A DNA stretch of 41,331 nucleotides. Source: SAR202 cluster bacterium bin22. GTDB taxonomy: Bacteria; Chloroflexota; Dehalococcoidia; Lucifugimonadales; UBA3495. A program made the translations under genes and the position numbers. The stretch covers positions 1 through 41,331 of the forward strand of contig MPMM01000025.1 in NCBI GenBank assembly GCA_002238505.1, written 5' to 3'. This document shows, piece by piece, positions 1-41,331 of the stretch (positions are counted from its first letter, which is position 1; every line of letters starts with the position of its first letter). The notes under the pieces are model-generated. The model was not told the origin of the DNA. It did not search any database and saw only the letters and a list, made by a program, of their open reading frames with translations.

Positions 1-117
1 AAAGCTCCTGGATGGCAAGGGGGTGATTGACCGGTCAACTGCAACCTGATAAAAGTACATAACTCCGGTGATCAGCGTGGCTGGATGTCTGTGAATATCA
101 CTGGCCTAATGTTCCTG

Positions 118-225
118 ATTATTGACATATAGGCGCGAATGCATAGACGCATACAGGCCAAGTTGCATCGAAGCGTCAAAACGGCCACAAACTGGCGCAG
201 TCCCGCATTGACGCGTGGATGTCGT
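118..225. promoter_or_regulatory. short TGCGT/ACGCA repeats upstream of the partition genes
   Basis: The leader of the parA gene carries scattered gacgcata, gcatcgaagcgtc and gcattgacgcgt words. Similar TGCGT/ACGCA words are dense just after the second par gene (1284-1425). Small ParA plus ribbon-helix-helix systems usually have a repeated centromere and operator next to the genes, so a centromere or autoregulatory role is inferred. A weak promoter (TTGACG at 208-213, then GTTACG at 231-236) may drive parA. Nothing else is seen in the first 117 bases. Confidence 0.35.
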
Positions 226-279
226 TTGGTGTTACGCTCCAGGCAGTTTCTTGAGGTGAGCTGAAAAGGAGGGAGTGGC

Positions 280-942
280 GTGACGAAGATTCTAGGCTTC
301 TCGTCCTTCAAGGGCGGTACTGGCAAGACTACCCTGTCCTATGCCATGGCGGAGCGGGGTTACAGCGGAGGCCTGCGGACGCTGATGCTCGACTTCGATC
401 CCCAGGAAACGGCGATGGGTATGGCCTATCTCCGGGAAATACCCGGGTGGGAGGTCCGTCGGTGCCAGGTCAGCGTGGCGGGCGCTGAGGAGCTGAATGC
501 GATTGCCGGCTCGGGCGATTATGACCTGGTGGTCTGTGACCTGCCTGGTAGCGAGGGGGCGACGCTGCAGCGTGTGCTGGCCAGCATGACCTTGATTCTT
601 TGTCCGGTGTGTATGGGGGCCCCGGACATGCTGGTGGCCAGCAACTTCGCCTGGATCGCGCGGCGGATGGCCCTGCCGGTGGTCTTTGTGGGCAACAACC
701 TGCCCCCTGGGCGCCGGCGCCGGGAGGAACTGGTGGCTGACCTGGGCGGGATGGAACTTCCGGTGTGTCCGGAGATGGTCCAGAGCCGTGTGGCTCATAT
801 TGACGCGATGAGCCGTGGCCAGAGCGCCGCGGAGTGGGCTCCGGCGACTGCGGCCGCGGCCGAGCTGGAGGCGCTGTGGCGGTGGGTAGCGGCGGAAGTG
901 GGGATTGAGCTTGAGGATATGCAGGAGGCGGTGGCTGTATGA
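280..942 (+). CDS. parA: ParA-family partition ATPase
   Basis: A 220-residue ParA/MinD-type P-loop ATPase that would move plasmid or element copies in the cytoplasm together with a DNA-binding partner. The deviant Walker A motif KGGTGKTT is at residues 11-18, with the signature lysine first. FDPQ follows at 39-42 and a Walker B-like VVCDLPGS stretch lies in the middle. The start is GTG, supported by the strong site AAGGAGGG at 267-274, about 5 nt upstream. There is no N-terminal DNA-binding extension, so this is the short form that relies on a separate regulator. The next gene overlaps by 4 nt (ATGA), which implies translational coupling. The presence of a partition ATPase points to a plasmid or integrative-element origin for this end of the window. 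Confidence 0.9.
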   Translation: MTKILGFSSFKGGTGKTTLSYAMAERGYSGGLRTLMLDFDPQETAMGMAYLREIPGWEVRRCQVSVAGAEELNAIAGSGDYDLVVCDLPGSEGATLQRVLASMTLILCPVCMGAPDMLVASNFAWIARRMALPVVFVGNNLPPGRRRREELVADLGGMELPVCPEMVQSRVAHIDAMSRGQSAAEWAPATAAAAELEALWRWVAAEVGIELEDMQEAVAV

Positions 943-1286
943 CTACTGGGAGGAGAAATTCGCGTTACCCGTCCAGGGAGGAGCGTCATGCCGCGGAGCA
1001 GAAGGACGCTAACTCTGTGGCTGCTCCTGTTGAGACTCCTGAGGAGTCCTCGGGGTCCTCGGGCACGCGGTCGAGGGTTGCTGAGGGGAAGACGCCGACG
1101 ACATTCCATCTTTGGGAAGAGACTAGGTTTGCGCTGCATGTTGCCCAGTGGGAGCTTGGCATGAACCTCTCGGAGATCGGCGAGGCTGCGATCAGGGAGT
1201 ACCTGGAGGGGCAGGGTATAGCTGTTGCCGCTCCCGGAACCGGGGTTGCGCGGCGGGGTCGGCGCGTTGGTGCGTCGGATAATTAA
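939..1286 (+). CDS. ribbon-helix-helix partner of ParA (ParB/ParG-like)
   Basis: A 115-residue protein with a polar, probably disordered N-terminus (residues 1-50, rich in Ser, Glu and Gly). Residues about 53-90 read like a ribbon-helix-helix fold: a short beta strand (TTFHLW), a helix (ETRFALHVAQWELG) and a second helix (NLSEIGEAAIREYLEG). It overlaps the parA stop by 4 nt, and this order and overlap are typical of small type Ib partition pairs. It would bind the TGCGT-type repeats that begin right at its stop codon and also upstream of parA, acting as centromere-binding protein and repressor. No ParB HTH or CTPase motif is present. The partner role rests on context and fold. Confidence 0.65.
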   Translation: MTTGRRNSRYPSREERHAAEQKDANSVAAPVETPEESSGSSGTRSRVAEGKTPTTFHLWEETRFALHVAQWELGMNLSEIGEAAIREYLEGQGIAVAAPGTGVARRGRRVGASDN

Positions 1287-1425
1287 TGCGTATATGCTTA
1301 GATGTGTTGATGTAAGGCGTAGAGAGGCGTATATGCGTCGGTGCGGGTACGCATGGGTACGTGGTTACAGTGATGCGCTGAGGCGGCGGTCAAGCGGTGA
1401 CGCATTGGTGCGTAAATGCGTCGAG
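1284..1425. repeat. cluster of TGCGT/ACGCA words after the par genes (centromere-like)
   Basis: Within about 140 bp the words aTGCGTa, aTGCGTc, gACGCAt, gTGCGTa and aTGCGTc recur in both orientations, several next to TATATGC. No coding frame here looks real. Together with the set at 118-225 they bracket the partition operon. The last part (gcattggtgcgtaaatgcg followed by tcgaggcg) reappears in diverged form at 14085-14110, again just in front of an integrase 3'-end remnant. Confidence 0.45.
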
Positions 1426-1431
1426 GCGTTC

Positions 1432-1479
1432 TCAATCCTTGGCATCCTGGTAATACCTGGCCACCGCTCCGCGGCCGTC
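1432..1479 (-). pseudogene. remnant of the 3' end of a Cre-like integrase gene
   Basis: Read on the minus strand, 15 codons plus a TGA stop give DGRGAVARYYQDAKD, matching the C-terminal tail DRGAVARYYQGREG of the integrase copy at 34878-35894. Nothing upstream on the minus strand continues the gene; the Uma2-type gene lies there instead. This is one of five such 3' ends in the window, all on the minus strand. Confidence 0.6.
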
Positions 1480-1514
1480 GGCATGCCGTTATGCTGGTGC
1501 GGGGATCCTGGGGT

Positions 1515-2201
1515 TCATTGTCCGCGGAGCCTGCGGTTTTCCTCTTCCAGTTGCCTGACTCTTTCTTCCGCGCTGTCGGCCCGGGCCTGCTGGTCCTCAT
1601 AGGTGAGGATTGGAGCGTTGGTGTCGGGGTCTATGAAGACCAATTGGCCGTGGTCCCACCTGATGTATAGGTTCAGGGCATCGCTGTATCCCTGATCGAT
1701 GCCCTCTCCGGCTCCCTCGGTGAATATGGGTTCATATCTGCCGTCCACCAGCCGGTCTCCGGCCAGCCTGTTCTGGTGGTACTCGCCAGTGTGGTCGAAT
1801 CGCCAGTACTCGGGGATGCCCAGGGCAGCGTAGTCGTGGCGTTTGGCTCCGGTATCGGATTCGGCGGTGCTCTCGGAGGCTACCTCCAGGACGAAGTCCG
1901 GGGGCTTCCCCTGCTCTGAGCTTATGTAGCCGTTGTTCTCCTCGTACTTTTGCGGGTTCACGCCAAAGGCGATCAGCAGGTCGGGCCTCCTGGTCTCGGC
2001 GCGGTTGTCGTCGGGGGCGGCGATTATCCACCGGTCCGCCTTGACCAGGATGGTCTCTCGGTTGCCGAAATGGATGGCCAGATACTCGGTCATTCCGGGA
2101 CCGTATAGGTAGTCGAATGCGGTCACTTCGTCGAGTTCCCTCCTGGGCGGATCGGGCAGTCGGAACCCGGCCGATGTGGTTTTGCTGGGCTTGGTAGTCA
2201 T
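1515..2201 (-). CDS. Uma2-family (DUF820) PD-(D/E)XK nuclease-like protein
   Basis: A 228-residue protein of the Uma2 family, restriction-endonuclease-fold proteins common in Cyanobacteria and Chloroflexota whose function is poorly known. Family landmarks seen: RRPDLLIAF with the metal-binding Asp, then PPDFVLEVASES with the E-x-x-S pattern, then TGAKRHDYAALGIPEYW, the conserved Y-A-x-x-G-I-x-E-Y-W box. The start MTTKPSK at 2201 is preferred over upstream in-frame codons because those read back into integrase-derived sequence at 2276-2378. The C-terminus has a short coiled coil (RVRQLEEENRRLR). It lies between two integrase 3'-end remnants, as if it were a captured cargo gene. Confidence 0.85.
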   Translation of the reverse strand: MTTKPSKTTSAGFRLPDPPRRELDEVTAFDYLYGPGMTEYLAIHFGNRETILVKADRWIIAAPDDNRAETRRPDLLIAFGVNPQKYEENNGYISSEQGKPPDFVLEVASESTAESDTGAKRHDYAALGIPEYWRFDHTGEYHQNRLAGDRLVDGRYEPIFTEGAGEGIDQGYSDALNLYIRWDHGQLVFIDPDTNAPILTYEDQQARADSAEERVRQLEEENRRLRGQ

Positions 2202-2275
2202 ATCGCACCTGTCCTTGGGAGCGGCGGTTATTTGTCGTATTGTAGCATTGCTCGTTGGGGCTCTGGGCTGGGGCT

Positions 2276-2424
2276 TTAACTGATGCTGGCCTGGCTTTCC
2301 TGGCAATACGTGGCCACCGCGAAGCGGTCCGCGGCCTGGCGTTCGGTGTACCGCGCCGGTATCCTGGATCTCTTCCACCGGCTCGCAGTCATCAGGGCCG
2401 TCAGTGCCAGGGGTCCGGTTGAGA
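2276..2424 (-). pseudogene. C-terminal remnant of a Cre-like tyrosine recombinase
   Basis: The minus strand encodes ALMTASRWKRSRIPARYTER followed by QAADRFAVATYCQE and a TAA stop. It aligns without gaps to ALMTAGRWKSSKMPARYTER in the copy at 34878-35894. It keeps the conserved Trp and the Tyr nine residues later (the Cre W315/Y324 spacing). Sequence to the right of 2424 is unrelated, so only about the last 45 codons survive. Confidence 0.75.
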
Positions 2425-2479
2425 TCTAAATAATGAACACTGCCCCCGCGTAAATTGAGGAAGGAAGAGGGACTAGAGA

Positions 2480-2671
2480 ATGATGGACCAGAGAATCAAA
2501 GATTCGGTTGGCATGGCTGTGTTAGGGTTTTGCACAGGTTTTTTCACTTGCGGTGGAATTTTGGCGTGGGTTCAAGGCCGGACACTGGAGGCTTCGGTTT
2601 GGACGGTTGCAACTCTAATCTTCTTCATCCTACTCGGCTTTGCTTTTAAGGCAGTCATTAAGAGTGGTTAA
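2480..2671 (+). CDS. small two-helix membrane protein, unknown function
   Basis: A 63-residue protein with two hydrophobic helices, about residues 10-30 (SVGMAVLGFCTGFFTCGGIL) and 39-58 (VWTVATLIFFILLGFAF), and a short basic tail. A purine-rich stretch (gaggaaggaagaggg, 2458-2472) lies upstream of tandem ATG ATG codons; either may be used. I recognise no family. It is followed 39 nt later by another small membrane-anchored gene on the same strand, and the two may be co-transcribed. Confidence 0.55.
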   Translation: MMDQRIKDSVGMAVLGFCTGFFTCGGILAWVQGRTLEASVWTVATLIFFILLGFAFKAVIKSG

Positions 2672-2710
2672 AGTCGGACAATTGGCCCAGAGTGTATAAT
2701 TCCTCAGGAT

Positions 2711-3070
2711 ATGTACTGGCCAGACGTCATTTCAGGCATCGTCGGGACTTTGGTAGCCACCTTGTTAGGAGCCCTGGTTCTTGGGCTGATGAATAAATTC
2801 AGAGAAAAGAAGGGGTCCGCTATCGTGGTCACTAACACCAGCTGGCAGTGGATCGGCAACAACAAAAGCACCAGCGGGATACCCCGCTGGGTGCTTTCTG
2901 CTTTTGGCCGCGAGCCAGGGAGCCACGGGACTCTACTCATCGACTACCCTATTCCAGAGGTGGGACCTTTATATTTCAGGGGCAAAACCTTTCTCTACCG
3001 CATTGACATGGGCAACCAGTCTTGGGACGTCTACCGCCGCCGGCACTACGGCAGGAAAGTCATTTACTAG
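2711..3070 (+). CDS. membrane-anchored hypothetical protein
   Basis: A 119-residue protein with one N-terminal hydrophobic segment (residues 5-27, VISGIVGTLVATLLGALVLGL) followed by a basic patch (NKFREKKG), so the rest is probably cytoplasmic. The soluble part has several Trp and Tyr residues (SWQWIGN, RWVLSAFG, QSWDVYRRRHYGR) but no motif I recognise. The ribosome site is weak (CAGGA). It may form a transcription unit with the 63-residue gene upstream. The IS5-family element begins 72 bp after its stop. Confidence 0.5.
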   Translation: MYWPDVISGIVGTLVATLLGALVLGLMNKFREKKGSAIVVTNTSWQWIGNNKSTSGIPRWVLSAFGREPGSHGTLLIDYPIPEVGPLYFRGKTFLYRIDMGNQSWDVYRRRHYGRKVIY

Positions 3071-3142
3071 GGCCTGTTTACATTCAATCTTGTGAAAACA
3101 AGGCTGGCCCCGATTGGAAGAGGCCAGCTCCATGAGAACTAA

Positions 3143-4346
3143 GGATACTCTGAACAAGGCCCATCGTGGCCTGAATTGCGGCTGACCGATGGGCAAGGGG
3201 TGTAATTCACCGTCCCAGGCTGGTCTGATTTCGTTCATTGCCCAGCATTTCGCCTCTTTTACGGGACAATTGGGAGCTTGTCAGGGGTTGATGGCCGATG
3301 AATATTGCCCCTGGGCCCACTACCCCCTCGGTTGACCCGCTGCAATCAACAGGTTGCCCAGCCCGAACAGCAGAGCCAGCCGCTCCGTGTTCTTCGCCAG
3401 CCCCCGGTAGCGTACTTTCCAATACCCGAACTGCCGCTTCAACCTCTGGAAGGGATGCTCCACTTTGGCTCGCACCGACGCCTTCGCCTTCTCTACCACC
3501 GCCTCTTCGCTTTCAGGCTCCAGCTTCCGCCGTTTCCCAGGCCGCATCGCCACCCGCCATTCCACCTCCAACCCCAGGTTCTCCTCCCTCCTGTGAACCC
3601 CCTGATACCCAGCATCTCCCCATACCACCCTCTCGCCCCCGTGCAGCAGATGGCGCGTCTCGGTCACGTCATGGGCGTTGGCCGCCGTCGTGCTCATGCT
3701 GTGGACTATCCCCGTCTCCGAGTCCACGCCGATGTGGGCCTTCATCCCGAAGTGCCACTGGTTCCCCTTCCTGGTCTGGTGCATCTCTGGGTCCCGCGCC
3801 TTGTTCCGATTCTTGGTGGATGACGGCGCCTCAATGATGGTGGCGTCCACGATGGTTCCTTCTCTGAGCTTCAGTCCCTGGCTTTCCAGGTGGGCGTTGA
3901 TCTCCTCCAGCAGGCCCTGCCCCAGGTTGTGCTGCTCCAATAGGTGGCGGAAGTTGAGAATGGTGGTCTCGTCGGGCAGGGGGCCGGCGAGCTTCAGCCC
4001 TACGAACCGCCGCACCGGGTCGGACTCGTAGAGCAAGTCCTCCATGCCCGGGTCACTGAGGTTGTAGAACAGTTGCACGCAGTGTATGCGCAGCATCACC
4101 GGAAGGGGATAGGGATGGCGGCCCCGTCCGGCCTTGGGATAGAAGGGATTGATGCGGCCTTCCAGCTTCTGCCAGGGAATCAACCCGTCCATCCGCTCCA
4201 GGAACAGTTCCCGTCGAGTCTTGCGCTTCTTCCCCTGATATTCCAGATCGGAAAAGGTGGGTTGCTCCATCCCAATTCACCTCTCTACTGGTCTGGCCTG
4301 CCTCCCCCTACTATGCCATAATCAGCCAGACTTGTTCAGAGTATCC
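3143..4346. mobile_element. complete IS5-family insertion sequence with CTAA target duplication
   Basis: The 1204-bp element is bounded by GGATACTCTGAACAAG (3143-3158) and its exact inverse at 4331-4346. It is flanked by the direct repeat CTAA (3139-3142 and 4347-4350), the 4-bp YTAR-type duplication typical of the IS5 group. One transposase gene fills it on the minus strand. Joining the flanks restores a 7-bp hairpin (CAGCTCC...GGAGCTG), so the element landed in a small palindrome 15 bp before the gene at 4365. Intact ends and duplication argue for a recent insertion. Confidence 0.9.
3320..4270 (-). CDS. IS5-family DDE transposase
   Basis: A 316-residue transposase that cuts and joins the element's ends. 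The N-terminal third contains the IS5 pattern ending in LPDETTILNFRHLLE (about 98-112). The acidic triad is complete: D142 in VDATIIEAP, D219 in GDAGYQG and E271 in RAKVEHPFQRLKRQFG, which also carries the Y/R-x3-E-x6-K/R type signature. The length is normal for the family and there is no frameshift. The start MEQPTFSD lies just inside the right terminal repeat. Confidence 0.95.
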   Translation of the reverse strand: MEQPTFSDLEYQGKKRKTRRELFLERMDGLIPWQKLEGRINPFYPKAGRGRHPYPLPVMLRIHCVQLFYNLSDPGMEDLLYESDPVRRFVGLKLAGPLPDETTILNFRHLLEQHNLGQGLLEEINAHLESQGLKLREGTIVDATIIEAPSSTKNRNKARDPEMHQTRKGNQWHFGMKAHIGVDSETGIVHSMSTTAANAHDVTETRHLLHGGERVVWGDAGYQGVHRREENLGLEVEWRVAMRPGKRRKLEPESEEAVVEKAKASVRAKVEHPFQRLKRQFGYWKVRYRGLAKNTERLALLFGLGNLLIAAGQPRG

Positions 4347-4364
4347 CTAAAAGGAGCTGATAGT

Positions 4365-4553
4365 ATGGGAAGCTACCACATCGAATACATTACGGGGCAA
4401 GATTGGTACAGCGCGACGAATATAGAGGCTGATGATCACACGTGGGAAGATGACCGTTTAACGCTATTTATCGATGGCCAAGAAGTTGCAGTTTTCCAGA
4501 CAGTCAGCTCATGGCATTTCACTGACAATCCGGAGCAAACTGATGTTAGTTAG
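4365..4553 (+). CDS. small acidic hypothetical protein next to an IS
   Basis: A 62-residue protein, MGSYHIEYITGQDWYSATNI at the start, rich in Asp, Glu, Thr and aromatic residues, with no transmembrane segment. The start is chosen for AAGGAG at 4351-4356, 8 nt before the ATG. An upstream in-frame extension would run back into the IS5-family element. The insertion point of that IS is only 15 bp upstream, so the native promoter is separated from the gene. I recognise no family. Confidence 0.55.
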   Translation: MGSYHIEYITGQDWYSATNIEADDHTWEDDRLTLFIDGQEVAVFQTVSSWHFTDNPEQTDVS

Positions 4554-4566
4554 GAGGGTGAAATAA

Positions 4567-4791
4567 TCATGCGAACCCCTCTGAACCCACCAACACCGAG
4601 GCCGTGGGAGGAACCCGTGTCCCACCGCCTGAGTTCTCTACGTTAAGCGCCAGGAAAATAATGCCGGCTACGCAAAGCCCCGCCAGGGCAAAGAGCAGTG
4701 CCCTGGCGGGGCGGTTCTTTATGCGAAACCCGAAAAACAGACTGGAAGCGCTAATTAGGAGCAGCACGCCGACAAAAGACACGAACTCCAT
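4567..4791 (-). CDS. small two-helix membrane protein
   Basis: A 74-residue protein with two hydrophobic stretches (FVSFVGVLLLISASSLFFGF and ARALLFALAGLCVAGIIFLA) separated by a basic loop (RIKNRPAR), which predicts a helical hairpin with the loop in the cytoplasm. GGGAGG lies a few nt before the ATG. It is 12 bp downstream of the secreted-protein gene on the same strand, so the two probably form an operon. The function is unknown. Confidence 0.6.
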   Translation of the reverse strand: MEFVSFVGVLLLISASSLFFGFRIKNRPARALLFALAGLCVAGIIFLALNVENSGGGTRVPPTASVLVGSEGFA

Positions 4792-4803
4792 AGGTCCTCC
4801 CCT

Positions 4804-5592
4804 CTACTCATGTCCTCGGTATTCCCAGTCGAAGTAGCACTCCAGGTCAGAGAAGATAGGCTTGCTATTCTGGTAGCATTCATAAGAGAAAGCAGAAGGG
4901 ATAGACTTGTTTCCACGAACTATGGCGTTGGCAAGCACATCATGTGCAAAGGAGGCAAACTTCTCATGGCCATAGTAACCGTGGGTCTTCGCAAACATCT
5001 TCGTCGAGCTGGTCGTGTTATTGGTCTTGACACACCTTTCCACCGTGTACTTCCAGGCGGGCTTTTCATAGTGAGCCCAGCATTGCTGCAGGATGATGAC
5101 CCCCCCGAACAGGTCGTTCGTGTTGCTGGAACTGGCAGTCTTAACGTCCAGCTCCGACCGGGTCCTGGTCAGATCATCAATGGAGACTATACCCACGATC
5201 TTGGCCATGGTTTTTACTCGCCAGGTGTACCCCTCTTCGTAGGCCGAAGCAGACGCTTCCTCTTCCAGGTTGGCAGGGAACGGTGTTTCGTTCATCTCAA
5301 GGGTCTTGACCTCGATGTCGCAGCTATCTTCCTTCGGTCCTAACTTGACTCTCTGGACGTCTGCGCCGGCCTGGATCAAATAAGAAGGATTCCCGCATTC
5401 GCCGTCAACCCGTTCCTGGGGGATAACGGTGCCCTTGCTGATAGGGCCTGTCAGAGGTGTGCCGTCAATGAAGATTTGGAGGCTGTTCTCTTGTGCCGGA
5501 GGAGCGCCTTGTGCTTCGCCAATCGCGAAGACGGTCATGGGGACCAGGAAAAGGAGAGCCAGGGGAAATAGTAGATACTTCTTCTTGAACAT
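4804..5592 (-). CDS. secreted protein of unknown function
   Basis: A 262-residue protein with a clear signal peptide: MFKKK, a hydrophobic core (YLLFPLALLFLVPMTVFA) and a likely cleavage site after AIGEAQGA. The mature part has spaced cysteines (GECGNPSY, EDSCDIE, QQCWAHYE, ERCVKTNN, YECYQN, LECYFDW), suggesting disulphides outside the cell. The ribosome site GAGAGGTGAC precedes the ATG. No recognised domain. The second gene of the unit is the small membrane protein at 4567-4791. Confidence 0.65.
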   Translation of the reverse strand: MFKKKYLLFPLALLFLVPMTVFAIGEAQGAPPAQENSLQIFIDGTPLTGPISKGTVIPQERVDGECGNPSYLIQAGADVQRVKLGPKEDSCDIEVKTLEMNETPFPANLEEEASASAYEEGYTWRVKTMAKIVGIVSIDDLTRTRSELDVKTASSSNTNDLFGGVIILQQCWAHYEKPAWKYTVERCVKTNNTTSSTKMFAKTHGYYGHEKFASFAHDVLANAIVRGNKSIPSAFSYECYQNSKPIFSDLECYFDWEYRGHE

Positions 5593-5812
5593 CTGTCACC
5601 TCTCGGAAATTTCCAGCTGAGGATTCTCGTTCTTTCTCTACTGTAGAGGGCTTCTTCGCAGAACTCTTCGTCCTGCACTCAACATCTCCTTCGCAACATG
5701 GTGGACTTAAAGAACTGGCATGTCAACATTGTGAAACGAACTACTAAGAATGGTTGACTGTAGCCATGGGCAAAGCCATGATAGTTTGGCTATCTGAAAG
5801 GAGTTGCAATAA

Positions 5813-5986
5813 ATGTATTACTGGTCCATCGACCCCACCTATCCGGATGTTTACCACTGGTGCCCAAACTGCCCAACAGGGCAACAGATTCCTATCCAAA
5901 ATATACAAAGTGACGAAAGGCCTCCCGAACGCTTTAGAGAGTGTCAGCACTGCCGAAACTTGACTGAGAGGGGCAATTGCGAATAG
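5813..5986 (+). CDS. 57-residue zinc-ribbon protein
   Basis: This small gene reads MYYWSIDPTYPDVYHWCPNC at its start and has two paired cysteine knuckles, WCPNCPTG (C17, C20) and ECQHCRNL (C44, C47), the pattern of a small zinc ribbon. AAAGGAG at 5797-5803 is 9 nt before the ATG, which strongly supports the start. A longer overlapping frame beginning at 5754 lacks such a site and looks like a shadow. The role is unknown; zinc ribbons of this size bind nucleic acid or protein. Confidence 0.65.
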   Translation: MYYWSIDPTYPDVYHWCPNCPTGQQIPIQNIQSDERPPERFRECQHCRNLTERGNCE

Positions 5987-6161
5987 ATTCGCATAACTTC
6001 GGGAAGCTGAATTGGAGGTCGAATGACAAATAAATGGACCGGTCGTGGGTCGCGTATTAGGTCGGGGCAAACGACTTGGAAAGGGCGCTGGCCATGGCTG
6101 GCTGGCTTCCTACAGAGGAAACAGGAGAGTAGGCCCGCACAACCCCCGTTATGTACGAGGA

Positions 6162-6237
6162 GGGCCCGTAGCTCAGTTGGAAGAGCAGCCGGCTTTTAAC
6201 CGGCAGGCCGCTGGTTCGATCCCAGCCGGGCCCACCA
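6162..6237 (+). tRNA. tRNA-Lys (anticodon TTT), CCA encoded
   Basis: The sequence folds as a full cloverleaf. The acceptor stem is GGGCCCG/CGGGCCC, the D arm contains GCTC AGTTGGAAG AGC, and the anticodon stem GCCGG/CCGGC carries the loop CTTTTAA (anticodon TTT). The T arm is GCTGG TTCGATC CCAGC, with discriminator A and encoded CCA at 6235-6237. A tyrosine integrase fragment begins 130 bp downstream, and tRNA genes are common integration targets. I did not find a second copy of the tRNA 3' end in the window. Confidence 0.95.
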
Positions 6238-6366
6238 CCGGCTTTCCGAAATACCCCATTAGCGCAAGCGGCCGGCGCGGCCCAGCTTTGGCGCTGACAG
6301 TTCCTGGTTGTGCCAGACCCGGTTCCAGGCGTACTCTCTTTCCAAAAGCACCGTTTTTGGAGGTAG

Positions 6367-6920
6367 GGTAAGCCCAGGAAACCCAAGAAACTCCCCAACT
6401 ACTTCACCATGGAGGAGGCCGCCAAGTTGGTCCAGGCAACTGAATCCAGCGACGCCCGCCTGGCGACGCGCCTGATGCTCCGGTGCGGGCTTCGCGTCTC
6501 TGAGGCCCTCGCGGTCCGGCCCTCTCACCTGCGCTTCGACCGGTCCCTCCCATCATCAGCCTGCCGGCGGACATTGTCGGGAACAAGGCCAAAACGGCCA
6601 GGGAGATTCCCATCCCCGAGGACCTGGTGGAGATACTGCGGGACCGCGCCTCGGGCGAGACCAAGGCCCGCAACCGGCCGCTGGTGGAACTCTCCCGCCA
6701 GGCGGTGGGCCAGGGGATGAAGAAGGCCGCGGCGGAGGTCGGCATTCAGCCATCCAGTGTCCACCCCCACGCCTTCCGGCACATCTACGGGCGGCACTGC
6801 ATCCTCCAGGGCGTACCGGTCAACGTCCTTCAGAAGTGGCTGGGCCACTCGTCGCTGGCAATGACCATGCAATACGTTTACCTGGCCGGGGAGCACCATT
6901 CTTACGTGGACCGGATTTAA
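6367..6920 (+). pseudogene. XerC/D-like tyrosine integrase, N-terminally truncated and frameshifted
   Basis: The readable part starts after a TAG at 6364-6366 with GKPRKPKKLPNYFTMEEAAK, a typical start of the catalytic domain. The catalytic residues are spread over two frames. GLRVSEAL is in the first; HAFRHIYGRH and LGHSSLAMTMQYVY are in the second, shifted by one base near 6540-6547. The core-binding N-terminal domain is absent, as the tRNA-Lys lies only 130 bp upstream. All R, H-x-x-R, H and Y residues are present, but the frameshift and truncation should inactivate it. It is a different lineage from the Cre-like copies elsewhere in the window. Confidence 0.85.
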
Positions 6921-6976
6921 CCCGGGAGCCCGTGCGTACAATTGTACGAACTCTCTCCTGTTAGTGGAGTATTCCA

Positions 6977-7351
6977 ATGACGGAGATTCACTACCATATT
7001 TGGTTGTATCACCGAGACGACGACGGTGTCATTCGTAGTATGGAACGAGAGGATGCGGCCTTCGAGAACCGTCGCAAAGCGAATTACGCGATGGATAAAC
7101 TTTCGGGCAATTGGAATACCGCCGGGCAATGGCGGGTAGCAGGTCAGGTGCTCCAGTGTGTCGATTGGGCGTTTTGCAAACCCCCGCCCGATTGGGTCGT
7201 CCGCGTCGTGACCCTGGCAGGCCCCAAGGAGAGTGGATCTGCGGAGTTCATAGACCAGACGCCTTCCATTCGTCCCGCGCGGAAGCAAGTATTGGGGGTC
7301 GAGGCGCTAAAGCAATATGTCGAAAAAGACCCTGAGGCGTTGGTTCGCTGA
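6977..7351 (+). CDS. hypothetical protein
   Basis: A 124-residue soluble protein. The first 50 residues (TEIHYHIWLYHRDDDGVIRS, then RKANYAMDKLSG) look like an alpha/beta start; the middle has CVDWAFCKPPPDW. No family is recognised. GTGGAG lies 8 nt upstream of the ATG. It begins 56 bp after the broken integrase and has the same orientation. Confidence 0.5.
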   Translation: MTEIHYHIWLYHRDDDGVIRSMEREDAAFENRRKANYAMDKLSGNWNTAGQWRVAGQVLQCVDWAFCKPPPDWVVRVVTLAGPKESGSAEFIDQTPSIRPARKQVLGVEALKQYVEKDPEALVR

Positions 7352-7441
7352 CCAGAGGAGACCGAAGCTGATGGCGCTGAGTGAAGGGACTATACCTTTA
7401 TCGGACAGTAAGACTCTACCCGGGCCGGCCACTTCCGACAC

Positions 7442-7469
7442 TTTCATGAACGCCCGGGCGTTCATGAAA
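7442..7469. repeat. perfect 28-bp palindrome
   Basis: The arms TTTCATGAACGCCC and GGGCGTTCATGAAA are exact complements with no spacer. The palindrome sits 22 bp before the ATG of the gene at 7492, so an operator for a dimeric regulator is one reading. A cruciform-prone junction left by recombination is another. It is not followed by a T-run, so it is not a classic terminator. Two other perfect palindromes of 24 and 30 bp occur at 31672 and 33744. Confidence 0.8.
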
Positions 7470-7491
7470 CGGGTAAATGAGGAGGCTACCC

Positions 7492-7806
7492 ATGCCCAGG
7501 CACCTGATTGTTAACGACGAGACAGCGGTTTGCGGTCCCTTCCTGGGCGAACTGGTCGGGGACTCTTACACCACGGACCCTGACGATATGGACTGCATGG
7601 AGTGTGAGGCTCTGTTGGGCCGGCCCCAGGACGCGGCCGCCGTGGCCCGGGCTTACGCCCAGGGATACGCTGATGGGAAGGAGAAAACCTACTTGGATCT
7701 GGAGAATTGGCGGCCAGCGGAACATAACCGCGGGTGTGGCTGCCAGCCCTGCTCTGCGGCCAGGGGGATTCTCCACAAGGTCCTGGGACAAGAGGCGTGG
7801 CGGTAG
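7492..7806 (+). CDS. cysteine-containing hypothetical protein
   Basis: A 104-residue protein with two CxxC-type pairs, DCMECEALLG (about 36-45) and GCGCQPCSAARG near the C-terminus, which could hold one zinc ion. The start at 7492 is set by GAGGAGG at 7479-7485. An upstream in-frame ATG at 7477 overlaps that site and is less likely. The gene's end touches the first of the 30-bp repeats (7803). The function is unknown. Confidence 0.6.
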   Translation: MPRHLIVNDETAVCGPFLGELVGDSYTTDPDDMDCMECEALLGRPQDAAAVARAYAQGYADGKEKTYLDLENWRPAEHNRGCGCQPCSAARGILHKVLGQEAWR

Positions 7807-7972
7807 CGACTGGGTCAGTACAAAATCACTACCGGATTTCTGATCGCCGGTCAGCCCTGTAGGCGTTGTAGTGACCTGGTCAATACAGAGTCACTACGTT
7901 CCCTTTCCGTCCTTGTGGCAGTAAAGAGATCCGGCCACTTTTATAGTGACCGGGTCTCTACTTCGTCTACAC
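7803..7972. promoter_or_regulatory. three copies of a 30-bp site downstream of the ribbon-helix-helix gene
   Basis: Copies lie at 7803-7832, 7868-7897 and 7943-7972. The middle copy has exact inverted ends (GTAGTGAC ... GTCACTAC) around CTGGTCAATACAGA; the others share about two thirds or more of positions. A fourth copy sits upstream of the gene at 8601-8630. Spacing between copy starts is 65 and 75 bp. These are probably binding sites for the ribbon-helix-helix protein encoded at 7987-8577, as an operator or centromere. Confidence 0.6.
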
Positions 7973-7986
7973 CCCAGGCGGTCGGG

Positions 7987-8577
7987 TCATTGGCGGTCGT
8001 CATGGGGCAACTGCGGGGGTGTTGCCCCCTCCACTATACGGCTAACCAGAGGTACGTCCTGGTCTTCCCACTCCGGTTTTGCCCAGGGGTTCCACCAGGG
8101 CTTTGGTTTTAGTTGGGGAGGCTGCCAGGTTACGACAGCATCGGCCTTCAGCACGAGCATCTCCAGGTATTGCGTCCTCGTCATGCCGGCCCTGGTGGCC
8201 ATGACTCCGAGAAGATCCTGGATCTGTGGGGTCAGCGAAAGTTCGTTGGCCATGAGGATCAGTTGTTCGATGAACGCGCTGCGGTTGGTGCCGTTTGTCT
8301 TTGCCAGAGTACCCAGGAGATTGTAGACCTCGTCGTCCATGGTGAAGCTCTTGCGCTGCCTGGTGCGGCGATGGGACTTGGCCGAAGGTCCTGACTCCGC
8401 ATCTCTGACTCCGTCCTCGCTGGCGCCGGTCATTACCTCGGTGGTCTCAGCAGTCTCGGTCGCCTCCTCGGTCGCTACCGTGTCCATGCTGCCGTTCTCG
8501 CCGGTAACGATGCGTTCGGCCACCGGCATCCCCTGGGTCACTACTTCCTCAACTCCCTTGACTACACGAGTCTCCAT
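7987..8577 (-). CDS. ribbon-helix-helix DNA-binding regulator with long acidic N-terminus
   Basis: A 196-residue protein. After an acidic, Thr- and Glu-rich N-terminal region (to about residue 65) comes a basic hinge (KSHRRTRQRK). Then SFTMDDEVYNLLGTLAKTNG and TNRSAFIEQLILMANELS give the strand-helix-helix pattern of a ribbon-helix-helix domain, with a second similar helix pair after it (GVMATRAGMTRTQYLEMLV). The Trp/Pro-rich tail is unusual. The start METRVVKG at 8577 follows GGAGGTGCGGGGA. One 30-bp repeat lies 24 bp upstream of the start and three more lie past the stop, so autoregulation and possibly a partition role are inferred. There is no adjacent ParA here; the nearest is 7 kb away. 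Confidence 0.7.
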   Translation of the reverse strand: METRVVKGVEEVVTQGMPVAERIVTGENGSMDTVATEEATETAETTEVMTGASEDGVRDAESGPSAKSHRRTRQRKSFTMDDEVYNLLGTLAKTNGTNRSAFIEQLILMANELSLTPQIQDLLGVMATRAGMTRTQYLEMLVLKADAVVTWQPPQLKPKPWWNPWAKPEWEDQDVPLVSRIVEGATPPQLPHDDRQ

Positions 8578-8600
8578 TCTCCCCGCACCTCCCTGGCCTG

Positions 8601-8630
8601 GTAAAGACCTGGTCATTACAGGGTCATGAT
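8601..8630. promoter_or_regulatory. fourth copy of the 30-bp site, in front of the ribbon-helix-helix gene
   Basis: The copy contains GACCTGGTCATTACAGGGTC, matching the copy at 7868-7897 at about 23 of 30 positions. It lies 24 bp upstream of the start codon of the divergently read regulator gene, where an autorepressor would bind. Confidence 0.55.
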
Positions 8631-8713
8631 AGCCGTACCACGTCTCGGGAACCTTGCTGCAGGGGTGCAGGTTTTGGTCGATATGAGCGGCTGTTACCTC
8701 AGGTGATTGTCGC

Positions 8714-9703
8714 TTATCTCTTCCCGTGGTAGTACCTGGCCACAGCGCTCCGGCCCGAGCCTGACCCTCGGGTGCACCACGCCGTCATTTTCGAGCCCTT
8801 CCACCGGCCTGCGGTCATGAGGGCGGGTAGTTCCACACCGCTCTTGACCAAGTCCTGGGCCATGCCCACGCGGCCGCTGTGGCCGGTGTACCCTTCGCCC
8901 AGGCCTGCGGCCTGGGCCGCGGCCGTGACCCGCTTCCCGATGTTGCGGGTGGTCATGCCAAAGACGGAACTTTTCAGGTCCAGCAACTCCGGCGCGGGCC
9001 TGATGGCCTGCAGGGCCTGGGCGGCTTCCCGCCCGATGTAGAGTACCACTCCCTCGGCTTCCTGGTCCGTCTTGGACCGGCGTAGGGTTATCAGCGCGGC
9101 GCCGTCGTCCCGGAACTCAACGTTGCCCCAGGTGAGCGCCGCAGCTTCCGATCTGCGCAGCAACCCGTCCCTGAGGGTGGCCAGTAGGGCCAGGTCCACC
9201 CGGGCCCGCCAGGAGGCGCGGTCCGCCGACTCCAGGCCCTTGCCACGGCCGCCGAAGGGGCGCTTGATGCCGGCGGTGGCCTTCACCGCGGCCAGGGCTT
9301 CGGCGGTGAGCGGGCGCGCCTGCTTCTGAGGTTTCCCGTGGGCCCGGGCGATGCCCTTCATGATCTGGCGCACCGGCTCGTTATCGGTGGGATCGGGGTG
9401 GCCAGCGGCCTTGTGGAGCCGGACGGTGGCCACCGAGAGGCGGCGCTCCTCGGCCAGGTGGGCCAAGTAGGCTGCAACCAGGGGCGGAGAGGCCGGGAGG
9501 GACAGGGCGCCCCGGGCCTGGGCCCAGGATTCGAAGCTCCTCCAAGCGGAGTTGTACATGGCTCGGGTGTTGTCGGAGACGCTGGAGTCCAGGGACCTGC
9601 GCAGTCGGGCCAGGTCGGCGCCGGTGAGACCGGCTGCGGGCACTGGCGAGGTGGCACTGGACTCGCCTTGGGGAACTGGCAGTAAGGGGTTTTGTGTGGC
9701 CAT
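8714..9703 (-). CDS. Cre-like tyrosine recombinase with the nucleophile replaced by Cys
   Basis: A 329-residue open frame. The core-binding part is about residues 28-125 and the catalytic part about 130-329. Seen catalytic residues are Arg in LLRRSEAAAL (183/184), Lys in SKTDQ (211), H275-x-x-R278 in GHSGRVGMAQDL, and W301. In Cre the nucleophile Tyr is nine residues after the Trp; here position 310 is Cys (AWCTRG), where sister copies read ARYTER. The alignment in that stretch has equal length, so this is substitution, not a frameshift. An 8-residue in-frame deletion (ALAAIHKA) also distinguishes it from the copy at 34878. It is probably inactive despite the open frame. ARYY near the C-terminus is unlikely to be the nucleophile because of its spacing. 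Its 5' side abuts the HNH gene by 28 bp. Confidence 0.85.
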   Translation of the reverse strand: MATQNPLLPVPQGESSATSPVPAAGLTGADLARLRRSLDSSVSDNTRAMYNSAWRSFESWAQARGALSLPASPPLVAAYLAHLAEERRLSVATVRLHKAAGHPDPTDNEPVRQIMKGIARAHGKPQKQARPLTAEALAAVKATAGIKRPFGGRGKGLESADRASWRARVDLALLATLRDGLLRRSEAAALTWGNVEFRDDGAALITLRRSKTDQEAEGVVLYIGREAAQALQAIRPAPELLDLKSSVFGMTTRNIGKRVTAAAQAAGLGEGYTGHSGRVGMAQDLVKSGVELPALMTAGRWKGSKMTAWCTRGSGSGRSAVARYYHGKR

Positions 9704-9731
9704 TCTGTTCCTCTTTCTGGCTCAGCTTTGG

Positions 9732-10445
9732 TTAAGGGTTATCTTCTTCGTCTCGGGAAGCCTCCTGAGCGTACATGTTTTCTACGTTTTCGAGCCAGTC
9801 GTCCCTCTCCTTTGCCCATTTCGCATACTCGCCGTTGTCACACTTTCCAACGTGGGGGCATAGGTCGGGCGTCAGGCAACCTGACTCTTTCCAGCTCCTT
9901 CCTTTGATGGAAAGACCTGTCTGCTTGCAGACTATGTCTGGACGGGCGTTCTGTTTCCTCTCGAGAGCTGCCCGCCATTCCTGTTCTGCTTGCTGAAACT
10001 CATCCCAGGTCCGTTTCCCCTTCAGGGTGTTGCAGGCCCGGCAGAGCAGGTGCAGGTTCTCCAGGGTGGCCGGCCCTTCGGGGTCTTTGTGGTCTATGCT
10101 CGCGTCCCTGCCTTGGACTCTCTTGTTGCAGCTCTGGCAACGGCCGTCGTCACGGTCAATGATCTGGGGTCGGAGTTTTTGCATTGCGTAGGACCTTCGG
10201 CTTTTGGCCCGCTGTTCGGCCCGCAATGCTTCCAGCCCGGGATGTCCCGGCGGATACAGCGCGACGTACTGGAAGGTTTCATTCTCCAGCGCCCGGGTCG
10301 CTGAGGCTAAACTCATTCCCGAGCTCTGCGTCAACCACTCGATGGCGAAGGCTGTATCCTCCGTATCCATCTGAACCTGGCGTGCCTCGATGACCTGGGC
10401 GACAAGCTCGGGCTGGTCCTGGAATCTTTGGGGTATTTGCGCCAT
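9732..10445 (-). CDS. HNH endonuclease domain protein
   Basis: A 237-residue protein. The HNH nuclease core is CQSCNKRVQGRDASIDHKDP followed by NLHLLCRACNTLKGKR: two CxxC zinc knuckles around the D-H catalytic pair and the N-L-x-L-L-C strand. The N-terminal half is helical with no known fold, and the C-terminal tail has another set of cysteines (DIVCKQTG, GCLTPDLCPHVGKC), perhaps a second metal site. The ATG at 10445 is preferred over an in-frame GTG at 10460 because that GTG overlaps the GTGAGG ribosome site. It lies between the Cre-like integrase and a lox-like site, the slot occupied by a different nuclease gene in the copy at 35-37 kb. Confidence 0.85.
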   Translation of the reverse strand: MAQIPQRFQDQPELVAQVIEARQVQMDTEDTAFAIEWLTQSSGMSLASATRALENETFQYVALYPPGHPGLEALRAEQRAKSRRSYAMQKLRPQIIDRDDGRCQSCNKRVQGRDASIDHKDPEGPATLENLHLLCRACNTLKGKRTWDEFQQAEQEWRAALERKQNARPDIVCKQTGLSIKGRSWKESGCLTPDLCPHVGKCDNGEYAKWAKERDDWLENVENMYAQEASRDEEDNP

Positions 10446-10457
10446 TTTGGGAAACCT

Positions 10458-10491
10458 CACGTGTTCCTATAAGTCCATATAGGAACTCGTG
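10458..10491. other. lox/FRT-like site: 14-bp inverted arms, 6-bp spacer
   Basis: CACGTGTTCCTATA and TATAGGAACTCGTG are inverted copies matching at 13 of 14 positions, separated by AGTCCA. Total length is 34 bp, the size of a tyrosine-recombinase core site, and the arms resemble FRT arms (GTTCCTAT...ATAGGAAC). It lies upstream of the HNH gene that precedes the Cre-like integrase. A related 36-bp site occurs at 36889 in the same relative place. A promoter operator for the HNH gene is the alternative. Confidence 0.55.
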
Positions 10492-10645
10492 TACAGGACC
10501 TGGCAAGGGGCAGGTGTCAGTCAGAAAACTGGTGATAATAGCATGGAGGTCCGGCCTGTTTTATGAAGCCGTACACGGCGAGTGGGACACGTCAAGAATA
10601 TGTAGGAAAGAACGGGTGTTTCGTAAGGCCATCTACTTCGTACAC

Positions 10646-10797
10646 CTAGTATTACAACGACGCTTCCTCAATTCGGTCAGTTTTTGACCGGAAATCGCTT
10701 CGCGGAAGTCAAGGCCAGAAAGCTGTCAAGCGCGTGGGCAGGTTGCTATGAAGGGTACTCAAGATCCCTTCCTTGCGATCCGTCGTTGTAATACTAG
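10646..10797. repeat. 152-bp element with 17-bp perfect inverted ends, left of the retron unit
   Basis: It begins with CTAGTATTACAACGACG (10646-10662) and ends with the exact inverse at 10781-10797. The interior has hairpins CGGTCA/TGACCG and GAAGGG/CCCTTC. A related element of 153 bp with identical ends is at 13881-14033; their interiors share only patches near the ends (CAATT...TTTGACCG on the left, CTCAA..TCCCTT on the right). It could be an attC-like recombination site, a diverged miniature element whose ends create CTAG, or, less likely, part of the retron RNA. Confidence 0.75.
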
Positions 10798-10799
10798 CG

Positions 10800-11002
10800 C
10801 TTGGTCTCCTTTAGACCAAGAATTAAGTCCGTTGACCCTTGAGTTTCTATTCGTTAGTATTCTTGTCCTACGGGGCGATGGATCTCGGCGGCGCTTCGCC
10901 TACCGTGCCCAGTGATGGACCTCAATTGCGGTGCAGGTGGCTCGTGCCTTATGTGCCTAGTCGCACTGCGCCTTCGGTTGGCATTGCCCCGTAGGTCTAA
11001 AG
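10800..11002 (+). ncRNA. candidate retron non-coding RNA (msr-msd) upstream of the reverse transcriptase
   Basis: The 250 bp before the RT gene has no coding frame but strong nested complementarity. CTTTAGACC (10809-10817) pairs with GGTCTAAAG (10994-11002) as an a1/a2-like stem. Directly inside on the 3' side, CCTACGGGGCGATG (10867-10880) pairs with 10982-10995 over about 14 bp as a long msd-like hairpin. That hairpin encloses GCGGTGC/GCACTGC (10928-10934 with 10963-10969) and GGCG-CTT-CGCC at 10890-10900. An alternative local hairpin CTTGGTCT/AGACCAAG (10800-10820) competes with a1. This order (outer stem, spacer msr, long msd hairpin, then RT) matches retrons. I do not see a clear branching AGC motif next to a1, so boundaries are approximate. 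Confidence 0.6.
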
Positions 11003-11047
11003 TTACGATTTAATAGCAGCAAGTTTTAGGATCGGCTGAATGTAATT

Positions 11048-12121
11048 ATGGCCAACGTTTCAAATCCTCTCCGTCCAGACTGGGTTAAAACGTCACAGGA
11101 AGAACTTCGGAAGACTTATCGCGAACTTTCCTCCACACATGACCTAGCGTCGTTTTGGGGGATTACTCCATCTCAACTTACTTATTATGCATTCCACGTC
11201 GACAAGAGAGTCGTGTATAGGACATATAAGATACCTCGGCGGTACGGCCAAGAAAGGCAAATTGATGCCCCGGTTCCGGCCTTAAAATATATTCAACGCC
11301 TTATCCACGAGTCACTGAGTAGGGTATACGGCCCACACCCTGGTGTACATGGATTTCGTATTGAGCGCTCAATTCTTACCAACGCGCAGCAGCACTTGGA
11401 CAGCCGGTTTGTCTTGAATGTAGATTTAGCAGACTTCTTTCAGAGTATCACTCGCCAGAGAATCTATGGAAGGTTGGTTGCAGCTCCTTACTCGTTGGAC
11501 AAGAAGGTGGCCAATATGATCGCCTCTCTGGCCACAAATGCTTATGCTCGGTTACCCCAAGGGAGTCCTTGTTCACCCATTCTCGCCAACATCGTGGCCG
11601 CGCAACTGGATACTGACTTGGCCAATCTCTGTGGAGCGCTTGGTTGCTGGTACTCCAGGTACGCGGACGACATCTCCATCTCGACCTCGCGGATGGAGAT
11701 GCCCCCGGCAATTGCCAGATATCCAAGTGCTCGTGGAACGGGCCAAGTAGTTATTGGTGATAGTCTTGTGACTGCCATCGAAAAACAAGGTTTCCGAATC
11801 AACGAACGAAAGAGTCGGTTGCAAAGTAAATGGACTCGCCAAATGTGCACCGGCTTAGTAGTAAACGGCAAAGATGTCAATGTTCCCAGATCGTATGTAC
11901 GTCAGCTGCGATCTCTAATAGACCACTGGCGCAAGAAGGGCTGGCAAGATGCAGTCCAAGTACTACACGCAGGAGAGAACCGCCCTCTCCTTGATAGTAG
12001 AGAAGCGCTTACTAATCACGTGATGGGCAGAATTGCTTATTTGCGAATGGTTCGTGGGCAGGACGATAAAATTGCACGAAGCCTGCGTCAAGTCGTTGCA
12101 GGGCTTCCCCAAGACCATTAG
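11048..12121 (+). CDS. retron-type reverse transcriptase
   Basis: A 357-residue group II/retron-like RT that would copy part of the adjacent RNA into a DNA-RNA hybrid. Motifs in order: the retron-specific NAxxH at 112-116 (NAQQH), motif A NVDLADFF at 124-131, motif B LPQGSPCSP at 169-177, the catalytic YADD at 205-208, GFRINERKS at 249-256, and CTGLVVN at 267-273 in the place of the retron VTG motif. Two small departures are Cys for Thr in QGSPTSP and Cys for Val in VTG. There is no maturase or endonuclease domain, so this is not a group II intron protein. The start lacks a strong ribosome site. The FRG gene follows after 40 bp on the same strand. The nucleotide style (lower GC) differs from the integrase genes on either side, consistent with separate acquisition. 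Confidence 0.93.
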   Translation: MANVSNPLRPDWVKTSQEELRKTYRELSSTHDLASFWGITPSQLTYYAFHVDKRVVYRTYKIPRRYGQERQIDAPVPALKYIQRLIHESLSRVYGPHPGVHGFRIERSILTNAQQHLDSRFVLNVDLADFFQSITRQRIYGRLVAAPYSLDKKVANMIASLATNAYARLPQGSPCSPILANIVAAQLDTDLANLCGALGCWYSRYADDISISTSRMEMPPAIARYPSARGTGQVVIGDSLVTAIEKQGFRINERKSRLQSKWTRQMCTGLVVNGKDVNVPRSYVRQLRSLIDHWRKKGWQDAVQVLHAGENRPLLDSREALTNHVMGRIAYLRMVRGQDDKIARSLRQVVAGLPQDH

Positions 12122-12161
12122 ATCAATTGAACTACACCGCTGCTGAACGGTGAGGTAGGCG

Positions 12162-13136
12162 ATGCCCTCAAGGTTGGAGGTAACTCCGAACTACTCAATC
12201 TACACGGCGAGAACTGTGAAGGAATTCCTAGACTACTTGAGCCTTAGTGCTACTCATTGGATGTCAGCCAGGCGTGGCGATCTGGCCTACCGCGGACAAC
12301 CTTCCAGTGTATGGCCACTATTGCCGAAGGCATTTCGCTCGGATCAGATTGTTGGTTATGAACGTGATGCACCATTTGCCAACCCAAGTCGCGTTGTGCC
12401 GCAAGCTAGGGCTGAATTCCGCGCCGTCCACCAGTTCGTGACAGCTGCAGACATAGCAGGCCTTCAGATTACTGAGGCAGGAGGTCGCCTTGTATTGCAG
12501 GAAGAGCCAGAGGAAATTTTCAAGGATCGTAATTGGGCATATGGTTGGCCACAAGAAGAAATAGTGGAGACACTCGCTTTAGCCCAACATCACGGTGTAC
12601 CGACCCGTTTACTTGACTTTACAGAAGACCCACTTATTGCTGCTTATTTTGCAGCAAGTTACGCATGGGACTCACGAAAAGCTAAACGGCTTCCTGGAAA
12701 GGATCGCCAGCATCTAGCTGTCTGGGTGATAGACCTAAGGTTTATTCGAGCCCTCAATGCGATCGGAGGTCGTTACCCAGAACGGATCCGAGAGGTTCGT
12801 GTTCCCAGAGGAAACAATGCTTATCTCCATGCCCAGCTGGGTTTCTTCCTCCTTGATCGTGGTGCCAACGACATGATGGCACGAAGGGGGTCTTTGTCGT
12901 TAGAAACAGTTGCTGCGGACCGAGCTATGTTTTGGCATACTGGAAAGAGGCTCGCTGGTAAGGGTATCGAACGAAATTGGTTCGACGAACTTCCTGTCAG
13001 GCAGATCAGACTTCGTACGTTTCTAACGGGACAACTCCTGAGAGAACTTGAGAGTCGTGGCTTTACGAGAGGAAGTCTAATGCCTAGCTTGGACCGCGTT
13101 GTGGAGTCTCTAGAATTGCAAAGAAGCGTGCCTTAG
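12162..13136 (+). CDS. FRG-domain protein, putative retron effector
   Basis: A 324-residue protein. The FRG domain, named after its Phe-Arg-Gly type motif, is shown by DLAYRGQPSSVWPLLPKAFR (40-59, YRGQ at 43-46) and by HHGVPTRLLDFTEDPLIAAYFAA starting at 144. The latter is the H-x-G-x-P-T-R-L-L-D-x-T-x-x-P-L-x-A-x-x-F-A signature. The remainder is mixed alpha/beta with no second recognised domain or membrane segment. The ribosome site GTGAGG precedes the ATG. It follows the RT by 40 bp with no terminator between, so it is presumably co-transcribed. FRG proteins occur in defence islands but their chemistry is not established. By analogy with other retrons it would be the toxic effector held in check by the RT-msDNA complex; this is inference. 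Confidence 0.85.
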   Translation: MPSRLEVTPNYSIYTARTVKEFLDYLSLSATHWMSARRGDLAYRGQPSSVWPLLPKAFRSDQIVGYERDAPFANPSRVVPQARAEFRAVHQFVTAADIAGLQITEAGGRLVLQEEPEEIFKDRNWAYGWPQEEIVETLALAQHHGVPTRLLDFTEDPLIAAYFAASYAWDSRKAKRLPGKDRQHLAVWVIDLRFIRALNAIGGRYPERIREVRVPRGNNAYLHAQLGFFLLDRGANDMMARRGSLSLETVAADRAMFWHTGKRLAGKGIERNWFDELPVRQIRLRTFLTGQLLRELESRGFTRGSLMPSLDRVVESLELQRSVP

Positions 13137-13416
13137 CCAAGATGCATTTCCGCTGTCCCTCAACCTGCACTTTGCGCAAAATCTAACATCTAACAAGAGC
13201 AACTGCTGCCCTCGCTCCGGCGGGGCGCCACCCATAGCTGGCGTCGGACGACTTTTCACTGCCCGCAGCTGATCCAGATATTCAGAATCTCCCGATCTTC
13301 TGTTTCATCCACTCATAAATTCCCTCGCTCGTGCCGCTTAAAATGCGTGAAGCCCAGAAATAGCCTACGGGTACAACACCTGCTGGCCCCGTCCACACTT
13401 CTTGGAGTACACAGCC

Positions 13417-13884
13417 ATGAATTTCGAGACCATGACCGACACCGAACTTCTCCTCGCCCACTGCAGGATCATCGACCACATACGCCAACGCAACCTCCAC
13501 TCACCGGGAGGCAATCCCATCGCAGGCTATGCCGAACTGCTTGTTTCCGAACGCCTCCGGCTCGAACTTGCCCCAGATGAGAACGTCGGCTTCGACGCCA
13601 GAGACCTCGCCACTGGAGAAACCTATCAAATCAAGCACACAAGGGCTCCCCGAAGAGTCCCACAAACTGGAATGATCAACAATCTCGATGGCAGACCGTT
13701 CGACTTGCTTGTATTCCTGATTCTTAACCAGGACCTCTCCGTGCGTGAAGCTTGGAAGCTTGCATACGACTTTTTCTACCGCAACGCCCGGTACAGCAAG
13801 GCGAACGACGCCCACTACATATGCATCACCCAAGACCTCCGAGCCCAACCTGAGCTCAAAGACATCTCCTACAGGTTCGCCTAG
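13417..13884 (+). CDS. DUF6998-like, restriction-endonuclease-fold-like protein; third gene of the retron unit
   Basis: A 155-residue protein. NPIAGYAELLVSERLRLEL, then GFDARDLATGETYQIKHTR, then LDGRPFDLLVFLIL follow the pattern of a small PD-(D/E)XK-type domain. The conserved Glu lies in the first helix, Asp in GFDA and Q-x-K in YQIK. The middle also resembles proteins I know as DUF6998. The ATG at 13417 has GGAG about 9 nt upstream; an in-frame TTG at 13402 is less likely. The stop codon TAG is bases 2-4 of the right-hand inverted-repeat element, so the reading frame ends exactly at the unit boundary. It is 280 bp downstream of the FRG gene, so it may have its own promoter. Whether it belongs functionally to the retron is uncertain. 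Confidence 0.65.
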   Translation: MNFETMTDTELLLAHCRIIDHIRQRNLHSPGGNPIAGYAELLVSERLRLELAPDENVGFDARDLATGETYQIKHTRAPRRVPQTGMINNLDGRPFDLLVFLILNQDLSVREAWKLAYDFFYRNARYSKANDAHYICITQDLRAQPELKDISYRFA

Positions 13885-14033
13885 TATTACAACGACGCAT
13901 TGCCCAATTAGACATTTGACCGTTCTTGTTCAGCTACGAATCAGCGAGGATGGAAAGAGCGTACCGGCACGGGGCCAGGCTCAATTCCCTTGCGGGAATT
14001 ACCTCGTCAGTTAATCCGTCGTTGTAATACTAG
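13881..14033. repeat. 153-bp element with the same 17-bp inverted ends, right of the retron unit
   Basis: CTAGTATTACAACGACG at 13881-13897 and its inverse at 14017-14033 are identical to the ends of the element at 10646. Inside is a strong hairpin AATTCCC-TTGC-GGGAATT. Length differs from the left element by 1 bp, while the interior is largely diverged. The upstream gene's stop codon lies in its first bases. Directly to the right begins sequence related to the par-repeat and integrase-tail region. Confidence 0.75.
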
Positions 14034-14095
14034 GACTTGAGGGTCGCGCCGGTTTGTCGAGGGGTGGCGCGGTTGCGCGTGGGCGCATTGGAGCG

Positions 14096-14150
14096 AGGAT
14101 GTGTCGAGGCGCTTTTGTTCCTTGGTATCCTGGTAGTACCTGGCTACCAA
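14096..14150 (-). pseudogene. remnant of a Cre-like integrase 3' end
   Basis: The minus strand reads VARYYQDTKEQ, matching the integrase tail AVARYYQDAKD at 1432-1479. The 40 bases on its 3' side (gtcgaggcgcttttgttcc...) also match those beside that first copy. No more of the gene survives. The following 160 bp to the next gene hold nothing I recognise. Confidence 0.5.
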
Positions 14151-14311
14151 GCCTTATGGCTTCTGAATAGTGCAGGGATTTATCTGGCGTTCATCCCTAC
14201 CGCTGGGTTTTTGTGCAGTTGCCAAATGCCCGGTTGGCCTTTAATTTATGAGTTGCCCATGGGCCGAGCAGGGTAGGGGCGGCGTATTACTTGTGTGGGA
14301 GGATCTTCACG

Positions 14312-15307
14312 TTGACTGGAGAGCGAGATGGACTTGCCCTGGGTGTGGATAACTCGGCGGGCGTTTACGCTTTTCTAGAGGCTTCGGCTCCGGCCGATGT
14401 GGCACGGGGCGCAGCGCCCCTCTGCCGAAGTCACGTGGTCACACTTCTGGAGCTGTCATCTTCGTGTTCCGGCCCCCTCAACCTGTCGGGGCGAAATCTG
14501 CACTCGACCGACCTGTCGGGATTAAACCTCCGCGAGGTTGACCTGCGCGGGGCCGACCTGGGCCATGCCGACCTGCGCAACGCGGACCTCTTTGGAGCTG
14601 ACCTGTCGGGGGCCGACCTTTTCCGGGCGGATCTCAGGGGGGCCTTCCTGGTCCGGTGCAACCTCGACGGGGCTTTTCTCCTGGCGGTCCGGCTTGACGA
14701 GCACACGGACCTGGGCGATGTAGAGTGGGGACGGCGTTACCAATCGGAGTGGGAGCGCCTGGGTATGCTGGACAACGCCCGTGCTCTTTACCGACAGCTT
14801 TTTGTCTGGCACAGGACCCGGGGCTATGGAGATCTGGCTGGGGAGTTTCTTTATCGGGACTGGGTCTGCCGTACCCGGCAGATGGGGGAGGCGGTGGCCC
14901 AGGGATGGAACTGGCGACGGCCCTGGCGGGTGGGACTCCTGGGCAGTCTCAGTTGGTGGCGTTCCCTGGGGAAGTTCCTGGTGATGGCTGGGTTCGAGGC
15001 CGCCTTTGGTTATGGGGAGCGTCCCTTCCGGATCTGCGTGTTCGCGGCCGCGGTGGTTGTGCTCTTCGCCCTGGCCTTTTTTGTCCTTCCGGGCGGCTTT
15101 GAGGGCGCCTGGACCTTGAGGAACGTCTCCAGCCATCTTCTTGATTGCTTTTACTTCTCCCTCGTGTCCTTCACGACCTTGGGCTACGGCGAATGGGTGG
15201 ACCCACCGGGCTTGGCGGCTGGAGACCTGGGAGCTGTCGAGTCCTTTATAGGGCTGTTCGTGACGGCCATGTTCCTAGTGACCTTCACCCGTCGGTGGAC
15301 CCGCTGA
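14312..15307 (+). CDS. pentapeptide-repeat protein with a two-helix potassium-channel domain
   Basis: A 331-residue protein. After a short N-terminus there is a run of A(D/N)LxG/x pentapeptide units (LNLSG, DLSGLNLREVDLRGADL, HADLRNADLFGADLSGADL), predicting a right-handed beta helix. A linker follows, then a hydrophobic helix (FRICVFAAAVVVLFALAFFVL), a pore region with the potassium selectivity filter SFTTLGYGE, and a final helix (FIGLFVTAMFLVTF). This is the Ion_trans_2-type pore fused to pentapeptide repeats. The pore suggests K+ or other cation conduction across the inner membrane. The TTG at 14312 is chosen for GGGAGG at 14297-14302; an upstream TTG at 14291 overlaps that site. Confidence 0.8.
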   Translation: MTGERDGLALGVDNSAGVYAFLEASAPADVARGAAPLCRSHVVTLLELSSSCSGPLNLSGRNLHSTDLSGLNLREVDLRGADLGHADLRNADLFGADLSGADLFRADLRGAFLVRCNLDGAFLLAVRLDEHTDLGDVEWGRRYQSEWERLGMLDNARALYRQLFVWHRTRGYGDLAGEFLYRDWVCRTRQMGEAVAQGWNWRRPWRVGLLGSLSWWRSLGKFLVMAGFEAAFGYGERPFRICVFAAAVVVLFALAFFVLPGGFEGAWTLRNVSSHLLDCFYFSLVSFTTLGYGEWVDPPGLAAGDLGAVESFIGLFVTAMFLVTFTRRWTR

Positions 15308-15418
15308 GCTGATGGCCCGCCTTATGACGGCCTGGGACGGCTGGGAAGCCGGGGGTTGGGGGACCAGGGCGGCCCGGCCCGTGGCGATGAGCTCGGCCCA
15401 GCTGACCGGACTGGTCAT
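15275..15418 (-). pseudogene. truncated second gene of a small two-gene pair (HEPN-like start)
   Basis: Starting 4 nt overlapped with the stop of the 95-residue gene (ATGA), this frame reads MTSPVSWAELIATGRAAL and then PSQAVIRRAISSAG. After that it runs into the end of the pentapeptide gene. The pattern of a hydrophobic helix followed by x-x-L/I-R-R-A-I-S-x-A resembles the first helices of small HEPN-type proteins (usually continuing S-T-A-Y-Y-A-L-F-H). The break near 15305 suggests the rest was lost by recombination. The HEPN assignment is inferred from this short match. Confidence 0.4.
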
Positions 15419-15702
15419 GCGGGGATCTCGCTGCGGTTGGCGTATACGACGGTGGGCCTCAGCAGTCCGCGTTCGGCGCACAGGGGCTCAATGTCTATGG
15501 AGAATCTGTTAAGGACCCTCGGGTCGGGTCGGGGGTGGCCGTCCTGAAAGATCACCGTGGTTCTGATGTACCATTCGCTCTCGATGTTCTCCAGGAACTC
15601 GGAAGTAACCTCGTCTATGACGAAGTCTTCGGTCAGGTACTTGTCTATTTCGATCTGCACCAGGTCAGAGACCTGATGCAGGGTGGAGTCTGCCGTTTTC
15701 AT
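15415..15702 (-). CDS. hypothetical protein, first gene of a decayed two-gene pair
   Basis: A 95-residue protein with an acidic first half (IEIDKYLTEDFVIDEVTSEF) and a strand-rich second half (EWYIRTTVIFQDGHPRPDP, LLRPTVVYANRSEI). AAGGAG about 10 nt upstream supports the start at 15702; a longer frame from 15849 adds a low-complexity basic leader and is less likely. Its stop overlaps the next truncated gene. Repeats of the TTGAACA type lie upstream. An antitoxin-like role is possible if the partner is HEPN-like. Confidence 0.5.
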   Translation of the reverse strand: MKTADSTLHQVSDLVQIEIDKYLTEDFVIDEVTSEFLENIESEWYIRTTVIFQDGHPRPDPRVLNRFSIDIEPLCAERGLLRPTVVYANRSEIPA

Positions 15703-15862
15703 CTTGTTGGTCTCCTTCGCGGTTTTGGCGAATTTGGAGAGGGCCCGGCTCCCTCTCGGAGATTTCTTCCTTTCATTTTCGCTTTTGGGCCGGAGTTTCG
15801 CAAACTTGACTGCTCCGGCTCCTGTTGACCCGTCGTGCCTGTCCAACAAACCCTTGGCAACA

Positions 15863-15967
15863 TTGTTAAACAGTTACAATTGTTGAACAGGGTTATTGAA
15901 CACCTGCGCAAAGCTGGCGAGGGGCGGGGATCGGGGGTGTTCAAAAACGCCCGTTTTATGAACACCC
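15863..15967. promoter_or_regulatory. GTTGAAC-type repeats and a large inverted repeat upstream of the 95-residue gene
   Basis: Within 15863-15903 the words TGTTAAAC, TTGTTGAAC and TTATTGAAC repeat in tandem. At 15936-15949 and 15952-15966 GGTGTTCAAAAACG faces its inverse with a one-base bulge. These look like operator sites for the divergently oriented small gene. The IS1182-family element is inserted 7 bp beyond the palindrome and may have cut the original promoter region. Confidence 0.45.
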
Positions 15968-15973
15968 TTGGTC

Positions 15974-17603
15974 GGGTCTGTTGAAAAAGTCAGCCTACTC
16001 GTGTATCTGGCGGTTGTTTCGGCTACAATCGGGGCATAGCCTGTAATTGACGGGGGTCCCCATGCTTGAGCCTCTGGATCGTTGCCGCCGGGACTCTACC
16101 CTGTTCCAGTTCACCACCAAACAACTGCGGGATTTTATCGACCCCAACCATCTTCTCATCCAGATTGACGAGTACCTGGACTTTGCCCAGTTGACCGCGC
16201 CCTTGGAAGATGCTTACTGCCCCGATTTTGGTCGGCCGGCGATCCATCCCGAAGTCCTGGTCAGGGCCCTACTGATCTGCTCCCTGTACAACATCGCCTC
16301 CTTCCGGAGACTCTGCTCCGCCATATCGGAAAATCTGGCTTACCGCTGGTTTTGTTTCCTGACCATTGACGACCCGGTGTTCGACCATTCCACTATCAGT
16401 CACTTCATCAACCGCATTGGCCGGGAGGGGTTCCAGGCCATCTTCGACGGCCTGAACCAGGAGTTGCTGCGCATGGGCTTGCTGTCGCCGGAGATGTACG
16501 TGGATTCCAGTTTGGTGAAGGCTGACGTCAGTGGATACGGGCTGAAGCCCAGCGGGTTGACCGTGGCCGAGTTCAAGGAGCAGGCCATCGAGGAGAACGG
16601 CCTGTTCAAGCTCACCGAGACCACCGTGGACGACGAGGGCGTTGAAAAGGAGGAAGTAAGGTACTTCCAGAGCCCCGAGGGTAGGATGCCGCTGAGCCCG
16701 GTGGATACCGACGCCCGCTGGCGCACCAGCAGGACCGGCAAGGCTTCCGGTCTGCAGTACCAGGAGAACGCCATCGTGGATTTGGGCGGATTCATCCTGT
16801 CCCGTGGAGTCACCCACGCCTCGGAACGGGAGTCTAAAGCGGTTCCCCAGTTGCTGGACCGGCTGGCCCTGCAACCGGTGTCCCTGGCCGCCGACACCGG
16901 CTACAGCGAGGGTTCGTTGCGGGAACTGCTGGAGGAAAGGAACATCACCGCCTACATTCCCATCCATCCCAGGCAGGAGACCAGCATGGTCTCTACTGGG
17001 CAGTTTACCTGGCACGGCGACCACCTGGTTTGCCCCCAGGGTAAGATTCTGCGCCGCGGCACTTTCCACAAACGAAGCCGCACCTACGAATACGTGGCGC
17101 GCCAGAAGGACTGCCAAGCTTGCCCCATTAAGGACAGCTGCTTGCCACCCAAGCAGAAACGACGGTTTTTCAGCCTCACCATGTACCATCCCGTTTATCT
17201 GAGAGCCAGACAAAGAAACCGCACTCCAGCCTACCGGCGGGAGCGGCGGCGACGCATGGCTGTCGCAGAAGGAATATTCGCCTCTCTGGACCGGCTGAGT
17301 TGGGCCCGTTCCAGGCTCCGCAGCTTGTGGAAGGTGGACTGCGAGGGATATATGGCTGCCTTTGCCCACAACGTACTGAAGCTGGTTCGCAGACTCGCCA
17401 AGGGCGTAGGGCCACCATGCCCACCATGCCCGGCGTCACCAGCCTTGGCTGCTCCCCCGAGTCCCGAGCCTACCAGGGTCGATGCTGTAGCCCGTCGCTC
17501 TCACCAAGGCTCCCATTTCTTCCCATTCACAAGCTGTGGTTCGGACTTCGCCCCAGCTTTCAGATAAAAATCACCACGATCAGGGAACTTTTTCAACAGG
17601 CCC
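15974..17603. mobile_element. IS1182-family insertion sequence with 4-bp target duplication
   Basis: Ends GGGTCTGTTGAAAAAGT (15974-15990) and the inverse of GGGCCTGTTGAAAAAGT (17587-17603) match at 16 of 17 positions. The direct repeat GGTC flanks both sides (15970-15973 and 17604-17607). One transposase gene lies inside on the plus strand. Size of 1630 bp and ends are normal for IS1182 relatives. Confidence 0.88.
16062..17567 (+). CDS. IS1182-family transposase
   Basis: A 501-residue DDE transposase. The N-terminal DUF772-type region reads FIDPNHLLIQIDEYLDFAQL then RPAIHPEVLVRALLICSLYN. The catalytic region includes VDSSLVKADVSGYG, ADTGYSEGSLRELLE (second Asp) and the zinc-like DCQACPIKDSCLPPKQK typical of IS1182. 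The start ATG at 16062 is preferred over the in-frame TTG at 16047, which overlaps the GGGGG stretch serving as ribosome site. The C-terminal 50 residues are Pro- and Ser-rich with no family match and may be a read-on tail. Confidence 0.9.
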   Translation: MLEPLDRCRRDSTLFQFTTKQLRDFIDPNHLLIQIDEYLDFAQLTAPLEDAYCPDFGRPAIHPEVLVRALLICSLYNIASFRRLCSAISENLAYRWFCFLTIDDPVFDHSTISHFINRIGREGFQAIFDGLNQELLRMGLLSPEMYVDSSLVKADVSGYGLKPSGLTVAEFKEQAIEENGLFKLTETTVDDEGVEKEEVRYFQSPEGRMPLSPVDTDARWRTSRTGKASGLQYQENAIVDLGGFILSRGVTHASERESKAVPQLLDRLALQPVSLAADTGYSEGSLRELLEERNITAYIPIHPRQETSMVSTGQFTWHGDHLVCPQGKILRRGTFHKRSRTYEYVARQKDCQACPIKDSCLPPKQKRRFFSLTMYHPVYLRARQRNRTPAYRRERRRRMAVAEGIFASLDRLSWARSRLRSLWKVDCEGYMAAFAHNVLKLVRRLAKGVGPPCPPCPASPALAAPPSPEPTRVDAVARRSHQGSHFFPFTSCGSDFAPAFR

Positions 17604-17644
17604 GGTCGTTAGGATTCCTTACTTTCGCCACACCGGAGAACTTC

Positions 17645-18238
17645 ATGACCACCCTTCCCGTAATCTACGGCTACGCCCGGGTCAGCAAGGCCGATGACGA
17701 CTCGAAGAATCTGGAGACCCAGCTGCACATCCTGGCCGAACATGGCATCCGCGACCACCTGGTCTTCACCGACGTGGCCAGCGGCCGCTCCCTGCTCCGC
17801 CCGGGCTGGCAGGCATTGATGGAGCTACTACAGCCTGGGGACACGGTGGTGGTGGCTTTCCTGGACCGGTTCAGCCGGAACTTCGAGGAGGGGGTGAGGA
17901 TCCAGGCGGAACTTACCCGACAGGACATCGGCATCGTTGCCATCAGGGAGAACATAGACACCAGGGAGGGGAGTGCGGCGGCCAAGTTCTTCCGGCGGTC
18001 CATGCTGGCGCAGGGCGCCTACCAGGTGGACTCAGCCAGCGAGCGGATCAAGTTGGGCCTGGAGCGGGCGCGGGCAGAGGGGAGAAGAGTGGGCAGGCCG
18101 CCGGCGCTCAGTGGCGAACAACTGGAGCAGTGCCGGCGGATGGCGGAGGAGGGAGCAGGGTTGAGACAGATAGCCCGAGTGTTTGGCTGTTCACCGGCCA
18201 CGGTCAAGAAGGCTCTGGATATGGAAGGGACAGTCTAA
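17645..18238 (+). CDS. serine recombinase (resolvase/invertase family)
   Basis: A 197-residue small serine recombinase. YGYARVS places the nucleophilic Ser at residue 14; LDRFSRNFEEG and REGSAAAKFFRRSMLAQGAY follow as in resolvases, then a C-terminal helix-turn-helix (LRQIARVFGCSPATVKKAL). It would cut and rejoin DNA through a 5'-phosphoserine intermediate at a res-like site. The ATG at 17645 has GGAG upstream; longer in-frame starts read back into the IS1182 element. It begins 41 bp after that IS ends. No Tn3 transposase accompanies it. Confidence 0.9.
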   Translation: MTTLPVIYGYARVSKADDDSKNLETQLHILAEHGIRDHLVFTDVASGRSLLRPGWQALMELLQPGDTVVVAFLDRFSRNFEEGVRIQAELTRQDIGIVAIRENIDTREGSAAAKFFRRSMLAQGAYQVDSASERIKLGLERARAEGRRVGRPPALSGEQLEQCRRMAEEGAGLRQIARVFGCSPATVKKALDMEGTV

Positions 18239-18526
18239 AGTTGAAACCGTTGCGGCCGCCCCTGTCTTTAGGAGGAGTGCGGGCTCCATGGCTGATGGTC
18301 TCGGAAGCATTCCTGAAGAGGGCTTGTTGCCTTCACGCGTCTTTTCAAAAACATGCCACAGAATTGTCCTCCCCAAATCGTCGGTTGCGACGATTCCAGT
18401 GAGCCTAAACGGTTCCAACTTGGCTGCCGCAAATCAACTGTACGGCGGCGCTGGAATCCCCGCAACAAAAGCTCATTTATGTGGTATGGTGATTCCCATC
18501 TCCAATCCGCCAATAGGTGAATAGAT

Positions 18527-19237
18527 TTGGGGAATCAGAAGCGGGGGACTCGTGTCGCGGTAGTTGGCGGAACTGCGGGCCTCATACCCGCAATTGTTCT
18601 GGCATCCTACTGGCTGTTTACCCAGAAACCCGATATTGCCGAACAGCGTACGGGCTATCTGGCCCTGGCCCTGCTCTTCGCCTCGCCGTACCTGCTCGGG
18701 CTCATTGCCTCCAGGGTGCGGAATCCTGGAGTACGCGGTGGACTGCTTATTGGCGTGGGACTGCTGTCGTTGGTCGCCAGTTTCTCAACGCTCTCGTCAC
18801 TCGTCGTCTTTTTTCTGCCCGCGACGTTGGTTATTTGGTTCGCCGCGGTCAGGAGTCTCACCGTAGCGGAGCGCCTGGTGGTGACTGCGGTGCCAGCCAC
18901 CGTCGCTGGCCTGGTGGTCGCCGGGCTGCTGGGATTCGGCTTCTTCGCATTGTTGTGGATGCAGGACGAAGAACCGGAGGTTCGTTGCTGGGCGCTGACT
19001 CGAGGCGATGACCTGCGCGTCAGGTGGGAGTCCCGACCCAACATCGGGGCCCCAGGAGGCATGGGTGTATCGGGAAGCGGTGTTGACCAGAGGGCAATAT
19101 GCACCAGCAGAACGATTCCTGACTCCGAGGGGTGGATAAGCATGGCTGCCGTCGCGCTTGCCCTCCTGGGCATGACGATAGTGGCCAAGTGGCCAGGACT
19201 TCCAGTTCAGCGAAGTGGTCCGAAGTTATCGAAATGA
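18527..19237 (+). CDS. multi-pass membrane protein, unknown function
   Basis: A 236-residue protein with about five hydrophobic helices (AVVGGTAGLIPAIVLASYWLF, YLALALLFASPYLLGLIAS, GGLLIGVGLLSLVASFS, VTAVPATVAGLVVAGLLGFG, ISMAAVALALLGMTIV). A loop between the last two contains two Cys (RCWALTRG, AICTSRT) and is probably outside. The start is TTG at 18527 with AGGTGA upstream. It is not similar to any family I know. Confidence 0.55.
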   Translation: MGNQKRGTRVAVVGGTAGLIPAIVLASYWLFTQKPDIAEQRTGYLALALLFASPYLLGLIASRVRNPGVRGGLLIGVGLLSLVASFSTLSSLVVFFLPATLVIWFAAVRSLTVAERLVVTAVPATVAGLVVAGLLGFGFFALLWMQDEEPEVRCWALTRGDDLRVRWESRPNIGAPGGMGVSGSGVDQRAICTSRTIPDSEGWISMAAVALALLGMTIVAKWPGLPVQRSGPKLSK

Positions 19238-19404
19238 CGGGTGGCCGAGATCGGCGTGATTCCTGGCCACTGCCTGGGCAATGTTGCCAGTCACCAGGAT
19301 GTATATCCATCGTGCCTTCAGTTCAAATATGGCGGCCTGCTTTGCAGCTTAGGACCATACTCTGGTGGTTGGGACTTTGTTCCCCGTTCACGGAGGACAG
19401 GTAG

Positions 19405-19749
19405 ATGGAACAGGTCGCTCAAGAGGTTGGGTATATGTTTTCTGGGCTCTTTGTTGCCGCTGTTTCAGCCACGGTAACCGGCCTGCTGGGATTCCTCCCG
19501 GGACGGAGCTTCCGCTTCCGGCTGCTGCTGATCGCTGCGATGCTGGTGGCGGCGGTGGTCGGGGCCTCGCTTGTTGGACTCGGAACAGGGATGGCATTCA
19601 GGAACGTCGTCTCCGAACCGGACGGTTACATTACGGATAAAGAGGCTACCCTGGGTCTTTACCTGCACATTGCCTGTGAGCTGGCGGTGCTGCTCTTAAT
19701 CGTTCCCGTCGCCTACGTGATAAGGTGCAGACTCTCCCGTACCGGTTAA
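19405..19749 (+). CDS. three-helix membrane protein
   Basis: A 114-residue protein with helices around residues 12-30, 38-61 and 84-106, and a polar loop (RNVVSEPDGYITDKEAT) between the second and third. GGAGGACAGG directly precedes the ATG. It lies in the same direction as the membrane gene upstream, with a 167-bp gap. No known family. Confidence 0.55.
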   Translation: MEQVAQEVGYMFSGLFVAAVSATVTGLLGFLPGRSFRFRLLLIAAMLVAAVVGASLVGLGTGMAFRNVVSEPDGYITDKEATLGLYLHIACELAVLLLIVPVAYVIRCRLSRTG

Positions 19750-20058
19750 AAGCATTGGGGCGAGGGGCGTTGCCGATTTCTCCTATTGGGGGACTGATGA
19801 GTCCGGACAGGACGTTGTCCGCCGCCGCCGCGCGGGGAACAAACAAGGGGAGGACGCTGCCTTGTACGCCAGCCGCAGCGTGCTTGTAGCTGAACCGCCA
19901 CACTTTGACTCCCTGGCCTTGTTCTGCGATTCTTTCGTGGAAGCTTTTGCGGACGCTCTCCCCGTATTCTCCGGCGTTCCCACCAGCGGTTCAGGCCAGA
20001 ACGTAAGATGCCTGCCGCTTCTGAAGGTTCACCCTGGCCGTCCCGTCTGGAGGTCCCT
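19750..20058. other. gene-free stretch
   Basis: I see no gene with a credible ribosome site. The frames present are GC-rich shadows. A hammerhead-like core word CTGATGA occurs at 19794-19800, but no matching GAAA box and stems were found. Confidence 0.4.
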
Positions 20059-20655
20059 GTGATTGCTAGATTCTCAGTAATTCCCCTGCTTGAGAAGGTC
20101 GCCATTGCTTTCGCACTATCGCTGGCTCTGTTCCTTGCCGCGCTGGCAGCTTTCCTGTATTGGTATTGGAATACCTACATTGAGGACTACCAGGACTGGC
20201 CTCCGCTTACCATGACCTACTCCGAGACGTCTGGTGACACCGTGTACCGGTTGACTCACCGGACCAAGACCGACTGGCGGGAGGAGATCACACGAGATCC
20301 CCTGATGCCCACCATGGTCGGCTCCTACCATGAGGTCGGCGACGGGCAGGTCCGTTCCTTCTACGCTGAAACAGGAGAGCTTGAAACCTCGCCGGGGTCC
20401 TTCATCCTTCCCTGGGGAATGCATCCGGTTCCCTTCGCAGTCCTCAAGGTCAGCTACCTGGATATCCCAACCCGGGTCCGGACGGACACCCGCCTGTGCT
20501 TCGAGGGGAAGTGCGAGGACAATGCCTGGGGTTGGAGATTCGACGACCACATCTACGCGGACGACATGAGGGGCATCCCCATTGGCGACGGCATCGATAA
20601 TATTGCCATTACCGAAGTCCTGGTACATGCCCCCCAGGAACCCACCGGCAAGTGA
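20059..20655 (+). CDS. membrane-anchored protein, first of two tandem paralogues
   Basis: A 198-residue protein with an N-terminal helix (IAFALSLALFLAALAAFLYWYW) then an extracytoplasmic domain. Shared blocks with the next gene are DWPPLTMTY, TDWREEITRDP, RLCFEGKCEDNAWGW, IYADDMRGIPIG and ITEVLV. The two Cys in the C-F-E-G-K-C block probably form a disulphide. GTG at 20059 is 5 nt after GGAGG. The next gene overlaps its end, so the two are co-translated. Confidence 0.65.
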   Translation: MIARFSVIPLLEKVAIAFALSLALFLAALAAFLYWYWNTYIEDYQDWPPLTMTYSETSGDTVYRLTHRTKTDWREEITRDPLMPTMVGSYHEVGDGQVRSFYAETGELETSPGSFILPWGMHPVPFAVLKVSYLDIPTRVRTDTRLCFEGKCEDNAWGWRFDDHIYADDMRGIPIGDGIDNIAITEVLVHAPQEPTGK

Positions 20656-21277
20656 AAGGGAGGCCAGCATTATTGCAAGGATAGCCGGGCAACTCCTGGC
20701 TCTCACTCTATTCCTCGCGGTTGCCTGCCAGGGAGACGCCATGCAGTCAGATCCGGATTGGCCGCCACTGACCATGTACTACGAAATGACGTCTACGATG
20801 GGTGATGTCGAAGAAGGCACTCTCAAATACAAGCTGAGCTATCATTCGAAAGATCACTGGCGGGAGGATATTATTGCCGCTCCTCCGCTCGTTTCTCCTG
20901 TCGGAACCTTCGTTTTGCAGGGAAGGTATGAGATAGTGCGGGACGGACTGCTGGTCCAGTATGACCCGAACTCCGGCAACGTGCACACGGCGGTTCTGGA
21001 AGGCGGCACGGGGCCCATGCCCGGGCTGGGCAATATCAGTCCCATGCCGCTGGAAAGGCTGAAGCGAATATATGGCCGGGAGCCCGTAGCGGTGGACACC
21101 GGTGCGCGGGTCTGCTTCAGAGATGTCTGTGAGGAGGACGCTCGCGGCTGGTCATTCGACCTCAAACAGCAGCACGTCTACGCAGACGACCTTCGCGGGA
21201 TTCCGATCAGACTGGACACCCTGGATATTACGGAAGTGCTCGTGAATGACGTCCGGCAGCCCTACCGTGGCCAGTAG
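20627..21277 (+). CDS. lipoprotein paralogue of the preceding gene
   Basis: A 216-residue protein whose N-terminus carries a lipoprotein signal: LLALTLFLAVAC, with the lipobox Cys in AVAC. The mature part repeats the blocks DWPPLTMYY, DHWREDII, RVCFRDVCEEDARGW, VYADDLRGIPIR and ITEVLV seen in the upstream gene. So a recent duplication gave one helix-anchored and one lipid-anchored version. The start is the ATG at 20627 inside the previous gene; an AAAGGGAGG site at 20656-20664 could alternatively start a shorter product at an ATT codon. Function unknown. Confidence 0.6.
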   Translation: MPPRNPPASEREASIIARIAGQLLALTLFLAVACQGDAMQSDPDWPPLTMYYEMTSTMGDVEEGTLKYKLSYHSKDHWREDIIAAPPLVSPVGTFVLQGRYEIVRDGLLVQYDPNSGNVHTAVLEGGTGPMPGLGNISPMPLERLKRIYGREPVAVDTGARVCFRDVCEEDARGWSFDLKQQHVYADDLRGIPIRLDTLDITEVLVNDVRQPYRGQ

Positions 21278-22011
21278 TTGAACAACTCTAAAACGAGTGA
21301 CCGAAGACTATGGTCTGCCGGATTGACAGTGTTGCCGCCAACAGCGCGGAGGCGGCGGGCAATCTGATCCTTGCAAGTCGCACGTCCGCTGTTAGTGATG
21401 TTATTTTGTTATCCGGCGAGAATGCCACCCTCGCTAATCCGGAGTGACCAACGATGCAGCCAGGACCTCAGCCTGCCCCCCCGGTGCTGAGTTTCTTGGC
21501 GGGCGGGCTATCCGCTCTGACAAACCTTCTGACGGTCACGCGAGACATGTCCAACTCTCGTGGGACGGCCCACCAGTATGTACACTGTGTTCCTGGGATT
21601 CGGTATAAGTGGTTGCGCCAAGATATACAGTCATGGTCTGGCTTAATATTGACATTGTCCAAGTTATGCAATATAAAAGATACACACCCTAACTGATTGC
21701 GGCAATTCTTTGGTGTTGGTTTGTGTTGCACACTTCAGCCGATTGGGCATGGACAGAAAGTAAGATGGCCGTGTCATTCCAGATGGATGACGTTATTGTT
21801 CACACAACTTGCGCCAATTAACGAGTGAGCCTTCACGTAGCCCCAATCAGCGAAGCCCAAAAAGCCGATGTCCTTGCCCGGGAACGGTGCACGATCGTCG
21901 ACCCGCGGGTTAAGGTGCGCGCAGCTGGGTTTTTGAACCGGCCGCTGGTTCCCTGAACCAGGAGGGTGCTAACGGTCCGAAAAACGGCACAGCCATAATG
22001 GGGTAAACCAT
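21278..22011. other. 734-bp stretch with no convincing gene
   Basis: An 80-codon frame at 21454-21696 (plus) and an 87-codon frame on the other strand overlap each other and match no family I know. A 43-codon frame beginning GTG at 21825 ends at 21956 (contains RVKVRAAGFLNRPLVP) and may be the tail of a lost gene. The stretch is AT-richer than its neighbours around 21640-21700. The promoter of the AbiE pair should lie near 21960-22010. Confidence 0.35.
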
Positions 22012-22836
22012 ATGACAACAGCAACAAGACCCAAGCGTTCCTTGGCCGGGATCGAATTGATCAGGCTTCTCTCACGGGAGGGGGATCGGATCTTCACTAC
22101 AGATCGGGCGAGAGAACTGGCTCCCCAGGCAGGTCTCCGTGATCCCTACGTGTGCGAATCCCTGCACCATCTGCAGCGCAATAACTGGATCGTTCCTCTC
22201 CGTCGCGGACTCTACGCGCTGTCTTCACCTGTTCCCGGTGTTGCAGACGTCCACGAGTTTGAGGTGGCCATGGCACTGCTTCAGCCCGCAGCCATTTCCC
22301 ATTGGTCGGCGCTGAACTACCACGGACTGACAGAGCAAGTCCCACGAAAGGTGTTCGTGCTCACGACTACGGATGCATCCGTCCCCCGGAAGCGGGCAGG
22401 TGAAGGCACAAGCCCAGGGGGCGGATACCCTGTGAACGGAACCGTCTTTCAGTTCGTTCAGGTCCAGCCGGACCGTTATTTCGGCACCGAAACGGTTTGG
22501 ATGGGGGACGCCCGAGTATCAATCACCGACCTGGAGCGAACCCTCCTGGACTGTGTGGCGATGCCGCAACATTGTGGCGGCTTTGGCGAGGTGATCCACG
22601 CCTTCGGGGCAGCCATACCCCGGGTCGACATGGAGCGACTTTCGGGATATGCCCTGCGGTTGGGTCCGACTATCGCCAAGCGAACTGGCTGGATCCTGGA
22701 GCACCATAACTGCGAGGCACCTCAACTGGAGGTATTGGCCGCAATTCCCATGAAGGGGACTGGCAAGCTTGACCCGACCGGTCCCAGAAGGGGCGTGTAC
22801 AACAAGCGTTGGTTGCTTCAGGAAAACCTGCCATGA
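22012..22836 (+). CDS. abiEi: AbiEi-type antitoxin
   Basis: A 274-residue AbiEi-family protein, the antitoxin and autorepressor of a type IV toxin-antitoxin and abortive-infection pair. The N-terminal winged helix spans about residues 11-66 (IELIRLLSREGDRIFTTDRA, then LHHLQRNNWIVPLRRGLYAL). The body has AISHWSALNYHGLTEQVP and ISDLERTLLDC-like ITDLERTLLDCVAMPQ, both characteristic of the family. The C-terminus, ending WLLQENLP, is of normal length. It sits 10 bp before the toxin gene. Confidence 0.88.
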   Translation: MTTATRPKRSLAGIELIRLLSREGDRIFTTDRARELAPQAGLRDPYVCESLHHLQRNNWIVPLRRGLYALSSPVPGVADVHEFEVAMALLQPAAISHWSALNYHGLTEQVPRKVFVLTTTDASVPRKRAGEGTSPGGGYPVNGTVFQFVQVQPDRYFGTETVWMGDARVSITDLERTLLDCVAMPQHCGGFGEVIHAFGAAIPRVDMERLSGYALRLGPTIAKRTGWILEHHNCEAPQLEVLAAIPMKGTGKLDPTGPRRGVYNKRWLLQENLP

Positions 22837-22846
22837 ATAATACGCC

Positions 22847-23722
22847 ATGAGGCCGCTGCGTAACCGCCTGCGAGAAGCCCGGCGGCAGCTTGGTCTACAA
22901 TCCTACGTTGTCGAGCGGGACTATATCCTGTCCTGGGTGCTTGCTGGCATCGGCGCTGTGCCGGAGCTGAAAGATACTCTGGTGTTCAAGGGCGGAACTG
23001 CGCTGAAGAAGTGTTACTTCGGGGATTACCGTTTCTCTGAGGATCTGGACTTTTCAGCTCTGGAAGGCGTGCCTACCGGCGAGGCCATGGAAGAACTCAT
23101 GGCCCTGGTATGTGAGGCAGCACGAAAAATGCTGTATGAGTATGCTGATGTTGAGTTTGTCTGTCAGCGCCATTTGGAGCATAACCCGCATCCGGGTGGT
23201 CAGGAAGCCTTCGAAATTCATGCCCGGTTGCCCTGGCATCCGCGGCCAGATATTCCAGTCAAAGTGGAAATTACCGTGGATGAGCTTATCGCCTGGCCGG
23301 TCGAACGGCGCTCGATCATTCACGGCTACGGGGAGCCGCTGGACGTAGAATTGCAGATCTATTCGCCGACCGAGGTTGTTGCCGAGAAGTTGAGGGCCAT
23401 ACGGCAACAACTGAAGTTGCTGGAACAGAGAGGATGGACCCGGAACCGCGCACGCGACTACTACGACCTCTGGCGCGTCCTGGGAACTTTCGGGGACAGT
23501 GTGGACCGGGTTAACTTTATTGGTCGTTTCCACGATAAGTGCAAACTGAGAAACGTCGACTTCGAAGGTCCGGATGATTTCTTCGACTCCCGGGTCATAG
23601 ATGACGTGAAACAGGGGTGGGAATCTTCTCTTGCACCCTTGGTTACTGATCTCCCGGACTTTGATACGGTGATGGGCGAATTGCAGCCGCAGGTGGAGCT
23701 CTTACTTGAACCGGCACCGTAA
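22847..23722 (+). CDS. abiEii: AbiEii-type nucleotidyltransferase toxin
   Basis: A 291-residue nucleotidyltransferase of the AbiEii/AbiGii family, a toxin thought to act by nucleotide transfer to RNA or protein targets. The NTase core is FKGGTALKKCYFGDYRFSED, with GG at 49-50, then D66-x-D68 in SEDLDFS as metal ligands. EVVAEKLRAIRQQ and ARDYYDLWRVL are the other family blocks. The pair with AbiEi is complete and unbroken. A lox-like half-site begins one base after its stop codon. Confidence 0.9.
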   Translation: MRPLRNRLREARRQLGLQSYVVERDYILSWVLAGIGAVPELKDTLVFKGGTALKKCYFGDYRFSEDLDFSALEGVPTGEAMEELMALVCEAARKMLYEYADVEFVCQRHLEHNPHPGGQEAFEIHARLPWHPRPDIPVKVEITVDELIAWPVERRSIIHGYGEPLDVELQIYSPTEVVAEKLRAIRQQLKLLEQRGWTRNRARDYYDLWRVLGTFGDSVDRVNFIGRFHDKCKLRNVDFEGPDDFFDSRVIDDVKQGWESSLAPLVTDLPDFDTVMGELQPQVELLLEPAP

Positions 23723-23723
23723 C

Positions 23724-23742
23724 GGCAATTATAGGACACGTT
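23724..23742. other. half copy of the lox-like site after abiEii
   Basis: GGCAATTATAGGACACGTT matches 36905-36923, the spacer plus right arm of the lox-like site, at 18 of 19 positions. The left arm seen at 36889 is missing and replaced by the end of abiEii. This looks like a recombined or truncated site. The rest of the 223 bp up to the next gene holds nothing recognisable. Confidence 0.5.
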
Positions 23743-23945
23743 ACCCGGCGGGTTTCAAGGGCCTTCTGTCAGTATGGTTCTGTCTCCTTCGGGCTGATGT
23801 CCAGTCGCTAGCAACGACACCCTGCCCAGGTGGCACACCGGTTGACTTGCAATGGGATCGACTGTGGCCAGCCAGTCCGGGCCGGACCTTTGCCTTGCCA
23901 GTAGCCAGCAGATAGGTAGAATTAATACCGCAAGAGCGGTAACCG

Positions 23946-25115
23946 TCAACCGTTATCGGGGAGTCTTGTCAAGAAGTTGGGCGGCCTCATGTGTTGTAGA
24001 ACGAAAGGCATCATTTCTTCAGCTAAGCCTCCGGCCAACTCCCAAGCTTGTTCATCCGTTAGGATCTCTCCCGCTTTTAATCCCAAGTTTGCCATAGCGG
24101 TCCTTGTAGCGTAGTCGCTGGCTTGGGACAGTGCTTTCTTAAACCGGATCTCTTCAATAACGTTAAAGAGGTCGGTGAACGCCCGAAGGTATTCGGCGTC
24201 GTCGAACTTGTTGTAAGTAAATGCTTCATGAATCTCTGAGAGAGTTAAATCTAAATCGACTGAAAGCGTCAGGTCTTTACCCTTGATTGGGTCAATGGAG
24301 TAAGTGTGCTTAAAGTCCGCGCCGCTGTGCGATTGAGATAGGCACAGGACAACACGGAGCAGGCCAAACAGTTCGATGTAGCCTACTATAGTCGATTCTA
24401 CTGGATCCCCCTTTACACAAACGCAGTGGAAGGGAACCCTGGCCGGACGGTTGAGGATGAAGTCTTTGTTACTGACGTACCAGTAACCGAAGCAGGGTTC
24501 CGCTCCTTCGTTCAACAAGTAATCAAAGGCCAAGTCGCAATTGCTGGGGTCCACCCCCGCGTCGAAGACCAATGCCAAAGCCGACTTTACCAATGACCTG
24601 CCTGATTCCAAACCTCCGAAATTGCCAGTTATCTCTATCAGGTCAGAGCTGTAGTAACGGTTTTCCTGGGCAGAGGCAATTATGCGATCCAAGTCGAGCT
24701 CATTGATTTGGGGATATTTTCTGCTGAGTCCCCGAAGCTGCTGTCGTAGTTCTTTTCTCGTTGCAGCCTCAACGTGCACCTTGGTGAAGTTTTCCTCCTC
24801 GGTTACTTCTCTGTGGGGAGTTCCACGACTCATAGAGCCATCTGGGCTCATCCGGATGCTGTCACCGCCAAGGGTTGAAAAAGTTTGTGAAGGGACCTCT
24901 CCTCTCTGGCGTGCAATTCCGAGCAGAAGGCACAACGGCTGCAGTTGTTTAGTTAGGCTGTCATCCCATTCTGAACCTGAGCGGCTGTTGCAGTCCTGAC
25001 ATATAAAACCCTTCACTTTCTTGCGTCCGCCGATGGCATTGAGTATTACATGCTCTGCGCTGTTGTTATCTATATTGATTTTGCTTTTGCATAGAGTGCA
25101 ATGCTGGAGTGCCAT
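23946..25115 (-). CDS. HNH-domain protein, possible defence nuclease
   Basis: A 389-residue protein. The N-terminus is an HNH_5-like zinc finger: CTLCKSKINIDNNSAEHVIL, then AIGG and FICQDCNSRSGSEWD, with CxxC, E-H-V-I, A-x-G-G and CxxCN in order. The rest (residues 60-389) is alpha/beta with no recognised domain and includes a helical C-terminus. AGGAGGGG precedes the ATG. Proteins of this layout are often single genes in defence islands; the target is unknown. Confidence 0.75.
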   Translation of the reverse strand: MALQHCTLCKSKINIDNNSAEHVILNAIGGRKKVKGFICQDCNSRSGSEWDDSLTKQLQPLCLLLGIARQRGEVPSQTFSTLGGDSIRMSPDGSMSRGTPHREVTEEENFTKVHVEAATRKELRQQLRGLSRKYPQINELDLDRIIASAQENRYYSSDLIEITGNFGGLESGRSLVKSALALVFDAGVDPSNCDLAFDYLLNEGAEPCFGYWYVSNKDFILNRPARVPFHCVCVKGDPVESTIVGYIELFGLLRVVLCLSQSHSGADFKHTYSIDPIKGKDLTLSVDLDLTLSEIHEAFTYNKFDDAEYLRAFTDLFNVIEEIRFKKALSQASDYATRTAMANLGLKAGEILTDEQAWELAGGLAEEMMPFVLQHMRPPNFLTRLPDNG

Positions 25116-25245
25116 TTCTAGCCGCCCCTCCTCTCAATCTTGGGGACACAATTATGCTAACTGTCCCCCTTCTGTTTCCGTCAATGCTTGCGGGAGTGTC
25201 ACCACCCCTTCCGGGGTCGATTCCGGTAGGGGGCAGGATCGTACG

Positions 25246-25485
25246 CTATGGGGAAAGGCGGCGGTTGCGAGTGTGATAGACGGTTGGTCTGGGGAGTGAG
25301 AAGATCTCAGCGATCTCGCTGATGTAATACTCGCCTGTGGCGTGCATGCGGCGGAGTTCCCGCTGCTGTCTGTCCGTCAGTTTGGGTTGCTTGCCTGCCA
25401 ATTTGCCCTTGGCGCGGGCGATGGCCATGCCCTCGCGGGTGAGCATACGGCTGAGATCAGCTTCGAATTCGGCGAGGCCGTCATA
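25246..25485 (-). pseudogene. C-terminal fragment of a Tn3-type resolvase
   Basis: The minus strand reads YDGLAEFEADLSR then MLTREGMAIARAKGKLAGKQ, PKLTDRQQRELRRMHATGEY and a helix-turn-helix end (ISEIAEIFSLPRPTVYHT). These are the last 80 or so residues of a serine resolvase; the catalytic N-terminal domain is absent. Confidence 0.75.
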
Positions 25486-25602
25486 CAGCGGAAACGTGCC
25501 GGGATCACCGTCGAGCCCGAGCTACTGGCCCAGATCTCACCCCTTGGGTGGGCCGCCCATATTCTGCTCACCGGCGAATACCGGTGGCCAAAACACCAAT
25601 AG
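25474..25602 (+). pseudogene. C-terminal fragment of a Tn3-family transposase (TnpA)
   Basis: The last residues VEPELLAQISPLGWAAHILL then TGEYRWP match the invariant end of Tn3 transposases (L-L-A-x-L-S-P-L-G-W-x-H-I-N-L-T-G-x-Y-x-W). The stop lies 4 bp before the right 38-bp end, the standard distance. All upstream transposase sequence is missing. Confidence 0.75.
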
Positions 25603-25734
25603 CGACCTTAACGTACCATTCTGCCCCCTACCGGAATCGACCCGTGCAGGTCATGATCACGACGTCGGCGCCGTGGGAATCAATTCCCGACCTGGTGAGA
25701 GTGGACATGCGCTTAAATCCTAACTATCAAAAAC

Positions 25735-26595
25735 CTAACCGTTGCTGGAACGAGCGCCGGCTTCCGAAGACCAACGGTTCCCAATCTCCTTGAATTTCAC
25801 TTCGATGCCTTCGACTTCGTAAGGGGCACAGTTGATTATCTCCGCGTCTTCCAAGTCGAAAACGGCAATGTTATATCCGACTCTGTCTCCCTGGTCGAAC
25901 TGACTTCTATATACCAGGGCATCAAAGCCTGCCTCTTGGAACAGTTCCCCCAGGATTCGAGTTGGTAAGTAGCTCACATTCTCGTCCGAAGGCGTCACAG
26001 GCCGTGAAAAAGCGTTATCAATATCTATCCAAACAGCTTGCTCTCTGGCTTCTGCATCGGGTTCTTCTTTGCCAATGAGATGCCGAAGGTTTAGGTTGGT
26101 CCATGATAACTTCCCATGCCCTTCTGTCAGATCAATTGTTGCAAGTTCACGTGTGATCCTGAACTGGGCAACGGACACCTCAGACCCCACCCATGGCCTT
26201 ACTTCAGAGATGGCTGTCTGTTTAGTCGAGGCCAAATAAAGAACAGGGATTCCTGCCGAATTGGCGCGACCTTCTTTAGAATGGGCAGTGTCAGGTTTCA
26301 TCCTCGCCGGGGGAAAGCCGACCGGTTCTTCACCATATTCCATTCCATTCTCATCCTTCAAAGCTCGGTATTCAATGTCCAGCTGAGCGCGCCATAGAAT
26401 AGAGCCCTCTGTTATCCTGGTACGCCGCTTGTTAGCTGTCTGCCTGACAGTGTCTAGGAAGGACTCTATCTCTTTGGTCCAGATATGACGACGATGTCGC
26501 CTGACGCGCTGTTCAAATTTTTGGTAACTTCTCCAAGAAGCGAACTCGGGAGTCTCCGGCTTGTCTGACGATTCCGGCAACAGTTCCTTTTCCAT
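25735..26595 (-). CDS. RES-domain protein (putative NAD-degrading toxin)
   Basis: A 286-residue protein. The RES domain is seen as GSILWRAQ, RANSAGIPVLYLASTKQTAI, SEVRPWVGSEVSVAQF and YLPTRILGELFQEAGFDALV with YRSQF, matching the R...E...S layout that names the family. RES toxins such as Xre-RES partners cleave NAD+. Here the protein is longer than the usual 150-230 residues because of an extra N-terminal helical region. No Xre antitoxin gene lies beside it, so it may be a stand-alone effector or need a partner elsewhere. AAGGAGA lies 9 nt before the ATG at 26595. Confidence 0.82.
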   Translation of the reverse strand: MEKELLPESSDKPETPEFASWRSYQKFEQRVRRHRRHIWTKEIESFLDTVRQTANKRRTRITEGSILWRAQLDIEYRALKDENGMEYGEEPVGFPPARMKPDTAHSKEGRANSAGIPVLYLASTKQTAISEVRPWVGSEVSVAQFRITRELATIDLTEGHGKLSWTNLNLRHLIGKEEPDAEAREQAVWIDIDNAFSRPVTPSDENVSYLPTRILGELFQEAGFDALVYRSQFDQGDRVGYNIAVFDLEDAEIINCAPYEVEGIEVKFKEIGNRWSSEAGARSSNG

Positions 26596-26810
26596 GTGCA
26601 GCATTCTCCTTGACGACAGTTTGGCCCCGAGCCGCGGAAGTAGAGATTCGGCGCGAATCCCTGGCCAATACCAAAAATTACTTAGTCAGCGGCCCTGTCG
26701 ATTACGCTGCTTACATTGCTTCCTGGGCATGTCGCGAGTCTGGTATGGTGGGATGCTGCTCGATGTGGTTATCCGGTTCAACTGCAACGTGCATTTACTT
26801 GTGAGCCTCG

Positions 26811-29522
26811 CTAGCCGATGGCTATGATTCTTCGGGCCCGTGATGGGTCAAGCACGTGGAACTCATGCTTGGCACCAATGTTTATCTCCACACAAGTCCG
26901 CAACTTCCTTAGTTGCGATTCCTCGTCGGGTTCGCTGGCGAAATAATTCGGATTTACGTCCAGCAGTTCCCTGGCTCGCATTGCTGAGACGGGAAGGATT
27001 TCGATTTTCAGGTCTTGGCCGTCTTCGAACTGGGAGCGCACCAACCTTCCCCATGTCCCGAGGTCTACGACGTAGATCTTCTTCTCACCGTCGCGAGGCC
27101 CCCGCAGAATTGGGTGATCGTTGTACCTCGCCATTTCTCCGATGCGCTCGTTCTCCGGGACCTGCCAGTCCATTATGTACCCCTCGGGCCGGGCCATAGC
27201 CAGGTCGAGTCCCATGTCTTCCCAATACCCTGCCAGGACTACAGCGATTTTTCCTGAGGGGTTGATCTCCGTTATCTCCTGGTCTATTACCTGCAGGAAG
27301 GCTTCCGGAGAATCCAATGTGGCTATAACAGTAGCTGCACTATCCAGTTCCTCGCAAAGACCCTTCATTACATCGTCAGAGAGGCCACGTCCCCACCGGT
27401 CACCTTCAAGACGAGCGCAGCCAACACGAGGGTCCTCTGGTGACTCCGTCAGGAAGCCCTTTGGTACCAGTTCGCGAAAGCTGCGTTCCTGGGGAGCAGC
27501 TTCTGCCTCCCCCGAAAGGGATCCATAGGCTCCTGCTTGCTTGAATAGCTGCTCCAAGGGATTCTCGGCAAATGCCGTTGTATATACCTCCGACTTGAAG
27601 GTAGAGACCCTGTCCACGCTGAGTTCACGACCGATTATTTGATAGTCCTGTGCCACTTCGTCTCTTCGTTCAGCTGCCCTCAGGGCAGCAGTGGCCAACT
27701 GTCGGCGTTGCTCTTTCGTTACATCGGCATCGTCAACTACGTGAGTTGCAAGCCTTTCTGAATTCTGTACGAACCAAGCGGACACTTGAGTTGCACGTCC
27801 CTGCAGGCTGAGGTCGGGAGGTTCGGTTGTACTTAGGTCCATAAGGCGCACCGTAAAGAATGTCAGCGGATATCTTTCCGGAGCAATGGGACGAGCTAGA
27901 AAGCTGGGAGTTCCTTCCATATCCCAATCCCATTGCGACCACAGGGAGGATTGTCCGATTTCGTCGCGTTCCAGCGCCTGCACGAGGTTGGCTACCAATC
28001 GGCCAACACTCCCATGTGCTTCTCGTGCGACGTCCAGGTAGGGAGCGAGGTCCGCTATACCACCTTCCTCGGCCAGGATTAAAGCTCGCCCTGCCAAGCC
28101 CATCAGAACTATCCAGTATCCTTCCTGCACCTTCTGGTACAAGCTTCCCAACTCTTGTAGTTGCGATCTATCACCCATCAAATGAGGACGGAGAGTCTGG
28201 AGTAACACTTGGAATTCTCTGTGTAGTTTCCCGTAGTCTTCGGCCTGATCCGCACCCAAGGCATCGGAGAGAAAAAGCTCTTGCTGCCTGATCAGTTCAA
28301 CGGCGTAGAGAGCCTTCTCATCCGCACTGCCTCCCCTAAGGAGCACCGGCATATTCAACCACGCCCTGCCGCGGAGCATCTCTCTAAACCCGCTGCCGCT
28401 ACGGGATGCTATCTGGTAGTTCATCCTGTACCCGTCCAGCGCGGCCGTGAACAAATCCCCGCAACGTTTACGGGCGCCGGTGCTGACGAGCCAATAGTCG
28501 AACCTAAGGAGCATGCGTAAGTAGTCCAGATTCCCTTCATTAATCACTTCCTGGCGGAAGGAGTAGAGGTTACGGCCCAACTCCCTTAGCGGCGGCCATT
28601 CTGGTTGTTGCCCAGGGGGAGCCCATTTGAATCCAGTTTTCTCGATCTCCGCCATTGAGTCTTCGACAACTTCCTCGATCGACTCGAGGGACTGCCAGAA
28701 CTCCCCCTGGCGACGTTCAGCCATCGCTCGGCGCGCCTCGTCCAGCAAGGCGCGAATCGACTCATCAGCCGAGCCTTCGTCTGGCCCCGGGAACATGTTA
28801 GTGAGGTTAACGTCGGTGGCATCACGAGAAGCAATGGTTCGCCTGAGCCGTTGCAGAAAAGCTTGGACTGCCACATGCACATCGCGTTTGTTGACGTCCC
28901 TCCTCAGGTTGGCCCAGTGTGCAGGTCGGGATAGTTGAATTGCTCGTTCCAGGAGGGCATAGGCCAACACCAGGTTAGCAAGAAAGGCAACGGCGGCGAC
29001 CAGAGGAAGGTTGCAGAGGCCAGGTTTTGACATAGCTATTGCATTAGCCCAACCGGTGAAATCCTCATCGATCAGTATTACGGCTGTGACACTTAGGGCG
29101 ACCAGGCTATTCCAGAAAATGGGCTTTACCCACGACCTGCGAATGTATTCGCGGTACATACGGTCGTCAACATCTCGCCTGCTGTTGGCACCCTGCATCA
29201 CAAAGATGGTAACTGCCAGCGTCAATGCCGCGATCGCCCCCTGAGCAGTCAGCAAACCGGTTAGAGCCGCGCCTGCGTTCCTCACTTCAGGCAACCAGCA
29301 TATTGGTGGAACTACTAATGCAAGTGCCAATATAGTCAAGACTGACATGGGGGCAACAGCAACCCACGAAATACGTCTCATTAGAAATTTGGTGATGTCG
29401 GATGGAATGTAGGCACGGTTAGCCCAGCCTCGTAGTGTCCAGCCTGCATTGCTGAGATTTCCTGGCAGCCATGTCTTCCTCCGTAATGAGCGAGTCAATG
29501 CCAACTTGGCGAGAATGCTCAA
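26811..29522 (-). CDS. large membrane-anchored protein of unknown function in a defence cluster
   Basis: An open frame of 903 codons. Four hydrophobic helices lie near the N-terminus (about 55-77, 85-109, 135-151 and 171-191), followed by about 700 residues of mainly helical cytoplasmic sequence. The C-terminus has alternating strands (KIAVVLAGYWEDMG, KKIYVVDLGTWGRLVRSQF, FHVLDPSRARRIIAIG). No nuclease or NTPase motif is visible. The first codon is TTG without a ribosome site; ATG at 29381 (residue 48, MRRISWVAVAP) begins just before the first helix and may be the true start. A short frame with a strong ribosome site overlaps the 5' end (29419-29589). The gene is flanked by RES, HNH and AbiE genes, so a defence role is possible but inferred only from location. 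Confidence 0.75.
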   Translation of the reverse strand: MSILAKLALTRSLRRKTWLPGNLSNAGWTLRGWANRAYIPSDITKFLMRRISWVAVAPMSVLTILALALVVPPICWLPEVRNAGAALTGLLTAQGAIAALTLAVTIFVMQGANSRRDVDDRMYREYIRRSWVKPIFWNSLVALSVTAVILIDEDFTGWANAIAMSKPGLCNLPLVAAVAFLANLVLAYALLERAIQLSRPAHWANLRRDVNKRDVHVAVQAFLQRLRRTIASRDATDVNLTNMFPGPDEGSADESIRALLDEARRAMAERRQGEFWQSLESIEEVVEDSMAEIEKTGFKWAPPGQQPEWPPLRELGRNLYSFRQEVINEGNLDYLRMLLRFDYWLVSTGARKRCGDLFTAALDGYRMNYQIASRSGSGFREMLRGRAWLNMPVLLRGGSADEKALYAVELIRQQELFLSDALGADQAEDYGKLHREFQVLLQTLRPHLMGDRSQLQELGSLYQKVQEGYWIVLMGLAGRALILAEEGGIADLAPYLDVAREAHGSVGRLVANLVQALERDEIGQSSLWSQWDWDMEGTPSFLARPIAPERYPLTFFTVRLMDLSTTEPPDLSLQGRATQVSAWFVQNSERLATHVVDDADVTKEQRRQLATAALRAAERRDEVAQDYQIIGRELSVDRVSTFKSEVYTTAFAENPLEQLFKQAGAYGSLSGEAEAAPQERSFRELVPKGFLTESPEDPRVGCARLEGDRWGRGLSDDVMKGLCEELDSAATVIATLDSPEAFLQVIDQEITEINPSGKIAVVLAGYWEDMGLDLAMARPEGYIMDWQVPENERIGEMARYNDHPILRGPRDGEKKIYVVDLGTWGRLVRSQFEDGQDLKIEILPVSAMRARELLDVNPNYFASEPDEESQLRKLRTCVEINIGAKHEFHVLDPSRARRIIAIG

Positions 29523-29589
29523 AATTAAGTTGGCGTTGGCGCAGGTGAGCGACGCGGTTGTCGGTATCGGAGTTAGTCAGTTCGTACAT
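29419..29589 (-). CDS. possible 56-residue leader gene overlapping the large membrane protein
   Basis: A frame starting MYELTNSDTDNRVAHLRQRQ has an excellent site (GAGGAGGAAAGG) directly before its ATG at 29589. Its stop at 29419 is 38 bp upstream of the ATG at 29381 in the large gene. It could be a real small gene or a leader whose translation opens the start of the large gene. No family is recognised. Confidence 0.4.
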   Translation of the reverse strand: MYELTNSDTDNRVAHLRQRQLNFEHSRQVGIDSLITEEDMAARKSQQCRLDTTRLG

Positions 29590-29742
29590 CCTTTCCTCCT
29601 CTATTTTGGTGGTGAGGGGTATTCAGAGACTGCATCTTCCCCGTCGCCGTCCTGCGTGTACTGGTGGGCAGGGTCTCCTCGGTCAACGGGCACCATGCCG
29701 TTGACCTGGCTTTGCTGCAAGTAATTCTTTGGTTAGCGGGGT

Positions 29743-30015
29743 TTATCTAAGCTCTTCGGTGTCAGGAATTCTGTTCAGCCAGGCCATGAAGTGAAACGCG
29801 ACCAGGCGCCTTCCCTGCTCCTCCCCGGTGGCCATGCGTTCCAGCAGCCTGACCATGATGTTGCCGAGGGCGCTGAAAGGCTCGCACTCGCAGCCTTTTG
29901 CGGGCCTGGTCTAATCGAAATTGCCCATTTCGAAGTAGGCTTTGACCTCCCCTTGGGCGTAGCCCTCGACATACCAGCCACAGGGCTCAGGGCAGTCGCA
30001 AACTCCCTTACGCAT
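29743..30015 (-). pseudogene. small cysteine-rich gene with an in-frame amber codon
   Basis: From ATG at 30015, after GGGAGA, the frame gives MRKGVCDCPEPCGWYVEGYA and ends ...MGNFD at a TAG (29911-29913). In the same frame, 55 further codons follow: TRPAKGCECEPFSALGNIMV, then RLLERMATGEEQGRRLVAFH, then FMAWLNRIPDTEELR and TAA. Both halves look protein-like and share Cys pairs, so this is probably one 89-residue gene split by a nonsense change. Two separate small genes or readthrough are alternatives. Confidence 0.5.
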
Positions 30016-30075
30016 GATAGGTCTCCCGTCTAATAGCCTTTGCATGAAGGGCGGCAGAGCTGAATGTGTGACTGG

Positions 30076-30183
30076 CTATTCACAAACTATGCCGGCGTCC
30101 TCCCCGTCACGCATGCGCTCACAATCGGGGCGTCCCCGCCTACAGGATACAGCCGTACTATAAATCCCCTCGCTCTGGGCCAC
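30076..30183 (-). CDS. possible 35-residue gene coupled to the zinc-ribbon gene
   Basis: A GTG that shares a base with the stop of the upstream zinc-ribbon gene (TAGTG) opens a frame reading VAQSEGIYSTAVSCRRGRPD then CERMRDGEDAGIVCE. GGAAG lies just upstream. The size and lack of family make it tentative; the stop-start overlap supports coupling. Confidence 0.3.
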   Translation of the reverse strand: MAQSEGIYSTAVSCRRGRPDCERMRDGEDAGIVCE

Positions 30184-30347
30184 TACTTCCTGGCCGCGCC
30201 CATGCGGAACTTCTTGGTCCCGCAGACGGCGCAGAGGCCGGTGACCGCGGGACGTCCGTTCTTCAGCACAACCTCCTGGGTCTCCAGGGTGTCCGTCTTC
30301 TCGCGGCACTTGAAGCAGTAGATCTGGTCGCTGGCTGCGCTGGTCAT
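30183..30347 (-). CDS. DUF5679-like small zinc ribbon protein
   Basis: A 54-residue protein: IYCFKCREKTDTLETQEVVL, KNGRPAVTGLCAVCGTKKFR. Two CxxC knuckles (C11/C14 and C39/C42) flank the K-N-G-R-P-A motif that marks the DUF5679 family. AGGAG is 6 nt before the ATG. It lies downstream of the HNH gene in the same direction, with about 175 bp between. The function is unknown; such ribbons usually bind nucleic acid. Confidence 0.8.
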   Translation of the reverse strand: MTSAASDQIYCFKCREKTDTLETQEVVLKNGRPAVTGLCAVCGTKKFRMGAARK

Positions 30348-30523
30348 ATGTTGCTCCTCCTGGATTGATTGCTTTTACTGTCCACCGCCCATCCGGCGGG
30401 GTTGGGGGATCCGAACTATGGCCCGACTGCGCCGCTGGGCCCGACGCTGCACTGTACCATACGGGGTCAAGGGGGCCTCTCCCGTAACACCTAACCACGG
30501 CGCGGGCCACCGCGATCGGCTGG

Positions 30524-31213
30524 TCACACCTGAAACTCCCCACGGTGGTACCTGGCCAACCGCTTGCCCGTCAGAACCGCCAACGCCTCGTCCACCATCA
30601 CGCCGGTGGCCAGGTTGTCCGCCCGCAGCTCCGCCATCTTCAGCCGGTATCCGTCCTTACCCTTGGTCCCCTTAACGCGGTTGCAGTAGCTGCAGAGCAG
30701 CTGCAGGTTCCGCTCCTCGGTCCTCCCGTCGTCGGCCAGCGCCACGATGTGGTCCACCTCAAAGCGCAGGTAGTGGGGCTGGTAGATGCCGCAACCGGGG
30801 CAGATGCCCTGCTGCACCGCAAACAAGGCCCTCCGCACCGACTCGGGCGCCCTTTCCCGCCCAGGTCCTGACCGTCGCCCTCGCGGCGGCCGCTTCTCGT
30901 AGACCTCCTCCGGTTCCAGGTACTCCCGCACCAGCGCCAGGTCCATGGGCCGTTCCGGCTCCCTGAAGATGTACCGGCCCCGGCCCACCCGGGCCAGCAG
31001 CTGAGGGGCGGGCTTGGAGTGGGACTCAGGGCTCATGCCCGCCAGGTCCGAGAGTTCCCGGTTGACCAGGTTCCGGTCCCGCTTGGCCCGTGGATCAAAT
31101 CCGGCCACACCGGTGCTGGCCACCGCCTCGTAGATCTCCCCGGTGCTCAGGGGCCGTTCTTTGTGTTCGGCCATGACCCGCACGATATGCGGCCTCAGGC
31201 TGCCAGCCGCCAT
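30524..31213 (-). CDS. HNH endonuclease with an N-terminal winged-helix-like domain
   Basis: A 229-residue protein. Residues 1-85 (HIVRVMAEHKERPLSTGEIYEAV, then PQLLARVGRGRYIF) resemble a winged helix that reads a DNA or substrate. A basic linker (EKRPPRGRRSGPGR) follows, then a complete HNH core: CPGCGIYQPHYLRFEVDHIV, ALADDGRTEERNLQLLCSYC, NRVKG, with both CxxC pairs and the D-H-I and N-L-x-L-L motifs. AGGAGGAG precedes the ATG. The C-terminal RLARYHRG is reminiscent of the integrase tail (AVARYYQG), and the DNA there also resembles it, but this may be chance. Confidence 0.85.
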   Translation of the reverse strand: MAAGSLRPHIVRVMAEHKERPLSTGEIYEAVASTGVAGFDPRAKRDRNLVNRELSDLAGMSPESHSKPAPQLLARVGRGRYIFREPERPMDLALVREYLEPEEVYEKRPPRGRRSGPGRERAPESVRRALFAVQQGICPGCGIYQPHYLRFEVDHIVALADDGRTEERNLQLLCSYCNRVKGTKGKDGYRLKMAELRADNLATGVMVDEALAVLTGKRLARYHRGEFQV

Positions 31214-31347
31214 GTCGCTCCTCCTCGTCTTCGCCGGAACCGGCGCTGTTCAGGCATCTCCATCAGATTATATATCCACGGCAAGCGCTCCTGCCGCGCA
31301 CCATGGTTCCCTCCGACAGGTTCCCTGCGCCGCTGCACACATTTTAA

Positions 31348-31374
31348 ACAGGCCGCCCAGCTCTGGCGGCCTGT
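31348..31374 (-). terminator. strong hairpin, possible leftward terminator
   Basis: ACAGGCCGCC (31348-31357) pairs exactly with GGCGGCCTGT (31365-31374) around a 7-nt loop. On the minus strand it is followed by TTTAAAATG, a weak T-run. No minus-strand gene lies directly upstream, so it may be a relic or an antisense terminator. Confidence 0.35.
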
Positions 31375-31671
31375 GGTCGGCAGGCATTGGTTGAGGGAAC
31401 GGAGGGAGCTGGCGGTGCCCCGCCAGAACCAAAGGGGACGATCCTATGGCCTGACCCTTTCCCCCTGCTCTCTGTTGAGTTCCATCTCCTGGTCGCCATT
31501 GCCGAGGGAGGTCCGTTTCCCAGTTCGCCAACCCTGCGTGGGGCGCGGCGGGTTCGGAGAGAGACCTGCCCAAACAGCTGCCGCCTGCTGCAGGTAACCG
31601 GACACGCCCCGCGTTGTCGGAGCGTCAGCAGCGGAGATGGAATCCGGCTGGGCGCAGGCTCAAGCGGTAAT

Positions 31672-31695
31672 GCGGCCGACCAATTGGTCGGCCGC
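31672..31695. repeat. perfect 24-bp palindrome
   Basis: GCGGCCGACCAA and TTGGTCGGCCGC are exact complements with no loop. It lies 141 bp before the nuclease-like gene at 31836. An operator or a recombination scar are both possible. Confidence 0.8.
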
Positions 31696-31835
31696 GTCTC
31701 GGTGGGAAGCGGGTTGGACAGAAGTAACGGCGTGGCAGACCGGCGTCAGCGCAAGGGTGCCTGCACCGAGGCGGGTCATTCTCTCCAGGCCCAGCCAGTT
31801 CACCATCCAAACAGATTCAAGAGGTACGCCCAGAC

Positions 31836-32564
31836 ATGCAGATGTATCCCAGGTCATTCCCCCGCCACCGGCTCAATGACCCCTTCAGACAGGCCGAGAA
31901 GCGCATCTACGAAGCATTGGAAACCTGCGGAGCGCGAGGCTTCGCCTACTACGAGTGGCAGCGGAACAAGCAGTCGCTGCACCTGGACTTCGCCCTGTGG
32001 ATACCGGACGTTGGCCGCTTCGGCCTGCAGGTCAAGGGAGGGCATTACAGCTTCTCCGAGGGGGAGTGGTACCGCAGGAGAGGCCGCAGGGGCTCCTATG
32101 GCATGGTCAACACATGCCCACTGGCCGTGACCTCCGACAGCACCATGAGCCTCCTCAACGAGGTTTCGGAGACCCTGCAACAGCCATCCTACTTCGTACC
32201 CGTCCTGCTGTTCCCCGACATGGAGCCCAATGCCGCCATCAGCGCCAGGGCCCGGCGCAGCAACGTCCACCTGGTATGGCAGGCCGACCGCCTCCTGCCC
32301 CGCCTCCTCGAAATTGCCCGGGAGGCCCACGTGCTCCATCCGCCGGTTTCATCGGACATCCGCAGCGAGATAGCGGTTATCACCGACGGCCAGGTCAGGT
32401 ATTCGGAGCATATTGCCAGCGGCAACCCCTCGGGTTCTGGGCCGGTTCCGGCGGCTTCCATCTCCGCTCCAGGGTTGCTCATCAGCAGCGCCGGAAAGGT
32501 GCGGTTCCACGGCAGGGCGCCGGACCGGCGGGCCACACCAGACAGGGAGGATCCGGACATGTAG
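31836..32564 (+). CDS. NERD-like PD-(D/E)XK nuclease domain protein
   Basis: A 242-residue protein. Residues 21-69 hold a NERD-like nuclease core: a helix with E (AEKRIYEAL), D51 in HLDFALWIP and Q65-V-K67-G-G, the D...(E/Q)xK arrangement of restriction-type nucleases. The middle (PSYFVPVLLFPDM, HLVWQADRLLPRLLEIA) is alpha/beta and the C-terminus is low-complexity. A paralogue that lacks the catalytic Lys follows 122 bp downstream, suggesting an active/inactive pair. The context suggests defence or element maintenance. Confidence 0.7.
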   Translation: MQMYPRSFPRHRLNDPFRQAEKRIYEALETCGARGFAYYEWQRNKQSLHLDFALWIPDVGRFGLQVKGGHYSFSEGEWYRRRGRRGSYGMVNTCPLAVTSDSTMSLLNEVSETLQQPSYFVPVLLFPDMEPNAAISARARRSNVHLVWQADRLLPRLLEIAREAHVLHPPVSSDIRSEIAVITDGQVRYSEHIASGNPSGSGPVPAASISAPGLLISSAGKVRFHGRAPDRRATPDREDPDM

Positions 32565-32686
32565 GAGACGAGAATCAACATCAGCCGCATCCAGCAGTTT
32601 CATGGCCAACGGCAACCGGTCGCTGCACTGGCAAGTGCGGTGGCCAACAAACCCAAATTCAATGATGATTCAGGAGCTACAACAAC

Positions 32687-33430
32687 ATGGAAATTCTACC
32701 CATCAACGCAGCGGAGCTGCTTCAGGAGCCGGACCAGGCCGCCCTCCGCCTGGTCCACACCCAGATCGAGAACAGCCAGGAGGCGGGCCAGGCCCTCTAC
32801 TTTGCCAATGAGGGTCCGCGAATGCGGCGCCCGGACTTCCTCCTCGGTCTCGTCGACCGGGCCTATTTCGCGCTCCAGGTCGCCGTCCAGCCCCACGGTG
32901 TCAGGGACGGCAAACTGGTGCTGGTCCCCGCGGCGGCCGGGGTAAAGCCGGCATTGAGCCCGGTGGGCTACGTCTCAGCCCGTTCTGTCGGCGTCAGCAA
33001 GGACGTCAAGAAACACCTGGGGTACCGCATATTCGTGATTCCGGTGGCCGTGTTCGTGGGCGAGGACCCCGACAACACCGTGCAGGCCTGGGCCATCGAG
33101 CACGATGTGCGGATCCTCTTCAGCACCGACCACCTGATGGAGCAGCTGGTCGTCATTGCCGAGGAATACGCTGACCAGATCTATACCCCGCCCACCATGG
33201 CGGAGATCCGAGACGTCATGGGAGTCTTCAATGCCGAGGCGCTTCCCCAGGCGGCGCCGGCGCCTCAGGGCAATCAAGTGCCCATTCCTGACGGGGACCT
33301 GACGGCCCGCCAGGTGATCATCCAGCACGCGGACACGGTCAACGTTTATACCGTCGGAGCCGGCGGCGATGGAGCGGGCGCCGTCTCCAGCGCCCGGAAC
33401 GGGGTGGAGGTGGACCTGGAAATGCCCTGA
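32687..33430 (+). CDS. degenerate paralogue of the nuclease-like protein
   Basis: A 247-residue protein with the same layout as the upstream gene: RRPDFLLGLVDRAYFALQVA aligns with the HLDFALWIPDVGRFGLQVKGG block. The Asp (D50) and Gln (Q64) are kept, but the catalytic Lys is Ala (A66). DPDNTVQAWAIEHDVRILFS and HLMEQLVVIAEEYADQI align with the upstream ARRSNVHLVW and RLLPRLLEIAREA blocks. The C-terminus ends in a Gly/Ala-rich stretch (VYTVGAGGDGAGAVSSARNG). It is probably a catalytically dead partner or regulator. Confidence 0.6.
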   Translation: MEILPINAAELLQEPDQAALRLVHTQIENSQEAGQALYFANEGPRMRRPDFLLGLVDRAYFALQVAVQPHGVRDGKLVLVPAAAGVKPALSPVGYVSARSVGVSKDVKKHLGYRIFVIPVAVFVGEDPDNTVQAWAIEHDVRILFSTDHLMEQLVVIAEEYADQIYTPPTMAEIRDVMGVFNAEALPQAAPAPQGNQVPIPDGDLTARQVIIQHADTVNVYTVGAGGDGAGAVSSARNGVEVDLEMP

Positions 33431-33475
33431 CGACCGATTGCGCTGCACATGCACCGCCGGTCAGGTAGTAGCCGT

Positions 33476-33504
33476 AGGAGGAGGTCATTGCCCGGCCTCC
33501 TCCT
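33476..33504 (+). terminator. hairpin after the nuclease pair
   Basis: AGGAGGAGG (33476-33484) pairs with CCTCCTCCT (33496-33504) around an 11-nt loop, 46 bp past the stop of the second nuclease-like gene. There is no T-run, so termination strength is uncertain. Confidence 0.35.
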
Positions 33505-33732
33505 GCCGGCCAGCGCGCACGCCATGGGCAAACTGTTTTCTGTGAGGCAATCCGTCCGCTCTCATAGGGAACACCCCCGATAATGAATTTTTCGGCTCCT
33601 CCGCAACACTGACGGACCTTCCCTGAGCTGTCCGGTTACAGGGGCTTACAGTTCAATGCCGGACCTGGTTGCCAACGGCGCGCTCACGTCCCATTTTTGG
33701 TAAGTATATATCCCAATATATGGGTGCTTTTT

Positions 33733-33867
33733 CTAGCGGTTCGGGTGTTGTTCCGGGGCCCCGGAACAACACCGAATATTGATATAGGCCTCTTCAAGCG
33801 CTTTCTCACCCGTATTTGACAGGTGGACCAGGTATTTTCCCAGGAGTTCCTGTTCGTAGGGGGTCAT
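33733..33867 (-). CDS. 44-residue gene whose end lies in a large palindrome
   Basis: AAGGAG sits 8 nt before the ATG at 33867, and the frame reads MTPYEQELLGKYLVHLSNTG then EKALEEAYINI. Up to that point it looks like an ordinary helical protein. The last 13 residues (RCCSGAPEQHPNR) are encoded by the 30-bp palindrome and its edge, so the original gene was probably longer and has been cut there. It follows the DUF4238 gene by 46 bp on the same strand. Confidence 0.45.
   Translation of the reverse strand: MTPYEQELLGKYLVHLSNTGEKALEEAYINIRCCSGAPEQHPNR
33744..33773. repeat. perfect 30-bp palindrome
   Basis: GGTGTTGTTCCGGGG and CCCCGGAACAACACC are exact complements with no loop. It lies inside the 3' part of a small minus-strand frame and about 310 bp after the nuclease pair. 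Such spacerless palindromes are normally unstable in cells with SbcCD, so its persistence is notable. Confidence 0.85.
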
Positions 33868-33913
33868 GGCGCCCTCTCCTTGTCGGTAGTCTGCCGAGTT
33901 AATTCTGTTTTCG

Positions 33914-34828
33914 TCAACTGCGTGGGCGTCTTATCCTGCCTGGTTTTAGAGACTGGACCAGTTGCTGTGAAGGGCCGGCGATCTTCCAACTTCGCGCGGC
34001 TATTGCTTCGTTGATAGCGTCAATCGTTCGGACTCCCTTCTCGTCGTTGTCCAGACGCACAATCCTTTCGACGTCTGGAGAATCTGTCGGAGCAATTGCC
34101 ACGTCGTGAGCCACTGGAAGCCAGGCTCCTTGTATCCAGCGTTCAAGGCTGCTGTCTTTAACTATAGCCAAACCACAACTACCTGCGATAAAACTGTTTT
34201 CGGGGGAGGCAATGACAGCAACTTGCAAGCCAGCTGTTCTTATAAAGTTGTCTTCAACTTCTTGAAGAATGGGGTGCGATCCAGCAGAAAACCTTGCGTT
34301 AGAATTGTGCTGACTGTCATCCACTAAATCTGCCACCCGGTCAATCTGAAGCAGTTCTTCTTTACTTGGGAGAATAACTCCGTATTTCTCGGCAACCCTA
34401 CTGGCTGCTTCGTAGAATGCGTCATCGTATGGTCGGTACTGCCAAATCTCAGCCTGACCTTCGGGGGTTCGCCGTGTCATGGCGAGGTAAAACTCTTTCC
34501 AAGCGCGTCGCTGATTAGGAGATAACTTGGGGCAACGACCTCTTCGTGCTTGCTCAATAATTCGTTGAATTGCCGGTTCTGCTTTGTCTTCAATATTACT
34601 GAGAGTATTCTCATGCTCAAAGGTTAAATCGACCGTGTAGCTTTGCCCTGAATCCGAGGGTATTACGTTGCGAGTTGCATTCAGGTCTCGTTGCTTGAAG
34701 ACGTTTGTGGGATTGGTTTTATATACGTTCTCGCCGTCGTTGACCCAGATTTTGCCGCTGCTATTACAGAAACGTTTCAACAGCATTTCAGGATTATAGT
34801 GGTGACCTCTGGGGCTACTCGCTTGCAT
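33914..34828 (-). CDS. DUF4238-family protein
   Basis: A 304-residue protein beginning MQASSPRGHHYNPEMLLKRF, the H-H-Y-x-P-x-x-L-L-x-x-F start that marks DUF4238. KIWVNDGENVYKTNP, AIQRIIEQARRG and DNFIRTAGLQVAVIASPENS follow the family layout, with a C-terminal half of alternating strands and helices. DUF4238 proteins are uncharacterised and are often found alone in accessory regions and defence islands. GGAGGAGAG precedes the ATG. Its GC content is visibly lower than the integrase next to it. Confidence 0.8.
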   Translation of the reverse strand: MQASSPRGHHYNPEMLLKRFCNSSGKIWVNDGENVYKTNPTNVFKQRDLNATRNVIPSDSGQSYTVDLTFEHENTLSNIEDKAEPAIQRIIEQARRGRCPKLSPNQRRAWKEFYLAMTRRTPEGQAEIWQYRPYDDAFYEAASRVAEKYGVILPSKEELLQIDRVADLVDDSQHNSNARFSAGSHPILQEVEDNFIRTAGLQVAVIASPENSFIAGSCGLAIVKDSSLERWIQGAWLPVAHDVAIAPTDSPDVERIVRLDNDEKGVRTIDAINEAIAARSWKIAGPSQQLVQSLKPGRIRRPRS

Positions 34829-34877
34829 CTCTCCTCCTGCATTTCTAGAGCAGTCAACGCTTGGCGTCCAGTTGCTT

Positions 34878-35894
34878 TTAACCCTCTCTCCCCTGGTAAT
34901 ACCTGGCCACCGCGCCCCGGTCGGCGGCTTGTCGCTCGGTGTACCGAGCCGGCATTTTGGAGCTTTTCCACCGACCCGCGGTCATCAACGCCGGCAGCTC
35001 CACGCCGCTTTTCACCAGGTCCTGAGCCATGCCTACTCGGCCGCTGTGACCGGTGTAGCCGTCGCCCAGGCCTGCGGCCTCCGCGGCAGCCGTGACCCGC
35101 TTCCCGATGTTGCGGGTGGTCATCCCGAATACTGATGCCCCTGGGTCCAGCAGGTCCGGCGCGGGCCGGATGGCCAGCAGGGCCTGGGCAGCCTCCCTGC
35201 CGACGTAGAGTACCACGCCCTCGGCTTCCTGGTCGGTCTTGGACCTGCGCAGTGTAATCAGCGCGGCGCCGTCGTCCCGGAACTCCAGGTCGCCCCAGGT
35301 GAGCGCCGCGGCCTCGGACCTTGTGAGCAACCCGTCCCTGAGGGTGGCCAGCAGGGCCACGTCCACCCGGTCTCTCCAGGACGCTCGCTGTGCCGACTCC
35401 AGGCCCTTGCCCCGGCCGCCGAAGGGTCGTTTGATGCCGGCGGTGGCCTTCACCCGCCGCCAGGGCCTCGGCGGTGAGCGACCGTGCCTGCTTCTGGGGT
35501 TTTCCGTGGGCCCGGGCGATGCCCTTGATGGCCTGACGTACCCCTCGTTATCGGTGGGATCAGGGTGGCCAGCGGCCTTGTGGATCGCGGCCAGGGCTGC
35601 CTTGTGGAGCCGGACGGTGGTCACCGAGAGGCGGCGCTCCTCGGCCAGGTGGGCCAGGTAGGCGGCCACCAGGGGCGGAGATGCTGGGAGCGCCAGGGCT
35701 CCCCGGGCCTGGGCCCAGGCTTCAAAACTCTTTCACGCGGAGTTGTACATGGCCCGGGTGTTGTCGGAGAAGCTGGAGTCCAGGGAGCGGTGCAGCCGGG
35801 CCAGGTCGGCGCTGGTGGTGAGACCGGTGATGGAGGCCGGCAGGGCCTCAGCGGATTCCTGGGGGACTGGCAAGAGATAATTCTGCGTGGACAT
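34878..35894 (-). pseudogene. Cre-like tyrosine recombinase, inactivated by a nonsense and two frameshifts
   Basis: A close relative of the integrase at 8714-9703 (start MSTQNYLLPVPQ at 35894). Compared with that copy there is a TGA where a Trp codon stands (SA*KSFEAW), a 1-bp deletion near 35530 and a compensating 1-bp insertion near 35455. Beyond these it reads through all catalytic blocks: LLTRSEAAALTWG, GYTGHSGRVGMAQDL, GRWKSSKMPARYTER with the Tyr nine residues after the Trp, and the tail AVARYYQGREG. It keeps the eight residues missing from the other copy. An EEP-type gene and a lox-like site lie on its 5' side. Confidence 0.9.
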
Positions 35895-35941
35895 GGTCGG
35901 CCTCCCTGGCAGGTTTTACAAACCAATGAGGGAGCATTGCC

Positions 35942-36787
35942 TTAAGGGGTTGTCTCGACGTTGATGATGATCCGGCAGTGGTCGCTGGAGCCCCATTCTT
36001 CGACCTGGTTCATTGCTCGGGTGGTCACATCCTTGGTCAAGGCACGGGATGCGAAAACGTGATCCAATTGCAGTTCTGCCGTTTCCGGTTTCTTCCTAGC
36101 GGTATGGTACGTGGGGACGTCCAGGGAGCCCACGGTGAGATTTTCCGGCACCGGATCGGCCTTGCGGCCGTCGGGGTATCTGGGGCCCACGTATTCCAGG
36201 CCCAGTACAGCCAGTCGGTCAATTATGGTCTGGGCCCTGCTGGTGAAGGTGCTGGAGTCACCGAAGCAGACGTTTAGATCTCCTGCCGCGACGATTCGGT
36301 GCTCTGGGCCGTCTCCCGAATATGAGGGAACGAGGACGGTCAGATCTGAAATTATTCGGTGGGCCGATGCGTCGGGATAGAGCGACCTGGACCCTACATT
36401 GGGATGCGAGCTCTGCCAGGCTGCATACATGGAAACGACGTTGAAGGGTTCTCCTCCGTCCACGGCGGTGACTGTGGCGGCGTCCCATAGCCCTATACCA
36501 CTGGCCGGCATCTGGCGCGGCCCTAGCTTGCCTCGGTGGGGCTCAACCTGCTCGTACCATTGGACTTCCACCCGGTTTGAAAGCTTCACCACGCGTGGCG
36601 GTCGGAGAGCCGTGGCAGTGTAAGATTCGCCTAGCCAGGGTTTGTACGGACCGAGTTCTATAGAGTCGAGGACGTCAGGGGGCGGCGTGCAGGTTTCCTG
36701 CAGCAGAGCTACGTCGGCGTCCATTTCAAGTAAGTCGAACCAGGGCTGCCTGGCAAATCCCGTGTTCCAACTGACTATCTTGATCAT
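35942..36787 (-). CDS. endonuclease/exonuclease/phosphatase family protein
   Basis: A 281-residue protein of the EEP superfamily, metal-dependent enzymes cleaving phosphodiesters in nucleic acids or phospholipids. The motifs are complete: SWNTGF (6-11), LLQET with E31, AAGDLNV with D170 and N172, LDHVFAS with D242-H243, and GSSDHCRI with D269-H270. No signal peptide is seen, so it acts in the cytoplasm, and DNA or RNA is the likelier substrate. GGGAGA precedes the ATG. It occupies the position between integrase and lox-like site that an HNH gene occupies at 9.7-10.4 kb. Confidence 0.88.
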   Translation of the reverse strand: MIKIVSWNTGFARQPWFDLLEMDADVALLQETCTPPPDVLDSIELGPYKPWLGESYTATALRPPRVVKLSNRVEVQWYEQVEPHRGKLGPRQMPASGIGLWDAATVTAVDGGEPFNVVSMYAAWQSSHPNVGSRSLYPDASAHRIISDLTVLVPSYSGDGPEHRIVAAGDLNVCFGDSSTFTSRAQTIIDRLAVLGLEYVGPRYPDGRKADPVPENLTVGSLDVPTYHTARKKPETAELQLDHVFASRALTKDVTTRAMNQVEEWGSSDHCRIIINVETTP

Positions 36788-36888
36788 GGCTTATCTCCCG
36801 GATGTCTAGAGGTGGGCGTCCGCAGGTTCTGGGGGGTGTCCTGGGGAGCTGGCAGGAGGGGGTTCTGGTGGGCCAATTCGGGGCACCT

Positions 36889-36924
36889 CACGAGTTCCTA
36901 CAAGGGCAATTATAGGACATGTTG
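36889..36924. other. second lox-like site: 14-bp inverted arms, 8-bp spacer
   Basis: CACGAGTTCCTACA and TATAGGACATGTTG form imperfect inverted arms around AGGGCAAT. The left arm matches the left arm at 10458 at 12 of 14 positions, and the preceding bases (CCT) also agree. It lies about 100 bp upstream of the EEP gene, which precedes the integrase pseudogene. The same order is seen at 8.7-10.5 kb. Confidence 0.5.
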
Positions 36925-37027
36925 TGGAGGCGAAATACACCTGTGGCCTGGCCGGCATTTCCGCACAAGAGAACCAGGGGCTTGGCGTCGTATACTGACC
37001 GCAAACATATTCGCCGAGGTGACGACC

Positions 37028-39505
37028 ATGCAACAGCCTGTCGGTTTTCCTCCCTTCCAGCCCTATTCGGACTCTGCTCCGGAGGAAATCCCCCTAAACC
37101 TGTTTCCGCTTGATGAGCAGGTGATGGTTGCCCTGGCCCATTGTCCCGGGGCGTCCGTTCCAAATATCTCGGGGTTGTTGGGTGTGGGCGAAAAGCGGAT
37201 CTACGAGGCCTGTGCGAGCCTCGAGGGGCAGGGGTTTATATCTTATCGCGAGATGGGAGTGACCCGGGACAGCATCCGCCGGTTCTGGCTGTCCCGGCTG
37301 GGCGTCCTGCACGTAACCAGGCCCTGCGAGCGCGAAGGCCTGACCCGTCCGGCATTGCCTCTGAGCCGGCAACTGACTGAGGATGGAGTCCTGAAGCAGC
37401 TGGAATGGTTCACGACGACCGAAGCGTTGTACGAGGCTATCCTGCATTTTTGGACCAGCGGGCTGGCCGAGCCTTTCCAGTGGGAGTCCCCTTATGCGGA
37501 GCCGGCTGCCAGCAGCCTGGTATGGCTGGGGATCCCCGCCCTGACTGAGGTCCGGTTGGTGTTCAGCGGCCGGCTCCACGCGGTCCTGACCTGGCGGTTC
37601 CAGCGCCCTGGCCGTCGCCCCCGGCATTACTCCCTGCCCGTTTTCGGAGCGGGCCTGTTGCCGCAGGAAGACTATCAGAACCGAAGCCTGCGCTTGGAGT
37701 CTCAGGTGATTCGCGCTCCCAGGGATCCTGAGAATAGTATCTGGTGGGATATGGATCCGCCCGTCGTGGCCATTGGGGTGGATGAGTTCGCCGCGTGGCG
37801 GGCACGAAGGGCGTACGGGGACGATGTGTCGGTGGGTTCCATGGATCCGGAAGGGCGCCTGGTCTGGGCTGCCGAGGCCAGCCACAGCGAGTGGACCGTG
37901 GCGGAAAGCGGCGGGTCGGACAGGGTGATAGGCAACCCCGAATCGGCGATACGGGAGAGGGCTCCGGCCCTGGTGAAGCTGGGGAAGCGGGAGTACCGGG
38001 TCTTCTCCTTCATCGGACAGTTCCGGGCGGCCAGGCCTTCGCACCTGGCCAGGGCTTTCAACATGGGCGGGGGCTCGGTCAAAAGGGCCGTAGGGAATCT
38101 GGCAAAAGAGGGACTGGTAGTAATTGTTGACGGTCACCTGTACCTGGGCGCGCAGGGTGTGGCGCTGCTGGCGGCCCGGGACCGGATTGATGGCAAGCGA
38201 CTCGTTGAGGTTACCTACGAGGACCCGACGGGAGCGGCGGCGGTCCGGGAGCGGCGGCGCGATGAGGCGGTGGCCGAGGTGGCCTCCTATTTTATGGCCC
38301 GTGGCCTGGCGGTGGCAGCCGGCTGGCGGTGGGTCGTCGCCTGGGAGGGCGGCCAGTTGGCCCCTGACCTGTGGGTGCTGGTCCAGGCGCCCGGCAGCCA
38401 GCAGGGAACCTGGATCCCTGTGGAGATGGAGTTCTCATCGGAGGAAAAGCTGCGCTCGTACCGGCTGGCCCCCAAGGATCTACACCAGGATTTTCCCATC
38501 CTGGTCATCACCGGAGAGCCGAAGGCGGCGGCGTTGTTTGACGACTTGGCGGGAGACCTTACCATCTTCAGCACCACGCTGGCCGACTTCAGGAAGGGCA
38601 TCTGGGAGGGGCCGGACAGTGTTTGGCGCCGGCACGGCGGACCGGTGGATCTGCACAGTATCGCAGGGCAGTACCGCCCTCACCTCCGGCAGGAGACCGG
38701 CAGAACCGTCGACACCTCCACTCCCCCCGGGGATGTGTGGATGAAGCAATTTCAGCGGGAGTTGATCTGGGAAGACCCCCCGACCGAGGGTTGGCGTGAT
38801 TGGGAAAGGGAGCCCGTCCGACCTGCCGTCGAAGAGGGCGAGGAGGGGTCCGTGGCTCGGCCTGCCGCAAATACTTCACCACCGGTCCGGTCCGTGGCGC
38901 CAGGCGACAAACCGACTACCGCGCCACCTGAAGTCCAGCCTCAGCCTCCGGCAGCGCTCGTGCCGACCAGGCCCCCGGCTGCCCCGACTCGCTCCTCCCG
39001 TCCCGTTCCGGACGACATGCTTGCTCCCATGCCGTGGGAACTGATTCGGCAGCGCAGGCATGTCCTTTCCAGGATCAACCTGGCGTTGGAATATGCCTAT
39101 GCCGTTGCTGAACGTCGCGTGCAACTGGACAAGGAAATGTCTCCAGTGGAGCGGGCGTGCCTGCAACTGGTAATGGCAACTGTGACCTACGGCGTTGCGC
39201 TGGACCAGGAGTTGGATGAAGCCAGAGTGAAAGGAATTGTTGACCTGTGCCTCCGGCTGGAGGATGAGCACCAGGAGGCGATCCGGTCTGCCGGTTGGGT
39301 CAGGTGGCTGACGGTGTCGGAGTCCTCCATGCACCCCGCCGCCGCCGTTAAGGAGATGGTGAAAGAGTACCCCAGTTCAGGGCCGGGGGCCCGCAGGATT
39401 TTCGGCCGCTGGTCCTCTGCTTTGAGGAAGGCGGTTCGCGCTGCCCGGAAGGAGGCCATGACACTGGAGTCCGGCGCGGATAGCTCGGAAACCGAAGTGT
39501 CCTAG
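37028..39505 (+). CDS. replication-relaxation-like protein with winged helices and a nuclease-like core
   Basis: An 825-residue protein. A first winged helix is at about 26-75 (LDEQVMVALAHCPGASVPNI, then KRIYEACASLEGQGFI) and a second at 322-375 (YRVFSFIGQFRAARPSHLAR, then VKRAVGNLAKEGLVVI). A PD...ExE region follows (PDLWVLVQ at 446, IPVEMEFSSEEKLRSYRL at 463), like the degenerate nuclease part of replication-relaxation proteins. These occur on plasmids and integrative elements with conjugation and replication genes. A Pro-rich linker (about 640-720) leads to a C-terminal helical domain. The start ATG at 37028 has GAGGTGA upstream; in-frame codons before it run through the lox-like site. No relaxase or coupling protein is in the window. 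Confidence 0.65.
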   Translation: MQQPVGFPPFQPYSDSAPEEIPLNLFPLDEQVMVALAHCPGASVPNISGLLGVGEKRIYEACASLEGQGFISYREMGVTRDSIRRFWLSRLGVLHVTRPCEREGLTRPALPLSRQLTEDGVLKQLEWFTTTEALYEAILHFWTSGLAEPFQWESPYAEPAASSLVWLGIPALTEVRLVFSGRLHAVLTWRFQRPGRRPRHYSLPVFGAGLLPQEDYQNRSLRLESQVIRAPRDPENSIWWDMDPPVVAIGVDEFAAWRARRAYGDDVSVGSMDPEGRLVWAAEASHSEWTVAESGGSDRVIGNPESAIRERAPALVKLGKREYRVFSFIGQFRAARPSHLARAFNMGGGSVKRAVGNLAKEGLVVIVDGHLYLGAQGVALLAARDRIDGKRLVEVTYEDPTGAAAVRERRRDEAVAEVASYFMARGLAVAAGWRWVVAWEGGQLAPDLWVLVQAPGSQQGTWIPVEMEFSSEEKLRSYRLAPKDLHQDFPILVITGEPKAAALFDDLAGDLTIFSTTLADFRKGIWEGPDSVWRRHGGPVDLHSIAGQYRPHLRQETGRTVDTSTPPGDVWMKQFQRELIWEDPPTEGWRDWEREPVRPAVEEGEEGSVARPAANTSPPVRSVAPGDKPTTAPPEVQPQPPAALVPTRPPAAPTRSSRPVPDDMLAPMPWELIRQRRHVLSRINLALEYAYAVAERRVQLDKEMSPVERACLQLVMATVTYGVALDQELDEARVKGIVDLCLRLEDEHQEAIRSAGWVRWLTVSESSMHPAAAVKEMVKEYPSSGPGARRIFGRWSSALRKAVRAARKEAMTLESGADSSETEVS

Positions 39506-40153
39506 CCAGGGACGATGGGGTCGCCGGCTACAAGAAAAGACGCTTGGGTTTCTTTTTCGCCTGGAACGGCCGCCCCAGGCAATGTCGGGGGGCTGTTATA
39601 GAAAGGGAGCCAAACCGCAGGGGAATCGGCGGGGGCAGGCGGACACTCCGGTCCCGCCCCGTCAGGGCCCCGGGGGAGGCCGAGCAGAGGGGGCCCGAGC
39701 CGTGGCTCCGGGGGCAGGACGGCCGCCCAGGTGCGGTGGCATCAGTCCTGGGCAGCCAGGCGCTGGATGGTGGCCACCGATCCGGCTGGCCCCTGCCCGT
39801 CAGGTGTTGCGGCAGTTGGCCCCACGGCCTGTCCGTGGCGGGCCGGAGGAACCGGACCTGGTGGGAGACGTGGCCGTGGCCACCGAGTCGAGCGTCGGGG
39901 AGGATTGGAACCCTGCCTGGAGTACAGCCTTGGGGCAAGCTCCCTGGGACCAAGTGCGACCCTGTAATGCAGCGTCGCTACATTGTCGATACGGGACGCG
40001 GGAGCCCAACTTGGCGGAGCCTGGTCGTGTCCATAGATTGTCGTTACAGCATCGGAGACGCGGCCCCCGATGTTCGTTGGGCGGCGGCCGTCTGGAGTGT
40101 TCTCGGTGCTCACCTTCGTCGTGCAGGCCCACTGCACGTCACGACAATGTCGG
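39506..40153. other. 648-bp stretch between converging genes, short repeats only
   Basis: Long frames on both strands here are GC shadows with no ribosome sites or family features. The word GTCGNTAC recurs at 39974-39981, 39985-39992 and 40040-40047. An AT-rich hairpin AAGAAA...TTTCTT followed by TTT at about 39532-39558 may end the 825-residue gene's transcript. Confidence 0.4.
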
Positions 40154-40723
40154 TTACCGGTAATCCGTCAGGTCGAGGCAGGCATCGTAGAGCGCCTGGT
40201 CGATGGGGAGCAGCGTTGCGCCGTGTATCCCGAACAAACGCAGGCCGGGCACCAGTGGTACGGCAGACTGGAGAGAGATGGTCCTGGCCTGGCTTTGGGC
40301 CACCTGTCGGGCTAACGCAACTGCCGGCGCCAGGTCGGCATCCTGGCTCACAATGATTGCATGGTCATAGCTCTGCTGATGAGTAGCCTGGACCAAGTCG
40401 ATCGCCAGGCTGACGTCCACTCCTTTTTCTTTTATGTCCTGGCCGTAGGCTCTCAACCGGCCTCGGTAAACATAAACCCCTTGCCGCTGCATGGCCCTGA
40501 GCTTATTGTTCCAGAACCTATGCCACGGGGCATCTTGTGACTGATGTGGGACGCCGGTGTAGAAACGGATTGCGCTCACAGTGCGTCCGGAGGTAGTGGA
40601 GGCGAGGGCCGCTGCCAGCTTCACGACATCATAGCTGGGCCAGTGGTATGGGCGACCAGGTCCGAAAGCCCGCATCGCCAGGCGGTAGAGGTTTTGGCCG
40701 TCAATGAGGACTAGCGTACGCAT
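40154..40723 (-). CDS. NYN-domain (LabA/DUF88-like) nuclease-type protein
   Basis: A 189-residue protein of the NYN family, PIN-like folds with RNase activity in several members. RTLVLIDGQNLYRLA gives the first acidic motif (D in IDGQN), EKGVDVSLAIDLV the second and AIIVSQDADLAPAV the third, so the metal site is complete. The start MRTLVLID at 40723 is chosen because the first strand begins right there; an upstream ATG at 40792 adds a Pro/Arg-rich leader. The ribosome site is weak. It stands alone between gene-free stretches. Confidence 0.85.
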   Translation of the reverse strand: MRTLVLIDGQNLYRLAMRAFGPGRPYHWPSYDVVKLAAALASTTSGRTVSAIRFYTGVPHQSQDAPWHRFWNNKLRAMQRQGVYVYRGRLRAYGQDIKEKGVDVSLAIDLVQATHQQSYDHAIIVSQDADLAPAVALARQVAQSQARTISLQSAVPLVPGLRLFGIHGATLLPIDQALYDACLDLTDYR

Positions 40724-40826
40724 AGGCAAAAAAACACCCGCCCGGGGGACCGGCTTGCGCCAACCCAGCGGACGGGGGGTAAGTACTGCCAATGGTAAAG
40801 ATTCCGGCCATAATTGTCAACTTCGG

Positions 40827-41036
40827 TTACTGCCGCGGAGGGGGTTGGTAGAAGTTTTCTCGGAGGATTAGGTGGACGGCTTCCTCGTCAATCACATTAG
40901 GGTTGTCGAATGGGAACACCAAGTCCGGCATCAGTTTATCGATGCAATAGGAGCAGTCGCCACATCGGGCTAAGGTCCCATTAGAGCAATCCTCGCATTT
41001 CTCGCCATTGCAGACATAGTAATCAGGCTTCTCCAT
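40827..41036 (-). CDS. small cysteine-rich protein
   Basis: A 69-residue protein with the metal-binding looking sequence YYVCNGEKCEDC then ARCGDCSYCID: seven Cys in the first 31 residues, enough for one or two zinc sites. The C-terminal half is acidic. GGGAGG lies 6 nt before the ATG. It is upstream of the NYN gene on the same strand, about 100 bp away. No family is recognised. Confidence 0.6.
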   Translation of the reverse strand: MEKPDYYVCNGEKCEDCSNGTLARCGDCSYCIDKLMPDLVFPFDNPNVIDEEAVHLILRENFYQPPPRQ

Positions 41037-41147
41037 GGTCGGGCCTCCCTGAAGTTATTTGACCACTGACCTTTTCATCGTATCAGAACCACGCTCCCGC
41101 CAGGTGTGTCGACAGTCTATTGACACGGCGACAGGACGTACGACAGG

Positions 41148-41173
41148 AGCCCCGGAGTGCCGTCTCCGGGGCT
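41148..41173. terminator. strong hairpin, probable terminator or operator
   Basis: AGCCCCGGAG (41148-41157) pairs exactly with CTCCGGGGCT (41164-41173) around TGCCGT, followed by TATCTGTGTAT. The GC-rich 10-bp stem is of terminator type. The remaining bases to the end of the window hold no gene I can support. Confidence 0.45.
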
Positions 41174-41331
41174 TATCTGTGTATGGACAAACTATTTACA
41201 CGGGGAGCACTGACCCCAGTTCGCGCGCGCCGATCATTGTTACGGACCGCCTTGGGCCAATTCGAAGCTGCGCAGCGAAGCGTCGGAAGTATCATCATAA
41301 CTTTCCCGGGTCTCTTCCAGCGCCGTGGCTG

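Follow-up and report, generated by a model that had tools for sequence, protein, structure and literature searches.

A predicted retron operon in a SAR202 bacterium joins a conserved structured RNA and a reverse transcriptase to a free-standing Frg-domain protein

The window, by which we mean the whole stretch of 41,331 nucleotides analysed here, contains at positions 10832–13136 what we read, with a probability of about 75%, as a retron operon made up of a promoter, a non-coding RNA (ncRNA), a reverse transcriptase (RT) and an Frg-domain effector. The original prediction had placed a structured RNA candidate within 10800–11047, and a retron-type RNA is indeed present there, directly upstream of a retron RT, but its start and the roles of its stems differ from that proposal: the RNA would most probably serve the retron as its template, with another a1/a2 stem and another start point. 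Its anatomy is standard for a retron apart from unusual details, the missing AGC motif and the presence of two msr hairpins, and the unusual element of the locus is the conserved partnership of the RT with the Frg protein.

RT matches were found in 9 of 99 genomes related to that of the window and, at E 1e-40, in 9 of 250 genomes of the same order. Four further RT loci are 58–66% identical to the window's (L004, L005, L006, which is the same place as L016, and L012, a second RT copy in the window's own genome), and the Frg gene is present at all four; the window's genome has just two members of the FRG family, one next to each RT copy. Searching with a profile built from the five Frg proteins revealed two more RT neighbours, at L013 and L015, which are 33% and 37% identical to the Frg protein of the window. 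In all, 90 distinct RT loci were examined, with flanks of about 1.5–3.5 kb, and at 7 of them, in six genomes of one order, an Frg gene adjoins the RT as a conserved neighbour. The five close RTs form one group (100/100) in a tree of the 90 RTs, and L013 and L015 are not placed with them. The RT of L005 (1501–2574) has an internal stop codon; the RNA and the Frg gene of this locus look intact.

One conserved block is common to the upstream regions of the five close loci and corresponds to window 10865–10997 (plus strand, as are all features of the operon; folding z −3.30), the predicted ncRNA (msr-msd). Its base is a 14-bp stem, 10867–10880 with 10982–10995, which is 93% Watson-Crick, is fully paired if G-U is allowed, and contains the longest perfect core (10 bp) of the interval 10800–11047. 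This stem had been proposed as that of the msd, with 10867–10880 as its 5′ arm, but it is instead the a1/a2 stem, with the RNA enclosed between its arms: the ncRNA lies beside the RT and its ends pair over a length within the 8–30 nt of retron a1/a2 stems. Of the three stems proposed earlier it is the only one clearly above chance, and it is conserved with compensatory changes in the four homologous loci. The covariation suggested as a check is thus present for this stem, whereas the other two stems are absent from the homologues.

These other two stems were a 9-bp pair (10809–10817 with 10994–11002), put forward as a1/a2, and an 8-bp hairpin (10800–10820 on the plus strand, pairing 10800–10807 with 10813–10820) that would compete with a1 and so time folding and priming, the 14-bp stem being the msd. 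Both proposed stems, 9-bp and 14-bp, exist in the sequence, as does the hairpin, which is also predicted in the fold of 10800–11047. However, perfect inverted repeats of at least 9 bp arose in 17 of 300 dinucleotide shuffles of this interval and 8-bp hairpins whose loop did not exceed 8 in 5 of 300, so neither the 9-bp pair nor the hairpin is more than mildly unusual. In the four close homologues, the 80 nt upstream contained no complement longer than 4–6 nt to the sequence surrounding the 3′ end of the stem, and no upstream hairpin of at least 7 bp was found in these four loci. The 9-bp pair overlaps the conserved stem by two bases only (10994–10995), and in the fold of the whole interval the hairpin and the 14-bp basal stem coexist whereas the 9-bp pair is not formed. 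A promoter match, described below, moreover lies between the proposed a1 and the RNA, with its −10 box ending 6 nt before the conserved stem. Being unconserved and upstream of this promoter, the proposed a1 strand is probably outside the RNA and the folding switch is unsupported; we consider that arrangement highly improbable.

The structure of the predicted retron RNA was scored across the five sequences as the basal stem, two hairpins and a small 3′ hairpin. With these five sequences, a good but not a deep sample, 93.5% of cells were paired, and 7 pairs were changed on both sides compared to 2.7 in shuffles, with 1 of 500 shuffles reaching as many as 7. When the partners were slid against each other, pairing dropped to 45% or less. 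The basal stem had 94.7% of its cells paired; two pairs of msr hairpin 1 (10886–10905) were changed on both sides, and msr hairpin 2 (10907–10920) had 88% of its cells paired and no pair changed on both sides. A further hairpin at 10929–10968, likely the core of the msd template, was variable, with a pairwise identity of 0.34 compared to 0.65–0.86 elsewhere and 0.74–0.86 in the arms and msr hairpins. Such a pattern is as expected if a conserved msr stands beside an msd that is free to change. In L004 the variable hairpin is weak and is missing from the centroid structure.

A covariance model of the RNA gave strong matches in 247 genomes only upstream of this RT (5 copies in 4 genomes), along with two weak extra matches at 21.8 and 21.5 bits (in genomes G009 and G215), and in 95 sources the strong matches were confined to the same five RT-linked copies. 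An Rfam search returned no family for the RNA, the sole match being a tRNA at 6162. At the distant RT/Frg loci L013 and L015 the RNAs escape the model; they have another sequence and the same plan, namely a basal stem of 13–15 bp enclosing 119–131 nt just 5′ of the RT. Across 91 RT rows, many of them close relatives, the best upstream stem reached a score of at least 26, by a scoring chosen with the sequences in view, and exceeded each of its six shuffles in 66 rows, where about 13 would be expected to exceed all six by chance; the basal stem of L012 does not beat its shuffles.

These data also bear on the notion that the RNA is nothing more than a structured 5′ leader with a regulatory role for the RT/Frg operon. 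The RNA is directly upstream of the RT and in the same direction, and no terminator-like site was found on the plus strand from 10500 to 13400, as a leader would have it. Yet it would be unusual for a leader to enclose a variable hairpin between conserved arms, and most of the related RTs are likewise preceded by a long basal stem that contains a hairpin; we therefore hold a mere leader to be improbable and retain the retron template RNA.

The promoter match is sigma-70-like (TTGACC-17-TAGTAT, 10832–10860, 9 of 12 matches) and occupies the same position relative to the stem in the homologues. The promoter scan found 4 sites in the scanned region compared to 2.3 expected. When the best promoter lying 4–10 nt from the stem was taken at each of seven loci, the summed score was 65 and the maximum in 2000 shuffles was 52, in a window chosen after inspection of the sequences and with many loci being close relatives. 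Individually, 6 of the 7 loci were significant at 0.0205 or below and L013 was not significant alone (0.18). Since the match lies 6 nt upstream of the stem and the distance between promoter and stem is fixed over the seven loci, transcription most likely starts at about 10867, that is, at the basal stem itself.

The gene that follows (11048–12121) encodes a retron-type RT of 357 aa. Its best matches in PADLOC are retron RTs of types XII, XI and I-C (3.5e-104), and among chains of solved structure the retron Ec67 protein comes closest (4e-41); the NCBIfam models Retron_TIR and Ec67 match it below their cut-offs, which are set for fused proteins. NAxxH (N112-A-x-x-H116) and YADD are invariant in 4 of 4 aligned RT copies, and NAXXH in region X, a mark of the retron clade of RTs, is found in 14 of 16 validated retron RTs (PMC6868368). 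Counting against a retron, CTG replaces VTG at residues 267–269 in 4 of 4 copies, and PMC6868368 gives the VTG triplet at the start of region Y for 14 of 16 validated retron RTs. Two validated retrons are described there as deviating from VTG by one letter as well, and the triplet is thus usual and not required.

The original prediction had remarked that a canonical branching guanosine motif is not obvious, and this observation holds, as AGC is missing. By position, conservation and analogy, the best candidate for the priming (branching) guanosine is G10881, which sits at the inner end of a1 ahead of the msr hairpins and is invariant in the five close RNAs. It is followed by a single-stranded linker of 4 nt, AUCU (10882–10885), and then by hairpin 1. 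In Eco2, as described in PMC12405507, the branched rG15 is likewise followed by rA16–rU19 and a stem-loop from rG20, so that G10881 would be the counterpart of rG15 and the linkers are of equal length. The context of G10881, UGGA/UUGA instead of the usual AGC, speaks against a retron, although the AGC context also varies among the validated retrons (PMC6868368). A guanosine, 4 nt and a hairpin after the basal stem occur at 34 of 64 related RT loci compared to 9.2 expected, the pattern having been set after inspection and many of the 64 loci being close relatives; the window locus does not count among the 34, since the pattern required a T before the guanosine and the window has a G there.

Akin to the predicted operon, Eco2 (Ec67, a type I-C RT-Toprim), whose RT is the closest with a solved structure, has an a1/a2 stem at whose inner end a G is followed by a 4-nt linker and a hairpin (PMC12405507), and its msd is of similar size (67 nt compared to about 60 predicted here). 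Differences are (i) the effector, a Toprim fused to the RT in Eco2 and a separate Frg protein in the window; (ii) the msr, with one hairpin in Eco2 and two here; and (iii) the context of the guanosine, CAGA in Eco2, as given in PMC6868368, compared to UGGA/UUGA. This likeness weighs on another explanation, in which the RNA serves as template or cofactor for a defence-associated (DRT) RT that makes DNA without a 2′-5′ branch. Other RT/ncRNA defence systems are reported to work in this way (PMC12483538 and PMC11100668), and the lack of the AGC priming motif would fit. The RT, however, groups with retron RTs and is matched only weakly by the Drt2 and Drt3a models, and the order of G, 4 nt and hairpin beside a1 is that of Eco2, such that a DRT appears unlikely and a retron RT remains our preferred assignment.

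The Frg gene (12162–13136) starts 40 nt after the stop codon of the RT and encodes a protein of 324 aa that is the predicted effector. It contains the Frg-clade domain (PF08867, 1.6e-16; 61.4 bits compared to a curated cut-off of 25 for Pfam FRG) and also matches the PADLOC candidate PDC-S15, and no retron effector family in PADLOC matches it; PADLOC files PDC-S15 as a separate defence candidate. In PMC9503650, Frg is placed in the ADP-ribosyltransferase (ART) superfamily as a possible NADase in prokaryotic immunity and is grouped with the RES-type ARTs, immune enzymes whose substrate is free NAD+. A structure model of the protein was middling (mean pLDDT 64.6); Foldseek with this model returned nothing at E 0.001 or better and a sequence search of the PDB nothing at E 1. 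A second structure comparison gave 36 rows, of which 20, including the top eight, were chains that we labelled as ARTs on the basis of their titles; many of these were redundant, and the best Z was 5.1, below the caution level of the tool. This comparison agrees with the published ART placement and would be insufficient alone to establish an ART fold.

As Frg belongs to the ART superfamily and is a predicted NADase, the system is likely a retron with an NAD-consuming effector. Another option is that the locus is a retron whose Frg protein is no NADase, acting as a modifier of nucleic acids or proteins (KptA-like or ADP-ribosylating) or as a regulator. KptA and macromolecule-modifying ARTs are indeed among the top structural rows, but the grouping of Frg with RES-type ARTs that use free NAD+ (PMC9503650) points the other way, and we view such a role as conceivable though doubtful next to NAD+ consumption.

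We propose the following course of events, modelled on other retrons and on the published prediction for Frg. The promoter at 10832–10860 would start the RNA at about 10867, and the RNA would fold into the long basal stem, the two short msr hairpins and the variable msd hairpin. The RT would prime cDNA from the 2′-OH of G10881, and synthesis would begin where a2 meets the interior of the RNA and run back across the variable hairpin, yielding a branched RNA-DNA (msDNA). As in other retrons, the complex of RT and msDNA may hold the Frg protein inactive until a phage disturbs the msDNA; the Frg protein released in this way, as an enzyme of the ART superfamily, would then consume NAD+ and stop the infected cell.

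A more specific reading, to which we give slightly better than even odds as a whole, is that the operon represents a separate retron type, established in Dehalococcoidia, with a free-standing Frg-clade ART as an effector that depletes NAD+, and that it is derived from, or convergent with, the clade with RT-fused TIR, protease and Toprim domains, its fixed msr and swapped msd hairpin reflecting a sensor whose evolution keeps pace with changing phage triggers. Types XI (RT-protease) and XII (RT-TIR) gave the best RT profile matches and have related loci in the same RT set, which includes L061 and L047 (trypsin-like) and L058 (TIR). In these types the effector is fused to the RT, unlike the free-standing Frg protein of the window, and our RNA model detects no RNA homology with them. 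TIR effectors also act on NAD+. Frg and retron were not found together among the matches listed in the literature that we searched, the founding classification and the experimental census being outside that search. If the reading is true, an effector of the ART superfamily joins the proteins kept in check by retrons, and the Frg domain, mainly known as a predicted immune effector, gains a concrete and testable control partner. The conserved recognition part beside a fast-changing msd hairpin would also offer a way to ask what the msd senses, and a candidate priming guanosine would be assigned in a group without AGC, the motif by which retron RNAs are found.

Beyond the order, an RT profile matched 2 of 393 genomes of the class at E 1e-60, the window's own included, and Frg was found at E 1e-30 in 350 genomes of the phylum only in the window's own. 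Searches of genome contigs for the RT confirmed no relatives with the single protein; with an alignment they gave 80 loci, the best 80 of 561. In viral contigs no RT relatives were confirmed with an alignment and no Frg relatives with the single protein; with an alignment, Frg gave 8 loci in viral contigs, and the RT profile found no RT beside them. Plasmids held 32 records of Frg, and phages and plasmids 47 and 599 records of the RT, all under 60% identity. A Pfam search with nine C-terminal extensions of related RTs gave matches for three. In L008 and L014, of the same order, the C-terminal extension of the RT resembles a restriction-endonuclease (Mrr-type) domain by eye. The cyanobacterial relatives L019, L021, L024–L030, L034, L035, L038 and L041 are free-standing RTs of about 350–400 aa, and at many of their loci the basal stem encloses a conserved hairpin with a GATCCTGC loop.

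The interval 10646–10797, named earlier as the place where the RNA might lie instead, is ruled out as retron RNA, being a MITE-like element of 152 bp that is not part of the retron. It has IS701-type terminal inverted repeats of 17 bp and CTAG at both outer ends, lacks a transposase, and has a second copy in the genome at 79% identity; elements of about 1.46 kb in relatives share its ends and carry an IS701-family transposase (NF033540, 360 bits). Beyond the far end of the operon there is another MITE-like element whose ends are the same (13881–14033), so that the RT/Frg operon is situated between two IS701-type MITEs, separated by about 3.1 kb, and might be moved or reshuffled along with such elements. 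One such MITE end is also seen about 2.6 kb upstream of the RNA of the second copy (G000:C37, 18630–18647). Further out in the window, a tRNA-Lys (6162–6237) is followed by two minus-strand genes (8714–10460), for a phage-integrase-family recombinase and an HNH endonuclease, which together form a possible border of a mobile island. An AbiEi/AbiEii-like toxin-antitoxin pair at 22012–23719 gives the window a second candidate defence system, and close to the retron, at 14291–15307, a protein with pentapeptide repeats and an ion-channel domain is encoded.
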